In this document: positions 1-64,000 of the stretch, one piece after another | Position numbering within the stretch: the first letter of the stretch is position 1 | How the letters are laid out: every line of letters begins with the position of its first letter | Source: an uncultured Spirochaetia bacterium | GTDB lineage: Bacteria > Spirochaetota > Spirochaetia > Sphaerochaetales > Sphaerochaetaceae | NCBI GenBank assembly: GCA_905236385.1 | Contig: CAJOOY010000006.1 | Coordinates: 1-64,000 of the forward strand | Direction of reading: 5' to 3' | Length of the DNA: 64,000 nt | Position numbers and translations under genes: made by a program | Notes under the pieces: model-generated | Databases searched by the model: none | The model's input: the letters and a program-made list of their open reading frames with translations, nothing else | Told to the model about the DNA's origin: nothing

Positions 1-942
1 ATTTGAGCATTTAAGGCGTTTTAAAATATTTCTTGCTAGTTCGGCTCCTACTACTTCATGGTTATGAAAACGCATAATTCCATACTGATTTATGCTCATA
101 GTTTGAACTTTTCCTATATCATGTAAAAGTAAAGATAGTCTTACTTCTAATGAGTAATCATGCTCAGCGGCTGCCTCTATACTGATTAAAATATGTTCAA
201 ATACATCTGTTGCATTTACTTTTGTTTGAGTTATTTCCCTGCAGGCAGCAAGCTCTGGAAGAATCTCCCTCAATAGACCAGTTATCTCCATTAAAGAAAT
301 ACCACGAGAAGGGTGGTCAGTCATAAGAGTCTTCTGCAGTTCATCAAAAATACGCTCGCTGGAAACGTTAATAATCAAAGGAGATAGATTAGTTGACTCT
401 TCAAGAGTCTTCTCATCAGGTAGAAAGTCCAGCTTTGCACAGAACCTGCAAAGCCTCATAAGTCTCAGTGCATCTTCTTTAAAGCGCTCTTGAGGGTTTC
501 CGATAGCCCTGACTATTCCTTTTTTCAAATCACTGAATCCGTCAAACAGATCAATAATTACACCCGTAGTGCAGTCTGCGGCAAAAGCGTTTATAGTGAA
601 GTCTCTGCGGGATAAATCTTCTTCTAAGGATTTAACAAAACTAACCTTATCTGGGTGTCTGAAGTCTGAGTAGGAGCTTTCAGTTCTGAAAGTAGTAACT
701 TCATAGCTTTCAGATCCGAAGAGCACTGTAACAGTTCCATGCTTGATTCCTGTAGGTATGACATGAGCAAACAGATTCATAACCTGTTCGGGTTCAGCGT
801 CAGTACACAGATCATAATCATGGTTCTTGATTCCAAGAAGAAAATCCCTTACAGCTCCGCCAACAATATAGAGGGAAAAGCCGGCATCTTTAAATATAGA
901 GGACATCTTCTTGATCTTTGCCGGAACCGGGAATTTTTTCAT
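1..942 (-). CDS. cca: CCA-adding enzyme / tRNA nucleotidyltransferase with HD domain (3' end cut by window)
   Basis: Class II nucleotidyltransferase that adds or repairs the CCA end of tRNAs. The reading frame is open from an ATG at 942 to base 1, giving 314 residues without a stop. The N-terminus has the family signature GGAVRD at residues 28-33 followed by the metal-binding DYD at 42-44, then a conserved RRDFTINA block, and LLHDIGK (HD phosphohydrolase domain) near residue 272. It lacks the poly(A) polymerase signature RRFR.VHV that the second family member at 13513 carries, so CCA addition is the better call. Neither tRNA gene in this window encodes CCA, which fits the need for this enzyme. 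No Shine-Dalgarno is visible; an extended -10 box lies 6 nt before the ATG. Confidence 0.88.
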   Translation of the reverse strand, partial: MKKFPVPAKIKKMSSIFKDAGFSLYIVGGAVRDFLLGIKNHDYDLCTDAEPEQVMNLFAHVIPTGIKHGTVTVLFGSESYEVTTFRTESSYSDFRHPDKVSFVKSLEEDLSRRDFTINAFAADCTTGVIIDLFDGFSDLKKGIVRAIGNPQERFKEDALRLMRLCRFCAKLDFLPDEKTLEESTNLSPLIINVSSERIFDELQKTLMTDHPSRGISLMEITGLLREILPELAACREITQTKVNATDVFEHILISIEAAAEHDYSLEVRLSLLLHDIGKVQTMSINQYGIMRFHNHEVVGAELARNILKRLKCSN

Positions 943-948
943 GTTTTT

Positions 949-978
949 AATATATCAGAAATAGCCTTAATTTTTAAA
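949..978 (-). promoter_or_regulatory. Promoter of the CCA-adding enzyme gene, probably leaderless
   Basis: On the minus strand: TTTAAA (978-973), an 18-nt spacer, then TGA-TATATT (extended -10, hexamer 954-949), followed by only 6 nt before the ATG at 942. Transcription would start at or next to the start codon. There is no Shine-Dalgarno. Sequence match only. Confidence 0.5.
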
Positions 979-984
979 GCATAC

Positions 985-1014
985 TTGAGAGAGAGTCTTA
1001 TATTTAGGTATACT
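985..1014 (+). promoter_or_regulatory. Promoter of the ileS operon
   Basis: TTGAGA (985-990), 18-nt spacer, TATACT (1009-1014). The predicted start is about 1021, leaving a 20-nt leader with GGAG ahead of the ATG at 1042. The leader is far too short for a T-box. Confidence 0.65.
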
Positions 1015-1041
1015 GAATCAAAAAAATTTGGAGATAATTCA

Positions 1042-4000
1042 ATGTTTAAACCAGTTAACCCAAAACAGAATTTTCCTGAGATGGAAGTAAAGATTCAGAA
1101 GTATTGGGAAGAGAATGATATTTTTAAAAAGTCTGTTGAAAACAGAAGTCCTGACAATGAATTCTCATTCTATGACGGACCTCCGTTTGCTACAGGGCAT
1201 CCGCATTATGGACACTTTGTACCGGGCACAATCAAAGACGTAATTCCTCGTTATCAGACTATGAAAGGCAAGAGAGTAGTCAGAAACTGGGGTTGGGATT
1301 GCCATGGCCTACCTGTTGAAAATGAGATGAAAAAGAAGCTTGGTATCTCTAGCTCAAAGGAAATTCATGATTATGGAGTTGCCAAATACAATGAAGAATG
1401 CCGCTCAATAGTCCTTCGCTTCACAGCTGACTGGAAGAAAGAAATAACAAGAATGGGCCGCTGGGTAGACTTTGAACACGGATACAGAACCATGGATCCA
1501 AAGTTCATGGAAAGCATCTGGTGGGTATTTAAGTCTCTATATGACAAGGGATTAATCTACAAAGGTTATAATATTTTACCTTACAGCCCGGGTCTCGGTT
1601 GTCCTCTTTCGAACATGGAAGTTAACCTTGGTGGTTACAAAGATGTAACTGATCCCGCCATTACTGTAAGATTCCTTGAAAAGGGAACTGAGAACACTTA
1701 TTTTCTTGCTTGGACAACAACTCCGTGGACACTCCCGTCAAACCTTGCATTGGCTCTTGGCCCAGAGATTGACTATGTTAAGATTAAAGATCTTGCATCA
1801 GGAGATTTTTACTATATAGGTAAAAACAGACTTTCTTCTTATTACAAAGACGAGAAGGACTACGAGATAATTGAATCATACAAGGGTAAAGACTTGGCCG
1901 GAAGAAGGTATGAGCCACTGTTCCCTTATTTTGCAAACCTCTTTGATCAAGGAGCTTTTGTTACTGTCCTTGGCGACTATGTTACAACCGAAGATGGTTG
2001 TGGAATAGTTCATACTGCTCCTGGTTTCGGAGAAGATGACTACGATGTACTCAAAGGAACAGGTATACCTGTCGTCTGTCCTATTGATGATGAGTGTAAG
2101 TTCACTTCAGAAGTTAAAGAGTATGAAGGACTCTTTGTCAAAGATGCTGATAAGTTAATTATTCAGCGCCTGAAAGAAGAGGGAAAGCTGATTAAGAGAG
2201 AAAACTACCTACATAGCTATCCTTTCTGCTGGAGAACAGGTTCACCTCTTATCTACAGAGCCATGGACTGCTGGTACGTAAAAGTTACTGCCTTTAAAGA
2301 CCGCCTTTTTGCAAATAACCAGTTGGTGAACTGGGTTCCTTCTCACATTAAAGACGGAAGATTCGGTAAGTGGCTTGAAGGAGCCAGGGACTGGGCCATT
2401 TCAAGAAACAGGTTCTGGGGAAACCCTATTCCTGTTTGGCAGTGTGACGGCTCTGATTATACTGAGGTAATCGGTTCTATTGCTGAACTTGAAGAGAAGA
2501 GCGGAAAGAAGGTAACTGATTTACATAAGCATTATGTAGATGATTTAACATGGCCAAGCCCGGATGGAAAGGGCACCATGAGAAGAGTCCCGGATGTTCT
2601 TGACTGCTGGTTTGAAAGCGGAAGCATGCCTTATGGTCAGCTTCACTATCCGTTTGAGAATCAGGAGCGCTTTGAGCAGATTTTCCCTGCAGACTTTGTC
2701 TGTGAGGGCCTGGATCAGACACGTGGTTGGTTCTACACTCTTTCAATCATGGCAACGGCCCTGTTTGATAAGCCGTGCTTTATGAACAATATTACAAATG
2801 GAATTATTCTCGCTGAAGACGGCGAGAAGATGTCTAAGAGTAAGGGAAACTTTACAGACCCGATGGTAATAGTTGACCAGTACGGTGCAGATGCTCTGAG
2901 GTTTGCTCTTATGAACAGCTCTGCTGTCCATGCTGATGATCTCAAGTTCTCTGATAATCTTGTCAAAGATTCACTCAAGATGCTTATCATTCCTCTTTGG
3001 AACGCTTATTCATTCTTTGTAACTTATTCGAATCTTGATAATTACACTGTTTCAGAGACTGAGTTCTCAAAACTGAAGAATCCTCTGGACAGATGGATTA
3101 TCTCAGTTCTTGAAAAACTTACTAAGGAAGTTGATGAAGCTCTTGGTGCATATGATATTCAGACTGCCTGCCAGCTTCTTGTTCAGTTCATGGACAGTCT
3201 TAACAACTGGTACATAAGAAGAAGCAGAAGAAGATTCTGGAAGAGCGAGAATGATGGAGACAAGAAGATGGCTTATGACACTCTCTATAAGGTCATAATG
3301 ACTTTCTGTAAGCTTGCTTGTCCGATTATTCCTTTCACAACTGAAGAAATCTATCAGAATCTGAAGCAGGAGAGCGACCCAGAAAGTATTCACCTCTGTG
3401 ACTTCCCTCCTTATTGTGAGCAGCATAGGGATCTGGCCCTGGAACATATGATGCAGATAACTGTAGATGCCATTACCATGGGTAGAGCTCTTAGAAGTGC
3501 TAACAATATTAAGAACAGACAGCCACTAAATAAGGTAATTCTTGTAGACCGTCTTGAAAAAGATAGAAAGATCTTTGAGCAGATGAGAAGCATTATTGCT
3601 GAAGAGCTGAATGTTAAGGAAGTAGATATTAAGAGTGATGAATCTTCTCTTGTTGATTATGAAGCCAAGGCAAACTTCAAGGTTCTGGGAGCTAAGCTGG
3701 GTAAGTCCATGAAGGAAGTTGCTTCTAAGATTCAGGGACTACATAAAGAAGTTATTTCTTCTCTCATTGATGGCTTTAAGCATGTTATTGAGTACGGAGA
3801 AGGAGAGAAGATTGAGCTTACCGACAAGGATCTGGTAATAGTCCGCCATGAGAAAGAGAATCTGAAGATAATCAACCAGGGAGATATTACTATTGGTTTT
3901 GATACTGAGGTAACTGAAGATTTGCTTTATGAAGGAATAGCCAGGGATATTGTCCGTTCTGTACAGAACACCAGAAAAGAAAAAGGCTTTGAGGTCTCTG

Positions 4001-4155
4001 ATAGAATTAAACTTAAGATCTCAGGAGATGAAGTAGTTGGAAAAGTTTGCTCCTCTTTCGGTGAGTATATTAAAAATGAAACTCTAGCACTCTCTCTTGA
4101 TTTTGTTCTAAGTAACGTTTCTGAAGACTTTACTATGGAGATAGAGAAGGCGTAA
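1042..4155 (+). CDS. ileS: Isoleucyl-tRNA synthetase, type 2 (eukaryote-like)
   Basis: Charges tRNA-Ile with isoleucine in the cytosol; the product is 1037 residues. The class I signatures are HPHYGH (53-58) in place of HIGH and KMSKS (596-600), inside the contexts YDGPPFATGHPHYGH and GEKMSKSKGN. The HYGH form and the length mark the type 2 (eukaryotic/archaeal-like) IleRS branch, members of which are often resistant to mupirocin. The frame stays open upstream to 739, but that stretch is antisense to the CCA enzyme and has no homology character. The ATG at 1042 has GGAG upstream and begins with the expected FPEMEVKIQKYW. Its stop shares one base with the next start (TAATG), so it is cotranscribed with the lipoprotein gene and trpS. 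Confidence 0.97.
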   Translation: MFKPVNPKQNFPEMEVKIQKYWEENDIFKKSVENRSPDNEFSFYDGPPFATGHPHYGHFVPGTIKDVIPRYQTMKGKRVVRNWGWDCHGLPVENEMKKKLGISSSKEIHDYGVAKYNEECRSIVLRFTADWKKEITRMGRWVDFEHGYRTMDPKFMESIWWVFKSLYDKGLIYKGYNILPYSPGLGCPLSNMEVNLGGYKDVTDPAITVRFLEKGTENTYFLAWTTTPWTLPSNLALALGPEIDYVKIKDLASGDFYYIGKNRLSSYYKDEKDYEIIESYKGKDLAGRRYEPLFPYFANLFDQGAFVTVLGDYVTTEDGCGIVHTAPGFGEDDYDVLKGTGIPVVCPIDDECKFTSEVKEYEGLFVKDADKLIIQRLKEEGKLIKRENYLHSYPFCWRTGSPLIYRAMDCWYVKVTAFKDRLFANNQLVNWVPSHIKDGRFGKWLEGARDWAISRNRFWGNPIPVWQCDGSDYTEVIGSIAELEEKSGKKVTDLHKHYVDDLTWPSPDGKGTMRRVPDVLDCWFESGSMPYGQLHYPFENQERFEQIFPADFVCEGLDQTRGWFYTLSIMATALFDKPCFMNNITNGIILAEDGEKMSKSKGNFTDPMVIVDQYGADALRFALMNSSAVHADDLKFSDNLVKDSLKMLIIPLWNAYSFFVTYSNLDNYTVSETEFSKLKNPLDRWIISVLEKLTKEVDEALGAYDIQTACQLLVQFMDSLNNWYIRRSRRRFWKSENDGDKKMAYDTLYKVIMTFCKLACPIIPFTTEEIYQNLKQESDPESIHLCDFPPYCEQHRDLALEHMMQITVDAITMGRALRSANNIKNRQPLNKVILVDRLEKDRKIFEQMRSIIAEELNVKEVDIKSDESSLVDYEAKANFKVLGAKLGKSMKEVASKIQGLHKEVISSLIDGFKHVIEYGEGEKIELTDKDLVIVRHEKENLKIINQGDITIGFDTEVTEDLLYEGIARDIVRSVQNTRKEKGFEVSDRIKLKISGDEVVGKVCSSFGEYIKNETLALSLDFVLSNVSEDFTMEIEKA

Positions 4156-4952
4156 TGAAAAAAATACTTCTATTTTCAGCAGTTGTTCTACTTCTTGTTT
4201 CTTGTGCAAGTGTTAATCCTTTCACAGATGAGAAACCTTTTGTAAGTGCAATTGCTGAAGATGGGAAGTATATTTTCACCACAACTGATTATGAATCTTT
4301 TATCTCTCTTCCTTTAGATGTAGAGCGCGTTTCAGGCTCTTTGGATCCTGATACTGGAATTCTTTACGGAGCTATAGAAGGTAAGTTTTCTAAAACAATA
4401 GTAACTGCAGCAGTAAACGCTTCTGGGCAGTTTGATAAGATCAAGGGTAGTAGTTCTACTTACTGGATTCATAAAGAGAGTAAGATGGAAGTGGCCGTTC
4501 CAGCTTCTGGGATTATTCTTTTTTCAACTAAGGACATAGAGAGTATCTATGAAAAACTATTTGTTGAAAAAGAGCTAAGTTCTCTTGAGCCAGAGATAAT
4601 TAACAGTCTCTATTCAGATGTAAGTGGCCTTTACGTTAAAAACCCAACAGAGCTTCCGAAGATGGATATGGACCTAACAGGTTTTGCTGTTGATAGGTTT
4701 GATTTTATTCTTTTAGTTGCTGATTCAGAGAGTTATGATGCCTCTTTTACTCTTACTACACAAGAGTATACTGATTCCTTCTTTACTATTCTTAAAGCAG
4801 CTTATGTAACTATGCTACGCCAAAAAGGGGAGAGACCGAACACTGAGTACTTGTCTTTGATAATTACTAAAGATGAAAAAACGGTTCATCTTCTTGACCA
4901 AAAACTTGATAAAAACTACATACTTCAATTAATTAATGGAGAATTAATATGA
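4155..4952 (+). CDS. Predicted lipoprotein of unknown function
   Basis: 265 residues with a lipoprotein signal peptide: a basic start (MKK), a hydrophobic core and a lipobox LVSC ending at Cys17, so it is probably anchored in a membrane. I do not recognise a family in the mature part, which is mixed alpha/beta in character with no repeats and no further membrane segment. The start overlaps the ileS stop by one base (TAATG) and the stop overlaps the trpS start (ATGA), so it is translationally coupled between two aminoacyl-tRNA synthetases. That placement gives no functional clue I can defend. Confidence 0.85.
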   Translation: MKKILLFSAVVLLLVSCASVNPFTDEKPFVSAIAEDGKYIFTTTDYESFISLPLDVERVSGSLDPDTGILYGAIEGKFSKTIVTAAVNASGQFDKIKGSSSTYWIHKESKMEVAVPASGIILFSTKDIESIYEKLFVEKELSSLEPEIINSLYSDVSGLYVKNPTELPKMDMDLTGFAVDRFDFILLVADSESYDASFTLTTQEYTDSFFTILKAAYVTMLRQKGERPNTEYLSLIITKDEKTVHLLDQKLDKNYILQLINGELI

Positions 4953-5953
4953 GTGATGAAAAGAAAACACTGTTTTCAGCCATACAGCCTAGTGGAATTC
5001 TGACTCTTGGAAACTATATTGGTGCTATCAGAAACTGGAAGGCTCTCATGGATGAGTGCTCCTGTATCTATGCCCTTGCTGATTTACATACTCTTACAGT
5101 TAAACAGGTTCCAGCACAGCTGAGGTCTAATTCTTATGAGCTCGCAGCGTTGTACATTGCCAGCGGCATTGACCCTGAAAAGTGTGTTTTCTTTGTGCAG
5201 TCCCATGTCAGTGCGCATGCAGAGCTTACTTGGATTTTGAATACAATTACGTATCCAGGAGAGCTATCAAGGATGACCCAGTTTAAGGATAAGAGCCGAA
5301 ACCATGCAGATAACGTGAACATGGGGCTTATGGATTATCCTGTTTTGATGGCTTCAGATATTCTGCTTTACAACGCAGACCTTGTGCCGGTTGGGCAGGA
5401 CCAGAAGCAGCATTTGGAGATAACTAGAGACCTGGCCATTCGCTTTAACAACAGGTATTCAGAGACTTTCAAGGTTCCAGAGCCCTATATTTCTGCTACC
5501 GGAGCAAAAATAGCAAGCCTTCAGGATCCAGAAAAGAAGATGAGTAAGAGTGACCCAAATGTAAACGCTTTCATCTCATTAAACGATGATAGAGATACTA
5601 TTATTAGAAAGTTTAAAAGGGCTGTTACAGATAGTGATACACAGATCAGATTTGCTGAAGACAAGCCAGGCATTTCAAATCTTCTTACCATCTACAGCTG
5701 CGTGACAGGAAAGAGTATTTCTGAGTCTGAAAAAGAGTTTGAAGGCAAGGGTTACGGAGAGTTCAAAATAGCAGTTGGAGAAGCAACTGCGGACCTTCTT
5801 GAGCCTATTACTAAAGAGAAAAACAAGATTCTTGCAGATAAGAAATACCTTGATGAGGTCTTCTCAAACGGAGCCATGCAGGCTGAAAGAATAGCCCGTA
5901 AGACTCTTTCTAAGGTCTACAGAAAGGTTGGCCTTGTTGAGAGAAAGCGCTGA
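4949..5953 (+). CDS. trpS: Tryptophanyl-tRNA synthetase
   Basis: Charges tRNA-Trp; 334 residues, normal bacterial length. The class I HIGH equivalent is TLGN at residues 19-22 within SAIQPSGILTLGNYIGA, and the KMSKS loop appears as KKMSKSDPN near residue 197. MDYPVLMASDILLYNADLVP and the GQDQKQH block are typical of TrpRS. The start codon overlaps the preceding stop (ATGA). The gene ends exactly against the stop of the convergent thiI gene with no bases between, so any terminator must lie inside thiI. Confidence 0.97.
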   Translation: MSDEKKTLFSAIQPSGILTLGNYIGAIRNWKALMDECSCIYALADLHTLTVKQVPAQLRSNSYELAALYIASGIDPEKCVFFVQSHVSAHAELTWILNTITYPGELSRMTQFKDKSRNHADNVNMGLMDYPVLMASDILLYNADLVPVGQDQKQHLEITRDLAIRFNNRYSETFKVPEPYISATGAKIASLQDPEKKMSKSDPNVNAFISLNDDRDTIIRKFKRAVTDSDTQIRFAEDKPGISNLLTIYSCVTGKSISESEKEFEGKGYGEFKIAVGEATADLLEPITKEKNKILADKKYLDEVFSNGAMQAERIARKTLSKVYRKVGLVERKR

Positions 5954-7144
5954 TCAGACTCTATAGGAAAACTGATACTCCTCTATATTTTCAACGCACT
6001 TATCAAGTAGTTCTTCTATATTCATTTCCTTAAAACTCTCTGTCTCAGTTTCTGTATCTGGTTTAACAAGAGGGTGTTTTGGAGAGAAGATTACACAGCA
6101 GTCATCAAAAGGAAGAATACTTGTTTCATAAGTTCCTATCTTTCTGGAAGTATCAATTATCTCCTGTTTATCCATACCCACAAGTGGTCTAAGAACAGGC
6201 TTTTCAGACATGCTGTTTGTAAAGCACATGGCTTCCAGTGTCTGTGAGGCAACCTGGCCCAAGGCTTCTCCTGTAACAAGTACCTGGCAGCCTCTCTTTT
6301 GAGCCACCTTATTAGCAACTTTCATCATGCAGGCTCTCATCATAAGAGTGTGCTCTTCTTCTTTTGAGTGGTCCTTAATCCATAACTCAGCCTGAGTGAA
6401 ATTTACTACAAAAAGCGTCATACCTACGTTCCAACGGGCTAGAATCATGGCCAGATCTTTAACTTTTTGTAAAGCTTGCTCAGAAGTGTAGGGGTAAGCA
6501 TGGAAATAGAGGCAGTCTAGGCGTAGGCCTCTTGAAGCCATTCTGTATCCAGCCACAGGGGAGTCTATTCCTCCAGAGAGGAGTAACAGTCCCTTGCCAG
6601 CTGTTCCTACTGGAAGACCAGAGGGGCCAGAGACAGGAGTTGTATAAAGGTAAGCTGAGTCTCTTATTTCTACATAAAGAATTTTTTGAGGATTATGAAC
6701 ATCTACCTTCATCTCTGGGAATCTATCCAGCACCACGCCTCCAAGGAAGGCTTCTATCTGATAGCTGTTTTTTTCAAAACTCTTATCAGCCCTTCTGGCC
6801 TCTACCTTGAAAGTTCCTTTTCCATCAGAGAAGGGGTCTTTTTCAATAATTGATTTAGCAGCATCTACAACTGAATCAAAGTTCTTTTCACAGACTACAG
6901 CTTTAGAGAAACCAACTATACCAAAAGTAGTTTTTAGAGTGTTGTAAACAGTCTCTTCAGGGCAAGAAGAGTCAACATACAAATAGATTCTGCCTTTCTC
7001 TCTTTCAATTAAGCTATGATAAGGGTGAATCTTTAGTTTAATATTTGCTTTCATTTGTTTTTCAAAAAACCTTCGGTTCAGGCCTTTTAGACTTATCTCT
7101 CCAAGCCTAATCAGATATAGTTGCATATTCTCAATGTTATTCAT
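5954..7144 (-). CDS. thiI: tRNA 4-thiouridine synthase ThiI (no rhodanese domain)
   Basis: Uses ATP to adenylate U8 of tRNA and inserts sulfur to give 4-thiouridine. 396 residues: an N-terminal ferredoxin-like and THUMP region (about 1-165), then a PP-loop ATPase with LLSGGIDSPVAGY. A cysteine pair lies near the C-terminus (DDCCVIFSPKHP), in the place of the catalytic ThiI cysteine. The C-terminal rhodanese domain found in E. coli ThiI is absent, as in many bacteria, so sulfur probably comes directly from the desulfurase encoded just upstream. ATG directly follows the desulfurase stop; an internal ATG six codons in is an alternative start. Whether it also serves thiamine synthesis cannot be judged here. 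Confidence 0.93.
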   Translation of the reverse strand: MNNIENMQLYLIRLGEISLKGLNRRFFEKQMKANIKLKIHPYHSLIEREKGRIYLYVDSSCPEETVYNTLKTTFGIVGFSKAVVCEKNFDSVVDAAKSIIEKDPFSDGKGTFKVEARRADKSFEKNSYQIEAFLGGVVLDRFPEMKVDVHNPQKILYVEIRDSAYLYTTPVSGPSGLPVGTAGKGLLLLSGGIDSPVAGYRMASRGLRLDCLYFHAYPYTSEQALQKVKDLAMILARWNVGMTLFVVNFTQAELWIKDHSKEEEHTLMMRACMMKVANKVAQKRGCQVLVTGEALGQVASQTLEAMCFTNSMSEKPVLRPLVGMDKQEIIDTSRKIGTYETSILPFDDCCVIFSPKHPLVKPDTETETESFKEMNIEELLDKCVENIEEYQFSYRV

Positions 7145-8290
7145 TTATTTAAATTCCTTTGCTGTCTGTTTGATTGCTTCACACAGGGAGACTACTTCTT
7201 CCTCAGTGTTTTTAGCACAGATTGAGATTCTTATGGAAGACATTCTGTCCTGACTCTTTATCTGCATGGCCTCAAGTACGCTTTCAGCTTTACCTCTTGA
7301 ATTAGTGCTGCAGGCGCTCCCTGCTGAAAGACAGAAGCCTTTATCATTCATAATTCTAAGAAACACTTCCGAAGGGAGGGGCTTAACACTTATGTTTAAA
7401 ATATAAGGTGAGTATTCTTTAGTACTGCCAGAGAAAGGAGAGAGGACTGTAAAACCAGATTCTAAGACAGTCTTTTCAATCATATTTCTGTAGTTGGAAA
7501 CTTTTTTGTAGTTCTCATTTATGGAAGAGAGAGCCTCTTCTAAAGCCTTTCCCATGGCACAGATTCCAGGAAGGTTCTCAGTTCCTCCTCTTAATCCTTT
7601 TTCCTGGCCACCACCTTTAGATAGAGGAAGAAGTGATTTGTTTCTGTTGTATAGTATTCCAGCCCCTCTGGGCCCAAAGAACTTATGAGCAGAGATGGCG
7701 CAGGAGTCTATGTCTAAAGAACTAATATCAAAGGGTATTTTTCCTATGCTCTGAACAGCGTCACAGTGAATATGAACAGGGCGAGCAGTCTGTTTACTGT
7801 ATGAGCGGACAACTGAGACTATTTCTTTTAGATTCTGAATAGTACCGGTAACATTGTTCACAGACATGATGCATAGCATTCTCACTTCAGGAGTAAGGGC
7901 TTCAGAAACTGTTTGAGGGTCTAGATAGCCACCAGGGCAGCGTAGTGTTATAAACTTCCAAGATTTTTCTTGAAGTATATTCTTGTACTCAAGAACAGCT
8001 GAGTGCTCTATGGCACTAGAAAGAACAGTCCCTGGCGTTAAGGTATGTAGAAGGGAAGAGAGGACTATAGAGTCTGACTCAGTACCACCGGAAGTAAAAA
8101 AGATGGTAGAAGGAGATACATTTAAAAGAGAGGCTATACGTTTTCTTTCTTCTTCAAGTCTGTTTTTAGCCTCTAGGCCTAAGGTGTGGGTTGAAGAAGG
8201 GTTTCCAGGAAAAGCTCTAGAGATATTTGCATAAACTTCCAGAGCACTTTCAGAGATAGGAGTAGTTGCGGTCCAGTCAAAATAATGCAT
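7145..8290 (-). CDS. Cysteine desulfurase (NifS/IscS family)
   Basis: PLP enzyme that removes sulfur from cysteine as a protein persulfide and releases alanine. 381 residues, class V aminotransferase fold. The cofactor-binding lysine is in SAHKFFGPRGAG, the conserved HCDAVQSIGK block is upstream of it, and the active cysteine is in SAGSACSTNSRGK. It starts inside the aroB stop (TAATG) and its stop abuts the thiI ATG. The simplest reading is a dedicated sulfur donor for ThiI (4-thiouridine), comparable to the NifZ-ThiI pair of Bacillus. No iscU, iscA or other Fe-S assembly gene is nearby, so I leave the symbol open. Confidence 0.92.
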   Translation of the reverse strand: MHYFDWTATTPISESALEVYANISRAFPGNPSSTHTLGLEAKNRLEEERKRIASLLNVSPSTIFFTSGGTESDSIVLSSLLHTLTPGTVLSSAIEHSAVLEYKNILQEKSWKFITLRCPGGYLDPQTVSEALTPEVRMLCIMSVNNVTGTIQNLKEIVSVVRSYSKQTARPVHIHCDAVQSIGKIPFDISSLDIDSCAISAHKFFGPRGAGILYNRNKSLLPLSKGGGQEKGLRGGTENLPGICAMGKALEEALSSINENYKKVSNYRNMIEKTVLESGFTVLSPFSGSTKEYSPYILNISVKPLPSEVFLRIMNDKGFCLSAGSACSTNSRGKAESVLEAMQIKSQDRMSSIRISICAKNTEEEVVSLCEAIKQTAKEFK

Positions 8291-9321
8291 TATCTGTATA
8301 CCAAACCCTCAACAACAGCATCTTTAATTGAGTCTTCTTCAGCCTCATACGAGACAACATTTCCAAGGTCCGTAAGAACTAATAGTTTATGGTTAGAGCT
8401 GTTATAAGTACTGTTTTTAGCCAGAAGGCTCTTAAATAATTGCCAGTTAGCTCTTGGAATCCTGTAGTCAATCTGGTACTTAAATGGCTTAAAAACTCTG
8501 TAAATATTATCTGAAAAACCCTTATCACACAGACCACACTTGTAAGCTAGCTCAGTACTTCTAACTATTCCCCAAGCCACACACTCACCATGCGTTTTCT
8601 TGTAATCAGTCATGGCCTCAAGAATATTTGCAAACACGTGACCAAGTTTAAGAATCTCTTGTCTGTTCTGCTCAAGTATTTCTTTTTTGGCTTCAAGAGA
8701 AAGCTGAACCAGGTGTGAAACAGTATCTAAATCTCTTGAGTTTATCTTTTCTCTTTCTAAAACTATGCTCTGGTACATCTCTTTAGAGTTTGAAACAAGA
8801 GCGTGCTTAATTATCTCAGCTAGTCCACTGTAGTATTCTCTGTCTGAAAGGGAGCGGATCATCTCAGGGCAGATAATTACTTCATCTGCCTCATAGGTAT
8901 TTCCTATGGCATTTTTTATCCCACGTGCGTTAATTCCATTTTTTCCACCAAGGCACGCATCTCCCATGGCCATGAGTGTAGTAGGAACCAGAAGGCATTT
9001 GCACCCTCTGTGAAAAAGAGAAGCAGATAGGCTAGTCAGATCACAAACCACGCCTCCACCAAGGCCAAGAAAGGTAGCTTTTTCAGAAAGGCCGGCGTCC
9101 AATGCAACCTGAAGAATCCGTTCCAACGTAGTAAAATTTTTTGCTCCCTCTCCAGTGTTAATAATTACATTCGGTTGAGGAAGGGGCCTGACCATTCTAG
9201 CTGTATTAGTATCACAAATCCACAAAAGGTCATTTCCGAAATTTCCTATTTCATAGGAGAGTTCACTAAAACCTTCAACACTTTTATAAACGGATTTGCC
9301 GAATTGGAACAACGTCTTCAT
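8290..9321 (-). CDS. aroB: 3-dehydroquinate synthase family protein
   Basis: Second enzyme of the shikimate pathway, converting DAHP to 3-dehydroquinate. 343 residues. The NAD-binding GLGGGVVCDL, the PTTLMAMGDACLGGKNGIN block, GLAEIIKHAL and the metal ligands in LGHVFANILE and THGECVAWG are all present. The sequence is divergent from typical AroB (CDLTSL where DLAGF is usual), so another sugar-phosphate cyclase activity cannot be excluded. It is the first gene of a tight aroB-desulfurase-thiI operon; no other aromatic-pathway gene is in the window. A -10-like TATATT lies 15 nt before the ATG and no Shine-Dalgarno is seen. Confidence 0.85.
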   Translation of the reverse strand: MKTLFQFGKSVYKSVEGFSELSYEIGNFGNDLLWICDTNTARMVRPLPQPNVIINTGEGAKNFTTLERILQVALDAGLSEKATFLGLGGGVVCDLTSLSASLFHRGCKCLLVPTTLMAMGDACLGGKNGINARGIKNAIGNTYEADEVIICPEMIRSLSDREYYSGLAEIIKHALVSNSKEMYQSIVLEREKINSRDLDTVSHLVQLSLEAKKEILEQNRQEILKLGHVFANILEAMTDYKKTHGECVAWGIVRSTELAYKCGLCDKGFSDNIYRVFKPFKYQIDYRIPRANWQLFKSLLAKNSTYNSSNHKLLVLTDLGNVVSYEAEEDSIKDAVVEGLVYR

Positions 9322-9381
9322 AACTACAGTTTATTTAATATATAGCGCTCAATCAAGTTATAGGTTCAGAGAAACGTTTGA

Positions 9382-9603
9382 CTATTTGTCATCAAACAGT
9401 TTCTTCATGAACTCATGTTTCATTACTGAATCCGGACCTGCATTCGGGAAATCTTTGCTGCCAACCTTGTCGCTATCAACACCTGGATCAAAATCCATGA
9501 AGTTATGAGTTTTAGAATAACGTGAATCATGGCCACCCTTTGAAGTCCGAAATAACACACATAAGAGAAGTATAATCAAAAGAAGAGCAAGGATTCTCAG
9601 CAT
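9382..9603 (-). CDS. Small single-span membrane protein
   Basis: 73 residues. One strongly hydrophobic N-terminal segment (residues 2-18, leucine and isoleucine rich) is followed by a short polar, charged tail of about 50 residues. AAGGAG lies 12 nt before the ATG, slightly far but clear. It sits 34 bp downstream of the helicase gene on the same strand, so it is probably the last gene of the hisS-helicase operon. I do not recognise a family. The hydrophobic start, codon usage and Shine-Dalgarno support a real gene. Confidence 0.6.
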   Translation of the reverse strand: MLRILALLLIILLLCVLFRTSKGGHDSRYSKTHNFMDFDPGVDSDKVGSKDFPNAGPDSVMKHEFMKKLFDDK

Positions 9604-9637
9604 CAGTCAATGTCACTCCTTATTACATATTTGTTAC

Positions 9638-12172
9638 TCAATCAAGCAATCTTACAAGTTTGTTATAGGCCTCTGAGAAACGTTTGTCGTTATCTGCGTC
9701 CATAATTGCAAGGAGGCTGTAGGCAGTGTTGTTAACAGCTTCTGAAAAATGCTTGTTTACGTGGAAGAAAATACCACGCCCACCGGTGCAAAGCTCAATG
9801 AAACCAAGCTGGTTCCTGTACTTTTTAAGAGGCGACAGGCACATAAGATAATTCAGGTACTTAACCATGTCCTTGGCAGTCTCTGGATAGAAAATCTCCT
9901 GAGGTAGAGTATTGATTACCGACAACTTATCTACCCTTATACGTCCGGCTAGCCGGACAATGTCCCTCAGGCTGTCTCCATAATGAATGTAGTAATTATT
10001 GTAAAGAATACATGCATTAATGCTCTTAGGGTGCCTGGAGGCCCTTCTGTAGGCCTTAGAAAGCTCCTGCAGTCTTTCATACGGCACAACAGCAATCCTG
10101 CCATCTTTCTTAGAAGAGCCGGTTATCATATCAAAACTCATGCCATAGATAGAAACCTTGTTACTCTTACTCTTAGAAGCAGAAGTCTTTTCCTTTTTTT
10201 CTGGCTTCTGTGAAACTTTTGAAAGTGTGGCAAGCTTCTGAACAAGGGAAGGGGAAATCTCCTCAATCCATTTTTTGTTAAGAGGTGAGACCGAACGGGC
10301 ATAGAGCTTACTAGTCTGTACTATTTCTCCTGCCAGAATGTAGCTTGGAGGAATCCTGAACCATGAGGAGCCCGGATGAATATAAATCTCATCTGCAGCA
10401 ATAGTTCTATACGAGTTCATCTTTTTTTTGACACATATATACTGGATAAGTCCCGTACCCAGGCAGGTAAGACACCTTCTTGCAAAATCCTCATTTATGA
10501 CAAGAGGCTTTTCCACAACAGGAATCTGAAGTTCACGGGTTATCTCACAAAGCTGGTTCACAACATGAAGTATCTCATCCATACTCTGTTTATCAAGATA
10601 ATGCATGGAACAGAAACCTTCTCTGAGTTTTTCTGTTTTCAAGTCTTTGTACTTCTCATAGAGACGCTGATAACCTATAAAATCTCCAAGAGAAGTATCT
10701 GAAAAAGCCTTATGTGCGTGCCTTGCCATGTCTTCTTCTCCCTGAGGAAGAACGAAAGGTGTCTTACAGGAAAGGAAACTGACACAGATGATTACACTGA
10801 GGATTATGTCAGGATCTTTGTTTATAGCCTCAACTATACACCTTGAAAGACGGGGTAGAAGAGGGTACCTGACCATCATATTTCCTATATGGGTCAGGTT
10901 TCTGTGTTTGTCTATAGCGTCCAGCAGAATTAGAGTGTTTTCTCCGCTCTTAAGCGCAGCTCTGTCAGGCTTGGTTATATACGGGAAGGTCTCAAAGTCC
11001 TTAATTCCTAAATCTACCATTCTTAAAACAACTTCAGATAGGTCAGTTCTAAGTATCTCTTCTTGGGTGAACTTTCTTCTGCCATCATAGTCTTCTTTTG
11101 AATAGAGCCTGTAGCAGAGGCCTTCACTGGTTCTTCCGGCTCTACCGGCTCTCTGGTCAGCTGAAGCTCTACTAATGGGTCTGACAACAAGAGAAGAAGT
11201 GAAGTCAGTTTGGTTGTAGTAGTTTATCTTGGCCAGCCCACTGTCAATTACAACCTTTATTCCATCTATAGTAAGACTTGTTTCGGCAATATTTGTAGCA
11301 AAGACAACCTTCATCTTACCTTCTTCAGTCTCTTCAAATACCAGTTCCTGCTCTTCCTTGTTTAGTCTTCCATAGAGTGGATAGATCTGTAAGTGTTCAT
11401 GATCACAAAATTCATAAACAGAGCTTATACAACTCTTTATATCTGCTTCTCCAGGAAGAAATACTAGAGTGTCTTCATTATCCTTATACTTTGAAGCTTT
11501 AAATATTTTTAATAACTGGTTAATTATCTGGCAGATAGAGCGGGGTAGTTCATCAATAGTTTCTTTAGTTGGAAGTGGATAGTACTTAATATCTACACCA
11601 AAGACTCTTGTTTTAATTGAGATTACAGGAGCGTTTCTTCCGTTTTTATCAGCAAAAAAAGTTGAGAAAACTTTAGTGTTTATAGTAGCTGAAGAGATAA
11701 TTACCTTTAGTTCTGGCCTATCAATACAGATTTGTTTAAGTAAGCCGAGAATAAAATCTATATTCAGGCTTCTTTCATGGGCTTCATCTACCATAATTAC
11801 GCTGTACTTCAACAGCAGTGGATCAGCTTTCATCTCCTGAAGAAGCATGCCGTCTGTTAGAACCTTAATTCTTGTATCTGCATCCGTTGTGTCATAAAAC
11901 CTCATCTTGTAGCCACAATAATTAGGTGGAAGGTTCTCAGCAGATATCTGGGTTTTTATATACTCACAGACAGAAAGAGCAGCTATACGCCTAGGCTGAG
12001 TTATTCCTATGACTCCGTTAGAAGCATAACCAGCGTTTTTAAGAATAATAGGTAGCTGAGTAGTCTTACCGCTTCCTGTAGGACTTTCAACTATAATCAC
12101 CTGATTATTCTCAAGAGCTGCAACAATCTGTTCTCTGTTCTGCCAGACGGCCAGTTTTTTAGGATCTATCAT
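9638..12172 (-). CDS. DEAH-box ATP-dependent RNA helicase (HrpA/HrpB-like)
   Basis: 844 residues. Motif I is PTGSGKTT (31-38), motif II DEAH (129-132) in VDEAHERSLNID, motif III SSATI, and motif VI QRAGRAGRTSEGLCYRLY. After the two RecA-like domains come the winged-helix/ratchet segments of the family and a lysine- and serine-rich linker near residue 680. The C-terminal 150 residues do not resemble the HrpA or HrpB tails I know, and the length lies nearer HrpB than HrpA. Its ATG overlaps the hisS stop (ATGA), so it is translated from the hisS transcript. The role is presumably mRNA or rRNA processing; the substrate is not visible from sequence. Confidence 0.88.
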   Translation of the reverse strand: MIDPKKLAVWQNREQIVAALENNQVIIVESPTGSGKTTQLPIILKNAGYASNGVIGITQPRRIAALSVCEYIKTQISAENLPPNYCGYKMRFYDTTDADTRIKVLTDGMLLQEMKADPLLLKYSVIMVDEAHERSLNIDFILGLLKQICIDRPELKVIISSATINTKVFSTFFADKNGRNAPVISIKTRVFGVDIKYYPLPTKETIDELPRSICQIINQLLKIFKASKYKDNEDTLVFLPGEADIKSCISSVYEFCDHEHLQIYPLYGRLNKEEQELVFEETEEGKMKVVFATNIAETSLTIDGIKVVIDSGLAKINYYNQTDFTSSLVVRPISRASADQRAGRAGRTSEGLCYRLYSKEDYDGRRKFTQEEILRTDLSEVVLRMVDLGIKDFETFPYITKPDRAALKSGENTLILLDAIDKHRNLTHIGNMMVRYPLLPRLSRCIVEAINKDPDIILSVIICVSFLSCKTPFVLPQGEEDMARHAHKAFSDTSLGDFIGYQRLYEKYKDLKTEKLREGFCSMHYLDKQSMDEILHVVNQLCEITRELQIPVVEKPLVINEDFARRCLTCLGTGLIQYICVKKKMNSYRTIAADEIYIHPGSSWFRIPPSYILAGEIVQTSKLYARSVSPLNKKWIEEISPSLVQKLATLSKVSQKPEKKEKTSASKSKSNKVSIYGMSFDMITGSSKKDGRIAVVPYERLQELSKAYRRASRHPKSINACILYNNYYIHYGDSLRDIVRLAGRIRVDKLSVINTLPQEIFYPETAKDMVKYLNYLMCLSPLKKYRNQLGFIELCTGGRGIFFHVNKHFSEAVNNTAYSLLAIMDADNDKRFSEAYNKLVRLLD

Positions 12173-13443
12173 TTAACCTTATCAACAAGCTCCTCCAGGG
12201 AAAGATTTTCATAGACATTTCTGGTTGCAATCTCTTTCACTGTAAAAAGACCATTTTCATAATTGCTTACTACATAAGGAATATTGTTTGCTTCTGCATA
12301 AGCATACTGCACTCCAGCTCCCTTGTCTCCACAGTAGCAGTCAACCATAAGGCCGGCTTCTCTTAGAACTGTTGCAGCTGGGTTCTGGGTAAATGAAGGG
12401 CTCTTTAGAATAAGAATATCAGCGTATCTTGAATTCCTTACTATCTCACTTCCTGTCTCTTCAAGTGCGGCAATTAGCCGGTCCAGACCTATACAGGAAC
12501 CAACTCCAGGTAGGCAGTCTCTGTGGTACAGTCCTGTAAGGTTGTTGTAGCGTCCACCAGAACAGATGGAACCTATCTGAGGCATCTTCTCAAGAAGGGT
12601 TTCATAAACAATTCCTGTGTAGTAATCAAGACCACGTGTAATGGATGTATCCAGTACAAAGTCATCTTGAATTCCACACTCTATCATCATGGAGTAGAGC
12701 TCTCTAAGTCTAATTATCTCTTCTGGTTCTTGACCTAAGATATCAGAAAGAAGATTTAGGGTTTTTCCAAAATCATCTTTAGGTAGAGAAATGAAAGTAT
12801 TGATTGCTTCTATATCTGAGTCAGACAAACCTTCATCTCTGAGAATAGAGATAACATTTTCAAGACCTATCTTGTTTAGCTTATCAATGGCTCTGAGAAC
12901 TTCATCAAGCTTCCCATGAATACCGTTTATATTCAGATAACTGTTCAATAGTCCTCTGTGGGAAACCAGAACCTTGAAAGAGCCTATATTCATACTCTTG
13001 AGGCAGGTGTGAATGAGAAGAAGAATCTCAAAGTCACTCTGAGAGTTATCAGCACCTATAATATCAAAGTCACACTGAAGAAACTCCCTGTAGCGGCCTT
13101 TCTGAGGCTTTTCACCACGCCAAACCTTACCTATATGGTACCTCTTGAACGGGAACTTCAGCTGAGCATAATTCGCTGAAACAAATCTAGCCAGTGGGAC
13201 TGTCAGGTCAAAGCGTAAGGCCACGTCTCTGTTTCCGTTATCCTGAAAGCGGAACATCTGCTTATCTGTCTCTCCACCACCTTTCCCAAGAAGAACTTCG
13301 CTGTATTCAAGGCAAGGTGTATCTATAGGCACAAAACCGAAGCTTCTGAATATATTCTGAATTTTGGAAATCAGGTTCTGTCTAACTATTTCCTGTGACG
13401 GAAGACTGTCTCTGAAACCTTTTAGTACTTTTGGTTCAATCAT
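12169..13443 (-). CDS. hisS: Histidyl-tRNA synthetase
   Basis: Class II synthetase charging tRNA-His; about 424 residues. It begins with KGFRDSLPSQE, has motif 2 in GKVWRGEKPQKGRYREFLQCDFDI, the histidine-binding DTSITRGLDYYTGIVYE and motif 3 near GVGSCIGLDRLI. A GTG two codons further upstream is in frame, but GGAG at 13453-13450 is spaced 5-6 nt from the ATG at 13443 and overlaps that GTG, so the ATG is chosen. The C-terminal anticodon-binding domain is complete. It is the first gene of the hisS-helicase-small membrane protein operon and is divergent from pcnB. Confidence 0.96.
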   Translation of the reverse strand: MIEPKVLKGFRDSLPSQEIVRQNLISKIQNIFRSFGFVPIDTPCLEYSEVLLGKGGGETDKQMFRFQDNGNRDVALRFDLTVPLARFVSANYAQLKFPFKRYHIGKVWRGEKPQKGRYREFLQCDFDIIGADNSQSDFEILLLIHTCLKSMNIGSFKVLVSHRGLLNSYLNINGIHGKLDEVLRAIDKLNKIGLENVISILRDEGLSDSDIEAINTFISLPKDDFGKTLNLLSDILGQEPEEIIRLRELYSMMIECGIQDDFVLDTSITRGLDYYTGIVYETLLEKMPQIGSICSGGRYNNLTGLYHRDCLPGVGSCIGLDRLIAALEETGSEIVRNSRYADILILKSPSFTQNPAATVLREAGLMVDCYCGDKGAGVQYAYAEANNIPYVVSNYENGLFTVKEIATRNVYENLSLEELVDKVK

Positions 13444-13492
13444 ATTCACTCCATCATGTTGAATTTTTACAAATATTATGACATAACAATTC

Positions 13493-13498
13493 TATAAT
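13493..13498 (+). promoter_or_regulatory. Possible -10 box for pcnB
   Basis: A perfect TATAAT lies 14 nt before the pcnB ATG; the nearest -35-like hexamer (TTTACA, 13466-13471) is 21 nt away, which is too far to be convincing. The predicted leader is about 8 nt and has no Shine-Dalgarno. Confidence 0.4.
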
Positions 13499-13512
13499 AA
13501 TTTGATAGATTT

Positions 13513-14673
13513 ATGAAAGTAAGATACAAGAATTTGAACGGGAAACTGAAAGCTGTTTCCCGCGTATATACGGAAGAAGAACATTCTCTTGATTGCAGTA
13601 AGATAGACCCCTTAGCAGTAAAGATAGTCAGGCACCTGCAGGACTCCGGTTATGAAGCTTATATTGTAGGTGGAGCTGTAAGAGATATCTTGCTGGGCCA
13701 CAGTCCCAAGGACTTTGATATTGTCACCGACGCTTCCCCTAGGCAGGTGCACAAGCTATTTCGGAACTCAAGGCTTATAGGGCACAGATTCAGGATTGTG
13801 CATGTTGTGTACGGTGCCAAGATCTTCGAAGTATCCACTTTCAGGAGCACCGTAGAGCACTCAGACTATTCAGATAACAACTTTGGGAGCATAGAAGAAG
13901 ACGCTTCCCGTAGAGATTTCTCAATAAATAGCCTCTACTACAACCCAATAGATAGGACAATCACTGATTTTAACAGGGCCCTTCTAGACTTAAAGAACGA
14001 AAAGATCCGTTCCCTGATTCCTCTTAACAAGACCTTTATAGAGGACCCGGTGAGAATGATTAGAGCTATCAAGCTTGAGGCAATTACCGGCTTCTCCATG
14101 ACCGTCTCTCTTAGGATTGCCATTAAGAAATATTCATTCATGCTTGAATCTGTTAGCTCGTCACGCCTGACCGAAGAAGTGAATAAGATTCTCTCTAGCG
14201 GCTACAGCGAAAAGATAATTAGAGATCTTCAGAAGTACGGACTTCTGGTCTACATCCTTCCTTGTCTCTCTGTTTATGTTAAGTACCATCATCTCTATGA
14301 TTCACTAAAGACACTGGATAAAGAAGTAAATGAGTTTAAAACAAAGGGTGAAGAGGTTCCTATATCTCTTATGTACTACAGATTAACTGCTCCTTTTGTT
14401 ACTGAAAGTGCACCAGAGCTGTCAAACGAAGAAGTTTTCAAAGAAATCTTTAGGCAGATGAAGGTTATAATCAGTCCGAACACTCCACCTAATTCTGAGT
14501 TAGAAAAGGCTACTGAGCAGTATATGGCTGATAACGGGTTTGCTCTTAAAAGAAAAACTAGAAAAGAGAGTCAGAGAAATACGAAGAGCCAGTCTAATAG
14601 TGCAAGAAAGGCCCGAAACAGGGCTTTCTACATGAAAAGAAACAAGATTTCTACTTCCAAAGCTGCACATTAA
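13513..14673 (+). CDS. pcnB: Poly(A) polymerase I (PcnB)
   Basis: Adds 3' poly(A) tails that mark RNA for decay. 386 residues, nucleotidyltransferase superfamily: GGAVRD (53-58), DFD metal ligands (67-69). The PcnB hallmark RLIGHRFRIVHV (87-98) separates it from CCA-adding enzymes, as do the N-terminal AVSRVYTEEEHSLD and the lysine/arginine-rich tail (about residues 345-380) typical of RNA-binding PcnB ends. It is shorter than E. coli PcnB. PNPase is encoded in the same window at 54927. The 3' end overlaps the convergent P-loop gene by 23 bp. Confidence 0.9.
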   Translation: MKVRYKNLNGKLKAVSRVYTEEEHSLDCSKIDPLAVKIVRHLQDSGYEAYIVGGAVRDILLGHSPKDFDIVTDASPRQVHKLFRNSRLIGHRFRIVHVVYGAKIFEVSTFRSTVEHSDYSDNNFGSIEEDASRRDFSINSLYYNPIDRTITDFNRALLDLKNEKIRSLIPLNKTFIEDPVRMIRAIKLEAITGFSMTVSLRIAIKKYSFMLESVSSSRLTEEVNKILSSGYSEKIIRDLQKYGLLVYILPCLSVYVKYHHLYDSLKTLDKEVNEFKTKGEEVPISLMYYRLTAPFVTESAPELSNEEVFKEIFRQMKVIISPNTPPNSELEKATEQYMADNGFALKRKTRKESQRNTKSQSNSARKARNRAFYMKRNKISTSKAAH

Positions 14674-15499
14674 GATCTACTGAATTAATCAAAATACCAC
14701 CGTACTTCTCAAGTGAGTCTGAAATATACTCCTGAAGCTCAGGTATTTTCTTACTATCCAGTCCGACCGGAGTTCTCAAAGTAATAATCAGGTTGTAGCC
14801 ATCTTTTGTATTTGAGAACTTAACGTCTTCAACCTTCAATATGTTTTCATACTCATACAGGCAGTGCTTAACCATCTGTTTGATGGCAGCTTCTGAGATG
14901 GTGTTTTTCTCAAGCTTACTGAACTCAGGTTTAACCAGAGTATTTTCAGAAATATCTATCTTGTTTCCTCTTATTCTTCTGATTCCAGTTTTAATCCCAT
15001 CATAGACAATTCCCGGGTAGCTACGAGCTATCTGAAGAGGAGCTACAGGAATAACATGCTTGCCCTCTGTGTATCTAATTCGCATGGCAGTATTAATATC
15101 ATCTTCAGAGGCAATATCTTCTATGTGAATTATCTTCTTAGGTTCTGGAAGATTAAGCCTTTCAGCTATCTTGGAAACCATGTTCTCAGAAGTCCCGATT
15201 ATAAGAATCTTTCTAAATTTCTCTTTAGAAAGAGCCTGAATTACAGAGTTTTGGTGGGCTGGATCCTGAAATAGGGCGCTTCTAACAGCTCCTATGAAGC
15301 TTGATTCCTGTTTGGCACTCTTACCTACAACTATCTTGTTTCCTTTAATTAATAACCCATCATCAATGATCAGAGGTATATGATACGTTTTGGCCACTGA
15401 CTGGGCTCTGAAACTTTTACCTGAGCCACTTCTGCCAACCAGGCCGTAAACTTTTACAGGAAGATTTGAAAAAAGAGAAGCAAATAAGCCTTGTTTCAT
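14651..15499 (-). CDS. P-loop NTPase fused to an Asp23/Gls24-like domain
   Basis: 282 residues. Walker A GRSGSGKS is at 22-29, followed by conserved stretches IIDDGLLIKG, VGKSAKQE, ILIIGTSENM and RYTEGKHVIPVAPLQI. The last 80 residues (from about NTISEAAIKQMVKHC) have the strand-helix pattern of the Asp23/Gls24 family, with GVxxV-like and 'NSVDLNVQ' ending. I recall similar uncharacterised ATP-binding proteins in Clostridia and spirochaetes, but no function. No membrane segment or signal peptide. It is transcribed alone from a promoter 7 nt before its ATG, divergent from the GH57-like gene and convergent on pcnB. An envelope-linked regulatory ATPase is only a guess from the Asp23-like tail. 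Confidence 0.7.
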   Translation of the reverse strand: MKQGLFASLFSNLPVKVYGLVGRSGSGKSFRAQSVAKTYHIPLIIDDGLLIKGNKIVVGKSAKQESSFIGAVRSALFQDPAHQNSVIQALSKEKFRKILIIGTSENMVSKIAERLNLPEPKKIIHIEDIASEDDINTAMRIRYTEGKHVIPVAPLQIARSYPGIVYDGIKTGIRRIRGNKIDISENTLVKPEFSKLEKNTISEAAIKQMVKHCLYEYENILKVEDVKFSNTKDGYNLIITLRTPVGLDSKKIPELQEYISDSLEKYGGILINSVDLNVQLWK

Positions 15500-15506
15500 G
15501 GTTTTA

Positions 15507-15535
15507 ATAATAATTGTTTTAATATAATATTTAAA
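15507..15535 (-). promoter_or_regulatory. Promoter of the P-loop/Asp23-like gene, probably leaderless
   Basis: Minus strand: TTTAAA (15535-15530), 17-nt spacer, TATTAT (15512-15507), then 7 nt to the ATG at 15499. No Shine-Dalgarno. The stretch is AT-rich and also holds TATAAT on the plus strand (15523-15528), probably the -10 of the divergent GH57-like gene. Confidence 0.45.
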
Positions 15536-15562
15536 GTAATTTGTTCATTTCAGGGGACGTAG

Positions 15563-17332
15563 ATGAAACTTATTCTTGGAGCTTATAGCCAGTTACCTCA
15601 GGGAGCATCGGATGAAGAATTCGAGGCCTTGCTTGCTCATCAGCTCAGTCCTCTTTTAACTACCATCTATAACAATCCTGAATACAAGGTGGTACTTAAG
15701 CTTGGGAACAATGAATTTGAGTGGTTTGAAAAGCATCATCCAGAGATAAATATGCTTATTCACAACCTGGCAAATAAGAACCAGGTAGAACTCTTAAGTT
15801 CCACATACAAAGATGCTGTTTTTTCTCTTATTCCAACACATGAGTTTGCTGCACAGATAGAAAAATCTACCACGTACATTAGAAAGAAGGTTGGAAAGAG
15901 ACCAAGAGGCCTTTGGTGTCCGTTCCAGGCTTTTAAGACTTCCTTAGTTTCTGTCATGGACCTAAGTGCGCTTGATTTTATAATGATTTCTCAATATTCA
16001 AGCACTCAGAACACAGTTCTTTACAACAAACCCTTTGTTATGAATGAACTTGGCAAGAAGACTGTTATTTTCCCTTTTGATGACAGATTTAGTAAAGAAG
16101 TGTCCGAAGCCTATAGAACTAAGGACACTACAGAGCGTTTTCTAAACTCAATCAGAAAGATTGTTAAAAATACCATGCCTTCTTTCTCAATTATCATGAT
16201 CAATATGAACCAGCTCATGTACTGTCAGGAGAATGCTGAAGTTTTTAACATACTCTTAAAGGCTGGTGGAAAGGGCTGTATTCTTCCTTCAGAATACCTT
16301 GAAAGCCACCAAGTAAACATAGGAAATTATTTTCCAGATGGTATTTATGGAAGGGATATAACCGGAGCTCCTATTACTTCTCTTTCAAATGCCATCCTTA
16401 AAGACCCGTATCTGACAAAGACTTTTAACACTGTTAATTCACTTAGAGATATTATTAAGTCCTATAAGAAGAACTCTACTGCCAGAACAAATCTAGACTA
16501 CCATTTTATCCGCTGTGAATCAGCTTTTTCCTATATTCCTTCTTACAGGTTCAATCCTTACACAAAAAAGTATGTAAACAAAAACTTTGCACAGATTTTT
16601 AATATTCTCTTCCAGAGCCCCTCTCAGACAAATCCTATTGAAATATATGAAGACTCATCAAATGTGCCTTCAAAAATGATAGTTCAAAAAGGGTTCTCAG
16701 CTCTTTTAAACCAGAGAGGCTCAAGTTTAAGCCTGTTGACTGTGAACGTAGCAGATGTAAACCTTGTTATGCACAATGGTCCGGGTTTGTATTCAGATCT
16801 GTTAAGAAACAACGACACTGATAAAGTAATGGATCTAGGAAACAAGGTTTTTGAATGTAAGAAATCAGATAAGAAGACTTTTGACTATGTATTTTCAACT
16901 ATAGCAGATATGGAAGACAACAAAGTCTATCTTGAAAAGCATTTCAGATTCAGACAGTCTTCATTCATTGTTGAGTATCTGATAGAGAACACGGGAAGTA
17001 AAAAAACAACAAACCTGTCTCTTGAAACTCTGTTAGATATTTCCATGCCTGAAAAACCGCCATTGACCTATCTAAATGTTGATGACTCATCCTTAAAGTC
17101 CAAACAGTTTACACTTACGGACAGAAGTGTTCCTCTTACAGTTTCTGTTATTAATGACTTTGAAACTGAGTTTTCAACTAAAGACATTGAGCATACTGGA
17201 GAAACCTATCTTGGAGAGAAGGTGTTTTATCAGTACACTCAGATAAAATTTAAAAAATTGCTTAAACTTGAACCAGGAGAAAGAATAAATTTCTCATCAG
17301 TGTTCAGGGTAGATGTAAGTAGAAGGAGATAA
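15563..17332 (+). CDS. GH57-like protein (4-alpha-glucanotransferase related), probably catalytically dead
   Basis: 589 residues. The N-terminal 300 residues follow the GH57 TIM-like barrel (VELLSSTYKDAVFSLIP matches the conserved 'ELLGGGFYEPIL..IP' segment) and the C-terminal 280 follow the beta-sandwich (DUF1925/DUF1926) of Thermococcus 4-alpha-glucanotransferase. The motif that carries the catalytic glutamate (WLTERVW in the active enzyme) reads WCPFQAF here, putting Phe121 at the nucleophile site; the DD of the acid/base segment survives in FPFDDRF. I infer loss of glycosidase activity. Shine-Dalgarno AGGGGA precedes the ATG. It is upstream of prfB with 2 bp between stop and start, and has no signal peptide. 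Confidence 0.72.
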   Translation: MKLILGAYSQLPQGASDEEFEALLAHQLSPLLTTIYNNPEYKVVLKLGNNEFEWFEKHHPEINMLIHNLANKNQVELLSSTYKDAVFSLIPTHEFAAQIEKSTTYIRKKVGKRPRGLWCPFQAFKTSLVSVMDLSALDFIMISQYSSTQNTVLYNKPFVMNELGKKTVIFPFDDRFSKEVSEAYRTKDTTERFLNSIRKIVKNTMPSFSIIMINMNQLMYCQENAEVFNILLKAGGKGCILPSEYLESHQVNIGNYFPDGIYGRDITGAPITSLSNAILKDPYLTKTFNTVNSLRDIIKSYKKNSTARTNLDYHFIRCESAFSYIPSYRFNPYTKKYVNKNFAQIFNILFQSPSQTNPIEIYEDSSNVPSKMIVQKGFSALLNQRGSSLSLLTVNVADVNLVMHNGPGLYSDLLRNNDTDKVMDLGNKVFECKKSDKKTFDYVFSTIADMEDNKVYLEKHFRFRQSSFIVEYLIENTGSKKTTNLSLETLLDISMPEKPPLTYLNVDDSSLKSKQFTLTDRSVPLTVSVINDFETEFSTKDIEHTGETYLGEKVFYQYTQIKFKKLLKLEPGERINFSSVFRVDVSRRR

Positions 17333-17334
17333 AC

Positions 17335-18439
17335 ATGACACTTGAAAACAGAGCTCTGCTTGAGCAGCTCAAAACAGAATCTAACGCTATTTGGAGGGGA
17401 CTTTGACCCTGAGGGTCTGAAATCTAAACTCTCCGAACTTGAAAAACAGACACTTGAAGACGGTTTCTGGAACGATAAGAACCGTGCCGACTCCGTGTTC
17501 TCTCAAATGAACGCTATAAAAGATGTAGTTATTCCTTTTGAGAAGCTTTTAACAGATATAGGTGAAACATATGATCTGATTGCTCTTTATGAAGAGGAAG
17601 ATGATAATAATCCAGACTATGCAGCAGAAGTAGATGAAAGAATTCTCCAACTTGAGAAAGATTTCAAGGTTCTTAAGCTTAAGACTCTCTTAAACGGCAA
17701 GTATGATAAGGGAGACGTGTTTCTTACTATTCACGCAGGAGCTGGCGGAACAGAAGCTTGTGACTGGACTGGCATGCTTATGCGTATGTACCTCAGATGG
17801 TGTGAAAAACATAAATTTAAAACAGAAATACTAGATATGCTTGAAGATGAGGGTGGTTACAAGAGTGTTACCATTCAGGTTTCTGGTCCTTATGCCTTCG
17901 GATACCTGAAGGGTGAAGCCGGTGTCCATAGACTGGTTAGAATCTCACCGTTTGATTCAAATGCACGTAGGCACACTTCTTTCTCAGCTGTATACGCTTC
18001 ACCAGTAGTTGAAGACAATATTGATATTGAGATTAAGAGTGAAGATATTCGTATAGATACTTACCGTGCTGGTGGAGCAGGCGGACAGCATGTCAACAAG
18101 ACTGATTCAGCTGTCAGAATTACTCACTTCCCAACAGGTATAGTTGTACAGTGTCAAAATGAAAGATCTCAGCAAATGAATAAAGAATTCTGTTTTAAGA
18201 TGCTTCGCAGCCGTCTCTATGACTACTACAGTGCAAAACTTGCACAGGAGCATGCAGCAGAAGCTATTGAGAAGAAAAATAACGAATGGGGTTCTCAAAT
18301 CCGTAGCTACGTCTTCCAGCCTTATACCATGGTTAAGGATGTTCGTACAGGTGAACAGACTGGAAACATTCAGGCCGTTATGGATGGAGAAATAGATCCG
18401 TTTATTGAATCATTCCTTCGTTGGAATCAGGAGAAATAA
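17335..18439 (+). CDS. prfB: Peptide chain release factor 2, with programmed +1 frameshift
   Basis: Recognises UGA and UAA and releases the peptide from the ribosome. The gene is split over two frames: AAGGAG (17323-17328) and ATG at 17335 start the zero frame, which runs 23 codons to an in-frame TGA at 17404. The ribosome shifts +1 at CTT-T so that decoding resumes at GAC (17405), giving about 367 residues. SPF (204-206) in RISPFDSNARRH and GGQ (249-251) in AGGAGGQHVNKT match the E. coli RF2 positions within one residue. Any annotation that starts at the ATG at 17342 in the second frame has a wrong N-terminus. The following PEGA gene begins immediately after the stop. Confidence 0.96.
17393..17407 (+). 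promoter_or_regulatory. RF2 autoregulatory frameshift site
   Basis: GGAGG (17393-17397), three bases, then CTT TGA C (17401-17407). This matches the known prfB recoding signal: an internal Shine-Dalgarno 3 nt before the slippery CTT and an in-frame UGA followed by C, the poor-termination context. Low RF2 lets the ribosome shift +1 and make more RF2. Confidence 0.95.
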
Positions 18440-19465
18440 TTGAAAAGATTATTTCTGGTTGTGCTTTTATTATTTCTTTGTACTCTTTGTTTTGCCTCAA
18501 CTCTTAATGTTTGTCTTTGTCCAGCAAACCAAGAGATAAAGAGTTTTCTTGAAAACACTGTTAAAACAGTCCCTTATTCAGAAGAAATCTCTATTTTGCT
18601 TAAGCAAATAACTACTGAAAGAGAAATAATTAAAAGAGAAGAAACTCTTCACCAGGCATATGTAAAAGAAAGCAGTTCAGATATTAAAAAAGCCCAGGAT
18701 TCTCTCTCTTCTTACGAATACAAAGAAGATGAATCTGATTTTACAATCAAGGTAACAAGTTCTGACTCTTCTTTCTCAGATGACCCTATGGTTCTCAAGT
18801 ACCTCTGCTCATTATATAACTGTGAAATTCTTGTTTTTAATGAAGTAAGGGATTTGGACTCCGTATCCTTGAGAACTATTACTGTCTACAATCTTCTCTA
18901 TGATGAGTTAACAGAAGTATCTACTGTTATTTCTTCTGAAACAGATACTTTTACTCAAGAAGAACTGTTAAACCTAGGAACATATTTCTCCTATGCTCCT
19001 GTTACAGAAGAGCCGTTTACTCCTGTTGAAGTGCAATCAGAATTAACTATTACTTCAAATTCTGAGGCTAGTGTTTTTATAGACGGAAAAGAAGTTGGAA
19101 ACACCCCTTATGTAATTGATAAATACACACTGCCACTGATGGTTTCTCTTAAAGCTGAAGGCTACTCAGACTTCAATACTTCTATTACTGAAGAGACAAA
19201 GAGTATAACTGCTATTCTTAAACCACAGTGGATGGACGACTCTCAGCTTTATAAAAAGTCTTCAGATAGTTTCTATCTGTCCTTTGGCGGAGTACTTCTT
19301 TCAATAGGACTAAAGGCAGCCTTAAATGCAGTAATACCTTCAGATAATCTCTACTATGAAACAGCTGATACCCTCTCAGCTGGATTAATAGTAATTTCTG
19401 TTGGTAACATGATTTATAGCTTAATTGATTATTATAACAGTGCTACTTACAACACTAAAAGGTGA
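18440..19465 (+). CDS. Exported protein with PEGA domain and C-terminal membrane segments
   Basis: 341 residues, starting with TTG right after the prfB stop; AGGAG 6 nt upstream supports this start. A signal peptide covers residues 1-19 (cleavage near CFA-STL). Residues about 55-95 are charged and helical. A PEGA domain lies near 200-255 (ASVFIDGKEVGNTPYVI ... VSLKAEGY), a beta fold common in bacterial surface proteins. The last 70 residues contain two hydrophobic stretches that may span the membrane. Function unknown. It is cotranscribed with prfB and ftsY. Confidence 0.8.
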   Translation: MKRLFLVVLLLFLCTLCFASTLNVCLCPANQEIKSFLENTVKTVPYSEEISILLKQITTEREIIKREETLHQAYVKESSSDIKKAQDSLSSYEYKEDESDFTIKVTSSDSSFSDDPMVLKYLCSLYNCEILVFNEVRDLDSVSLRTITVYNLLYDELTEVSTVISSETDTFTQEELLNLGTYFSYAPVTEEPFTPVEVQSELTITSNSEASVFIDGKEVGNTPYVIDKYTLPLMVSLKAEGYSDFNTSITEETKSITAILKPQWMDDSQLYKKSSDSFYLSFGGVLLSIGLKAALNAVIPSDNLYYETADTLSAGLIVISVGNMIYSLIDYYNSATYNTKR

Positions 19466-19470
19466 TTATT

Positions 19471-20319
19471 ATGGGAAAATTAGGTTTTGGAGCAAAACTA
19501 GCCAGTTTATTCGGACTTAGGAAAAATCTTGATGAAACATTCTTTGAGGAACTGGAAGACACTCTTATAGAAGGAGATTTCGGTGGCAGAAATGCTATGG
19601 AAATCAGTGACCTGGTAAGAGAGAACAAACCTAAAACTGAAGATGAGCTAACCCAACTTGTTAAAGATTCTATCTCTGAAAAAATACAGTCCACGGTACT
19701 AGAGCCAAAGAAGGGTGAACTAAATGTGTATCTTGTTCTTGGTGTCAATGGAGTAGGTAAGACTACCTCAATAGGAAAGATGGCCAAGTATTACACTAAA
19801 AAAGGCTACAAGGTAATTATGGCTGCAGCAGATACTTTTAGAGCTGCTGCTATTGAGCAGCTAGATATGCATGCTCAAAGAACAGGAACTAGAATAATTC
19901 ACCAGGAAAGCGGCAGTGACCCAGGAGCAGTAGTCTATGACGCCATATCCAGTGCACTTGCAAAAGGAGACGAGCTGATTCTTTGTGATACTGCGGGGAG
20001 AATGCATAACAAAGAAAACCTGATGAAGGAGCTTCAGAAGATTAATAAGATTATCTTAGGCAGGGTCAAACCTGAAAATGTTAAGAAGATCTTAGTACTG
20101 GATGCTACCACTGGTCAGAATGCTGTTAGTCAGGCCATGTTGTTTAATCAGGCAGTTAACTTAGACGCTGTAATTCTTACAAAGTATGACTCAAAATCAA
20201 AAGCAGGAGCCTTAACTCAAATAGGTATTCCTGTAGCCTTTGTTGGAACAGGCGAGCACTATGATGACTTTAAAGAGTTTGATAAAGAAGAGTACATAAA
20301 CTCACTTATAGGAAAATGA
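19471..20319 (+). CDS. ftsY: Signal recognition particle receptor FtsY
   Basis: SRP-family GTPase that docks ribosome-SRP complexes at the membrane. About 282 residues, essentially the NG domain alone; the long acidic A domain of E. coli is missing and replaced by a short N-terminal helix (GKLGFGAKLASLFG) that could bind lipid. G1 is GVNGVGKTT (91-99), followed by ADTFRAAA, DTAGRMH and TKYDSKSKAG, ending in the expected VGTGEHYDDFKEF. GTG at 19462 is in frame, but AAAGGTG is spaced 6 nt from the ATG at 19471. The stop overlaps the next start (ATGA). Confidence 0.95.
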   Translation: MGKLGFGAKLASLFGLRKNLDETFFEELEDTLIEGDFGGRNAMEISDLVRENKPKTEDELTQLVKDSISEKIQSTVLEPKKGELNVYLVLGVNGVGKTTSIGKMAKYYTKKGYKVIMAAADTFRAAAIEQLDMHAQRTGTRIIHQESGSDPGAVVYDAISSALAKGDELILCDTAGRMHNKENLMKELQKINKIILGRVKPENVKKILVLDATTGQNAVSQAMLFNQAVNLDAVILTKYDSKSKAGALTQIGIPVAFVGTGEHYDDFKEFDKEEYINSLIGK

Positions 20320-20960
20320 GAAAACTAATCATCTGTCTATTTATCATTTTCTCAATGTTTTATGTTTATTCAGAATCTATAAAATTATATGAGGGAACAT
20401 ACCTAATCAGTGAGACAGATGAGAGTGGGGTAAAATACAACTACACATACCTGGATGGCTTGTTGCTCTTTACTACAATTGAGGATGAATCAGAAGTAAG
20501 CGTTGAATACTACCTGAGAAACCCTGTTGATTACAGCCTTGTTGCTGTAAAAAGAGGTGAAGTGTTAAACACCCTCGAGCCAGAGTATCCGTATAAGGGA
20601 AATTTCACTAATGATGAAGACGGAAATATAGTCTACGTTGAAAATGATACTATCTATACTTACACGGTTTCTGGCCAGGTTCTGAAAGAAGAAAAAGAAG
20701 GTGTATTGATAGAGTATGTATACAATGAAGAAGATGTTTTAACTTGTGTTTCTACTACAACAGGTACTGAAGTAAACAAAGAGTATTATTCAAACGGAAG
20801 ACTAGGTTCTTATGAAAAGTTTAATAACGGCACAATTGCTGAAAGTGGCCTTTATTCAAATGACGGATTAACAAAGACCATATACAATAGAGGAAAGGCT
20901 ATTGCTAGAATCATGTATGCTTCTGATTTAGTAAAAGTATTGAAGGTAGAATATCTATAA
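20316..20960 (+). CDS. Exported protein of unknown function
   Basis: 214 residues with an N-terminal signal peptide (MRKLIICLFIIFSMFYVYS-ES). The mature part is rich in tyrosine and acidic residues with short repeating strands (e.g. NDEDGNIVYVENDTIYTYT), reminiscent of YwqK/MORN-like antitoxin-style repeats, but I cannot assign a family. The ATG overlaps the ftsY stop and the stop is directly followed by the lolC-like ATG, so it belongs to the same operon. The product is probably periplasmic and might be connected with the lipoprotein transporter encoded next. Confidence 0.75.
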   Translation: MRKLIICLFIIFSMFYVYSESIKLYEGTYLISETDESGVKYNYTYLDGLLLFTTIEDESEVSVEYYLRNPVDYSLVAVKRGEVLNTLEPEYPYKGNFTNDEDGNIVYVENDTIYTYTVSGQVLKEEKEGVLIEYVYNEEDVLTCVSTTTGTEVNKEYYSNGRLGSYEKFNNGTIAESGLYSNDGLTKTIYNRGKAIARIMYASDLVKVLKVEYL

Positions 20961-22160
20961 ATGTTCATAGTAAAAACAGCTTTCAGATATGCGTTCTCTA
21001 AAACCGGTAGCAGAAGACGAACTGCTATTATGCAGATACTTGGAATAGCCATAGGCATAACAGCACTAATGATAGTTAGCGCTGTTATGAATGGCCTTCA
21101 GACATCGCAACTAATGCATTTGAGAAATATTGAATCTTATGATTTAACTGTAGTTTCAGACATAATTACAATCGAGGATTTAAAAAGCATAGATAATTCT
21201 TGCTCCGTGCATGAAACCTGCGAGACTGCAGTTCTGATCGTTGATAAGAACAACGGTAAGAGTACAACAGCTAGAGTGAGGGGAGTCTCTTTTTCATTAG
21301 TAACAGACCCACGGTTTTCTGACAGCCTTATTTACTACACAGATTTTGAAGAGCTTGGTTCTTCAGTTGCTGTTTCTTTTAATTTGTTAAACAGTATGAA
21401 TATAAGAACTGAAGATGAGCTTGAGATAACATTTCTGCGCCCTGGAAAAACAGCAACTATAGTTCCTTTTACAACTAATTCTAGTGTAGGCGGAGTTTAC
21501 GGGTCTTACAGTACGACTTACAGTAACAGCACAGTTTTAATGTCTATTGATGCGCTATTAGAAATAAACCCAAATACTAAGCTTTTCTATGCTGTTTACA
21601 CAGAAATGAACACAGCCTCTTTTGCTGAAGCAATATACGCCTTAGATCCTGAAGCCAAGGTTGTAACCTGGCAAGAGTACAACAAGGCTCTATATTCAGC
21701 ACTTACTCTTGAAAAAGCTGTTATGTACATCTTTATGGGTTTTATGTTTTTGATCTTAGTAGTGAACCTTAGAAATACAACTAGACGATTAATTAAAACT
21801 AAACAGACTGAAGGAGCCATGCTGAGAGCCCTTGGCTGTACAACTTCAAATCTTTCCTTAATCTTCTTACTTCATGCAGTAATTATCTGTTTGTTAGGTG
21901 AAGTTATTGGTGTAAGCCTTGGTTATTTGGCAGTTAATAACATTCAAAACATACTCTATCTGGTTGACAGGCTGATATACATCTTCACTTCTCAGACAAG
22001 TATTCTTACAGCCATTCCATTCTGTGCTGTAATTGGAATAAAAGAAATACTATTAATATGCTCTGGAGTTCTTCTTTTAACCATTATTCTGATTTATTCA
22101 GCATGCAGAAAGACCATAAACAAAGAGATAATGGAGGTAATAGCAAATGTACCCGATTGA
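20961..22160 (+). CDS. LolC/LolE-type lipoprotein-release ABC permease
   Basis: 399 residues. One N-terminal membrane segment (ILGIAIGITALMIVSAVMNG), a periplasmic domain of about 210 residues, then three C-terminal segments (near 260, 310 and 370): the FtsX/LolE permease topology. The opening RRRTAIMQILGIAIG and the C-terminal TEGAMLRALGCTTSNL are typical of the family. With the ATPase and second permease that follow it should form the LolCDE complex that extracts lipoproteins from the inner membrane, which fits the several lipoproteins encoded in this window. The ATG is immediately next to the previous stop. Confidence 0.88.
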   Translation: MFIVKTAFRYAFSKTGSRRRTAIMQILGIAIGITALMIVSAVMNGLQTSQLMHLRNIESYDLTVVSDIITIEDLKSIDNSCSVHETCETAVLIVDKNNGKSTTARVRGVSFSLVTDPRFSDSLIYYTDFEELGSSVAVSFNLLNSMNIRTEDELEITFLRPGKTATIVPFTTNSSVGGVYGSYSTTYSNSTVLMSIDALLEINPNTKLFYAVYTEMNTASFAEAIYALDPEAKVVTWQEYNKALYSALTLEKAVMYIFMGFMFLILVVNLRNTTRRLIKTKQTEGAMLRALGCTTSNLSLIFLLHAVIICLLGEVIGVSLGYLAVNNIQNILYLVDRLIYIFTSQTSILTAIPFCAVIGIKEILLICSGVLLLTIILIYSACRKTINKEIMEVIANVPD

Positions 22161-22842
22161 ACTAATTGGCATTTCAAAGACTTTTCCATCTGCCGGCAAG
22201 GGCAGTGAAGAGCTTCTTATACTTGATAAGATAGATTTTAAAGCTCAAGAAGGTATGTCTACAGCCATTATTGGAAAAAGCGGAAGTGGTAAGAGTACAC
22301 TTTTACAGATAGCTGGAGGGCTGGATTCTCCATCAGAAGGACAGGTTATCTGCAGTGGGACTGATTTTTCTTCTTTAAATGAGAAGGAAAAAGCTGAACA
22401 CAGAAACAAACATATTGGTTTTATCTTTCAGGCAAACCTACTACTTGAAGACTTCACAGCTTTGGAAAATGTACTTATGCCATCACTCATTTCTGGAGCA
22501 AAAGAGAGTGAGTGTAAAAGGCGAGCCGCAGACTTACTTGAAATGACAGGGTTAAAAGATAGGTTAAACCATTATCCGTCTCAACTAAGTGGCGGTGAGA
22601 AGCAGAGAATAGCCATCTGCAGAGCTCTGATGAATAATCCAGACTTAATTCTTGCAGATGAACCAACTGGGTCTCTTGATGAAGAGAACGCTTCCCAAAT
22701 AGAAGAATTGCTACTTTCCCTTGTTAAATCTCAGCACAAAAGTCTTCTTCTTGTTACTCATAACAATGATTTTGCAAACAAGTGCGATTATGTTTATCTT
22801 CTATCAAACAGAAAACTAACTCTTATGAAGGGTGCAAAATGA
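22147..22842 (+). CDS. lolD: Lipoprotein-release ABC transporter ATPase LolD
   Basis: 231 residues. Walker A GKSGSGKST (43-51), Q-loop in FIFQANLLL, signature LSGGEKQR (147-154), Walker B with LILADEPTGSLD (167-178) and the switch histidine in LLVTHNNDF. Length and signature match the LolD/MacB-type subfamily. GGAGG lies 9 nt ahead of the ATG, which is 14 bp inside the previous permease gene; the stop overlaps the next permease start (ATGA). Confidence 0.92.
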   Translation: MYPIELIGISKTFPSAGKGSEELLILDKIDFKAQEGMSTAIIGKSGSGKSTLLQIAGGLDSPSEGQVICSGTDFSSLNEKEKAEHRNKHIGFIFQANLLLEDFTALENVLMPSLISGAKESECKRRAADLLEMTGLKDRLNHYPSQLSGGEKQRIAICRALMNNPDLILADEPTGSLDEENASQIEELLLSLVKSQHKSLLLVTHNNDFANKCDYVYLLSNRKLTLMKGAK

Positions 22843-23993
22843 ATCCTTTTACCAAGATTACCGTTTTCAGAAAACTTAAATCCGGCTCTCGATTACTAGG
22901 TTGCTTCATACTGATTGCCCTTGTAACAGCACCCTTGATCTTTGCTCTTGTTTTTTCTGAAAGCATGATGAATGGTATAAGCGAAAAGTACATTTGTCTT
23001 TCAGATGGCCATATTCAAACACGAGAAGACATTTCTTCTATCCCTGAACAGATGCTTTACAGTGCTGATTCAGTAATTTATGGAAATGTTCTTATTTACT
23101 CTTCAACTGAAACTTCTCCTTTAATGGTTAAAGGTGTTACAGATAGCTATTTTAATGAGAAAAGAAGTAACCAGATTCACTTTGTTTCACAAGCAGAAGA
23201 TGAGTCCAACCTCAGTGGGATAATTATCAGTCGCTCTACTGCTGAAAAACTAAATGTAGGAGTTGGAGATAAGGTAGCCATGATGATTGTACCTGAAAAC
23301 TCTGATAGGGTACTAAGACCGGTTTTGGCAAGAGTTACTGGAATCTTCTACACAGGCTATGACAGCCTAGATAAGAACCTAAGTTTTGTAGACAATGAAT
23401 ACGCTATTAAACTTTTTTCTAATGAAACTCCTATTTATGAATTAATTGTTAATTCTCCATATTCAGAAGATTTAAACAGTGTTCTTTCTTACTTGCCAAG
23501 CTTAGCTGAAACATCTATTTGGAGTTCAAAGAACACTGCTGTGTATGAAAACTTTGTCTCTAGCCGTCAGATGATTATGATTATTCTTCTTCTGGTAGTG
23601 GCGGTTGCTGCGTTCTACACAGCGTCTGTTGCGAATCAGATAGTTGAAGATGATATGAAGAATATAGCTATCTACAAGCTTCTCGGAGCTAATAATTCAC
23701 AGATAAAGAATTCTCTATTTGTTTCTGTGTATACAGTTACTATTGCTGGAATTCTTGTTGGACTGCTTATTGGTCTTCTACTTTCTTTAAACATGGGACC
23801 AATTCTTACTTATCTCTCAGACAAAGGTCTTGAAGGCCTATCTTTCTATTTACTTGATTTTGATGTAACAGTTCCTTTCTTAAGAATCTCTCTTCTTTTA
23901 ATGACACTTCTCATAATCAGTTTCATTACTGTTAGGATAACATTAAGAAGGACAGGTAGGATTACACCTATTCAACTGTTCACAAGTCTGTAA
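22839..23993 (+). CDS. LolC/LolE-type lipoprotein-release ABC permease (second subunit)
   Basis: 384 residues, same topology as the partner at 20961: an N-terminal membrane helix (LLGCFILIALVTAPLIFALVF), a periplasmic domain and three C-terminal helices (MIMIILLLVVAVAAFYTAS, a VSVYTVTIAGILVGLL segment and a final one). NIAIYKLLGANNSQI is the conserved loop of the FtsX permease domain. The frame extends upstream to 22782 inside lolD, but the ATG at 22839 coupled to the lolD stop is the sensible start. Two different permease genes flank the ATPase, so a LolC-D-E heteromer is likely rather than a LolF homodimer. Confidence 0.88.
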   Translation: MNPFTKITVFRKLKSGSRLLGCFILIALVTAPLIFALVFSESMMNGISEKYICLSDGHIQTREDISSIPEQMLYSADSVIYGNVLIYSSTETSPLMVKGVTDSYFNEKRSNQIHFVSQAEDESNLSGIIISRSTAEKLNVGVGDKVAMMIVPENSDRVLRPVLARVTGIFYTGYDSLDKNLSFVDNEYAIKLFSNETPIYELIVNSPYSEDLNSVLSYLPSLAETSIWSSKNTAVYENFVSSRQMIMIILLLVVAVAAFYTASVANQIVEDDMKNIAIYKLLGANNSQIKNSLFVSVYTVTIAGILVGLLIGLLLSLNMGPILTYLSDKGLEGLSFYLLDFDVTVPFLRISLLLMTLLIISFITVRITLRRTGRITPIQLFTSL

Positions 23994-24012
23994 AACTGTT
24001 ATTCTCTTTTCT

Positions 24013-24936
24013 ATGAGTTTTGAAGTCTTTGTTTTAGGTACAAGTGGAATGCAGCCTCTCCCTGGAAGGTTCCTTACTTCTGCTATGGTCAGAAGAAATG
24101 GGGATTTGTTTTTATTTGATTGCGGAGAAGGAACACAGGTAAGCCTGAAAATGCTTAACCTGCACTGGAAAAAGATTAATTCTATCTTTATTTCACACAT
24201 GCACGCTGACCATGTTACAGGGCTTCCGGGACTTCTTATGCTCTCTTCTCAAGTAGAGAGAACTGAACCATTGTATATATATGGACCAGAGAAACTGAAA
24301 GATTACATTGACTCAAACAGAAAGCTACTGGATATGTACATAAACTACCAGATTAAGGTAATTCCTGTAGAGCCTGGTGTTATCTGTGAAAATGATGAAT
24401 ACAAGGTAGAGTCCATTCCTCTTTTACATACAAAACCTTGCTATGGTTATGTTTTAACTGAAAAAGACCGTCCTGGAGAGTTCTCTGTTGAGAAGGCAAC
24501 TTCTCTTGGGGTTCCTATGGGTCCCATGTGGGGAAAACTGCAAAGAGGTGAGAGTGTCACTTTGGAAGATGGAACAACTGTCACTTCAGAACAGGTACTC
24601 GGCCAAAGAAGAAAGGGAATCAAATTCTCATATGTAACGGACACTGTCTATATGTCGCATATAGCAAACTATGTAAAAGATTCTGATCTGCTACTATGTG
24701 AAGGCATGTTTACTAAAGATCTTTCACAGGACGCTTATGAGAAGAAGCACATGACAAGTACTCAAAGTGCAACTATAGCTCTTCAGGCGGGGGTAAAAAA
24801 GATGGGACTTATTCACTACAGTCCCAGGTACACAGATAGAGAGCTTTACAGTCTACTTGATGAAGCAAAAGAAGTGTTTCCAGAAACAGTTCTATGCAAA
24901 GACAGGATGATTTTTACTCTGAATCATGAAGATTAA
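24013..24936 (+). CDS. rnz: Ribonuclease Z
   Basis: Metallo-beta-lactamase-fold endonuclease that trims tRNA 3' ends. 307 residues. The zinc motif HMHADH is at 62-67, preceded by FDCGEGTQ; a further histidine lies in PLLHTKPCYGY, and YVTDT and the HMTSTQSA block hold the remaining ligands. It is needed here because the tRNA genes in this window do not encode CCA. Only 19 bp separate it from the Lol operon. Its end overlaps a small convergent gene by 23 bp. Confidence 0.95.
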   Translation: MSFEVFVLGTSGMQPLPGRFLTSAMVRRNGDLFLFDCGEGTQVSLKMLNLHWKKINSIFISHMHADHVTGLPGLLMLSSQVERTEPLYIYGPEKLKDYIDSNRKLLDMYINYQIKVIPVEPGVICENDEYKVESIPLLHTKPCYGYVLTEKDRPGEFSVEKATSLGVPMGPMWGKLQRGESVTLEDGTTVTSEQVLGQRRKGIKFSYVTDTVYMSHIANYVKDSDLLLCEGMFTKDLSQDAYEKKHMTSTQSATIALQAGVKKMGLIHYSPRYTDRELYSLLDEAKEVFPETVLCKDRMIFTLNHED

Positions 24937-25165
24937 GTTCTTCTGACTCAAGTTCTTCTATTTCTTCAATATCTTCAGCCTCGAACGCCTCAGGGTCGTC
25001 TTCAACCAGGTGTTCTTTAAAATAAGAAGAAGGGTAAGAAGTAGGGGGAAGTTTATCTAATTCAATACTTTCGCCAGATTTCTTGATACTATGAAGTGTT
25101 CCAATAAGCAGAATTATAAGGCCGAGAAGAATAAAGACTAGCTTTATAACAGTTACTGCAGTCAA
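24914..25165 (-). CDS. Small membrane protein with acidic tail
   Basis: 83 residues from a TTG start; AGAGGTG is spaced 5 nt from it, and no ATG is available. One membrane segment (residues 6-24, VIKLVFILLGLIILLIGTL) is followed by a polar linker and a strongly acidic C-terminus (about 60-80, EDIEEIEELESEEL). Family not recognised. A TATAAT on the minus strand (25206-25201) could be its -10, shared back to back with the promoter of the divergent DivIC-like gene. Its 3' end overlaps rnz. Confidence 0.55.
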   Translation of the reverse strand: MTAVTVIKLVFILLGLIILLIGTLHSIKKSGESIELDKLPPTSYPSSYFKEHLVEDDPEAFEAEDIEEIEELESEELNLHDSE

Positions 25166-25177
25166 GTGAACACCTCT

Positions 25178-25208
25178 TTTACAATTTTGCTTTTGACATT
25201 ATTATAGA
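25178..25208 (+). promoter_or_regulatory. Promoter of the DivIC-like gene
   Basis: TTTACA (25178-25183), 17-nt spacer, ATTATA (25201-25206), or 19 nt to TATAGA (25203-25208). Only 8-10 nt remain to the ATG at 25217 and there is no Shine-Dalgarno. The same bases give TATAAT on the minus strand, so the site may be bidirectional. Confidence 0.4.
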
Positions 25209-25216
25209 AATTGCAC

Positions 25217-25708
25217 ATGTCCAAGACAAGAAAATACATTTTAATGTTTCTAGTATTAACTCTCAGTTTTTTCTTTCTAATTACCGGTATTTTCGGAACT
25301 AACGGATACTATTACAACAAAGCCTTGATGAGCCAACTTCATGTAATTGAATACGAAGAAGACAGCATGAACACAGAGCTTGAGGCTCTTGAGAAACAGA
25401 GAGAAGAACTTTCTACAGAAGAAGGGCTGAGAGATGCAGCTATCAGTCTTGGTTACTATGTAGAAGGAGATGAAGTCTACAGATTTCAAACTCCAGCCCT
25501 TCAGGAAAGCTACTATGTAGCCGAAAACAAACCACAGGTAATTGAATTTACTCCCTTAAAACCTTTAACATGCATTCTGATTGCAGCAGGCATTTCCATA
25601 ATTGTTGTACTTTTTGCTGCAATTCTGGATTCCAAGAGGCAAACAGAAGATGATATTGAACAAGACAAACCCGGAGACACTACAGACTCTTACTACATTG
25701 ATGGCTGA
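25217..25708 (+). CDS. Septum formation initiator-like protein (DivIC/FtsB type)
   Basis: About 163 residues. N-terminal membrane segment (YILMFLVLTLSFFFLITGIF), then a heptad-rich coiled coil (about residues 38-65, rich in E, L and Q), then EEGLRDAAISLGYYVEGDEVYRF, which resembles the post-coil segment of FtsB/DivIC. Unusually, a second membrane segment follows (near 120-140) with a short acidic tail, so both ends may be cytoplasmic. A cell-division role is inferred from the coil pattern only. TTG at 25211 is also in frame; the ATG is preferred. It overlaps tsaC. Confidence 0.65.
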   Translation: MSKTRKYILMFLVLTLSFFFLITGIFGTNGYYYNKALMSQLHVIEYEEDSMNTELEALEKQREELSTEEGLRDAAISLGYYVEGDEVYRFQTPALQESYYVAENKPQVIEFTPLKPLTCILIAAGISIIVVLFAAILDSKRQTEDDIEQDKPGDTTDSYYIDG

Positions 25709-26207
25709 AGGCGCTGTTGCTGTTCTTCCGTGTGATACTATCTATGGCTTATGCGCCATCTACGGCCTTGGAGAAAAGCCTCTTAAGGAAATAAAGGGAA
25801 GGGATGCTGATAAACCATTTCTGATTCTTGCCACAAAAGAACAGGCTACTAATCTTGCTACAGATATACCCAAAGAAGTACTTGATTCATGGCCAGCTCC
25901 GTTTACAGCTATTTTAAATGCAAAAGAAGGCGGAACCATTGGAATCAGAGTTCCTGATGATCCGTTCTTACAGAAACTGCTTAAAGCCTTAGATTCACCT
26001 ATCTATTCAACATCAGTAAATATGTCTGGTGAGCCCACCCTTGTTAGTTTTTCAAATATCTGTAACAGGTTCGAAGCTCTTGTAGACTGCCTAGTAAGAG
26101 GCCCGGAGATTCAGGGAGAGGTGGCTTCAACTATAATAGATGTTTCCAAGAGGCCTTTTAAGGTGCTCCGCCAAGGCTTGTACAACGCAGAAAAGCTTAT
26201 AGGTTAA
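25650..26207 (+). CDS. tsaC: Threonylcarbamoyl-AMP synthase (TsaC/YrdC family)
   Basis: Makes threonylcarbamoyl-adenylate for the t6A37 modification of tRNAs reading ANN codons. About 185 residues. It has the YrdC-fold signature: AVAVLPCDTIYGL near the N-terminus (usual form PTDTVYGL), KGRDADKPFLILA, IGIRVPDD and SPIYSTSVNMSGEP. The in-frame ATG at 25650 gives a normal N-terminal helix and overlaps the DivIC-like gene by 59 bp; the ATG at 25701 would cut that helix. The frame also runs upstream to 25602, without support. Confidence 0.88.
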   Translation: MILNKTNPETLQTLTTLMAEGAVAVLPCDTIYGLCAIYGLGEKPLKEIKGRDADKPFLILATKEQATNLATDIPKEVLDSWPAPFTAILNAKEGGTIGIRVPDDPFLQKLLKALDSPIYSTSVNMSGEPTLVSFSNICNRFEALVDCLVRGPEIQGEVASTIIDVSKRPFKVLRQGLYNAEKLIG

Positions 26208-26550
26208 TACTAAAACCCCTGTTAATAGCAATCTCAAAAACCTGAATTACAAGAAACAAAATAACGTTTATAAGAATCCTCAGTATGCTTTTTAAGAAGT
26301 ATCCTGCCTCAAAACTGTAGTCAGTGGCCCAGAAAACTACTGAGAGCAACATAACAATTATATTTAAGGCAACCTCTGTATAAATAAAAGCCTCAAGAAG
26401 TCTAATTAAAAAAATAAAAAAGCTTTCTTCTATTTGAAAAGAATAGAGAAAGAAATACATGGCAGAAAAGAGAATAATTAAAAGAGTTAAAAAGGTTGAA
26501 AACTCATTTAAAAGGCTAAGAACTCTTCTTTTTCCCAACATGAAAATCAT
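26197..26550 (-). CDS. Small integral membrane protein
   Basis: Up to 117 residues with three to four hydrophobic segments (about 15-35, 38-58, 60-75 and 88-108), so nearly all of it lies in the membrane. The second ATG (26541, MLGKRRVL) may be the real start; neither has a clear Shine-Dalgarno. The protein family is unknown. It is divergent from the DUF1015 gene and overlaps the end of tsaC by 11 bp. The hydrophobic pattern without frameshifts supports a real gene, but with low sequence complexity. Confidence 0.5.
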   Translation of the reverse strand: MIFMLGKRRVLSLLNEFSTFLTLLIILFSAMYFFLYSFQIEESFFIFLIRLLEAFIYTEVALNIIVMLLSVVFWATDYSFEAGYFLKSILRILINVILFLVIQVFEIAINRGFSINL

Positions 26551-26590
26551 TCTATCTGTTTGGTTATAAATGGTCTAGATTCAATTATTT

Positions 26591-26620
26591 TGTTGCAATC
26601 TGTTGCAAACACTTTATACT
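26591..26620 (+). promoter_or_regulatory. Promoter of the DUF1015 gene with a direct repeat
   Basis: TTGCAA (26593-26598), 16-nt spacer, TATACT (26615-26620). The octamer TGTTGCAA occurs twice exactly 10 bp apart (26591-26598 and 26601-26608), one copy covering the -35 and the other the spacer, which would suit a regulator bound on one face of the helix. Confidence 0.6.
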
Positions 26621-26648
26621 TAAATCAGTAATCCAAAAGGGGGACTAT

Positions 26649-27953
26649 ATGTCATCAATCACAGAAAGATTCATTGAACTTGGTCTTAGACCAGCAGATA
26701 TCATGATTCCACGTAAAGATGTAGATCTTAAGAAGTGGGCCGTTGTTGCCTGCGATCAGTACACATCAGAAAAAGAATACTGGAAAGATGTAGAAGATTA
26801 TGTTGGTGATAGTCCTTCTACCTTAAAACTCATTTTCCCAGAGTGCTATCTGGAAGATGGAGACTCTGAAAAAAGAATAAAAGATATAAACAGCACCATG
26901 GCTTCCTACATGGATAAGGGACTGTTTGATACTTATGAAAACTGTTTCTTCCTTGTTAAGAGAACTTGTGGTAACACATCACGTCTTGGCCTTATGGCTG
27001 CACTGGATCTGGACAGATACAGCTGGGAGAAAGATTCAAAGAGTCTGATTAGAGCCACAGAAGGCACAATTCTTTCTAGAATTCCGCCTAGAAAAGCTAT
27101 CAGAAAAGATGCTGGACTGGAGATTCCACACATAATGGTTCTTATCTCTGATGCAAAAAAGAAGATAATTGAGAACCTCTATGCTAAGAAAGATAAGCTT
27201 GAAAAGGTTTATGAGACAGATCTTATGAAGAACGGTGGAAAGGTTGAGGCTTATTTAGTAAATAAGGATGAGGACCTACAATTCATTCTTAAAGCTTTTG
27301 AAAACCTTACTGCTTCTCTTAATCCTTCAAATCCTCTTTTGTTTGCTATGGGTGATGGAAACCATAGTTTTGCAACCGCTAAGAGCTGCTGGGAAGATAT
27401 AAAGAAGAATCTTTCTGAAGAAGAGAGAAAGAATCATCCAGCAAGATTCTGCCTTGTGGAACTTGAAAACATCTTTGATCCTGGTCTTGTTTTTGAAAGT
27501 ATTCATAGGGTGCTTTTCAACGTTCCAGAGGAAGTGTTCCTATCCGAGCTTGAGAAGAATGCTAAAGGAATAGAGTACGAAACAGTTAAGTGCAAAAACT
27601 GCATAGCTTCCCGCTTAGTAGATCAATCTATTCAGGGCTTTGGGTACTGCACGGAAAATAAACATGTTTATGTGAGAATTAAAAACCCGGTGGCTAACAT
27701 TGCCGCAGGCACAATTCAAAGAATACTTGATTCACTGATTGAGAAGGGCTATCAGGTTGACTACATTCACGGCCTGGATGTGACTGACAAGCTGGGAAGC
27801 GAGAAGGGGAATATTGGTATTTTCCTGCCGGCAATCGATAAGGCAACTTTCTTTGACACCATTATTAAAGATGGGGCTCTTCCGAGAAAGACTTTCTCAA
27901 TGGGCGAGGCCAATGAAAAACGCTACTACATGGAGTGCAGAAAAATAAAATAA
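26649..27953 (+). CDS. DUF1015 family protein
   Basis: 434 residues, full length for the family, whose biochemical role is not established. Conserved blocks are PRKDVDLKKWAVVACDQYTSEKEYW near the N-terminus, RAVEGTILSRIPPRKAIRKDA-like text around 140-160, and AMGDGNHSFATAKSCWE near residue 235, a HxF/GDGNHS motif that looks catalytic or ligand binding. No signal peptide or membrane segment, so it is cytosolic. The Shine-Dalgarno AAGGGGGA is 5-6 nt from the ATG. It is monocistronic with its own promoter; the uracil permease leader begins about 85 bp after its stop. Confidence 0.88.
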   Translation: MSSITERFIELGLRPADIMIPRKDVDLKKWAVVACDQYTSEKEYWKDVEDYVGDSPSTLKLIFPECYLEDGDSEKRIKDINSTMASYMDKGLFDTYENCFFLVKRTCGNTSRLGLMAALDLDRYSWEKDSKSLIRATEGTILSRIPPRKAIRKDAGLEIPHIMVLISDAKKKIIENLYAKKDKLEKVYETDLMKNGGKVEAYLVNKDEDLQFILKAFENLTASLNPSNPLLFAMGDGNHSFATAKSCWEDIKKNLSEEERKNHPARFCLVELENIFDPGLVFESIHRVLFNVPEEVFLSELEKNAKGIEYETVKCKNCIASRLVDQSIQGFGYCTENKHVYVRIKNPVANIAAGTIQRILDSLIEKGYQVDYIHGLDVTDKLGSEKGNIGIFLPAIDKATFFDTIIKDGALPRKTFSMGEANEKRYYMECRKIK

Positions 27954-28026
27954 AAATTTTTTAAAAATCGGGAATTCAACTCTTTTCAAAGAAAAATATT
28001 TTTGATAAGTTACCTTCTTGGAAATC

Positions 28027-28113
28027 AGGAGGTGATTCATGAGTCTTGGTACTTTGATTAGAACAAGCGCATTTGAATTTACCACCTTATTTTTTATTTG
28101 TATTGAATTTTAA
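28027..28113 (+). CDS. 24-codon leader peptide ahead of the uracil permease
   Basis: The bases AGGAGGTGAT (28027-28036) form a full-length Shine-Dalgarno 6 nt before an ATG at 28039; it sits in the loop of a small hairpin (AATCA/TGATT). The ORF runs 24 codons to TAA (28111-28113): a mostly hydrophobic peptide starting MSLGTLIRTS, with five phenylalanines from U-rich codons. The stop codon touches the left arm of a terminator. Strength of the ribosome site, size and position argue for a regulatory leader ORF, not a functional protein. ORF coordinates are 28039-28113. Confidence 0.65.
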
Positions 28114-28145
28114 GACAATCACTTTTGTGGTTGTCTTTTTTTTTG
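28112..28145 (+). terminator. Intrinsic terminator/attenuator before the uracil permease
   Basis: AAGACAATCAC (28112-28122), loop TTTT, GTGGTTGTCTT (28127-28137), then an unbroken U-run to 28144: an 11-bp stem with one G-U pair. It begins at the stop of the leader ORF and ends 25 bp before the permease ATG, so it must be bypassed if transcription starts upstream of the leader. Confidence 0.85.
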
Positions 28146-28169
28146 GGAATCTTTTTTAGGAGAATAAAT

Positions 28170-29543
28170 ATGACAGAAATTTCAAATCAGCCAATCAAAG
28201 ATGCAACAGTTCTTGGAACACCGAAGATGATGGTTCTCGGACTTCAGCATCTGTTTGCAATGTTCGGTGCAACAGTTCTTGTTCCGATTCTTGTAAATTC
28301 CTTTGGACTTCCGCTTTCAATGCAGACAACTCTGCTGATGGCAGGTCTCGGAACTCTTCTGTTCCACCTGATTTCAAAGTTCAAGGTTCCTGCATTCCTC
28401 GGTTCATCCTTTGCGTTCCTTGGTGGTTATGCTGCAGTTGCAGCTCTTAATACAGGCAAGTATGCAACTATCTCAGCAGCTGAGAAGCTTCAGTACGCTG
28501 GTGGTGGAATAGTAGTTGCTGGACTACTGTACCTTGTTCTTGCACTGATTATGAAACTTGTCGGAGTAAGAAAGGTCATGAGATTCCTTCCACCTATTGT
28601 CACTGGTCCGATCATTATCCTGATTGGTCTCAACCTTGCTCCTTCTGCAGTATCTAACGCAGCTACAAACTGGCCACTTGCAATTCTTGCCATGGGTATA
28701 ATTATTGTTGCAAACATCTGGGGTAAGGGAATGATCAAGATTATTCCTATCCTTCTCGGTGTAGTAGGCTCCTATGTAATAGCTCTCATAGCTAACCTCT
28801 TCGGAGCAAACCTGATTGACTTTACAGCAGTCAAAGAAGCTGCTTGGATTGGACTTCCACAGTTCTGCACAAACTTCTCAGGCTCTATTGCAAAGTTTGA
28901 TGTAACAGCAATTCTTGTTATGGCTCCGATTGCAGTTGCAGCCATGATGGAACATATTGGTGATATTTCAGCCATCTCTGCTACAGTTGGTGAAAACTTT
29001 GTTGAAAACCCAGGCCTGAACAGAACACTTCTCGGTGACGGTCTTGCAACAGCCATGTCTGCCTTCTTCGGAGGTCCTGCTAACACAACATACGGTGAGA
29101 ATACCGGAGTTCTGGTTCTTTCAAGAGTTTACGATCCAAAGGTAGTCAGACTTGCAGCCATCTACTCAATAGTTCTTTCCTTCTGCCCGAAGTTCTCAGC
29201 TCTTATCAACTCTCTCCCAACAGCAATTGTTGGCGGTGTTTCATTCATCCTCTACGGTATGATTTCAGCAATTGGAGTCAGAAACGTTGTTGAGAACAAG
29301 GTTGACTTCACACAGTCCAGAAACCTGATTATTGGTGCTCTGATCCTTGTATGCGGTCTTGGATTCACAGATGGAATTACATTTAACATTGGAAGTGCAA
29401 GTGTAACTCTTACAAGTCTTGCAATAGCTTCAATCGTAGGAATTCTGATGAATGCAATCCTTCCTGGTAAGGATTATGTCTTTACTACAGATGGAGATGT
29501 AACAAGAGAGGGTTCACATCCCGGAGATCTTGGAACATTCTGA
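28170..29543 (+). CDS. uraA: Uracil permease (NCS2/UraA family)
   Basis: 457 residues. The protein is very hydrophobic, with about 12-14 membrane segments, and carries the NCS2 family features: VLGLQHLFAMFGATVLVPIL at the start, FLGSSFAFLGGYAAVAAL, and MEHIGDISAISATVGENFVENPGLNRTLLGDGLATAMSAFFGGPANTTYGENTG in the centre, which holds the substrate glutamate. MEHIGD and TTYGEN favour uracil over xanthine. AGGAG is 7 nt before the ATG at 28170. It imports uracil for salvage. A leader ORF and terminator precede it and a 14-bp terminator follows. Confidence 0.93.
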   Translation: MTEISNQPIKDATVLGTPKMMVLGLQHLFAMFGATVLVPILVNSFGLPLSMQTTLLMAGLGTLLFHLISKFKVPAFLGSSFAFLGGYAAVAALNTGKYATISAAEKLQYAGGGIVVAGLLYLVLALIMKLVGVRKVMRFLPPIVTGPIIILIGLNLAPSAVSNAATNWPLAILAMGIIIVANIWGKGMIKIIPILLGVVGSYVIALIANLFGANLIDFTAVKEAAWIGLPQFCTNFSGSIAKFDVTAILVMAPIAVAAMMEHIGDISAISATVGENFVENPGLNRTLLGDGLATAMSAFFGGPANTTYGENTGVLVLSRVYDPKVVRLAAIYSIVLSFCPKFSALINSLPTAIVGGVSFILYGMISAIGVRNVVENKVDFTQSRNLIIGALILVCGLGFTDGITFNIGSASVTLTSLAIASIVGILMNAILPGKDYVFTTDGDVTREGSHPGDLGTF

Positions 29544-29565
29544 TAACAGGATTTAACAATAAGAT

Positions 29566-29606
29566 AAAGGGCTATGAGGTTTATCCTTATGGTCCTTTAA
29601 TTTTTG
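29566..29606 (+). terminator. Terminator of the uracil permease gene
   Basis: Stem AAAGGGCTATGAGG (29566-29579) with CCTTATGGTCCTTT (29585-29598), a 14-bp helix with three G-U pairs and loop TTTAT, followed by AATTTTT. Confidence 0.8.
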
Positions 29607-29643
29607 TATACAGTATTGAATACACTTGGCAAGTTAAGAAAGT

Positions 29644-29679
29644 AAAAACCCCATTTAAAGTACCTTAAATGGGGTTTTT
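29644..29679. terminator. Bidirectional terminator between uracil permease and tRNA genes
   Basis: AAAAACCCCATTTAA (29644-29658) and TTAAATGGGGTTTTT (29665-29679), a perfect 15-bp inverted repeat with loop AGTACC. The A/T ends give a U-run in both directions, so it can stop the minus-strand tRNA transcript and any plus-strand read-through. Confidence 0.88.
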
Positions 29680-29683
29680 GAGC

Positions 29684-29765
29684 TGGAGAGAGAAGGATTC
29701 GGACCTTCGAAGACATCGTCAACAGATTTACAGTCTGCCCCCTTTGACCGCTCGGGAACCTCTCC
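29684..29765 (-). tRNA. tRNA-Tyr (GTA)
   Basis: 82 nt with a 7-bp acceptor stem (GGAGAGG against TCTCTCC), D arm GAGCGG-containing loop, anticodon stem with GTA in CTGTAAA, a class II long variable arm and T loop GTCCGAATC. Discriminator A; CCA is not encoded (next bases GCT). The long variable arm is normal for bacterial tRNA-Tyr. Confidence 0.95.
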
Positions 29766-29773
29766 GATAATAC

Positions 29774-29798
29774 GACCTCTCTAATTGAGAGGTCTTTT
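29774..29798. repeat. Hairpin between the two tRNA genes
   Basis: GACCTCTC (29774-29781), loop TAATT, GAGAGGTC (29787-29794): perfect 8-bp stem. On the plus strand it is followed by TTTT; on the minus strand, the tRNA direction, no U-run follows. It may guide processing of the tRNA precursor or stop antisense reading. Confidence 0.6.
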
Positions 29799-29799
29799 A

Positions 29800-29873
29800 A
29801 GCCACCTGTCGGATTCGAACTGACGACCCCGAGATTACAAGTCACGTGCTCTGGCCAACTGAGCTAAGGTGGC
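29800..29873 (-). tRNA. tRNA-Thr (TGT)
   Basis: 74 nt with acceptor stem GCCACCT/AGGTGGC, D arm AGCTCAGTTGGCCAGAGC, anticodon TGT in CTTGTAA, and T arm loop TTCGAATC. Discriminator T; CCA not encoded. It is transcribed first, with tRNA-Tyr 34 bp downstream. Confidence 0.95.
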
Positions 29874-29894
29874 AATTGTCTTGCGACGAAGATT

Positions 29895-29923
29895 AATCTA
29901 CAAAAGAATAAGAAGTTTTGCAA
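29895..29923 (-). promoter_or_regulatory. Promoter of the tRNA-Thr/tRNA-Tyr unit
   Basis: Minus strand TTGCAA (29923-29918), 17-nt spacer, TAGATT (29900-29895). The predicted start is about 15 nt before the 5' end of tRNA-Thr. Confidence 0.65.
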
Positions 29924-29974
29924 GTACCTCAATCAAACTTTTGTTATTTTATTTCACTGGGACTGAACAGCAAA

Positions 29975-30010
29975 CACGCGGAAATAAACTTTTTTGAAAA
30001 AATCCGCGTG
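29975..30010. repeat. Long inverted repeat in the intergenic region
   Basis: CACGCGGA (29975-29982) and TCCGCGTG (30003-30010) enclose a T6/A6 palindrome (near 29991-30002), so the whole folds as a long hairpin. The stretch 29881-30185 (about 300 bp) otherwise holds only the tRNA promoter and the promoter of the next operon; I see no convincing gene in it. The hairpin has no U-run after it on the plus strand. Confidence 0.55.
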
Positions 30011-30123
30011 GAAATTTTTAAAAAATTTGACTCTAAAACGTCGACTCCATAACCTTGGATGGCTTTGAAGTTCACCAGAGCAGACCCTTCTATAAGACAA
30101 AGCATGAAAGATTCTGAGAAATA

Positions 30124-30153
30124 TTGACAGAAACTTTTCATCCGTATCATAAT
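30124..30153 (+). promoter_or_regulatory. Promoter of the YkgJ-like/dnaG/rpoD operon
   Basis: TTGACA (30124-30129), 18-nt spacer, CATAAT (30148-30153). The predicted start is near 30160, and AAGGTGAT precedes the ATG at 30186. A weaker TTGACT (30027-30032) with CATAAC (30048-30053) lies further upstream. Confidence 0.65.
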
Positions 30154-30185
30154 TTTAGACTCAGTTATAAGGCTTAAGGTGATGT

Positions 30186-30626
30186 ATGGCTTGTTTTTAT
30201 GATAAAGGACTTAGGTTTTCGTGTAAAAAATGTTTACATTGCTGCAGTGATGAACCAGGGTACGTCTTCTTAAGTGAAACTGATATTAAAACCATGTCTG
30301 AAGGCCTTGGACTGACAAGAGACAAGTTCATTGATACCTACTGCAGATACGTGGATATGGGTTCTTTTTACATGGTCAGCCTTCTTGAAAAGAAAAACTA
30401 TGACTGTATCTTCCTTACTGATAAAGGCTGCAAGGTCTATGAGTATAGACCAGTGCAGTGCAAAACTTACCCTTTCTGGGCCCATATAGTTGAAGATAAA
30501 GAATCTTGGGACAGTGAAGCTGCATCATGCCCTGGCATAAATAGTGGGGATCTTCATTCAAAGAATGAAATTAATCAGGCTTTAGAAAGTAGACTTAATA
30601 ACGAACCTTTAGTAATTTTAAAGTAA
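30186..30626 (+). CDS. YkgJ family cysteine-cluster protein
   Basis: 146 residues. The N-terminal cluster C13-x2-C16-x2-C19-C20 and the later CKTYPF and C-x(n)-CPGI cysteines define the YkgJ (zinc- or iron-chelating) family; RPVQCKTYPFW is the family's strongest block. Members are proposed to bind a metal cluster and have no settled function. It has no signal peptide. It is first in a tight operon, 4 bp ahead of dnaG, with Shine-Dalgarno AAGGTG. Confidence 0.85.
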   Translation: MACFYDKGLRFSCKKCLHCCSDEPGYVFLSETDIKTMSEGLGLTRDKFIDTYCRYVDMGSFYMVSLLEKKNYDCIFLTDKGCKVYEYRPVQCKTYPFWAHIVEDKESWDSEAASCPGINSGDLHSKNEINQALESRLNNEPLVILK

Positions 30627-30630
30627 CAGC

Positions 30631-32442
30631 ATGGCAAGGTATTCAGATTCAGTTGTAGAAACAATTAAACAGAGACTCAGGTTAAGTGAAGTTATCAGTC
30701 CGTATGTGCGTTTGACTAAGCAGGGAAACACTGATGACTACAAGGCTTGCTGTCCTTTTCACAGTGAAAAGACTCCATCTTTCCTTGTCCATGATAGAGA
30801 AGGCTTTTACAAGTGTTTTGGCTGTGGAAAAAGTGGAAACATGTTCTCTTTTGTTATGGAGATGGAACACTTAAGTTTCCCTGAATCAATCAAGTTTTTA
30901 GCAGAAAAGGCTGGGGTTCCACTTAAGGAAGAAAACGAATACGAGAAGAAAGAAAATGATAAGTTCAAGGTTATTCAAGATATCTATAACCGCATAATGA
31001 AGAGTTTCAATTCTTATCTTTCAACTAAGTCTGATGCAGAGCATGCACGTAGTTATTTAGCTTCCCGTAAGATTTCAGGTGAAACTGTTCAAAACTTCAT
31101 GCTTGGATATGCTCCATCTGACTCATCTTGGCTGTATGATTTTTTGAAGAAGAACAATTACTCAGATGAGATACTGAAAGAAACAGGTCTGTTCAGTAAG
31201 AACTATGATAATCTGCCGCTATTCAGGGACAGGATTCTGTTCCCAATCAGAAACTGGAGAGGCAACTGTGTTGCCTTTGGAGGAAGAGACCTCACAGGTG
31301 AAAGCAAGGCTAAGTATATTAATACTCCGGAAACTGTCATTTATAGTAAGAGAAACAACCTGTTTGGTATCTATGAAAGCCTTAGCGAACTAAAGAAAAG
31401 AGAAGAGATTATACTCTGTGAAGGAAACTTTGATGTTATCTCACTTCATCAGGCAGGGCTTAGGTATGCTGCAGCTCCTCTTGGCACTGCCTTTACTGAT
31501 GAACAGGCCAGGCTGATTAAGAGGTACTGTAAGAGAGTAAACCTGCTCTTTGATAGTGATGGAGCAGGTAGAAACGCAACTATTAAGGCCCTGATCATCT
31601 GTCAGAATAATGGCTTGGAGACAAGGGTTATTAAGCCATTTCCAGACGGGATTAAAGATGCCTCACAAATGCTTGAAGAAAAAGGAGCTGAAGAGCTTTT
31701 CAGTAGTTGTTTAGAGGCCGAAGGAGGCTTCTCTTATCTTGTACATTCTGCGTTAAAAATGTATGATATACGACAGCCCAAAGGCAAGACATCTGTTTTC
31801 AAGGAGGTAAAACCTTTTCTTGACGCTACGGAGTCAAGTATAGAGCGTCAGGATTATTTCAAATACCTTTCTGATATATTAAGAGTTCCGCAGGAACAGA
31901 TAATTAGGGAATATGAAGATTCAACCGGGAGCATACAGACATATTCAGTCAGTAAAGAAGAACCTGTAATTGTCAAAAATGAAATAAAAGCCGGTCCTGA
32001 ACTAAGATCCATGCTTCTTCTGCTGAACAATCCGGAGTTTTTTGACAGATTTAAAGCTGAAATTAAATTCAACTTTCTGACAGATACAAATGCCAGAACA
32101 CTGTACGCAATTCTGGAAGATGCACAGCGTGAAGAGATTAAATCAATTGAGACTCTTCTTCAGATGATATCAGATGAGAATTTGAGAAATTATGCTTTCG
32201 GTTCAATGACTGATGTTGCCTACAGACCCGGTAACGTTTTACAGGCTGTAGATGATGTAGTCATTAATCTGAAGTTAAGGCGGTTGGAAGAAAAAAGAGC
32301 AAATGTTCAATTACTTATTGAATCAGCTCAGATGGAGGGAACACCGGCTAATGACTTCATTACTCTTTTGGAAACAGTCAAAGAACTGGACTGGGAGATT
32401 ATGAATCTAAAAGCACAGAACACAGAGGGAACAAATAATTAA
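30631..32442 (+). CDS. dnaG: DNA primase
   Basis: Synthesises RNA primers for replication. 603 residues. The CHC2 zinc finger uses C41, H44, C62 and C65 ([12 protein letters not shown] ... YKCFGCG). The catalytic core carries [20 protein letters not shown] and KYINTPET, and the TOPRIM acids lie in [15 protein letters not shown] and [12 protein letters not shown]. The C-terminal helicase-interaction domain follows (about 430-600). Its stop overlaps the rpoD start (TAATG), so primase and sigma factor are translationally coupled in the classic macromolecular synthesis arrangement, here without rpsU. Confidence 0.96.
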
Positions 32443-34436
32443 TGGAAAATGAAGAGAGAAAGGAAATATTAGAAAGGCTTATCTATTCTGCAAAGAATGA
32501 AAATCAGTTCACAATGAGTGATCTGAAGGAAGTTCTGGAAAGCTTTCATGTTAATACTGATGAAGAATTTGAATACTTCAAAACCCAGCTGGAAAAGCAG
32601 GGTCTTCTTGTTTCTGAAGTAAGTGAAGAACTTGAAGAGTTCCCGGACAGCCCCACTTCTGAAGATATGGAAGAGGAAGACGATGATCTATTAGATGATG
32701 AGGATGTTGAAGATGACGATGATTTGCTGTCTGTAGATGAAGAGCCTACCGATGAAGAGCTTGATAGCATAGAGAGCGAATCAGATGATGAAGAAGATGA
32801 AATAGATGAGGAAGAAGAGCAGTTAAATGACAAATCTTCCTACACTAAGAGCTTTATTCTTGAAAACTTTGATGAAAACTCTTCTCCAATGGATTCAATT
32901 AACATTCTTGATGAAGATGTTGAGCATACAGTCCATAAGTCCCAGATTCTTAGCATTGATAAGGGAGAAGGCGGAACTGATGATCCAATTAGACTATATC
33001 TGAGAGAGATTGGAAAAGAGAACCTGCTAACTGCTGAAGAAGAAGTAAATCTTTCAAAACAGATGGAAGAGGGTGCTTTCAGAATCAAGGAAGTCATCAA
33101 GAAATCAGGAATAATGATCACCTGCTTTGAAAAGATTCTTATTAAGCTGAATACTAAGTACGAAGAAGCTGAAGACTTCAATGCAAAGGATCAGAAAGAG
33201 CTTATTCAGGAACAGAAGAGATATGTAACTTTCTACAAAGACTCTTTGAAGGAAATTCAGAGCCAGCTGAGAAACTACATAGAGCTTAAGCAAAAGAAAC
33301 TTGCCTCAGGAGAAGAAGTATTAAACAGTGATGAGCTGGTAAAGAAAAAGACAACTCTCTTGAAGAAACTTGGAAATATTGAGCTGCAGCCGGAAGAAAT
33401 TACCATGTTCACAGATAAGTTCCTTCAGGCTGAGCATGATATTATTGAACTAAAGAATAACCGTAGAATTATTGAGTCCAAGCTTCAGATTTCCGGAACC
33501 AGAGAAGCCAGACAGCTGGCCAGAGACCTTTCTACAACAAGTAAGAGACCTGTGGTTGAAGAAAAACTTGGTATGTCTTTTGAGACTATCAGAGAGCTTA
33601 CTACTAACTATCAGAACACTCTAAGACAGATTAGAAGCATAGAGTTTGAGTTTGAAGATGACTGTGATGTTATCCTTCAACAGTGCCAAGAGATTAAGGC
33701 TGGTATGAGCATGCTTAAAGCTGCTAAGGACCGTCTCATTCAGGCAAACCTCAGACTTGTAGTTTCTATAGCAAAAAAGTACACAAACAGAGGACTTCAC
33801 TTCTTTGATTTAATCCAGGAAGGGAACATTGGCCTGATTAAGGCCGTAGAAAAGTTTGAGTACAGAAAGGGCTATAAGTTCTCCACATACGCCACATGGT
33901 GGATTAGGCAGGCAATTACGAGAAGCATAAGCGACCAGGCAAGGACTATCAGAGTCCCAGTTCATATGATTGAACAGATTAACAAGGTTGTCAGGGAGCA
34001 GAGAGCACTCATGCAGACACTGGGCAGAGAGCCGACTGATGAGGAGATTGCACACAAGCTCGGTTGGCCGGTAAGCAAGGTTAAGACTGTCAAGAATGTT
34101 GCCAGGGAACCAATTAGCCTTGAGACCCCGGTTGGAGAAGAAGAGGATTCACTGCTTTCAGACTTTATTGAAGATAAAGATGTTGAGAATCCTGCAACAC
34201 AGACTTCATTTGCACTTCTTCAGGAAGAACTTAAAGAGGTTCTTGCAACCCTTCCACCAAGAGAACAAGAGGTTCTCAAAATGCGTTTTGGTCTTGAAGA
34301 CGGATACTCATTGACATTGGAAGAAGTTGGGTTGTATTTTGAAGTCACAAGAGAAAGAATAAGACAGATTGAGGCTAAGGCTCTGAGGAGACTAAGACAT
34401 CCGAAGAGAGCCAAGAAACTCAAGGATTATGTATAA
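32442..34436 (+). CDS. rpoD: RNA polymerase primary sigma factor (sigma 70)
   Basis: 664 residues. Region 1.1 (about 1-57) is followed by a long acidic tract (58-130, nearly all D, E and S). Region 1.2 starts at [19 protein letters not shown], and a non-conserved insert spans about 200-420. Region 2 has the core and -10 contacts ([39 protein letters not shown]), region 3 [11 protein letters not shown], and region 4.2 the -35 helix [20 protein letters not shown]. These intact regions fit the TTGACA/TATAAT-like promoters seen across the window. Confidence 0.97.
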
Positions 34437-34448
34437 GGCGGAGGCGAA

Positions 34449-35267
34449 ATGACCATTAATTACGACACACTGATTGCACTTCAGAAGGTGCTCGCACAGA
34501 TGTTCGAGATTGAAGACAAGATCAAGGATATTCCTAGAGATCTTAATGATAAGGAAGCAGTCCTTCAGAAGACTAAGATTGATTATCTTGAGCTTAGCAA
34601 TAAATGTGATTCTTTGAGCAATGAAGTCGAGGATATCTATAACAGATACATTGAAGCCGGCCAGACCAAAGAAGCCAAAGAGAAGCAGATGGAACTTACT
34701 ACTCTTTCAAGAGAGTATGAGAACCTTGCTCAGGAAATTGAACAGGCTAAAGCATCAGAGCAGAATCTTCTTAAGGTCTATAACACCAGAAAGAAGTACC
34801 TTGAAGAGCTTCAGTTGAAGCTTCAGATCAGTGCTGATATTGTTGCCGCTCAAACACAGGAAGTAGAAGAAGAAACAGAGAAAAAGGATTCTCTGATTGC
34901 AGAGCAGAACCAGATTCTTGAAGAAGTTAAGGCTCAGAGAGACGAGCTTTCTAAGGACCTTTCAAAGAACCTTCTCTTTAAGTTTGAAAGAATCATTAGA
35001 AACAAAGGCGGGGTTGGAGTTGTTCCAATTCATGGAATCATCTGCCAGGGTTGTCATATGGAGCTTCCGCAGCAGTTTGCCAACGATGTAAGAAAGGATG
35101 ATGACATTCATTTCTGTCCATACTGCAGCCGTATTCTTTACTATGAAGAATCTGAAGAAGATGATAAGTTTGAATCTTCTATCCATGGAGATACACACAT
35201 TGAGGATGAAGAAGGCGAAGGTGTAAACGACTTCATCTCAAGTGATGATAATCTTTTTGAAGACTGA
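34449..35267 (+). CDS. Coiled-coil protein with C4 zinc ribbon (CdsZ/zf-RING_7 family)
   Basis: 272 residues. A long charged coiled coil (about 10-180) leads into a C4 zinc ribbon with C199-x2-C202 and C223-x2-C226 (GIICQGCHMELPQQF ... FCPYCSRILYY). Chlamydial members of this family are linked to the type III secretion chaperone CdsZ, but the family is wide and the general role is unsettled. The tail after the ribbon is acidic. GGAGG is 7 nt before the ATG. It lies between rpoD and the RNase P RNA gene in the same orientation. Confidence 0.85.
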   Translation: MTINYDTLIALQKVLAQMFEIEDKIKDIPRDLNDKEAVLQKTKIDYLELSNKCDSLSNEVEDIYNRYIEAGQTKEAKEKQMELTTLSREYENLAQEIEQAKASEQNLLKVYNTRKKYLEELQLKLQISADIVAAQTQEVEEETEKKDSLIAEQNQILEEVKAQRDELSKDLSKNLLFKFERIIRNKGGVGVVPIHGIICQGCHMELPQQFANDVRKDDDIHFCPYCSRILYYEESEEDDKFESSIHGDTHIEDEEGEGVNDFISSDDNLFED

Positions 35268-35274
35268 TTATTTT

Positions 35275-35604
35275 AAGGTTTTTCAAGCAATCGCTTGTTG
35301 AGTAATCAACGAGAGGAAAGTCCGGGCCACTAGGACAATGATGCCGGTTAACGACCGGGTGCCGTAAGGCAACAGAGAGTGCAACAGAAAGTATACCGCC
35401 GGAAACGGTAAGGGTGAAAAGGTGGTGTAAGAGACCACCGGAAGAGCAGTAATGGTCTTCGCATTGTAAACCTCATCAGTGGCAAGCCCAAGAAGCATGT
35501 GGACATGTCCTTCCATAACATGCGGGTAGGGTGCTAGAGTTTTCAGGTAACTGAAAATCCAGATAGATGATTGCATAAACAGAACCCGGCTTACGAAAGA
35601 CCTT
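35275..35604 (+). ncRNA. rnpB: RNase P RNA component
   Basis: About 330 nt, bacterial type A. GAGAGGAAAGTCCGGGC (35311-35327) is the near-universal P4/J3-4 segment, matched at the 3' end by ACAGAACCCGGC (35579-35590). P1 pairs AAGGTTTTTC (35275-35284) with GAAAGACCTT (35595-35604). The start is only 8 nt after the preceding stop codon, with no clear promoter, so it may be processed from the dnaG-rpoD transcript. Ends are accurate to a few bases. Confidence 0.95.
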
Positions 35605-35629
35605 TATTATTTATTTAAGGAGGATTTTG

Positions 35630-36430
35630 ATGCTTAAGAGATTTTGCACTACAGTCCTCCTTATTTTTTGCCTTCTGCTAATTACTTCCTGTAATCAGGC
35701 TGAGAGAGCTTACAACAGCGGAAAGTATCAGCAGGCTCTGGAGATACTGGAAAACAAGCAGAATCTTGGCAAAGAGGACTATCTTTTAAAAGCAAAAATC
35801 CTAAACTCAATGGGCATGCAGGAACAGGCTAGGGAAAGCGTCCTTCTGTACATGATTATGGCCGACTCCTCAGATGAGAGAGAGTTTGCTTCAAATCTTT
35901 TCATAGATCTTAAGTTTTCAGATGTACTGAATGTTCTTCTACTAAAGCCAAGTGACGGAATTAAAGCTCAGATAACTATCTATAAATCCTACACAGAGAT
36001 GGGTGATTACGACAGAGCCAAAGCCATTCTTTCAGACTACCTTTCTACCAACCTAAGTGTGGCTGAGTTTATAACACTAATTGTCAACTATCCTGTAGAG
36101 CCTGACTACGTAGTTGCCTTTTTAACTGCATGGCTTCCGAATCTGAACCTTGAACAGAAGGCCCTCTATCTTGAGCTTTTGAATACGTTCTCACTGTACG
36201 CAAACCTTACTGAAGACAGCGTGATTGAAGGTGTTGATATAACTGATAGGATGCTTTTAGACGGCTATTATACATCTGAGAACACCATGCATTCAGCCAT
36301 CTACAAGATTAGGGCCAGATTTCTTGCAAGGATCTTTGATATACAAGATGCGGAAATATGTTACAGAAAGGCCTATGAACTCAACCCGGAAGATCCTCAA
36401 TTAAAGGAAATGTTTGAAGATGAAATATGA
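35630..36430 (+). CDS. TPR-like lipoprotein
   Basis: About 266 residues. Lipobox ITSC after a hydrophobic signal (LKRFCTTVLLIFCLLLITSC) points to a lipid-anchored protein. The mature part is all-helical with TPR-like units (e.g. AERAYNSGKYQQALEILENKQ, AEICYRKAYELNPEDPQLKEMF). It probably serves as an envelope scaffold; no precise role is visible. AGGAGG is 6 nt before the ATG at 35630; the TTG just upstream is not needed. The end overlaps the radical SAM gene. Confidence 0.8.
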   Translation: MLKRFCTTVLLIFCLLLITSCNQAERAYNSGKYQQALEILENKQNLGKEDYLLKAKILNSMGMQEQARESVLLYMIMADSSDEREFASNLFIDLKFSDVLNVLLLKPSDGIKAQITIYKSYTEMGDYDRAKAILSDYLSTNLSVAEFITLIVNYPVEPDYVVAFLTAWLPNLNLEQKALYLELLNTFSLYANLTEDSVIEGVDITDRMLLDGYYTSENTMHSAIYKIRARFLARIFDIQDAEICYRKAYELNPEDPQLKEMFEDEI

Positions 36431-38834
36431 TGAATTTGGACGATTAATCGACCTGGAGGAGGCTCTGAAGCCCGAGCTGTTGGAAACAGATAACCCTGCT
36501 CGCTACTTTGGAAGCGAATTCGTCACAGGTAAATCTCATTTTGTTGAGGGTTATCTCAAATGCGCCATGTGCTTCCCCGACCTTTATGAGATAGGTATGT
36601 CTAACAATGCAATCAGAATCATCTATGACATAATTAACCGAGTAGAAGGCGCCTTCTGTGACAGAGTATTTGCTGTAACTGAAGACTTTGAAGATCTACT
36701 CAGAAAGAAAAATATCCCTCTATTTACCCTCAGAGAACATTTTCCACTGAATAAGCTGGATATGATAGGTATCTCAATCGGATACGAGCTCTGTGCTACA
36801 AACATACTTCAGGTTCTAGACCTTGGTGGAATAGCCTTAAATAGGAAGGATAGAAAAGAAACAGACCCTGTTGTGATAGCTGGGGGACCAGCTTCAACAA
36901 ACCCAGCTCCTTTTGGCAAGTTCTTTGATTTTATCTATATAGGTGAAGCTGAAACTGATTTTGCAAATATTATAAAAACCATACAGAAGTACAAAACCAG
37001 AAGTGAAAGAATTGAAGCTTTAAAGAGTATTAAGTGCCTCTGGTATGAAGAAAAGAAAGAAATAACCAAAAGGGCAGTGGACACTACTTTTGGAACAGAT
37101 AAGGAGAGTCCAAAACTTGAGCACGCAGTAGTCCCTTCCTTCCAGGTTGCTCAGGACCATGGAACTGTTGAGATTATGCGTGGCTGTCCAAACGGATGCA
37201 GATTCTGTCACGCAGGTCAGTACTACAAGCCGTTCAGGCAGAGAAACCTTAAAAGAGTATATGAGCTAGTTAGACAAAACATAGAGCAGTTTGGCTACAA
37301 TGAAATAACTCTTTCATCCCTTTCTTCCGGAGACTATCCTGATTTGGATTTGTTGATTAAGGCTCTGAACTTTTCTTTTAAACATAGAGGTGTTTCATTC
37401 TCTCTTCCTTCCTTGAAAGTCAGTTCTTTCTCTCTGGATATTCTTGAACAGCTTGCTGAAGTTAGAAAGAGCGGTCTTACTTTTGCAATTGAGACACCTG
37501 ATATTCTTGATCAGAGAAGTATGAATAAAGAGGTTCCTGTTGAGCAGGTAATAGAGATAATCAAGGAAGCCCGCTCCAGAGGTTGGAAACTAGCTAAATT
37601 CTACTTTATGACTGGCCTCCCTATAGTTGACAGGAAAACCGAGCAACAGAGCATAGTTTCTTTTCTTTCAAAGGTCAGAAATGAAACTAAGATAAACATG
37701 AACATAAATATAGGCACTTTCATTCCTAAAGCTCATACTTCTTTTCAATGGGCACAGCAGATGAGTATGGAAGAGTCTGAACAGCATTTAAAGAGTATAA
37801 AAAGAGCTCTTATGGCTGCCATTCCTGGAATTAAGGTCTCCTATCATGAACCTTCTGTTTCATACATAGAAGGTGTAGTTTCAAGAGGCGGAAAAGAATG
37901 TGCAGATCTAATCCAGAGAGCATATGAACTTGGTTGTAGAATGGATGCTTGGTCCGACCATTTCTCACTGGAGAAGTGGAATCAGGCCATGGCGGAACTG
38001 AATTACCAGTTTAAGAACGGTTTTGATGAAAAAGAGACTCTTCCATGGGACAGTGTTTCTATGAACGTTTCAAAGGCGTATCTGTTAAAAGAATGGAAGA
38101 GGGCTCAAAATAGAGAACTAACAAGCGTTTGTACAGAAAACTGTTCTCACAACTGCGGTGTCTGTGCTGCTAAAGATGTAGATGTAATCAGAGCAGATAA
38201 CAGTAGTTTTGATTTTGATACTTTAAAGACTGAAGAGAAGAAAGAAGAGAAGTACGAGCAGGTAATTTTTACCTACGAGAAATCAGGTAAGGCCCTTTAT
38301 AGCTCTCATATAGCTGTTATGAGGCAGTTTGAGATGGCTTTCCAGCGCTCAGGCTTGGATGTTATGTACACCCAAGGCTTTAACCCTAAGCCTAAACTTG
38401 AATTCCTGAATCCAGTCTCAATGGGAGTAGCAGGAGATAATGAACTACTGTTAACTGAGCTTCCTATCTCTCAGATGACGTCTGAAGCTGTAGAAAAGCT
38501 GAACAACGCACTTTCTGAAGGCTTTAAGGTTAAATCCCTCAGACATATCAAAATGCCCTCAAGCGGCAAAAAATACTCTCTAGCCAGTCATATGCTAGGC
38601 TCTCTTTATTCAATTAAAGATATAAAAAATCCTGAACTAGAGAAGTCTTTAAATGAGAAGATGAAAGAAGAGAGTAGCGATTACTCTATTAGTCATAATG
38701 AGGGAACTTATCTAGTTAAAACAAAAGGAGAGAAAAACCTGTTTAAACTTGTTTTCCCTTCTGAGTTTAGTAAATTCTTGATTGCCGGTAGTTGTACAAT
38801 TAAGAGAGAAGAGCTTTACCTCTCTGAGTTCTGA
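36420..38834 (+). CDS. Radical SAM protein fused to a DUF2344 domain (TIGR03960 type)
   Basis: About 804 residues. An N-terminal B12-binding-like Rossmann region (about 1-230) precedes a radical SAM core with GCPNGCRFCHAG holding the CxxxCxxC [4Fe-4S] motif; the C-terminal third is a DUF2344-type domain (TYEKSGKALYSSHIAVMRQFEMAFQRSG). Between them CTENCSHNCGVC may bind another metal site. The chemistry is not known; DUF2344 proteins are often encoded near RNase E/G or ribosomal genes. TTG at 36414 has a better-placed AAGGA (5 nt) than the ATG at 36420, so either may be used. It overlaps mazG at the 3' end by 19 bp. Confidence 0.85.
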   Translation: MKYDEFGRLIDLEEALKPELLETDNPARYFGSEFVTGKSHFVEGYLKCAMCFPDLYEIGMSNNAIRIIYDIINRVEGAFCDRVFAVTEDFEDLLRKKNIPLFTLREHFPLNKLDMIGISIGYELCATNILQVLDLGGIALNRKDRKETDPVVIAGGPASTNPAPFGKFFDFIYIGEAETDFANIIKTIQKYKTRSERIEALKSIKCLWYEEKKEITKRAVDTTFGTDKESPKLEHAVVPSFQVAQDHGTVEIMRGCPNGCRFCHAGQYYKPFRQRNLKRVYELVRQNIEQFGYNEITLSSLSSGDYPDLDLLIKALNFSFKHRGVSFSLPSLKVSSFSLDILEQLAEVRKSGLTFAIETPDILDQRSMNKEVPVEQVIEIIKEARSRGWKLAKFYFMTGLPIVDRKTEQQSIVSFLSKVRNETKINMNINIGTFIPKAHTSFQWAQQMSMEESEQHLKSIKRALMAAIPGIKVSYHEPSVSYIEGVVSRGGKECADLIQRAYELGCRMDAWSDHFSLEKWNQAMAELNYQFKNGFDEKETLPWDSVSMNVSKAYLLKEWKRAQNRELTSVCTENCSHNCGVCAAKDVDVIRADNSSFDFDTLKTEEKKEEKYEQVIFTYEKSGKALYSSHIAVMRQFEMAFQRSGLDVMYTQGFNPKPKLEFLNPVSMGVAGDNELLLTELPISQMTSEAVEKLNNALSEGFKVKSLRHIKMPSSGKKYSLASHMLGSLYSIKDIKNPELEKSLNEKMKEESSDYSISHNEGTYLVKTKGEKNLFKLVFPSEFSKFLIAGSCTIKREELYLSEF

Positions 38835-39637
38835 GTCTCTGTCTTAGCCTCATTCCAATACTCGTCCCACTGCTGAGCACTTAGTTCTTCTAGAGCTAAT
38901 CCATCCTTTTTAACATTTGAATACATCTTGTTAAAACGCAGGATGAACTTTCTGTTTGCACTCTGTAGTGCATCTTGAGGTTTGACGTGCATATAACGGC
39001 ATAGGTTTACAACAGAGAAGAGTACGTCTCCAAGTTCATCAATTATTTCTTTTTCCCCATGAGCTGATTTAACTTCTTCTATCTCTTCATTTACCTTATC
39101 AAAGACACCCTGCAGATTTGACCACTCAAAACCAACCTTGGCTGCTTTCTTTGAAATCTTATAGCAGCGTTCCAGTTCTGGAGCGTTTCTTTCTATATTA
39201 TAAAAGAAGTTATTCTCATCTTCGTTTCTGCCTTCTATATCTTTCTTAATCTTCTGCCAGTTATCCAGTACTTCTGAAGAAGTTTCAAGTTTCTGGTCTT
39301 TAAAGACATGAGGGTGTCGTCTGATATACTTTTCACAAGCATCATTTATACAGTCAGTTAATTTAAAGTCTCCGTTCTGATCATGAATCTTTCCAAGAAG
39401 GAAGAGATTCAGAAACACATCTCCAAGTTCTTCACTGACATGTTTATTATCCTTATCACACAGAGCATCTATGTACTCATAGATTTCTCCCTGCATGGAT
39501 CTGATTATATCAGAGGGCATCTGTTCTTTATCCCAAGGGCAACCATCTTTTGGATCTCTGAGGAAGGTGACAATATCATAAAGGTTTTTAAAGCACTGAT
39601 TTATATCATCAGATTTATTAAGTGTGTATTCAATCAT
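38816..39637 (-). CDS. mazG: Nucleoside triphosphate pyrophosphohydrolase MazG
   Basis: 273 residues, two-domain MazG. The signature FLRDPKDGCPWDKEQ is near residue 30, with two repeats of the EExxE-ELGD metal motif (SEELGDVFLNLFLL and DELGDVLFSVVNLCRY). It hydrolyses canonical and altered NTPs to NMP and pyrophosphate, keeping pools clean. The last 19 bp overlap the convergent radical SAM gene. It has its own promoter, TTGAAA-N16-TATAAT, ending 6 nt before the ATG, and no Shine-Dalgarno. Confidence 0.93.
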   Translation of the reverse strand: MIEYTLNKSDDINQCFKNLYDIVTFLRDPKDGCPWDKEQMPSDIIRSMQGEIYEYIDALCDKDNKHVSEELGDVFLNLFLLGKIHDQNGDFKLTDCINDACEKYIRRHPHVFKDQKLETSSEVLDNWQKIKKDIEGRNEDENNFFYNIERNAPELERCYKISKKAAKVGFEWSNLQGVFDKVNEEIEEVKSAHGEKEIIDELGDVLFSVVNLCRYMHVKPQDALQSANRKFILRFNKMYSNVKKDGLALEELSAQQWDEYWNEAKTETQNSER

Positions 39638-39643
39638 GTCTAC

Positions 39644-39671
39644 ATTATAGATATTATGGCTTATTTTTCAA
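39644..39671 (-). promoter_or_regulatory. Promoter of mazG, predicted leaderless
   Basis: Minus strand TTGAAA (39671-39666), 16-nt spacer, perfect TATAAT (39649-39644), then 6 nt to the mazG ATG at 39637. Transcription would begin at about the A of ATG. The best example of this arrangement in the window. Confidence 0.75.
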
Positions 39672-39732
39672 TAAATCCCTACTTTCATTTAACAGAATAT
39701 ACATTATATCCATTTTTCTAAATTTATAAAAA

Positions 39733-40404
39733 TCAAAGTGTTGAGTATGTGTAATAACCTACTTGCTGCAATTCTGACCAATAAACATTTGAGAAATCTC
39801 CAACGCCGGAAGTAATAGCAGCTAGTACTACAATTCTAGTTCCTTCATCAATAGAATCATCTGCATTGAAATAATAAATAAATTGATTAGAATTACTATC
39901 AGTAATAGTAAATGTTTTATTATCCCAATCTACTGCTAAATCAGCAAACTCTACACTGAGTGTATAACCTGAGACATATTCACCAAGATTCAGATTATAG
40001 ACAGGTGAGTCGGGATTTGTGGAAGAATCATTCTTAAAAGCATAGAGAGTATAAGTATTGCTGTCTCCACTTATACCTGTTAATTGGCCAATAGATGAAT
40101 CTGATTCTATGTATAGAATTGGGTCTGAATTTGTCTTAAAGACAGAAACTGCCTTCTTTGTAATATTAGACAGGCTTGAATCAGAATCTGTTATGTAGTA
40201 GCAAAGAAGTAAACCAGGGCCCTCTTCTATAAGAGATAAGTCATCATCTATTCCGGAAATAGTAAAAGAATTTGAGTTAGTTGGTACTGTGATTTTTATA
40301 TCTTTTAGTTCACAAAAGGTTGGTTCTCCACAGGAAAAAAACAAAAAAACAGACACCATGACAATAATGAGAATCATTAGTGTACGGTGTCTGCTCTCAA
40401 GCAT
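39733..40404 (-). CDS. Predicted lipoprotein of unknown function
   Basis: 223 residues. A hydrophobic signal ends in lipobox FFSC (Cys25), so it is likely lipid anchored. The mature part is beta-rich, serine and aspartate rich (e.g. GIDDDLSLIEEGPGLLLCYY), with no family I recognise. AGGT lies about 8 nt before the ATG; an in-frame ATG nine codons on is an alternative start. It follows the TPR protein gene by 15 bp at the end of the recA-rpsA transcription unit. Confidence 0.7.
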   Translation of the reverse strand: MLESRHRTLMILIIVMVSVFLFFSCGEPTFCELKDIKITVPTNSNSFTISGIDDDLSLIEEGPGLLLCYYITDSDSSLSNITKKAVSVFKTNSDPILYIESDSSIGQLTGISGDSNTYTLYAFKNDSSTNPDSPVYNLNLGEYVSGYTLSVEFADLAVDWDNKTFTITDSNSNQFIYYFNADDSIDEGTRIVVLAAITSGVGDFSNVYWSELQQVGYYTYSTL

Positions 40405-40419
40405 AATTTATACCTGATA

Positions 40420-41085
40420 TTACATTACATTAAGAATGTTCTTTGCAAGAGCTGCATATTCAGAGTATGCATATGAAGCAACAATTGACTCTAACTGAGC
40501 TTTGGCAAGTTCTGTATTGCCCTTGCCTAGATTAATACGAGCTGAATTGAATAAAGCCTTAGCATTAACTCCAGAAATCTCGTAGTCCTGAACCTTTGAG
40601 TAAAGCTCCAGGGCTGAATCTGTATCTCCAAGTTCTTCAGCAGCAGCTGCTCCGTTTACAAGAGCAAGAGGAGCCAGGTAGCTACTGGTATTCAATTCAT
40701 AGCACTTCACATAAGAAGTATAGGCATTCTGATAATCCTCTGTATCAAAGTACAGATTTCCAAGAAGGAAAGCAGCCTTGATTGAAGGATAAGAAGACTT
40801 ACCAATCTCAGCATTGAGCTCAGAAACCAGAGCGTCAAATTCTTCCTGATTACTCTCCCCTGCTGAAACATAAGCTGTAACTCTATCCCCAAGATCAGAG
40901 ATTCTTATCATGGCCTTTTCTGTGTTTGAAGTCATAACTGCAGAAACAATAACTATTACAAGCAGAATTACAACAACTGCAGCACAGGCAATGAACAGAG
41001 TCTTCTTGTGAAGATTATAGAAGCCGGTAACCTTTCCTGTTACCTTATCTGCTACTGAAACTTCAGGCTTAGTTGTTTTTGCCAT
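40420..41085 (-). CDS. Membrane-anchored TPR protein
   Basis: 221 residues. One membrane segment (about 29-51, TLFIACAAVVVILLVIVIVSAV), then helical TPR-type repeats (AFLLGNLYFDTEDYQNAYTSYVKCYELN; ALELYSKVQDYEISGVNAKALFNSARINLGKGN). The plan, a short cytoplasmic N-terminus, one span and periplasmic TPRs, is that of YfgM-like proteins that interact with the Sec machinery. It starts 2 bp after the rpsA stop and is cotranscribed with it. The function is inferred from topology only. Confidence 0.8.
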   Translation of the reverse strand: MAKTTKPEVSVADKVTGKVTGFYNLHKKTLFIACAAVVVILLVIVIVSAVMTSNTEKAMIRISDLGDRVTAYVSAGESNQEEFDALVSELNAEIGKSSYPSIKAAFLLGNLYFDTEDYQNAYTSYVKCYELNTSSYLAPLALVNGAAAAEELGDTDSALELYSKVQDYEISGVNAKALFNSARINLGKGNTELAKAQLESIVASYAYSEYAALAKNILNVM

Positions 41086-41087
41086 TA

Positions 41088-42791
41088 TTATTTCTCCTTA
41101 GCTGAAGAAATAAGATCTGCAAATGTAACAGTATCGTCATCATCAGCATTTGAAAGATACTTCTCAACTTCTGATTCCTGGCTCTTCTTAATCATTTCTC
41201 TGATTGAGAGAGAAAGCTTCTGCTGCTGAGGAATAACATCCATAACCATAGCAGTAACCTCATCACCAACCTTGAATCTCTTAAGAACTTCATCAGTATA
41301 CTCTTCTTCAGGAGCGCAGAGATTGAACTTGGAAATAAGTCCTTCAATATCTCCATCAACCTTAACGAATACACCAAAGTCAGTTACATTTGAAACAGTT
41401 CCGGTAATGATGGAGAACTTAGGATGAGAAGATCTGAGGCTCTGCCATGGGTTGTTTGCCATCTGCTTGACGCCAAGTCTGATTCTTCTGTTCTCCGGCT
41501 CTACTCTTGTAACAACAACATCAATCATGTCTCCTTCTTTGCAGAAAGAAGAGATATTCTTGATTTTCTTTGTCCAAGAAACATCATCAACATGCAGGAA
41601 GCCATCAATTCCCTCTTCGAGGTTTACAAATGCTCCGCTGTTAGTAACTTTAACAACTGGTCTTGTAAGCTGTGTGCCTACAGGATAACGCTCAGTGATT
41701 GTATCCCATGGATTTGACTCAAGCTGCTTTATGCCAAGAGAAACGCGCTTCTTATCAAGGTCATAACCGAGAATCTTGCACTGTACAACATCTCCAAGGT
41801 TAAGGACTTCTTTAGGATTATTAATTCTCTTTGTCCAGCTGAGCTCTGAGATATGAGCAAGGCCTTCAATACCAGGAGCAATCTCAATGAAAACACCAAA
41901 GGTTGTCATCTTAGTAACCGGTGCAGTTACCACATCTCCAACCTTGAAGTTGTCTTCAAATGTTACCCATGGATCTTCCTGCATATGCTTGAGGGAAAGA
42001 TTGATCTTCTTTGTCTCTGGATCAATATTAATCAGTCTGAGCTGAACCTTCTCGCCCTTCTTTACATAATCTCTTGGTCTGCTTACGTGGCCCCAGGACA
42101 TATCATTGAGGTGAAGCAGTCCATCAAAACCACCGAGGTCAATGAAAGCTCCGAAGCTTGTAAATGACTTTACAACACCTTCTACAACATCTCCGATCTT
42201 AACCTGTGAGAAGAAAGCTTCCTTGTTCTCTTTAATCTTCTTTTCAAGGTAGTCTCTTCTGGAAACAACGCTCTTAAGCTTGTTTGCAGTGTGGAACTTT
42301 TCAATGATGAAATAATCTGAAATTCCAATTAAACTTTCAGGATTTTCAGTTCTTACTATATCAGCCTTTGACAAGGGGCAGAAACCTGAGAAATCTGAAC
42401 CGAGATCAACTTCGTAACCACCCTTGATGACTTTGACAAACTTACCTTCAACAGGTGTCTTGTCTTCAGCAGCCTGGCGGAGCTCCTGTGATCTGGCCTG
42501 TACATCGGCCTTCTTCTTGGAAATGATGAGCTGGCCACCCTTTCCTTCCTTGTTAACGATTAAAACCACGACAGAATCGCCGATAGCCGGAGTTTCTTCA
42601 AATTCCTCAACAGGAATTCTTCCTTCGGACTTGTATCCGACATCGACAAATACATACTCGTTGTTGACCTGAACTACAGTACCGGTAACGAGCTGACCGT
42701 CTTCGATTCCATCAAGAGATTTCAGATACTCCTCCTGCAAAAGGCTCTGCATTTCAGTATCCTTTTTTTCAACTTCCAATTCTTCAGACAT
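41088..42791 (-). CDS. rpsA: 30S ribosomal protein S1
   Basis: 567 residues with six S1 RNA-binding domains in tandem: about 33-100, 117-180, 202-270, 287-355, 374-442 and 462-530. The second pair are the ribosome-binding and degenerate ones, the rest conserve the GxVxxVxxFGxFVxL pattern. S1 helps load mRNAs with structured or weak leaders. AGGAG is 7 nt before the ATG. Its upstream neighbour is cmk, the widespread cmk-rpsA pair. A short acidic N-terminus (EELEVEKKDTEM) precedes the first domain. Confidence 0.96.
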   Translation of the reverse strand: MSEELEVEKKDTEMQSLLQEEYLKSLDGIEDGQLVTGTVVQVNNEYVFVDVGYKSEGRIPVEEFEETPAIGDSVVVLIVNKEGKGGQLIISKKKADVQARSQELRQAAEDKTPVEGKFVKVIKGGYEVDLGSDFSGFCPLSKADIVRTENPESLIGISDYFIIEKFHTANKLKSVVSRRDYLEKKIKENKEAFFSQVKIGDVVEGVVKSFTSFGAFIDLGGFDGLLHLNDMSWGHVSRPRDYVKKGEKVQLRLINIDPETKKINLSLKHMQEDPWVTFEDNFKVGDVVTAPVTKMTTFGVFIEIAPGIEGLAHISELSWTKRINNPKEVLNLGDVVQCKILGYDLDKKRVSLGIKQLESNPWDTITERYPVGTQLTRPVVKVTNSGAFVNLEEGIDGFLHVDDVSWTKKIKNISSFCKEGDMIDVVVTRVEPENRRIRLGVKQMANNPWQSLRSSHPKFSIITGTVSNVTDFGVFVKVDGDIEGLISKFNLCAPEEEYTDEVLKRFKVGDEVTAMVMDVIPQQQKLSLSIREMIKKSQESEVEKYLSNADDDDTVTFADLISSAKEK

Positions 42792-42815
42792 TTTGGTCTC
42801 CTGATCCTAAAAACA

Positions 42816-43460
42816 TTATATTTTACTGCTCAAACGAACAGTCTTTAACACTTTCTCACAAACTTCGTTTAAGGTCAAGTATGAGGTATCTATATATAGA
42901 GAATCCTCTGCAATTTTGAGGCCTCCGACGGGCTTATTTCTATCAATTTCATCTCTTTCAATTATTTCAGACAGAACCTGCTCATACGGCATGGCCTTAG
43001 GGTTCTGATCAAAGCGTCTTTGAGCACGCACTTCAGGCTTTGCATCAAAGAAAAACTTAAAATCTGCGTCCGGGAAGACAACAGTTGTCATATCCCTACC
43101 CTCTGCAATAATTGAAATCTTTTTGGTCAGCTCATGGATTCTTTCGTTTACAATTGCCCTTACATTAGGGTTAACAGAGATTCTTGAAGCGTTCAAATCT
43201 ATCTCTGGTGTATGCAGCTTATCTTCAACATCTTCCCCGTCCAGATAAAAGCGTCCGTTCTTTACATCAAAGACAGCCTCAGAAGCCTGCTTTTCACAAG
43301 CCTTATTATCAGAAGGATCAACATGGTTTCTAAGAACTCTGAGAGTTACTCCTCTGTAGAAGTTTCCTGAGTTCAGATAATAAATTTCAAGCACTCGTGC
43401 TACATGTTTTGCAACAGAACTCTTTCCAACTCCTGCAGGTCCGTCAATTGCTATAATCAT
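42816..43460 (-). CDS. cmk: Cytidylate kinase
   Basis: Phosphorylates CMP and dCMP. 214 residues. The P-loop GPAGVGKSS is at 6-14 after MIIAID, with the family blocks YYLNSGNFYRGVTL (the usual LDTGAMYR), EGRDMTTVVFPDAD and RRFDQNPKAMPYEQVLSEI. It overlaps rluB by 4 bp (ATGA) and sits 24 bp ahead of rpsA. Confidence 0.95.
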   Translation of the reverse strand: MIIAIDGPAGVGKSSVAKHVARVLEIYYLNSGNFYRGVTLRVLRNHVDPSDNKACEKQASEAVFDVKNGRFYLDGEDVEDKLHTPEIDLNASRISVNPNVRAIVNERIHELTKKISIIAEGRDMTTVVFPDADFKFFFDAKPEVRAQRRFDQNPKAMPYEQVLSEIIERDEIDRNKPVGGLKIAEDSLYIDTSYLTLNEVCEKVLKTVRLSSKI

Positions 43461-44176
43461 CTCTTTCCTCCTGCCAGCTCTTTGAGTTTTCTGACCTCTG
43501 AAGAGCTGAGCTTTCTGTATTTTCCTGATGGAAGGTCCTCCAGTTCAATGTTTCCGATTCTTACACGGATAAGGCGTTTTACACGGTAACCAAGTTCTTC
43601 AAACATGTTTCTTATCTCTCTGTTCTTTCCTTCTGTAAGAATAACAGAGGCTTCATTCTTGGAAAGAAGCTTGAAGGCTTTGATCCTGTAAGGCTTTATT
43701 TCACCTCTATACATAAGATCCATGTCTTTTTTAAGTATGTCTAAATCTGTTTTTACTATGTATTCCTTCTCAATTTCTGAAGATGGATGAGTAATCAGAT
43801 TTGAAAAATCCCCATCGTTGGTGAATAGAATAAGGCCTTGGGAGTCCTTGTCCAGGCGACCGACATTGAACAACAAATGCTTATCCTCAATATCAATCAG
43901 ATCTCTGGCATAAGCAGTCTCATTCGGGTCCCTATTAGTGCAAACGTAGCCACGGGGCTTATTCAGGGCAAAGTAGTAAGTTTTGTTCTCAATTTCAGCT
44001 AAAACATCGTCCACATAGACTATATCTTCTTCATTTACCTTAGTCCCAAGCTCAGTTACCCTCTTTCCGTTGACCTTCACACGACCACTTTGAATAAGGG
44101 TCTCGCAGAAACGGCGAGAGCCAACTCCACTTTTAGCTAGATAAACCTGAAGTCTCAAAGGAAATTCTACGTTCAT
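43457..44176 (-). CDS. 23S rRNA pseudouridine synthase (RluB/RsuA family)
   Basis: 239 residues. An N-terminal S4 RNA-binding domain (about 6-60, LRLQVYLAKSGVGSRRFCETLIQSGRVKVNG) is followed by the pseudouridine synthase core with the catalytic aspartate in GRLDKDSQGLILFTNDG. NKPRGYVCTNRD and TEGKNREIRNMFEELGYRV complete the RsuA-family pattern. RluB, RluE and RsuA cannot be separated by eye; the location after scpAB is the one typical of RluB. Confidence 0.9.
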   Translation of the reverse strand: MNVEFPLRLQVYLAKSGVGSRRFCETLIQSGRVKVNGKRVTELGTKVNEEDIVYVDDVLAEIENKTYYFALNKPRGYVCTNRDPNETAYARDLIDIEDKHLLFNVGRLDKDSQGLILFTNDGDFSNLITHPSSEIEKEYIVKTDLDILKKDMDLMYRGEIKPYRIKAFKLLSKNEASVILTEGKNREIRNMFEELGYRVKRLIRVRIGNIELEDLPSGKYRKLSSSEVRKLKELAGGKR

Positions 44177-44715
44177 TGGTGCTCCCTCTCAAACCTCTGT
44201 CTGTCTATCTCTGAAAGACGAGGAAGATCACTTATGGTGGTAATATTGAAGGTATAGAGGAATTTCTTTGTTGTTCCATAAAGACAGGGGTGGCCCTGAA
44301 CATCTTTTCTACCAACAACCTTTATGTAATCCCGCTCTCTGAGAATTCTGATAATTGAGTCAGAGGCAACTCCCCTGATCTTACTTATTTCACTTCTGGT
44401 TACAGGCTGAGAATAGGCAACTATGGCCAGAGTTTCCATGGCAGCCTTTGTTAGGCGCCTATCTATTTTCTTTCCGTAGCACTGTCTGAGCTGGTCATAA
44501 AGATCGGGAGAAGGTACAAACTGGAAGGTTTCCGTGCTTTCAGTAAGTGAAAGGCCGTGGTTATCTGAATAATAGGCTTCAGATATTTCATTCAGGGCCT
44601 TATGAATATCTTCTTCTTCAAGACCTGTCATGCTCTGTATTCTTTCAACTGACAGAGGTTCGTTTTCCAAATACAGAATGGCTTCTACCAGACGTGCGTT
44701 ATTAGTTAAAGTCAT
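44173..44715 (-). CDS. scpB: Segregation and condensation protein B
   Basis: 180 residues with two winged-helix domains: ARLVEAILYLENEPLSVERIQSMTG at the start, and the conserved ALAIVAYSQPVTRSEISKIRGV block (here METLAIVAYSQPVTRSEI). Binds ScpA and SMC to make the condensin complex. It starts 4 bp inside the scpA stop. Confidence 0.95.
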   Translation of the reverse strand: MTLTNNARLVEAILYLENEPLSVERIQSMTGLEEEDIHKALNEISEAYYSDNHGLSLTESTETFQFVPSPDLYDQLRQCYGKKIDRRLTKAAMETLAIVAYSQPVTRSEISKIRGVASDSIIRILRERDYIKVVGRKDVQGHPCLYGTTKKFLYTFNITTISDLPRLSEIDRQRFEREHQ

Positions 44716-45539
44716 GTTTCCTCGTTATTCTCTTCTATGACAGAGAAATTATCTTCATCAGCAAGGTTGTTTTCAACAATCTCGTCATAGTTATCATCAT
44801 AATCATCAGCAAGCTCAGGATTCCAGTCAATCGGCCTTTTACTTATGATGATTTCAGAAAAAGGCTGGTCCTGATGAACAAGAACCATCTTATCCTTAAC
44901 TGCATCTAAAACAGCCAAAAATGAACAGATTACGTTCATTTTGGTCGGTTTAACAAAGAGTTCTGAAAATGAAAGAGAATCCTTAGTCTCCAGGATTTCA
45001 TTTAAGAGAGCTATCTTCTCACTCTCTGTTACTTCTTCATAGACATTGAAGACCTTCTCATCCACAATATCATATGTTTCAAGAAGCTTTGCGTAGATTT
45101 CCAGCAGATTGTCCAGTGTTACATTTTCCCACAGCTCCTCATCGGAGAAAGGCATGTTGAACTCACTTTCTTTTCTTGTAAAAGTAAATGTGCCTGGGCT
45201 TTCAACTCCCATAAGAAGCTCCGAATACTTTTTAAACTTTGAGTACTCAAGAAGTTTTTCAACCAGGTCTGCTCTCGGGTCTATGAAGTCTTCATCAAAC
45301 TCTATGTTTTTAATAGGCAACAGAAGCTGACTCTTGATCCAAATCAGCTCTGCTGCCATTCTGTAGAAATCAGAAAGGTCTCTCAGAGCCAGCTCCTCTT
45401 CTTTTTTAATGTATTCGAGGAACTGCTCTGTAATCAGAGAAACGGGAATATCATAAATATTTATCTCGTTCTTGTGGATTATATCCAGCAGAACATCCAG
45501 CGGCCCGTCGTATCCGGGAACATGAAAATCTACGGCCAT
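44712..45539 (-). CDS. scpA: Segregation and condensation protein A
   Basis: 275 residues, kleisin of the bacterial SMC complex. The N-terminus FHVPGYDGPLDVLLDIIHKNEINIYDIPV is diagnostic (usual FEGPLDLLLHLI...), followed by ALRDLSDFYRMAAELIWIKSQLLLP. The C-terminal winged helix (VICSFLAVLDAVKD) and an extended acidic tail (D/E/N rich, after about 240) follow. The ATG overlaps the recA stop (TGATG). Confidence 0.94.
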   Translation of the reverse strand: MAVDFHVPGYDGPLDVLLDIIHKNEINIYDIPVSLITEQFLEYIKKEEELALRDLSDFYRMAAELIWIKSQLLLPIKNIEFDEDFIDPRADLVEKLLEYSKFKKYSELLMGVESPGTFTFTRKESEFNMPFSDEELWENVTLDNLLEIYAKLLETYDIVDEKVFNVYEEVTESEKIALLNEILETKDSLSFSELFVKPTKMNVICSFLAVLDAVKDKMVLVHQDQPFSEIIISKRPIDWNPELADDYDDNYDEIVENNLADEDNFSVIEENNEET

Positions 45540-46591
45540 CAGCTGTTTTCAGCCTTCTCTTCTTCAGGATTAAACATTTTTTCTCTAAGCTTTGTATCAA
45601 GATCAGCAAGAAGCTCAGGATTACTCTTAAGGTAATTCAAAACATTATCCCTACCCTGACCTATCTTCTCACCGTTGTAAGAGAACCATGAACCGGTCTT
45701 TTCAATAAAGCCAAAGCGCAGGGCTCCGTCAAGAATACCTCCGGCATAGGAAATACCTTCATTGAACATAAGATCCAGCTCAACCTTCTTGAACGGAGGA
45801 GCAACCTTGTTCTTAACTATCTTAACTCTTACGCGGTTTCCAACGTATTCATCAGAGCCCTTAGAGATGGTCTCAATTCTTCTTACTTCCATTCTCACCG
45901 AGCTGTAGAATTTAAGAGCATTTCCACCCGTGGTTGTCTCAGGGTTCCCGAACATGACACCTATCTTCATTCTTATCTGGTTGATGAAAATAATGGTTGT
46001 GTTGCTCTTGGCAAGGATTCCTGTGAGCTTTCTCAAAGCCTGGCTCATGAGTCTGGCCTGTAGACCCATGTGTGAATCTCCCATCTCGCCCTCAATCTCA
46101 GCCTGAGGAGTGAGAGCAGCAACGGAGTCAACAACAATTATGTCTACTGCTCCGCTTCTAACCAGGGATTCAGCTACTTCCAGAGCCTGCTCTCCGTTAT
46201 CTGGCTGGCTTATCCACAGATCATCTGTGTTTACACCAAGTTTTCTTGCATAGGACGGGTCCAGAGCGTGCTCAGCATCTATAAAAGCAGCAATCCCGCC
46301 AGCCTTCTGAGCTTCAGCAATAGCATGAAGAGCCAGAGTTGTCTTACCTGAAGACTCAGGGCCATAGATTTCTATAACCCTTCCTCTCGGATAACCACCT
46401 ACTCCCAGTGCTTCATCAAGAAGAATAGAACCAGAGTGAATTACCTCAACATTTTTGGCAATTGCACTGTCTCCGAGCTTCATAAGTGAGCCCTTTCCAA
46501 ATTCCTTATCAATCTGAGCCCTGGCTGCTTCAAGAGCTTCCTGTTTATGTTTGAGTACATTTTCCAACGCTTCTTTGGTTTCTTTAGCCAT
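45539..46591 (-). CDS. recA: Recombinase RecA
   Basis: 350 residues. Walker [37 protein letters not shown] (L1) and the L2 region [37 protein letters not shown] are all intact, with an acidic C-terminus (PEEEKAENS). TTG at 46597 is in frame, but AGGAG at 46602-46598 is spaced 6 nt from the ATG at 46591. It is the third gene of an rpe-led operon with only 15 bp before it, and no LexA-like box is visible there, so SOS control, if any, would act from rpe. Confidence 0.98.
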
Positions 46592-46606
46592 AATCAACTC
46601 CTAATT

Positions 46607-47056
46607 CTAGAATAACTGGTCTGAGTCAAGACAGAGTGTTACAGGTCCGTCATTTTCATACCTGACATGCATATGGGCACCGAAAACACCTGTTCCAACA
46701 TTATAGCCAAGGCCCCTAAGATGAGAGACAAAACCCTCATACAAGGCCTGGGCATGTCCAGGCTTCCCGGCACCGCTTAAAGATGGCCTGTTACAACCTT
46801 TTACATTTGCAAAAAGCGTAAACTGACTTATAACCAGAATGCTTGCGCCAATATCTGAAATGCTTAGATTCATTTTACCTTTTTCATCGGTAAAAATCCT
46901 TAATTTTGCTACTTTTTCAGCCATTTTTTTGCAGATATTCTCATCATCACTATCGGAGATGCCAAGATAGACAAGAAGTCCTTTTTCTATACTTCCCGAA
47001 ACCACACCGTCAACAGTGACAAATGCATCTTTCACTCTCTGGACAACAGCTCTCAT
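46607..47056 (-). CDS. dtd: D-aminoacyl-tRNA deacylase
   Basis: 149 residues. The proofreading motifs are SQFTL (LVISQFTLFANVKGCNRP) and NDGPVT near the C-terminus (usual GP motif), with MRAVVQRVKDAFVTVDG at the start. It removes D-amino acids and glycine mischarged on tRNA-Ala. It overlaps rpe by 4 bp (ATGA). Confidence 0.96.
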   Translation of the reverse strand: MRAVVQRVKDAFVTVDGVVSGSIEKGLLVYLGISDSDDENICKKMAEKVAKLRIFTDEKGKMNLSISDIGASILVISQFTLFANVKGCNRPSLSGAGKPGHAQALYEGFVSHLRGLGYNVGTGVFGAHMHVRYENDGPVTLCLDSDQLF

Positions 47057-47715
47057 TTTTTACCGTAGCCCCTCGAGATCCTTGAAACAAAGTCTGCCTT
47101 GTCCTTGCTTGCAAAAAATGCTGAGCCTGCTACCGCAATATCAATCCCGGCGTTTGATGCTTCTACTATAGTTCTGTCACTGATTCCGCCATCTACGGAA
47201 ATAAGGAAATCCCTGTTTCCCCTGATTTCAACAAGACGTTTCACCTTTTCAAGTGTATAAGGAATGAGCGACTGACCGCCAAAGCCCGGGTTTACGGTCA
47301 TAATCAGTACAATATCTACAATTTCCAGTATCCCCTCAATCATAGAAACTGGAGTTGAAGGAACAATTGAAACACCGGCCTTACAACCCAGGGTTTTTAT
47401 CTGGTTGAGAGTCCTATCCAAATGAACACAGGCCTCACTGTGAACCGTTATGGCCTGGCACCCTGCTTTAGCAAAATCCTCAATATGATTCTGAGGCTCT
47501 CTGACCATCAAATGAGCATCAAAAAACAAGTCTGAATGCTTTCTTATGTCCGCTATGAACTTAGAGCCGAAGGTAATATTTGGAACAAAACTGCCATCCA
47601 TGACATCCAGGTGGACCCACGGTGCTCCGGAGGCCTTAATATCAGCCAGGGCACCCTTGATTTCGGAAAAATCTGCAGATAATACAGATGGAGCAACGAT
47701 TATTTTCTTATCCAT
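47053..47715 (-). CDS. rpe: Ribulose-phosphate 3-epimerase
   Basis: 220 residues, TIM barrel. IIVAPSVLSADF, HLDVMDGSFVPNITFG (metal aspartate and histidines), DAHLMVREP, MTVNPGFGGQSLIPYTLEKV and SVDGGISD are the family blocks. Converts ribulose 5-phosphate to xylulose 5-phosphate in the pentose phosphate pathway. It heads the dtd-recA-scpAB operon; TATCAT lies 6 nt before the ATG, and there is no Shine-Dalgarno. Confidence 0.96.
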   Translation of the reverse strand: MDKKIIVAPSVLSADFSEIKGALADIKASGAPWVHLDVMDGSFVPNITFGSKFIADIRKHSDLFFDAHLMVREPQNHIEDFAKAGCQAITVHSEACVHLDRTLNQIKTLGCKAGVSIVPSTPVSMIEGILEIVDIVLIMTVNPGFGGQSLIPYTLEKVKRLVEIRGNRDFLISVDGGISDRTIVEASNAGIDIAVAGSAFFASKDKADFVSRISRGYGKK

Positions 47716-47721
47716 GCTCTA

Positions 47722-47750
47722 ATGATAACAAATAACAATCAAAGTGTGAA
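47722..47750 (-). promoter_or_regulatory. Promoter of the rpe-dtd-recA operon, predicted leaderless
   Basis: Minus strand TTCACA (47750-47745), 17-nt spacer ending in TGT, then TATCAT (47727-47722; extended -10), and 6 nt to the ATG at 47715. The only good promoter seen for recA. Confidence 0.6.
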
Positions 47751-47764
47751 CTTTTTGTTTTAGG

Positions 47765-47793
47765 TTGCTAAAACAGCTTATTTGAATTATAAT
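47765..47793 (+). promoter_or_regulatory. Promoter of the greA gene
   Basis: TTGCTA (47765-47770), 17-nt spacer, perfect TATAAT (47788-47793). The predicted leader of about 80 nt carries a small hairpin, GCAGAC/GTCTGC (around 47827-47844), followed by CCGATTTTATTT; a weak attenuator is possible. AGGAG (47868-47872) precedes the ATG. Confidence 0.65.
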
Positions 47794-47879
47794 CAATACA
47801 GAATAATTTGTTAGATATTACACGAGCAGACTCCTTGGTCTGCCCGATTTTATTTACCCTAGCCAAAAGGAGTTTTACA

Positions 47880-50570
47880 ATGAACGCAAAAAAGGTCAGA
47901 GAACAAATCAGTAACGAACTCTGGAACACTACCTCCACTTCCCAGGTAAAGGCAGAGGAATTTATAAATCTTCAGAATCTAATGAAAAAACTCAAAACTC
48001 AAGATGATAAAGCAGATTTCAGAGATCTCTGCCTTAGTGCCATTGAAGATAAACCAAGAAGCCCAATTGTACCAAGATTCCTTCTGACAATCACTGGAAG
48101 GCACCCAATAGATGATTCATACATTATCTCCGTCTTTGAAGAGTACTATCAGGACAGCCGTTGGGAAGACCTTATCTACATGGGAAACCTTATTCTTTCC
48201 TTCAATGAGAGTTCTTATGTACTAAAGGTCCTTGCTGAGTCCTACTCCTACACAGGTCAGGAAGAGAAGAAGATTGAAACTTGGGAGTACCTGATAAGAA
48301 TTGACCATATAGAGACAGATGTGTTCTACAGCCTTGCAGACTACTACTCAGCTAAGGAAAACTATTCCGCTGCTCTAAACATGTACAAGAGAGTCATCCA
48401 GCGTCACATAAACGCCCAGGATATGGATAGTGTTTTCAAAGCCTGGCGTTGTATCTATCCGCTGGACCATGAGAACGCTTCTTATCTCATTCAGATAGCT
48501 GGTAGAATCTCAAGAGTTATCTCAAAGAGTGCTGCAGAGACCTTCCTTACCCAGGTTTATGCTCATGACACATTTGATAACAACTCCAGAATACTCATTC
48601 TTAAGAAGATTCTTGAGTATTCACCTGAGAATAAAACTGCACTTGACCAGCTAATTGAAATCTTTAGGGCAAAGTATGCTGATAATCCACGACTTGAGTA
48701 TTGCCTAAGCAACACAGGACTGCTGCACAGCTACATGGATATAAACCTGGCAGTAGCTAACTTTGAGAAGGAGATAGGCTTTGTTGAGGGAGCGTTTGCC
48801 ATTCACGGCACATGGGGCCTCGGTAGGATAAAGAAGATAGAAAAGGATGAAATGTACATCCAGTTCCTTAAGAAAAAGGAACTGCACAAGATGACATGTA
48901 ACATGGCCTTCTCAAGCCTCAAGATTGTTCCAAAAAATCATATTCTTGTTCTTAAGGCCGGAGCTACTCCTGCTCAGATTAAAGACCACCTTATGGAAAA
49001 TATTGAGTGGGGCCTCAGGATGCTCCTCAACTCCTTCGGTGGCCAAGCTTCTCTAAAGCAGATTAAGGCAGAACTTGTTCCTTCCGTTCTCAAGGACACT
49101 GAATGGACAACTTGGCAGTCTCTTGCAAAGAAAGAGCTTGCTACAAACCCGTACTTCAGCATCTCTGATGATGCTGCAGATGTTTACGTTCTCAGAGACA
49201 CACCTATTACATTTGAGGAAAAGACTCTGCAGATCTTCTCAAGAGAGAAAGACTTCTTCAAGAAGTACGCTATAGTCAAAGATTTTATCAATAAGAACGG
49301 AAGTACTGACAGTGAAGAATTTATAAAGATTCTTGACTACTTCACAGATGAGTCAAAACTCACCACAGCTAGCGGTTTCTGCTCTTTCATTATCCTTGAC
49401 AGATTCAAGAGCAAGCAGAACATGACCTTTATCCATCTCAACGAGAGCTTTGCTGATAAGTATGCAACTCTTGACAGAGAAAAGATTAAGGAAATCTATT
49501 CAGATATTTCTGACTCAGAGTTAAGAAAGGCTTTTGTTGAGTGCATAATGGAGACTGATGAGAAGTGGCAGTCAGTTCTTGCCCTGCTTCTGAAAGTCAG
49601 CCCGTCAACAAACCTCATGGAGTGCGTAAAGAACGGTCCAAGAAGAAAGATGATGACAGAGATTATTTCTGATGCAGTAGACAACTACCAGTCAGACCCG
49701 GACTTCCTTCTCTTCCTTCTTAAGAACTGCTCTTCAGAAGAATGGGAAAAGGCATCTATTGATGAAGGTGAGATCCTTACTATCTGCCTGCAGACCCTCA
49801 TTTTTGTAAGTGGCAAGGTTTCCCATAACGTTGACACCCAGATTAATAAGGCCAGACAGAAGACCCTCACAGACATGCTCTTTGCAGACCAGATGATTAT
49901 CAAGTACCTGGAGTCCTGTGACACCCAGCAGGCTAAGAGAGTTTTCTCTTATGTGAGCAATGTCCCCGGAATTGATGAAGACAAGATCATAGGTATAAAA
50001 CACTACATCCTTTCAAAGAGAAAAGATGCAGATTCTATCTTCTCTGCAGACTCAGAGCCAGTTACACCTCAGAGAATGATTCCTAAAGGTTTCCTCTGTA
50101 CCAGAGCCATGTTTATTGCCAAGTCAGCAGAGCTTGAGCATATCATGAACGTTGAGATTCCTGAAAACTCAAAAGAGATAGGGGTGGCAAGAGACCTTGG
50201 AGACCTGAGGGAGAACGCTGAATATCAGTATGCAAAGGACAAGCAGAAGAACCTCAACTTCATGATGAACAAGCTTACAGATGAGATAGATATAGCTAAG
50301 ATCATTGAGAGTGACAGTGTAGATACTTCTTATGTTGAGTTTGGAACTAAGGTTGTCTTCCATGACAATATTGCCAATAAGGACATAACCTACACAATCT
50401 TTGGCCCATGGGAATCCAACCCTGAGAAAAACATTCTTAACTTCCAGGCTCCACTCGGTCTTAAGATTTACAACATGCAGAAGGGTGAGAACAAGAAGTT
50501 TGAGATAAACGGAGTTAAGATGGATCTAACTGTTAAGTCAATTGAACTGGCGGATTTTGATTTAAAGTAA
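47880..50570 (+). CDS. greA: Transcript cleavage factor GreA with long helical N-terminal extension
   Basis: About 896 residues, against 158 in E. coli GreA. The C-terminal 160 residues hold the coiled-coil GreA_N segment (VEIPENSKEIGVARDLGDLRENAEYQYAKDKQ) and the C-terminal FKBP-like domain. The first 700 residues are helix-rich, with TPR/HAT-like character (e.g. YIMGNLILSFNESSYVLKVLAESYSYTG), and are typical of spirochaete GreA as I remember it. It rescues backtracked RNA polymerase; the extension may recruit partners. The frame extends to 47808, but the AGGAG-linked ATG at 47880 is the start. Confidence 0.88.
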   Translation: MNAKKVREQISNELWNTTSTSQVKAEEFINLQNLMKKLKTQDDKADFRDLCLSAIEDKPRSPIVPRFLLTITGRHPIDDSYIISVFEEYYQDSRWEDLIYMGNLILSFNESSYVLKVLAESYSYTGQEEKKIETWEYLIRIDHIETDVFYSLADYYSAKENYSAALNMYKRVIQRHINAQDMDSVFKAWRCIYPLDHENASYLIQIAGRISRVISKSAAETFLTQVYAHDTFDNNSRILILKKILEYSPENKTALDQLIEIFRAKYADNPRLEYCLSNTGLLHSYMDINLAVANFEKEIGFVEGAFAIHGTWGLGRIKKIEKDEMYIQFLKKKELHKMTCNMAFSSLKIVPKNHILVLKAGATPAQIKDHLMENIEWGLRMLLNSFGGQASLKQIKAELVPSVLKDTEWTTWQSLAKKELATNPYFSISDDAADVYVLRDTPITFEEKTLQIFSREKDFFKKYAIVKDFINKNGSTDSEEFIKILDYFTDESKLTTASGFCSFIILDRFKSKQNMTFIHLNESFADKYATLDREKIKEIYSDISDSELRKAFVECIMETDEKWQSVLALLLKVSPSTNLMECVKNGPRRKMMTEIISDAVDNYQSDPDFLLFLLKNCSSEEWEKASIDEGEILTICLQTLIFVSGKVSHNVDTQINKARQKTLTDMLFADQMIIKYLESCDTQQAKRVFSYVSNVPGIDEDKIIGIKHYILSKRKDADSIFSADSEPVTPQRMIPKGFLCTRAMFIAKSAELEHIMNVEIPENSKEIGVARDLGDLRENAEYQYAKDKQKNLNFMMNKLTDEIDIAKIIESDSVDTSYVEFGTKVVFHDNIANKDITYTIFGPWESNPEKNILNFQAPLGLKIYNMQKGENKKFEINGVKMDLTVKSIELADFDLK

Positions 50571-50972
50571 GCTGTTAAGCTTTTTGAATTCAGAAACGGC
50601 AAATGGTCGCAGTGCGAAACCGGCCGTTTCTTTTTTTACATTTGAAAGATGAACCCACTTCAGTAAATAAAACTCATCAGGCTCAAAATCTTTTATTTCA
50701 ATATCTGTTTTATAGAAAAAAGTCTTCCAACTGAAAAATGGCAAAGATAAAGAAAAGGAACCGAGGAACTTCCAAGATTCATTAAAAGGAACTCCTGTTT
50801 CTTCTTCAAATTCTCTCTTGGCGTTACTTATTTCATCTTTATCTTTTGTTTTATCGAACCCACCGCCAGGGACACACCAAGTCTTTTTAAAAGGATGCTT
50901 AGACCTAAGCCCTAAGAGGATTTTATCTTCAAATACAAGTCCTATGCCTGCGCCCCGGTACGGAAACCTCAT
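50562..50972 (-). CDS. NUDIX hydrolase
   Basis: 136 residues. The Nudix core REFEEETGV is intact (metal-binding REXXEE), with GGGFDKTKDKDEISNAK ahead of it; compared with MutT the segment between the glycine and the arginine has one extra residue and lacks the usual first glutamate. Substrate unknown. It overlaps tgt by 4 bp (ATGA) and ends 9 bp inside greA in convergent orientation. The greA terminator is located inside its C-terminal codons. Confidence 0.85.
   Translation of the reverse strand: MRFPYRGAGIGLVFEDKILLGLRSKHPFKKTWCVPGGGFDKTKDKDEISNAKREFEEETGVPFNESWKFLGSFSLSLPFFSWKTFFYKTDIEIKDFEPDEFYLLKWVHLSNVKKETAGFALRPFAVSEFKKLNSLL
50593..50637 (+). terminator. Terminator of greA inside the NUDIX gene
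   Basis: GAAACGGC (50593-50600) and GCCGTTTC (50623-50630), then T7. The 22-nt loop contains TCGCA-G-TGCGA, which can fold inside it. The plus-strand signal is 22 bp after the greA stop and overlaps the coding end of the convergent NUDIX gene. Confidence 0.7.
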
Positions 50973-52126
50973 TTTACAGCAAGGCCTCCGTTAGCGTAGA
51001 AACGTTCAAGATACTCGTTCTTGAAACGTACAAAATCATCCTTCTCAATAGCCTCTCTAACTCTCTTCATCAAGTTGTATAGGTACTGAAGGTTGTGCTC
51101 TGAAGCTAGTACGCTTCCGAGCATCTCATTTGCCTTAAACATATGTCTCATGTAGGCTCTAGAGTACTTAGTGCAAGCTGTGCAGTTACAGTTCTCAGTT
51201 ATAGGACCATGGTCGTACTCAAGGAAGGATTTTTTCAGATTCAGCATTCCATCATCTGTGAAAACTGTTCCGTGCCTACCCTCTCTTGCGGCTAAAACAC
51301 AGTCAAAAAGGTCTATTCCGTTGTAAACAGCCTCAAGTATGTAATCAACTGTTCCTATTCCCATAACGTATCTAGGCTTTTCATAGGTCACTGCATCTGC
51401 AGTAAGGCCTAAAAAGTGCATGTATGTATCTTTACTCTCTCCAACAGATAATCCACCAATTGCTATTCCTGGAAAGTCCATGTCTGAGATGGTCTTGGCA
51501 CTCTGAAGTCTCAAATCTTCATAGAATCCACCCTGTACTATTCCAAAGAGTTTTCCCCTGAAAGCTCTTCCAGTCAGGGCTTCCAGACTGTCTCTACGTA
51601 CTATTGACCTCTCAGCCCACGCATGAGTTAAGTCCATAGCTTTAAGAGTCTTATTCCAGTCTATTCCCGGCTCAGAACAGACGTCCAGGACCATGGCTAT
51701 ATCGCTCCCTATTACCTGCTGAACATCTACAACCTTCTCTGGAGTAAATTCATGGTGTGATCCATCTATATGGCTTTGAAACTTTATTCCTTCCTCATAA
51801 ATCTTTCTCAGATCTGAAAGGGAGAAAATCTGGAACCCACCGCTGTCAGTTAAGATATTGTGCTCCCAAGAAGAGAACTTATGTAGGCCATCAAAAGTTT
51901 TAAGGACATCACAACCGGGCCTTAGGTACAGGTGGTAGGTATTTCCCAAAATAAGATTATAGCCCATATCGCTAACTGTCTTATGGTACAGTGCTTTAAC
52001 TGTACCGTTTGTTCCTACAGGCATGAAGGCCGGAGTCCGGACCACTCCATGTCCGAGAGTTAATAGACCAGTTCTGGCCTTACAGCCACTGTCCTTATGT
52101 TTCATTTCATAAATCTTTTCTATCAT
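50969..52126 (-). CDS. tgt: tRNA-guanine transglycosylase
   Basis: 385 residues. It exchanges G34 for preQ1 in tRNAs with GUN anticodons, such as the tRNA-Tyr of this window. ILGNTYHLYLRPG, TDSGGFQIFSL, the nucleophile aspartate in LFDCVLAAREGRHG and the zinc site C-x-C-x2-C...H in CNCTACTKYSRAYMRH are present. The C of the nucleophile loop is normal; the usual PTR is AAR here. It overlaps the upstream LptF/G permease by 4 bp. Confidence 0.94.
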   Translation of the reverse strand: MIEKIYEMKHKDSGCKARTGLLTLGHGVVRTPAFMPVGTNGTVKALYHKTVSDMGYNLILGNTYHLYLRPGCDVLKTFDGLHKFSSWEHNILTDSGGFQIFSLSDLRKIYEEGIKFQSHIDGSHHEFTPEKVVDVQQVIGSDIAMVLDVCSEPGIDWNKTLKAMDLTHAWAERSIVRRDSLEALTGRAFRGKLFGIVQGGFYEDLRLQSAKTISDMDFPGIAIGGLSVGESKDTYMHFLGLTADAVTYEKPRYVMGIGTVDYILEAVYNGIDLFDCVLAAREGRHGTVFTDDGMLNLKKSFLEYDHGPITENCNCTACTKYSRAYMRHMFKANEMLGSVLASEHNLQYLYNLMKRVREAIEKDDFVRFKNEYLERFYANGGLAVK

Positions 52127-53211
52127 TTTCTACCCGTTGTAAAAAAGTAAATCAAAGCACTCAAACCTAGAATAACCAGCAGCGGAAAAACCGATCCCAT
52201 GTAAGGGGCTATTATTCCCTGGTCTGCCATAAGCGAAGCCGTCAAAAGGCAGACATAGTATATTACAGCTACAGCCACAGAAGAAACTATACTTAAAAAC
52301 AGTACGTTTTTCTTGTATCTGTAGTTCATACTACAGGCAATTACTCCAAACACCAGTGGCATGAGGTACTCAAATAGTCTTCTATAAAGAGTGGTTGCAA
52401 GACTGGAATACTTTTCTAAATTCACTATCTTCATTGAAGAGACATACTCCAGTGCACTAAAAAGCTCCATGGTCTCTATATCTGCTGAAGAATTTCTGAA
52501 CATCTTTGGCTTTATAGTAAAGTTTTCTTTCAGTAGGTTTTCATAACTTTCTACTGAGACAACAGTTTCATTAACTATTGAGTACACATAGGCTTCTCTT
52601 AGTAGCCAGCAGAGCTTCTCTTCATCCCAGACTGCGGAAAGAGCGTCTGTTCTGGTTAAAGCTCCGTTGTCATTGTTTTCTATTAACACAAGTCGCACCA
52701 GAGTCTGAGAACTGTCCAGGTACTGCTCTGCGTAAATACTGTAGCCACTGTACATGTCCGACATGGCTATGGCTGAACTGTTTCCACTTGAAGAAGTGCC
52801 AGTAACAGATTCATATAAAGCATTTCTTCTGTTCTCACACCTAAGCGCTACTGTCTCACTGAAAGCAAAACTGAAGAAGCTGATGAATAAGCAGGTAATA
52901 AGACAGAGAGATATGATTTTCAGGTAACTTATTCCTGAGTTAAGTAGGCATATTATTTCGTTTCTTGCATAAAGCATGGATAAAAAATAAGTAACGGAGA
53001 ACAAAAAAGCAGGCCCCAGAACCATGATCAAGGCTTTAGGAAGATGAAGCATGGTTATAGTAAACATCTGAGTTCCTGTGGCTGAATGGCTTACATAGCT
53101 ATCCAGTTTTGAGAACAGATCAACTCCAAGCATAATCAAGGCTGCCAGTGCTGCTGTTATGAGTCCGACTTTAATAATAGAAAACACTGTATAACGACTG
53201 AATATCTTCAA
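52123..53211 (-). CDS. LptF/LptG family permease
   Basis: 362 residues, YjgP/YjgQ family. Membrane segments at about 12-32, 50-70 and 95-115, a periplasmic beta-jellyroll-like domain (about 130-260) and three C-terminal segments (near 270-355). RYTVFSIIKVGLITAALAALIMLG opens the protein in family style. Two family members side by side normally form the LptFG pair that extracts lipopolysaccharide-like lipids; treponemes lack classical LPS, so the lipid cargo is unclear. It overlaps its partner by 4 bp. Confidence 0.88.
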   Translation of the reverse strand: MKIFSRYTVFSIIKVGLITAALAALIMLGVDLFSKLDSYVSHSATGTQMFTITMLHLPKALIMVLGPAFLFSVTYFLSMLYARNEIICLLNSGISYLKIISLCLITCLFISFFSFAFSETVALRCENRRNALYESVTGTSSSGNSSAIAMSDMYSGYSIYAEQYLDSSQTLVRLVLIENNDNGALTRTDALSAVWDEEKLCWLLREAYVYSIVNETVVSVESYENLLKENFTIKPKMFRNSSADIETMELFSALEYVSSMKIVNLEKYSSLATTLYRRLFEYLMPLVFGVIACSMNYRYKKNVLFLSIVSSVAVAVIYYVCLLTASLMADQGIIAPYMGSVFPLLVILGLSALIYFFTTGRK

Positions 53212-54476
53212 TGTCTTCTAAGCCTCCATAACAAGATCAGCCCGCAGATAAAGACTAAAATATCTGGAGTCCATAGGTACAAAGCGGGACTAAGGAAGCT
53301 TGTAATTGCTTTTGTATGCATGAAATACAAAAAGAACCAGTAGAAAGAAGCAAGAAGTACTGCCAGTCCAAACCCGGTTAGACGGCCGTATCTGACCTTA
53401 AAGAAAGAGATAGGAAAAGCCATGAAAACAAGGAAGGTACAGGCTAAGGAGAGTGCAAACTTTTTGTTTAGTTCACTTAAATAGTACTGATAGTTGAAAT
53501 TAACAGGCTTATTACTCTTTCTTTCAGTAAAATTGTTAACATCTTCCAGTATGTTCTTATAGTCAACAGAATCTGCATTCTCTTCCAAGGCCACCAGATT
53601 TTTACCAATCTTTTCAGATGTTCTTTCCAGGTTTCTATTGTAGTTATCTATTAAGGACGGAGTATCTTCAGCGTACTTTTGCACCAGGGCGTAAAGAGTG
53701 CTTACTGACATCTGAGATGGGTTAAGAGAAAAGCTGACTCCAGAAGTTGAATTAAGGCTTAAATAAAGCGTCAACGTCTCAGCGGTGGACGCACTGTAGC
53801 TTTGTTTAGAAGTCTTATCCGTAATTAGAATTCTTGCGTCTTTCAGTTCAATCTTGTATGTAAAGTCATCTATATCGACTAAGTCAATTGTAGCCTCAGA
53901 GGCTGTTATGGCGTGGCTGTCAGAAGAGTTTCGACCATCGTAGATAATTATGTCTTTTATAACATCTCCATCCACTTCTCCGTTTGAAACAACTATATCT
54001 CCAAACCTAACAGAGCCGTAGTCTTCAAACTCCAGAGTTGGTAGCTTCTTTAGTACCGATACGTACAGTTCTGCATAACGCTCAGACGTGTAAGGAATCA
54101 TCCTATCAGCAATTGCGAGAGTTAAAACAGAAAAGACCATGGATATAAGGACTATAGGCATAAAGATTCTTGTTAAAGATATGCCTGAAGACCTCATAGC
54201 AGTTATTTCATTTGAAGAAGAAAAGTTACCTATAACCATGGAAGCTGAAGAAAGAGAGCTGAACGGCATGGTATAGAGAAGAAACTGTGGAACAGAAAGA
54301 ACTACAAGAGTAATCACATCTGCTATTTCCACATTTTTAAGAAGGATTCTTTGAGCCAGAACTAAAATCTGGTTCACAAAGAAGATAAAAAAGAAGAATG
54401 CGAAAGATACAAGGAAGGAAAGAACGTACTCTTTACCTACGTAGAAACTAAGCAGTCTGAAACTTCTTCTATTCAT
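53208..54476 (-). CDS. LptF/LptG family permease (first of the pair)
   Basis: 422 residues, longer than its partner because the periplasmic domain is extended (about 130-330, including a helical stretch with ERTSEKIGKNLVALEENADS). Six membrane segments in the 3+3 layout; YVGKEYVLSFLVSFAFFFFIFFVNQ starts the protein and SYISLAC-like ALSLACTFLVFMAFPISFF begins the second half. The start overlaps the dut stop (TGATG). It works with the adjacent permease; the ATPase LptB is not in this window. Confidence 0.88.
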   Translation of the reverse strand: MNRRSFRLLSFYVGKEYVLSFLVSFAFFFFIFFVNQILVLAQRILLKNVEIADVITLVVLSVPQFLLYTMPFSSLSSASMVIGNFSSSNEITAMRSSGISLTRIFMPIVLISMVFSVLTLAIADRMIPYTSERYAELYVSVLKKLPTLEFEDYGSVRFGDIVVSNGEVDGDVIKDIIIYDGRNSSDSHAITASEATIDLVDIDDFTYKIELKDARILITDKTSKQSYSASTAETLTLYLSLNSTSGVSFSLNPSQMSVSTLYALVQKYAEDTPSLIDNYNRNLERTSEKIGKNLVALEENADSVDYKNILEDVNNFTERKSNKPVNFNYQYYLSELNKKFALSLACTFLVFMAFPISFFKVRYGRLTGFGLAVLLASFYWFFLYFMHTKAITSFLSPALYLWTPDILVFICGLILLWRLRRH

Positions 54477-54922
54477 CAGACACCCGTTGAGCCGAATCCT
54501 CCCTCTCCACGCTCTGTCTCATCAAGAGAAAGAACTGTTTCAAAGGTTGCATTCTCGTGCTTAGCTATTACCATCTGAGCAATTCTGTCTCCGTTTTTAA
54601 TAACAAAATCAGTATCAGATAGATTAATAAGAATAATTTTGATTTCTCCGCGGTAGTCAGAATCTATGGTACCCGGAGTGTTTAAAACTGTAATTCCACT
54701 CTTGATTGCAAGTCCGGAGCGCGGTCTGATCTGGGCCTCATAACCAACCGGGAGAGCTATTCTTAAGCCTGTTGGGACAAGAACTCGCTGCAAAGGCTTA
54801 ACAACCAACGTAGAATTATCAGCAAGGCAGGCGCAGATGTCTGCGCCTGCTGCCTGTAAAGAGGAATACTGAGGAAGTTTTGCTCCTTCATCCAGCTGTA
54901 TTTTCAAAATACATTTATCCAT
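54476..54922 (-). CDS. dut: dUTP diphosphatase
   Basis: 148 residues, homotrimeric type. Motifs: [17 protein letters not shown] (motif 2), [15 protein letters not shown] (motif 3), GDRIAQMV (motif 4) and [10 protein letters not shown] (motif 5, the glycine-rich lid). It keeps uracil out of DNA and supplies dUMP. The frame extends upstream to 55027 inside pnp, but the ATG at 54922, 4 bp after the pnp stop, gives the normal N-terminus. Confidence 0.95.
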
Positions 54923-54926
54923 CTTT

Positions 54927-57119
54927 TCAGTCTCTATGCTCCTTTTTAAAAGGACGCTTTGAATCCGGGCGTCTAGGTCTTTCCTTTCTTGGTTCAGACT
55001 TAACTTCTCCATCTGGATCAATTGCATCTATGTAAGAAAGTGAAAGTCTTCCGCCAGTTCTATCAATCTCAATCAGCTTAACAGGAATAACCTGTCCAAC
55101 TGAAAGAACGTCTGATACGTTTTCAACTCTTGTTCTGGCAAGTTTTGAAATATGGCACAGACCTTCTTTTCCAGGAAGAATCTCAACAAAGGCACCGAAG
55201 TCCATAAGTCTCTTAACAGTACCGTTATAAATCTTACCTACTTCCGGCTCCTCAACAATAGCCTTGACCATTTCAAGAGCGGCCTGAACAACTGCTGAGT
55301 TCTTTCCGTAGATGGTGACTGTTCCTTCATCATCAATGTTTACCTCAGCTCCTGTAACCTGAGCTATTCCCTTGATTGTCTTTCCACCGGTACCAATAAC
55401 AGCACCAATCTTCTCTTCATCAACCTTAGTTGAAACAATCTTAGGAGCGTACTTGTTTATCTCTTCTCTTGGACCAGCGAGTGTCTGTTCCATAATTCCC
55501 AAGATATGGTATCTGCCTTCCTTAGCCTGCTGGAGAGCCTTACTCATAATCTCTGGAGTAACACCGGCAATCTTAATATCCATCTGGAAGGCGGTAATTC
55601 CATCTCTAGTTCCTGCAACCTTGAAGTCCATATCTCCCAGGTGGTCCTCTTCTCCAAGAATATCAGAGAGAATCTGATACTTTGAGTAATCTGCACCTTC
55701 GGTGATAAGACCCATGGCTATACCTGCAACTGGTTTTGAAATAGGAACACCGGCATCCATAAGTGAGAGACAACCTCCACATACAGAAGCCATGGAAGAA
55801 GAACCGTTTGATTCCATAATTTCACTGACAACCCTGACTGTGTACGGGAACTCATCCTTTGAAGGAACAACAGCCTGGAGGGCTCTCTGAGCCAGGTGTC
55901 CATGACCAATCTCTCTTCTTCCGGTTGTAAGTCTTCCGGTCTCACCTACTGAATACGGTGGGAAGTTGTAGTGCAGCATGAAGTTGCTGTAGTTCTTGTC
56001 TCCGTCAATATTGTCAAAAAGCTGCTCGTCCTGAACGGTACCGAGAGTTGTAACAGCAAGAGACTGAGTTTCTCCACGAGTGAACAGAGCTGAACCGTGA
56101 GTTCTATCAAGAACACCGACTTCACAGGTAATTGGTCTAATCTCAGTTACCTTTCTTCCATCAACACGGACGCCGTCGTTGAGGATAGAAGAACGGAGAA
56201 TATTGTACTCAAGGTCATCAAAGAGCTTTGCAAGCTTTTCTGAAGCGTCTGAGTGCTCAGCAAGAAGGTCTGCAAAATGAGCTTTGACTTCCTGCTTAAC
56301 AGCAGCAACATTATCATGGCGGGCAAACTTACTTGTTCCCTTGAAAGCCTCGCGAACCTTTGGCTCTGCGTAAGATTTAATTGGCTCGAGCCACTGAAGG
56401 TCTTCTTCAGCCGCCTCAAGAACAGGAAGCTTTTCCTTTCCAGCTATCTTTCTGAGCTCAAGCTGTGCATCACAAAGCTTGGTAATAACAGGCTGAGCTG
56501 CTGCAATAGCATCCAGCATGTTCTGCTCTGAAACTTCATGGGCTCCACCTTCAACCATAGTAATTCCGTCTCTTGTGCCTGCAACGACAATATCAAGATC
56601 TGCATCTTCAATCTGCTGGAAGGATGGGTTAATAACATATTCGCCATCAATGAGGGCTACACGAACACCGGCAATAGGTCCGTTGAACGGAATATCTGAA
56701 ATGGTGACTGCGGCTGAAGCTGCATTGATTGCAATAATATCCGGAGTATTAATCTGGTCTGTTGACACGACCGTCGGTACTATCTGGATTTCTCTGCTGA
56801 AAGCCTTCTCAAAAAGAGGTCTCATAGGACGGTCAATAAGACGGCTGACAAGAATCTCTTTGTCTTTTGGTTTTGATTCTCTCTTGAGGAAGCCTCCGGG
56901 AATCTTTCCTGCGGCATAGTACTTTTCATTGTATTCTACTGATACTGGTACATAATCAAGCATCTCACTTGCACTGTCTGAGCAGCAAACTGTAGCAATT
57001 ACAGCAGAACCTGCGTAGTGTGCATAAACTGCACCGTTAGCCTGTTTGGCAATCTTACCTGTCTCAAATACGAGATCATCATTGCCAATACGGACTGAAA
57101 TTTTCTTTACTTGTTCCAT
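54927..57119 (-). CDS. pnp: Polynucleotide phosphorylase
   Basis: 730 residues. Two RNase PH-like domains joined by a helical linker, then KH ([15 protein letters not shown]) and S1 ([23 protein letters not shown]) domains; [26 protein letters not shown] and [12 protein letters not shown] are catalytic or phosphate-binding blocks. The C-terminus is a basic, proline-rich tail (about 710-730). 3'-to-5' RNA decay enzyme. It follows rpsO with a hairpin in between, the classic rpsO-pnp pair. Confidence 0.97.
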
Positions 57120-57154
57120 AAATTCTCTCTACTTCTTTTTTCTTTAAACACAGC

Positions 57155-57181
57155 AATAGCTCCGGAAGACCCGGAGCTATT
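57155..57181. repeat. rpsO-pnp intergenic hairpin
   Basis: AATAGCTCCGG (57155-57165) and CCGGAGCTATT (57171-57181), a perfect 11-bp stem with 5-nt loop, in the 71 bp between rpsO and pnp. In the operon direction (minus) no U-run follows, so it is not a standard terminator; it resembles the RNase III site ahead of E. coli pnp. Plus-strand reading has only TTT after it. Confidence 0.7.
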
Positions 57182-57190
57182 TTCATTGAC

Positions 57191-57457
57191 TTATTTTCTG
57201 AGACCAAGCTCAGCAATCAATGATCTGTATCTTTCAATATCCGTATTCTTAAGATATCTGAGAAGTCTCCTTCTCTGACCGACCATCTTAAGAAGACCGC
57301 GGTTTGAAGCGTGATCTTTCGGATTTGCCTTGAAATGACCCTGAAGGTCATTGATTCTGGCAGTCAGGAGAGCAACCTGAACTTCTGTTGCTCCTGTGTT
57401 CTTCTCGTCACCACCAAACTTGGCAATGATCTGAGCTTTCTCTTCTTTGGTAACCAT
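57191..57457 (-). CDS. rpsO: 30S ribosomal protein S15
   Basis: 88 residues, normal length. [58 protein letters not shown] and the ending [13 protein letters not shown] are the S15 signatures for 16S rRNA helices h20-h22. AGGAG is about 9 nt before the ATG, inside the ribF end. Confidence 0.98.
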
Positions 57458-57460
57458 ACG

Positions 57461-58081
57461 TTACACTCCTGAAGATTTATTTTTTAACAGCCTACAGGAC
57501 CCGGAACCGGGACTAAGAGGTCTGCCAAGCAAGGCGGAAGCTTTTTCCGTCTCACCTGTTAGGAGACATCTCCGTATCAGGGTGCTACTGACTTCTTCAC
57601 CGTCAACAAATAAAGAAGGAACAACCTTAACATACGCAGATGAAGTGTATTTAGAAAGAATCTTTCCAATCTCAGAAGAACCTACACTGCTGTCTGTTCT
57701 TCCGCAACGGAAGCTCTCTCCAACAACCATCGCCTTCAAGCTGTACGACGTACAAAGCCCGGCAATGAACTCCTCACCGGAAAGTTTACTCATATCTGAG
57801 GAAAAGTCAATTATGCACCTGTAATCTATTCCGGCTTCCTGAAGAAGTTTATTTGTTTCCTCTTCAGAAATAATACTGTCCATGCTCTTTTGTTTTCCAA
57901 GAAACATCTTGGGATTAATATTGAACATGATAATCACGCTTTTACAGGCGTTTTTCTTTGCCTCAGAGACAAGAGTTCGGATTATTCTCAAGTGGCCTCT
58001 GTGCAGTCCATCAAACACTCCTACGGAGACAACACAATCCATATTTTTAAAAACAGGATCACAGAACTTCTTAATTTCCAT
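57461..58081 (-). CDS. FAD synthetase domain protein (RibF N-terminal half only)
   Basis: About 206 residues. SVGVFDGLHRGHLRII is the nucleotidyltransferase (FMN adenylyltransferase) motif and FVDGEEVSSTLIRRCLLTGETEKASALLGRP the end of that domain. Normal RibF continues for a further ~120 residues with a riboflavin kinase domain; here it stops soon after, so only FAD synthesis from FMN is predicted. TTG at 58102 is in frame; the ATG at 58081 has AGGAAAG upstream. It overlaps the truB stop by 11 bp. Confidence 0.85.
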   Translation of the reverse strand: MEIKKFCDPVFKNMDCVVSVGVFDGLHRGHLRIIRTLVSEAKKNACKSVIIMFNINPKMFLGKQKSMDSIISEEETNKLLQEAGIDYRCIIDFSSDMSKLSGEEFIAGLCTSYSLKAMVVGESFRCGRTDSSVGSSEIGKILSKYTSSAYVKVVPSLFVDGEEVSSTLIRRCLLTGETEKASALLGRPLSPGSGSCRLLKNKSSGV

Positions 58082-58772
58082 TTTCTTTCCTGTATTTTTC
58101 AAGTTTTTCTAATAAAACAGCTGTCATGTCTACAGTTTCCAGGTCTTCGGCATTGTCGTAATCGACAGCTTCTGTGACGCTGAATGGGCCAATTGCATCT
58201 CTGTTTAGTTCAGTTACGTAGGCGCAGGAGGAGCATTTTTCTCCCAAATCCCGTGCGTAGGAGCGTATATAGGTGCCCTTGGAGACGTGTAGCTTTATCT
58301 TCAAATAAGGCTTTTCGTAGCTGATTATCTCAGCTTCCTTTATAATCACGGGGCGACCTTCAAGCTTCACTTCTTTGCCTTCACGAATGAGCTGATAGCT
58401 ACGCTTTCCGTTAACGTGTATGGCGCTGTACACAGGCGGAATCTGGACTATGGGGCCCTTAAGAGCCTCCACAGCTTTAACAACCGTCTCCAACTCTGGA
58501 GCGTCTGCAGTTTTAATCACATCCCCTTCCGGGTCCAAAGTATCAGTTTCCTTACCGAATTCAATTACGGCCGTATAGGTCTTGTCCAGACCCATAAAAG
58601 TGTCGTTGAGCTTAGTGTACTTGCCACAGAGAGCAATAATAAGGCCGCTTGCGAACTTATCTAAAGTCCCGCAGTGGCCTGTTTTCCTGTTAATTACTCT
58701 TTTAACTCGCCCGAGGCAGGAAAATGAAGTGACCCCGGGCTTCTTGTTAATCAGAACTATTGCGTCTCTCAC
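58071..58772 (-). CDS. truB: tRNA pseudouridine 55 synthase
   Basis: 233 residues, shorter than E. coli TruB (314) because the C-terminal PUA-like part is reduced. NKKPGVTSFSCLGRVKRV and the catalytic aspartate in GHCGTLDKFASGLI (usual GHTGTLDPLATGVL) identify it; YTAVIEFGKETDTLDPEG and VSKGTYIRSYARDLGE follow. Makes pseudouridine 55 in the T loop. It overlaps rbfA by 4 bp (ATGA). Confidence 0.94.
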   Translation of the reverse strand: MRDAIVLINKKPGVTSFSCLGRVKRVINRKTGHCGTLDKFASGLIIALCGKYTKLNDTFMGLDKTYTAVIEFGKETDTLDPEGDVIKTADAPELETVVKAVEALKGPIVQIPPVYSAIHVNGKRSYQLIREGKEVKLEGRPVIIKEAEIISYEKPYLKIKLHVSKGTYIRSYARDLGEKCSSCAYVTELNRDAIGPFSVTEAVDYDNAEDLETVDMTAVLLEKLEKYRKENGN

Positions 58773-59113
58773 TTTTTGATTGACTCCAGCAGCTCGTTAA
58801 TCCTTGAAGCTTCTCTCTGCGTGGTATCTGGCAGGAAGGTAAGCTTTGGTGTGTTCTTTGTCTTGAGGGCTGAAGCAAGTCTCCCCTGAATGAAAGCTGC
58901 TGCGCTTTGTAGTGCCTTAACTGACCTTTCAAGCTCGTTATCCATAAGGCATGAGACGTACAGTGTTGCATAAGAGTTATCTTTAGAAACGCTTATGTCA
59001 CTTATACTTGCAAAGCGTGACAGTTTCGGGTTTTTAATCTCACCCGAAACAATCAATGTGTTTACCGCTTCCATTATCCTGGACTCAATTCTGCTCTGTG
59101 AATAATCCGACAT
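58769..59113 (-). CDS. rbfA: Ribosome-binding factor A
   Basis: 114 residues, KH-like fold for 30S maturation (16S 5' end). SRIESRIMEAVNTLIVSGEIKNPKLSRFASISDISVSKDNSYATLYVS matches the family; the ending HR-ITPELTF-like TPKLTFLPDTTQREASRINELLE is typical. It overlaps the infB stop by one base. Confidence 0.94.
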   Translation of the reverse strand: MSDYSQSRIESRIMEAVNTLIVSGEIKNPKLSRFASISDISVSKDNSYATLYVSCLMDNELERSVKALQSAAAFIQGRLASALKTKNTPKLTFLPDTTQREASRINELLESIKK

Positions 59114-61692
59114 CAGATACGCTCCCAGACATTGTCAAGCTTTCTAGCTGTTTCCTTGATCTCTACAAATTCGATAATATCTCCTTCTTTAAGATCCTGG
59201 AAATTCTCAATTCCAATACCGCATTCAAAGCCTTCAGTGACTTCTCTAGCATCATCCTTGAAGCGCTTGAGTGAGGAAATCTTCAACAGTTCCTTACTAA
59301 GCTGAATGTTGTCTCTGACAACTCTGCAGAAGTTGTTTCTCTTTACGCTGCCAGAAGTAATGAAACAACCGGCAATCAAGCCAACCTTAGGAACCTTGAA
59401 GACCTGACGCACTTCTGCTGTTCCTACATCTACCTCAGTTCTTTCAGGACTGAGCATGCCTTCCATAGCAGCCTTAACGTCATCTACAACATTATAAATA
59501 ATATTGTACTTTCTGATATCAATCTTCTCTTCATCAGCTCTAGCCTGTGCCTTTGGTGTAGGTCTTACGTTAAAACCAATAACCAGTGCCGGGTTCTCAG
59601 AAGCAGAAGCAAGGTTAATATCATCTTCAATGATTGCACCGGCAGCGGCTCTGATTACGCTGACTCTGATTTCAGGTGTACTGAGCTTTTCAAGGGCCAT
59701 TTTGAGGGCTTCAACTGAACCCTGAACGTCTCCCTTGATAACAAGGTTAAGTTCCTGTACGTCTCCTTCATGCATAACATCAAACATGTTCTCAAGTGTA
59801 ACTTTCTTGAACCTGCTTGCCTGGTTCTGCCTCTCAAGCTCCTGTCTCTTGGAACCGATTATTCTTGACTGTTTCTCATCTTCACAGACCTGGAACGGGT
59901 CTCCTGCACTAGGAACAGAGGAAAGTCCGATAACTTCAACAGGAGTTGAAGGACCGGCGGTCTTAACCTTTTTACCTTTGTCATTGAACATGGCTCTTAC
60001 TCTTCCCGGATAAATACCGGAAACATAGTAATCACCCTGCTTCAGCGTTCCTCTTTCAATAATAACTGAGGCTACAATTCCTCTACCCTGGTCAATTCTG
60101 GCTTCAAGAACCCTACCCTCAGCTCTACAGTTAGGATTGGCCTTGAGGTCCATCATTTCAGCCTGAAGAAGAATAGTATCCAGAAGGTTCTCTATACCTA
60201 TCTTCTGCTTTGCAGAAATCTGACAGTACAGAGTCTGTCCACCCCATTCTTCCGGCATGAGACCGTAGTCTGAAAGCTGTTGCATAACTCTCTCCGGCTT
60301 TGCTTCAGGAAGGTCTATCTTGTTAATAGCAACAATAATTGGAACACCGGCAGCCTTAGCATGGTCAATAGCTTCAATTGTCTGAGGCATGACTCCGTCA
60401 TTTGCTGCAACAACCAGAACAACAATATCTGTCACCTGAGCTCCACGGGCACGCATGAGTGTAAATGCAGCATGACCCGGGGTGTCGAGGAAGACAACGT
60501 CTCCCTTATCTGGGATGCTAACCTTGTAGGCACCAATGTGCTGTGTAATTCCACCAAACTCACCTGCAACAACGTTTGTTGAGCGGATAGCATCCAGAAG
60601 CTTTGTCTTACCATGGTCAACGTGTCCCATTACTGTGACAATTGGAGCCCTTGGCTGAAGATCCTCTTCTCTGTCCTCTTCCTTCTCAATAACCGTCTCT
60701 TCATACAGGTCAATGATATGTACCTGGCAGCCGTATTCTTCAGCAATGATTGTAGCAGTATCACTGTCAATGCTCTGGTTAATACTTACCATCATGCCCA
60801 TGCTGAAGAGCTTACTGATTATATCTGAAGCCTTTATGTTCATCTTCTTAGCCAGGTCACTGACGGTAACATTCGGCATAATATCTATGCTCTTTGCAAC
60901 TACCGCTACCGGGCCGGAAGCCTTCTTCTTTTCAAACTGCTTTAACTCAAGCTCATCTTCCTGAATCTCATGGCGTCTGTCTCTTCCCTTATCCTTGGAG
61001 AAGACTCTCTTATTCTTTCCGCCTTCAGTAGACAGTGGCTGGGCAAAACCGCCCTTAGCTCCTCTGTTTCCAGCATTTGGCCCTCTGAAGTTTCCGCCTT
61101 GTCCGCCCTGTCTCTGGGCACCAAAATCATTTGGTCTGTCCTTTCCAAACGGAGCTCTTCTGTTCTGACTGGATCTTGGGGTGTAAACACCTGAATTAGG
61201 CTGTCCCTGTCTATTGTTGTTCCTGTTCTGAGGAATACGCTTTCCATCTGAACCATAAACAACTCCACCAACAGAACCAACAGGCCCAGAGCTTGAACTC
61301 TTCTTTGGAGCGCCAAAGTTAATTGGAGGCAAGTTAGCTCCTGAAATAATAACAGGACCGTTACTGATAGTTGTATTAACATTTGAAGGCTTTTTCACAA
61401 CCTTCTTCACTGGCTGCTGAGGAGCTACAGGCTTAGGTGTAGTAACAGGAGCTTCTTCTGTCTTTACAACCTCTTCCTGCTTTATAACAGGAGCAGTCTC
61501 CTTAGGCTCTTCCGCCGGTTTTGTTTTCACAACAACCTGAGGCTGTGGTTTCTTTTTGACAATCACAACCCTCTTTTTCTCCATGGCTGGCTTCTGTTGA
61601 GGCTGCTGAGGCTGTTGAGTTACAGGTGCCTGCATTTCAGCACTTCTGCTTTGTTTGATTAATGTAGCTTTTGGCTTAATATCTTCTGGCAT
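59113..61692 (-). CDS. infB: Translation initiation factor IF-2
   Basis: 859 residues. Residues 1 to about 270 are a low-complexity, basic/P/Q/A/G-rich N-terminus (including a KKPQPQVV stretch). The IF2_N domain ([32 protein letters not shown]) and the GTPase domain with G1 [35 protein letters not shown] and NKIDLPEA follow, then domains III-IV (beta barrels, fMet-tRNA binding). ATG with an AT-rich leader; the preceding nusA stop is 9 bp away. Standard essential initiation factor. Confidence 0.97.
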
Positions 61693-61701
61693 TAATAGCT
61701 A

Positions 61702-63174
61702 TTACTCCTCGTCCTCTTCGTCTAAGGATTCAAAACTGATCTCAACATGACAGTTAGGACACTCTGTCATGCCCTCTTTCAGCGGATGACCACAGTTCGG
61801 GCACTCAAAGGTACCTTCTTCAGAGTCTTCCTCAATAATATCTACGCTCTCGCTTATGGCCTTGTTAATCTGAGCAGCCTCTTCTTCTGAAATATCTCCA
61901 AGATCAGCAATCTCTTCTTCTGAGTACTCAAGGAAGTCTTCAACATAAAGAATGTCATGCTTTTCAAGTTTCTTAACAATAGCTTCCTCAATTGGAAGAT
62001 CCCTGAGAGGAATTCCCTCTTCAGCCTCAGCAGCTTCCTGAATGCCTGGCTCTTCCGTAACATCTGTAAATACAGCATCTGCTGCAGCTCTTGCCTGCTC
62101 AAATACATCCATGCTTTCAAAGTCTTCCTGGGTCTTAACATCTACCATCCAGTCACACATTCTGTTGACCAGACGTACATTCATACCCTGCTTTCCGATT
62201 GCAAGAGAAAGCTGACTCTGATCAACAATAGCTACAGCCATCTTCTTCTCGTAGTCAGTGACATATATTCTGTCAACCTTAGCTGGTGAAAGAGCGTTTG
62301 CAATATACTCAAGCGGGTTTGGATCCCACCTGACCACGTCTATTCTCTCATCATCTATTTCTTTCATGATCATCTGGATTCTTGCACCCTTAAGACCAAC
62401 ACAGGTTCCAACAGCATCCACATCTGTCTTCTTCGGCCATACAGCAACCTTTGTTCTGTAACCGGGAACACGGACAATCTTGACTATCTCAAGTCCGGGA
62501 TCCTTGGAAACAAGTTCAGGAACATTTATATAGAAAAGCTTCTTAATGAAGTCTTCTGAAACTCTTGTAAGAAGAACTCTGATATTCTTTTCATTCTTCT
62601 CATCCGGTTTGACACTTTCAACAAAGCAACGGATCCTGTCTCCCTTGTTGTATACTTCTTTAGGACTCTGATTCTTTGCAGGCAGATAACCGCTTGTCTT
62701 TCCAAGGTCAACCATTATGTCTCCGTTTTCCTTGACTGCCTGAACATAGCCGTTGATTATCTCTCCGACCTTGCCCTTGTACTCTGAAAGAAGCTCATCT
62801 TTCTGAATCTCTCTTATCTGGCTCTGAACACGCTGTTTTCCAGTCTGAACAGTACTGCTGCTGAAATCTTTCGGGTCAATAGGAATAAGCAGCTCATCCC
62901 CTACCTCAGCCTCATCATTGAACTCAAGAGCCTCTGAAAGAGGGATTTCAGCAAAATTATCAGCATAATAATCGTCATCATCAACAACTGTGCGTCTTGC
63001 AGCCAGTTCAAAAGATGAAAGATCATCAGCAAAGGTTACAACTGCATTTTCATCAGTTTTGTACTTGTTCTTAAAACTTGCAAGAAGGCTTTGCCTGACT
63101 ATATCAAGCACCAATTCCTTGGAAAGCCCCTTCTCGTTAATCATAGCCTCAATGGCTTCTTTAAACTCAGACAT
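61702..63174 (-). CDS. nusA: Transcription termination/antitermination factor NusA with C-terminal zinc ribbon
   Basis: 490 residues. NusA N-terminal domain (EAIEAMINEKGLSKELVLDIVRQSLLASFKNKYK), S1 domain (about 130-200, VGEIINGYVQAVKENGDIMVDLGKTSGYLP), two KH domains (KTDVDAVGTCVGLKGARIQMI and AIVDQSQLSLAIGKQGMNVRL) and an acidic helix-hairpin-helix region. The last 35 residues are unusual: CPNCGHPLKEGMTECPNCHV forms a C4 zinc ribbon that ordinary NusA lacks. The rimP gene overlaps its start by 8 bp. It links transcription to the ribosome genes of the same operon. Confidence 0.95.
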   Translation of the reverse strand: MSEFKEAIEAMINEKGLSKELVLDIVRQSLLASFKNKYKTDENAVVTFADDLSSFELAARRTVVDDDDYYADNFAEIPLSEALEFNDEAEVGDELLIPIDPKDFSSSTVQTGKQRVQSQIREIQKDELLSEYKGKVGEIINGYVQAVKENGDIMVDLGKTSGYLPAKNQSPKEVYNKGDRIRCFVESVKPDEKNEKNIRVLLTRVSEDFIKKLFYINVPELVSKDPGLEIVKIVRVPGYRTKVAVWPKKTDVDAVGTCVGLKGARIQMIMKEIDDERIDVVRWDPNPLEYIANALSPAKVDRIYVTDYEKKMAVAIVDQSQLSLAIGKQGMNVRLVNRMCDWMVDVKTQEDFESMDVFEQARAAADAVFTDVTEEPGIQEAAEAEEGIPLRDLPIEEAIVKKLEKHDILYVEDFLEYSEEEIADLGDISEEEAAQINKAISESVDIIEEDSEEGTFECPNCGHPLKEGMTECPNCHVEISFESLDEEDEE

Positions 63175-63733
63175 CAGCAGAATCTCCTAATCTGTTATTT
63201 CCTTTATTCTTTTTCTGAGAAATCTGATTCTTTCTCTTCTTATCCTCAGCAGTTTCCCAGACAAATTCCAATTTAGCTTTTTGAATATCTTCTTTCTCAA
63301 GAAACAGACTCTCTCCTGTCTCAGAAGAATCTTCAACCTTGTAATTACCTAGCTCAATTCTGTTATCAACCAGGCCTCTGTTCTCACCGACTACCCAGCT
63401 TCCCTTTTCCTTGCTGTACAGTCTTACAGTCTTTCCAGAGAAAACATCAAACTCGTTAAAGTCTTTGAATGTTCTCTGCAGTCCTGCAGTTGAGACCTCC
63501 ATTGAAAGCAAATCCCTGCCATAACGGAGCTCAAGACGCGGCTCTACTGCTCTGTGAAAAGTCTCACAATCATCAATGGTCACATCTTTCTCTTTAGAAG
63601 CAATTACAAGACTAACCTTGATCTCATCTGACTTTTTGTAAACCTCTGCGTCCACTATACAAAAACCAAGACTGGTGGCTACCGGCTCAAGATCTTTATA
63701 AAGCTCACTATCTCTAATTTCTTCTTTTATCAT
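63167..63733 (-). CDS. rimP: Ribosome maturation factor RimP
   Basis: 188 residues. N-terminal domain (YKDLEPVATSLGFCIVDAEVYKKSDEIKVSLVIAS), the ELRYGRDLLSMEVSTAGLQR block (usual YTLEVSSPGLDR), then an SH3-like C-terminal domain. Needed for 30S maturation. The C-terminus carries a basic extension (KKRKNQISQKKNKGNNR). It is the first gene of the long operon and has only a weak ribosome site (CCGAAG). Leader contains a terminator. Confidence 0.9.
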   Translation of the reverse strand: MIKEEIRDSELYKDLEPVATSLGFCIVDAEVYKKSDEIKVSLVIASKEKDVTIDDCETFHRAVEPRLELRYGRDLLSMEVSTAGLQRTFKDFNEFDVFSGKTVRLYSKEKGSWVVGENRGLVDNRIELGNYKVEDSSETGESLFLEKEDIQKAKLEFVWETAEDKKRKNQISQKKNKGNNRLGDSADV

Positions 63734-63743
63734 CTTCGGTCAT

Positions 63744-63773
63744 CAAAAAAGGAACCGGGGTTCCCGATTCCTT
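63744..63773 (-). terminator. Terminator/attenuator in the rimP-nusA-infB leader
   Basis: Minus strand AAGGAATCGGG, loop AAC, CCCGGTTCCTT: an 11-bp stem with one G-T pair (63773-63749), followed by six Ts (63750-63745). It lies 30 bp after the predicted operon promoter start and about 11 bp before the rimP ATG. It may also serve as terminator of the upstream comF-like gene. Confidence 0.8.
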
Positions 63774-63800
63774 AAAACTAAGTTTAATTTATCTGAGCTA

Positions 63801-63830
63801 AATATAGCCTGAATCTGACAATAGTGTCAA
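63801..63830 (-). promoter_or_regulatory. Promoter of the rimP-nusA-infB operon
   Basis: Minus strand TTGACA (63830-63825), 18-nt spacer, TATATT (63806-63801). Predicted start about 63794, upstream of the terminator hairpin. It begins just after the stop of the comF-like gene. Confidence 0.7.
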
Positions 63831-63834
63831 CAAG

Positions 63835-64000
63835 TCACAACTCAGCAAATACTGTCAGCGCCATAATTTTCCTGTACCCAGCTTCTTCCAAAACAGTAGA
63901 GCAGGATTTAAGGGTCATGCCTGTGGTACAAATATCATCCAAAATGATTATCCTCTGTCCACAATCAACACTCTTCTCCTTGACAGCAAACCTAGACTCA
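63835..64000 (-). CDS. ComF-like phosphoribosyltransferase, 3' end only
   Basis: 55 codons visible from the window edge to TGA (63837-63835). The PRPP-binding motif IIILDDICTTGMTLKSC with the DDICTTG core, followed by AGYRKIMALTVFAEL, matches the C-terminus of ComF-family proteins (type I phosphoribosyltransferase fold), associated with DNA uptake in competent bacteria; others in this fold act on purines or pyrimidines. The start is beyond the window. Confidence 0.65.
   Translation of the reverse strand, partial: ESRFAVKEKSVDCGQRIIILDDICTTGMTLKSCSTVLEEAGYRKIMALTVFAEL

Follow-up and report, generated by a model that had tools for sequence, protein, structure and literature searches.

A short leader ORF and terminator ahead of a permease gene in an uncultured spirochaete: a probable ribosome-coupled attenuator of uracil uptake

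In the window (the whole 64,000-nucleotide stretch of spirochaete DNA analysed here), a short open reading frame (ORF) and an intrinsic terminator stand ahead of a permease gene. An earlier sequence-only reading had described a Shine-Dalgarno (SD) sequence, a 24-codon ORF, a U-rich stretch and an 11-bp terminator that starts at the ORF stop, and had proposed that together they control uracil uptake in the manner of E. coli pyrBI. We re-read the window to the base and found every leader element where it had been placed; the SD, the ORF length and the terminator stem were confirmed, as was, by recount, the number of T. The features of the locus, all on the plus strand, are:

27983..28011, plus strand: probable promoter of the leader and permease (-35-like TTTTCA at 27983-27988, 17-bp spacer, extended -10 TGaTAAGTT at 28003-28011)
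28020..28094, plus strand: predicted helix P1, pairing the SD/start region (about 28020-28039) with the U-rich tract (about 28074-28094)
28027-28036, plus strand: leader SD, AGGAGGTGAT, read from the sequence; part of the 5' arm of P1
28039..28113, plus strand: leader ORF of 24 codons (MSLGTLIRTSAFEFTTLFFICIEF) plus TAA (ATG at 28039, stop at 28111-28113)
28071..28110, plus strand: U-rich tract, 23 T of 40; proposed both as the site of UTP-dependent pausing and as the anti-SD arm of P1
28112..28144, plus strand: intrinsic terminator P2, AAGACAATCAC-TTTT-GTGGTTGTCTT followed by a T run; its foot shares bases with the stop codon of the leader
28158..28162, plus strand: permease SD, AGGAG
28170..29543, plus strand: NCS2-family permease whose closest characterised relative is the uracil permease UraA (profile and structure matches)

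The P2 hairpin (28112-28137) has an 11-bp stem and a 4-base loop, then nine T (28136-28144), and was found again by another scan. When we scanned 538 kb on both strands (the window and the loci of its relatives), we found 90 terminators, and the permease leaders were the sole short ORFs with a strong SD that end at a terminator stem, which places the layout beyond chance.

The permease matches PF00860 and scores 309.6 bits against TIGR00801 (cut-off 291.8), and its best solved structures are uracil permeases. Its score against the uracil permease model NF007995 is 312 bits, and because this is under the strict equivalog cut-off of 477, uracil is a probable rather than a proven substrate. Searches of the window genome (G000; 1.4 Mb, 96% complete) for pyrB and pyrE returned weak paralogue matches only and neither gene was found, so the organism probably depends on uracil uptake. 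The genome's only gene resembling uracil phosphoribosyltransferase (L156; G000:C14:10260-10559, minus strand, plus flanks) encodes a 354-aa variant that is conserved in the family and matches that enzyme mainly in its C-terminal part; this salvage gene has no such leader. Two tRNA genes lie on the minus strand just 3' of the permease (29684-29873), and an ordinary bacterial RNase P RNA (class A) lies at 35275-35608.

A comparison of the leader in related genomes had been proposed as a check. We read the leaders of orthologous permeases in four genera of the window's family, g1 (L001-L004), g9 (L005), g10 (L007) and g8 (L008-L012 and L031), leaving out L006, where the contig ends too early. All 12 leaders have an SD (scoring 5-6 of 6 in every case), an ORF of 19-34 codons, a U-rich tract and a terminator before the permease. 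The SD, start, frame, stop at the terminator foot, U tract and hairpin are kept, and the hairpin is kept between genera with changed sequences in both arms (for example AATCAACC/GGTTGATT, GTCAGCCA/TGGCTGAC and CGGGACTG/CAGTCCCG). The peptide is not kept, and it has no Pfam match. In g1, the window's own genus, the four leader ORFs are each 24 codons long and align without gaps, and substitutions are equally frequent at codon positions 1, 2 and 3, indicating that the leader peptide is not under selection. An amino-acid attenuator (for phenylalanine, for example), or a regulatory or arrest peptide or small protein, could draw on the finding that Phe is the commonest residue over 53 leaders (175 of all leader residues); however, Phe shows no in-frame enrichment (0.178 in the true frame vs 0.205 and 0.205 in the other two), the peptides diverge freely with substitutions even over codon positions, and the target is a nucleobase permease. 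We regard such an explanation as highly improbable.

The sequence-only reading had not found a promoter with confidence. This stands to the extent that the window promoter is weak alone and is missed by a consensus scan, but comparison with relatives allows a candidate to be proposed. When the relatives are aligned, an element with the same 17-bp spacing and TGn extension is seen at this position 5' of the SD (for example TTGACC-17-TAATTT in L005 and TTGACC-17-TATGGT in L007). Because this promoter-like element recurs just upstream of the SD, transcription would be expected to start at about 28018-28022, ~10 nt 5' of the leader SD. The possibility that the permease transcript instead starts 3' of the hairpin, which the sequence-only reading had raised, is not favoured, given the conserved promoter-like element 5' of the leader and a gap of 29-76 nt between hairpin and permease in the leaders. 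The terminator lies ~159 nt past the stop codon of an upstream DUF1015 gene and could end the DUF1015 transcript too. That it is a plain terminator of that gene, beside a chance ORF and with the permease promoter further downstream, is nonetheless very unlikely: the leader is kept where its 5' neighbour differs (a tRNA in L007, another gene in L010), the promoter-like sequence falls between the upstream gene and the leader, only 25 nt separate the T run from the permease start (ATG 28170) in the window, and no similar ORF-plus-terminator occurs elsewhere in the 538 kb scanned.

In B. subtilis, the PyrR/pyr-leader system (RF00515) likewise places a conditional terminator before pyrimidine genes, including the uracil permease, but it needs PyrR and its RNA site. 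In the window genome, we found no PyrR protein (weak phosphoribosyltransferase matches only, with the PyrR of genus g17 as positive control) and no PyrR-binding RNA (RF00515), and both are also absent from the relatives with the ORF leader. The earlier statement that no PyrR-binding consensus is present was thus borne out. In the sister genus g17 of the same family (L163-L165, L032-L036), a PyrR gene adjoins the uracil permease and faces away from it, and the permease leader matches the PyrR site only weakly, at 34 bits, short of the Rfam gathering cut-off. The g17 permease is of a different lineage that groups with PyrR-bearing Clostridia in the tree, and it appears to have been acquired separately, from such Clostridia. 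The g17 case speaks for a PyrR-binding attenuator, and a nucleotide riboswitch belongs to the same group of explanations; for the window's leader either is scarcely credible, with PyrR and RF00515 missing from the leader-bearing genomes, no known riboswitch, T-box or other RNA family matched in Rfam (loose thresholds gave chance-level matches), no conserved aptamer core, and conserved sequence limited to the SD, tract and terminator while the middle of the leader is not conserved. P1 and P2 are, moreover, not mutually exclusive. The Clostridia genomes with a clear leader ORF have no PyrR, and in the five Clostridia genomes with PyrR the leaders are PyrR-like, absent or unconvincing as an ORF, which suggests that PyrR-type and ORF-type leaders are alternatives on related permeases.

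The ORF leader itself extends to Oscillospiraceae, among them the cultured Pseudoflavonifractor capillosus (L042). In an independent sample scored by preset rules, an ORF and terminator precede 39 of 70 Oscillospiraceae permeases, although a small number of the 39 seem to be false calls. The leader stop lies within -1 to +3 nt of the stem in 32 of the 53 leaders scored; all 53, chosen for having a stop thereabouts, have it either at the foot of the stem or within the hairpin. In one Oscillospiraceae permease (L063), the leader ORF runs on past the terminator until its end overlaps the start codon of the permease (ATGA). In the tree, 13 spirochaete permeases form one clade (96/95) nested in Oscillospiraceae permeases that have the same leader. 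Because of this placement, we think that the permease gene and its leader were probably acquired together from gut Firmicutes (Oscillospiraceae); the simplest reading would be that gene and leader entered the ancestor of these spirochaetes in a single transfer. The tree thus suggests that a regulatory leader and its gene crossed phyla together.

To describe the U-rich tract, we compared its composition with that of the surrounding coding sequence. Third-position T is 55% in the last 12 codons vs 26% in the ORF codons before them and 21% in the genes for the permease (Fisher p 1e-9). In the window, 20 of the 36 nt at the 3' end of the ORF are T, and no in-frame 36-nt stretch of the permease coding sequence equals that. 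We found no A enrichment in the tract, so the U bias is strand-specific rather than a matter of AT richness. The tracts hold about twice as much U as C, even in GC-rich genomes; in Oscillospiraceae tracts, C also makes up about 26%. The tract is in addition partly complementary to the leader's own SD, a feature that the sequence-only reading had not described. Since U richness and SD complementarity overlap in the sequence, part of the pyrimidine bias could stem from SD pairing instead of UTP sensing; in the independent Oscillospiraceae set, two thirds of the G on the SD side pair with C.

When we folded the leaders, the SD was paired with the U/C-rich tract (helix P1) in nearly all of them. 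A purine-rich SD and a pyrimidine-rich tract can pair by composition alone, so we tested P1 in three ways: cognate tracts were compared with swapped ones and with dinucleotide shuffles, and SD accessibility was predicted for transcripts of growing length. In each of the two sets, cognate pairs are stronger than swapped pairs (permutation p 5e-5) and than shuffled ones, and predicted SD openness drops from ~0.5-0.6 to ~0.1 as the tract emerges. All three results held again in the independent Oscillospiraceae set (cognate -24.8 vs -21.0 kcal/mol, z -6.6; predicted openness from about 0.5 to 0.08). The significance holds over the leader set, while the window's own P1 is weak (shuffle p about 0.06), as is P1 in L004 and L009-L012. 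By inspection, L002 differs from L001 and L004 by two double compensatory changes and one lost pair in P1. In E. coli pyrL, the predicted fold likewise sequesters the SD of the leader by pairing it with the U tract, with a single-sequence p of 0.29 that is not significant. We rejected antiterminator or riboswitch switching because P1 and the terminator fold together, leaving no exclusive alternative structure, and we rejected pairing of the SD with the 5' arm of the terminator (GGTGATT/AATCAC in the window), which is not conserved in L002, L003 and L005. The predicted folds suggest that P1 acts as a gate, such that the leader loads a ribosome only until the tract has been transcribed.

A ribosome-coupled attenuator of some kind is very likely at this locus. 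The more specific reading, an attenuator of uracil uptake of the E. coli pyrBI type with UTP as its signal, is in our judgement probable, and the earlier proposal of a pyrimidine-type leader is supported where it is computable (ORF, U tract and hairpin conserved; PyrR and its sites absent). Termination in E. coli falls from ~90% to under 10% when a ribosome sits at a stop codon a few nt ahead of the terminator (PMC4824070), and the pyrBI leader is described as a short ORF overlapped by a run rich in uridine, by way of which UTP changes coupling (PMC3641672). At the window locus, low UTP would slow RNA polymerase as it crosses the U-rich final part of the ORF; the leader SD would stay free meanwhile, and a ribosome could load and trail the polymerase closely. 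On reaching the stop codon at the terminator foot, this ribosome would cover the 5' arm, no terminator would form, and the permease would be transcribed. With ample UTP, the polymerase would leave the tract fast, the tract would pair with the leader SD to form P1 and shut ribosomes out, and the terminator would form and end the transcript. The permease would then most likely be made only when UTP runs low. We put forward only tentatively that the U-rich tract doubles as a UTP-sensitive slow zone for polymerase and as an anti-SD that closes the leader's ribosome site.

An attenuator of the same build might instead respond to the supply of ribosomes, to growth rate or to the overall speed of polymerase (through ppGpp, for example), with P1 as a general timer. 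The ORF, the stop position and P1 would be conserved whichever signal is used, and the C content of the Oscillospiraceae tracts fits such a signal as well. Set against this are the excess of U over C, GC-rich genomes included, and the placement of the layout before pyrimidine genes (permease and pyrB) and nowhere else in the 538 kb of spirochaete sequence; we consider a signal other than UTP unlikely.

Among known systems, the UTP-sensing reading of the window leader comes close to E. coli pyrBI, which also has an SD and a short ORF (pyrL), a U-rich tract inside the ORF and an intrinsic terminator before a pyrimidine gene. However, pyrL is 44 codons long and continues across the terminator, whereas the window's 24-codon ORF stops at the stem foot, and the pyrBI target is aspartate transcarbamylase (ATCase), whereas here it is a permease in another phylum with a UTP response that we infer. 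In E. coli rph-pyrE, the terminator follows closely on the end of an upstream ORF, as in the window, and can be blocked by a ribosome at the ORF stop; that ORF is a full enzyme gene, whereas the window's encodes a tiny non-conserved peptide. In E. coli upp-uraA, reiterative transcription controls the uracil permease by UTP level, which is also the control proposed here, but it acts at the start site, without a leader ORF and terminator.

We found no published report of such a leader in our literature search, the main attenuation review being outside that search. If the UTP-sensing reading is true, ribosome-coupled attenuation by UTP reaches spirochaetes and gut Clostridia without PyrR, and covers uracil uptake and not synthesis alone; in the literature we found, it is described for enterobacterial pyr genes only. 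If the tract's dual role is also true, UTP would gate ribosome loading through a timed window for translation initiation, possibly in common with E. coli pyrBI, for which we found no such description in the literature searched. The pairing of SD and U tract thus offers a testable idea about the timing of ribosome loading in such attenuators.

Before pyrB, we found a matching layout in three Clostridia (L168, L266 and L179), with P1 not significant in L179. Most of the Oscillospiraceae (including L185-L187) and Lachnospiraceae pyr operons examined are without an ORF leader, so the ORF leader is one of several solutions. In genus g8 (L118-L121), ATCase is 526-545 aa long, apparently a pyrB-pyrI fusion, and its leader has an ORF of ~16-20 codons whose stop falls at or within the hairpin of a terminator (ACCGG...CCGGT). 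With little U and no clear SD, these g8 leaders are suggestive of a weaker form of the layout. In five Lachnospiraceae loci (L261, L262, L263, L267 and L272), a conserved gene lies 5' of pyrB and its stop falls ~5-11 nt before a terminator, as in E. coli rph-pyrE.
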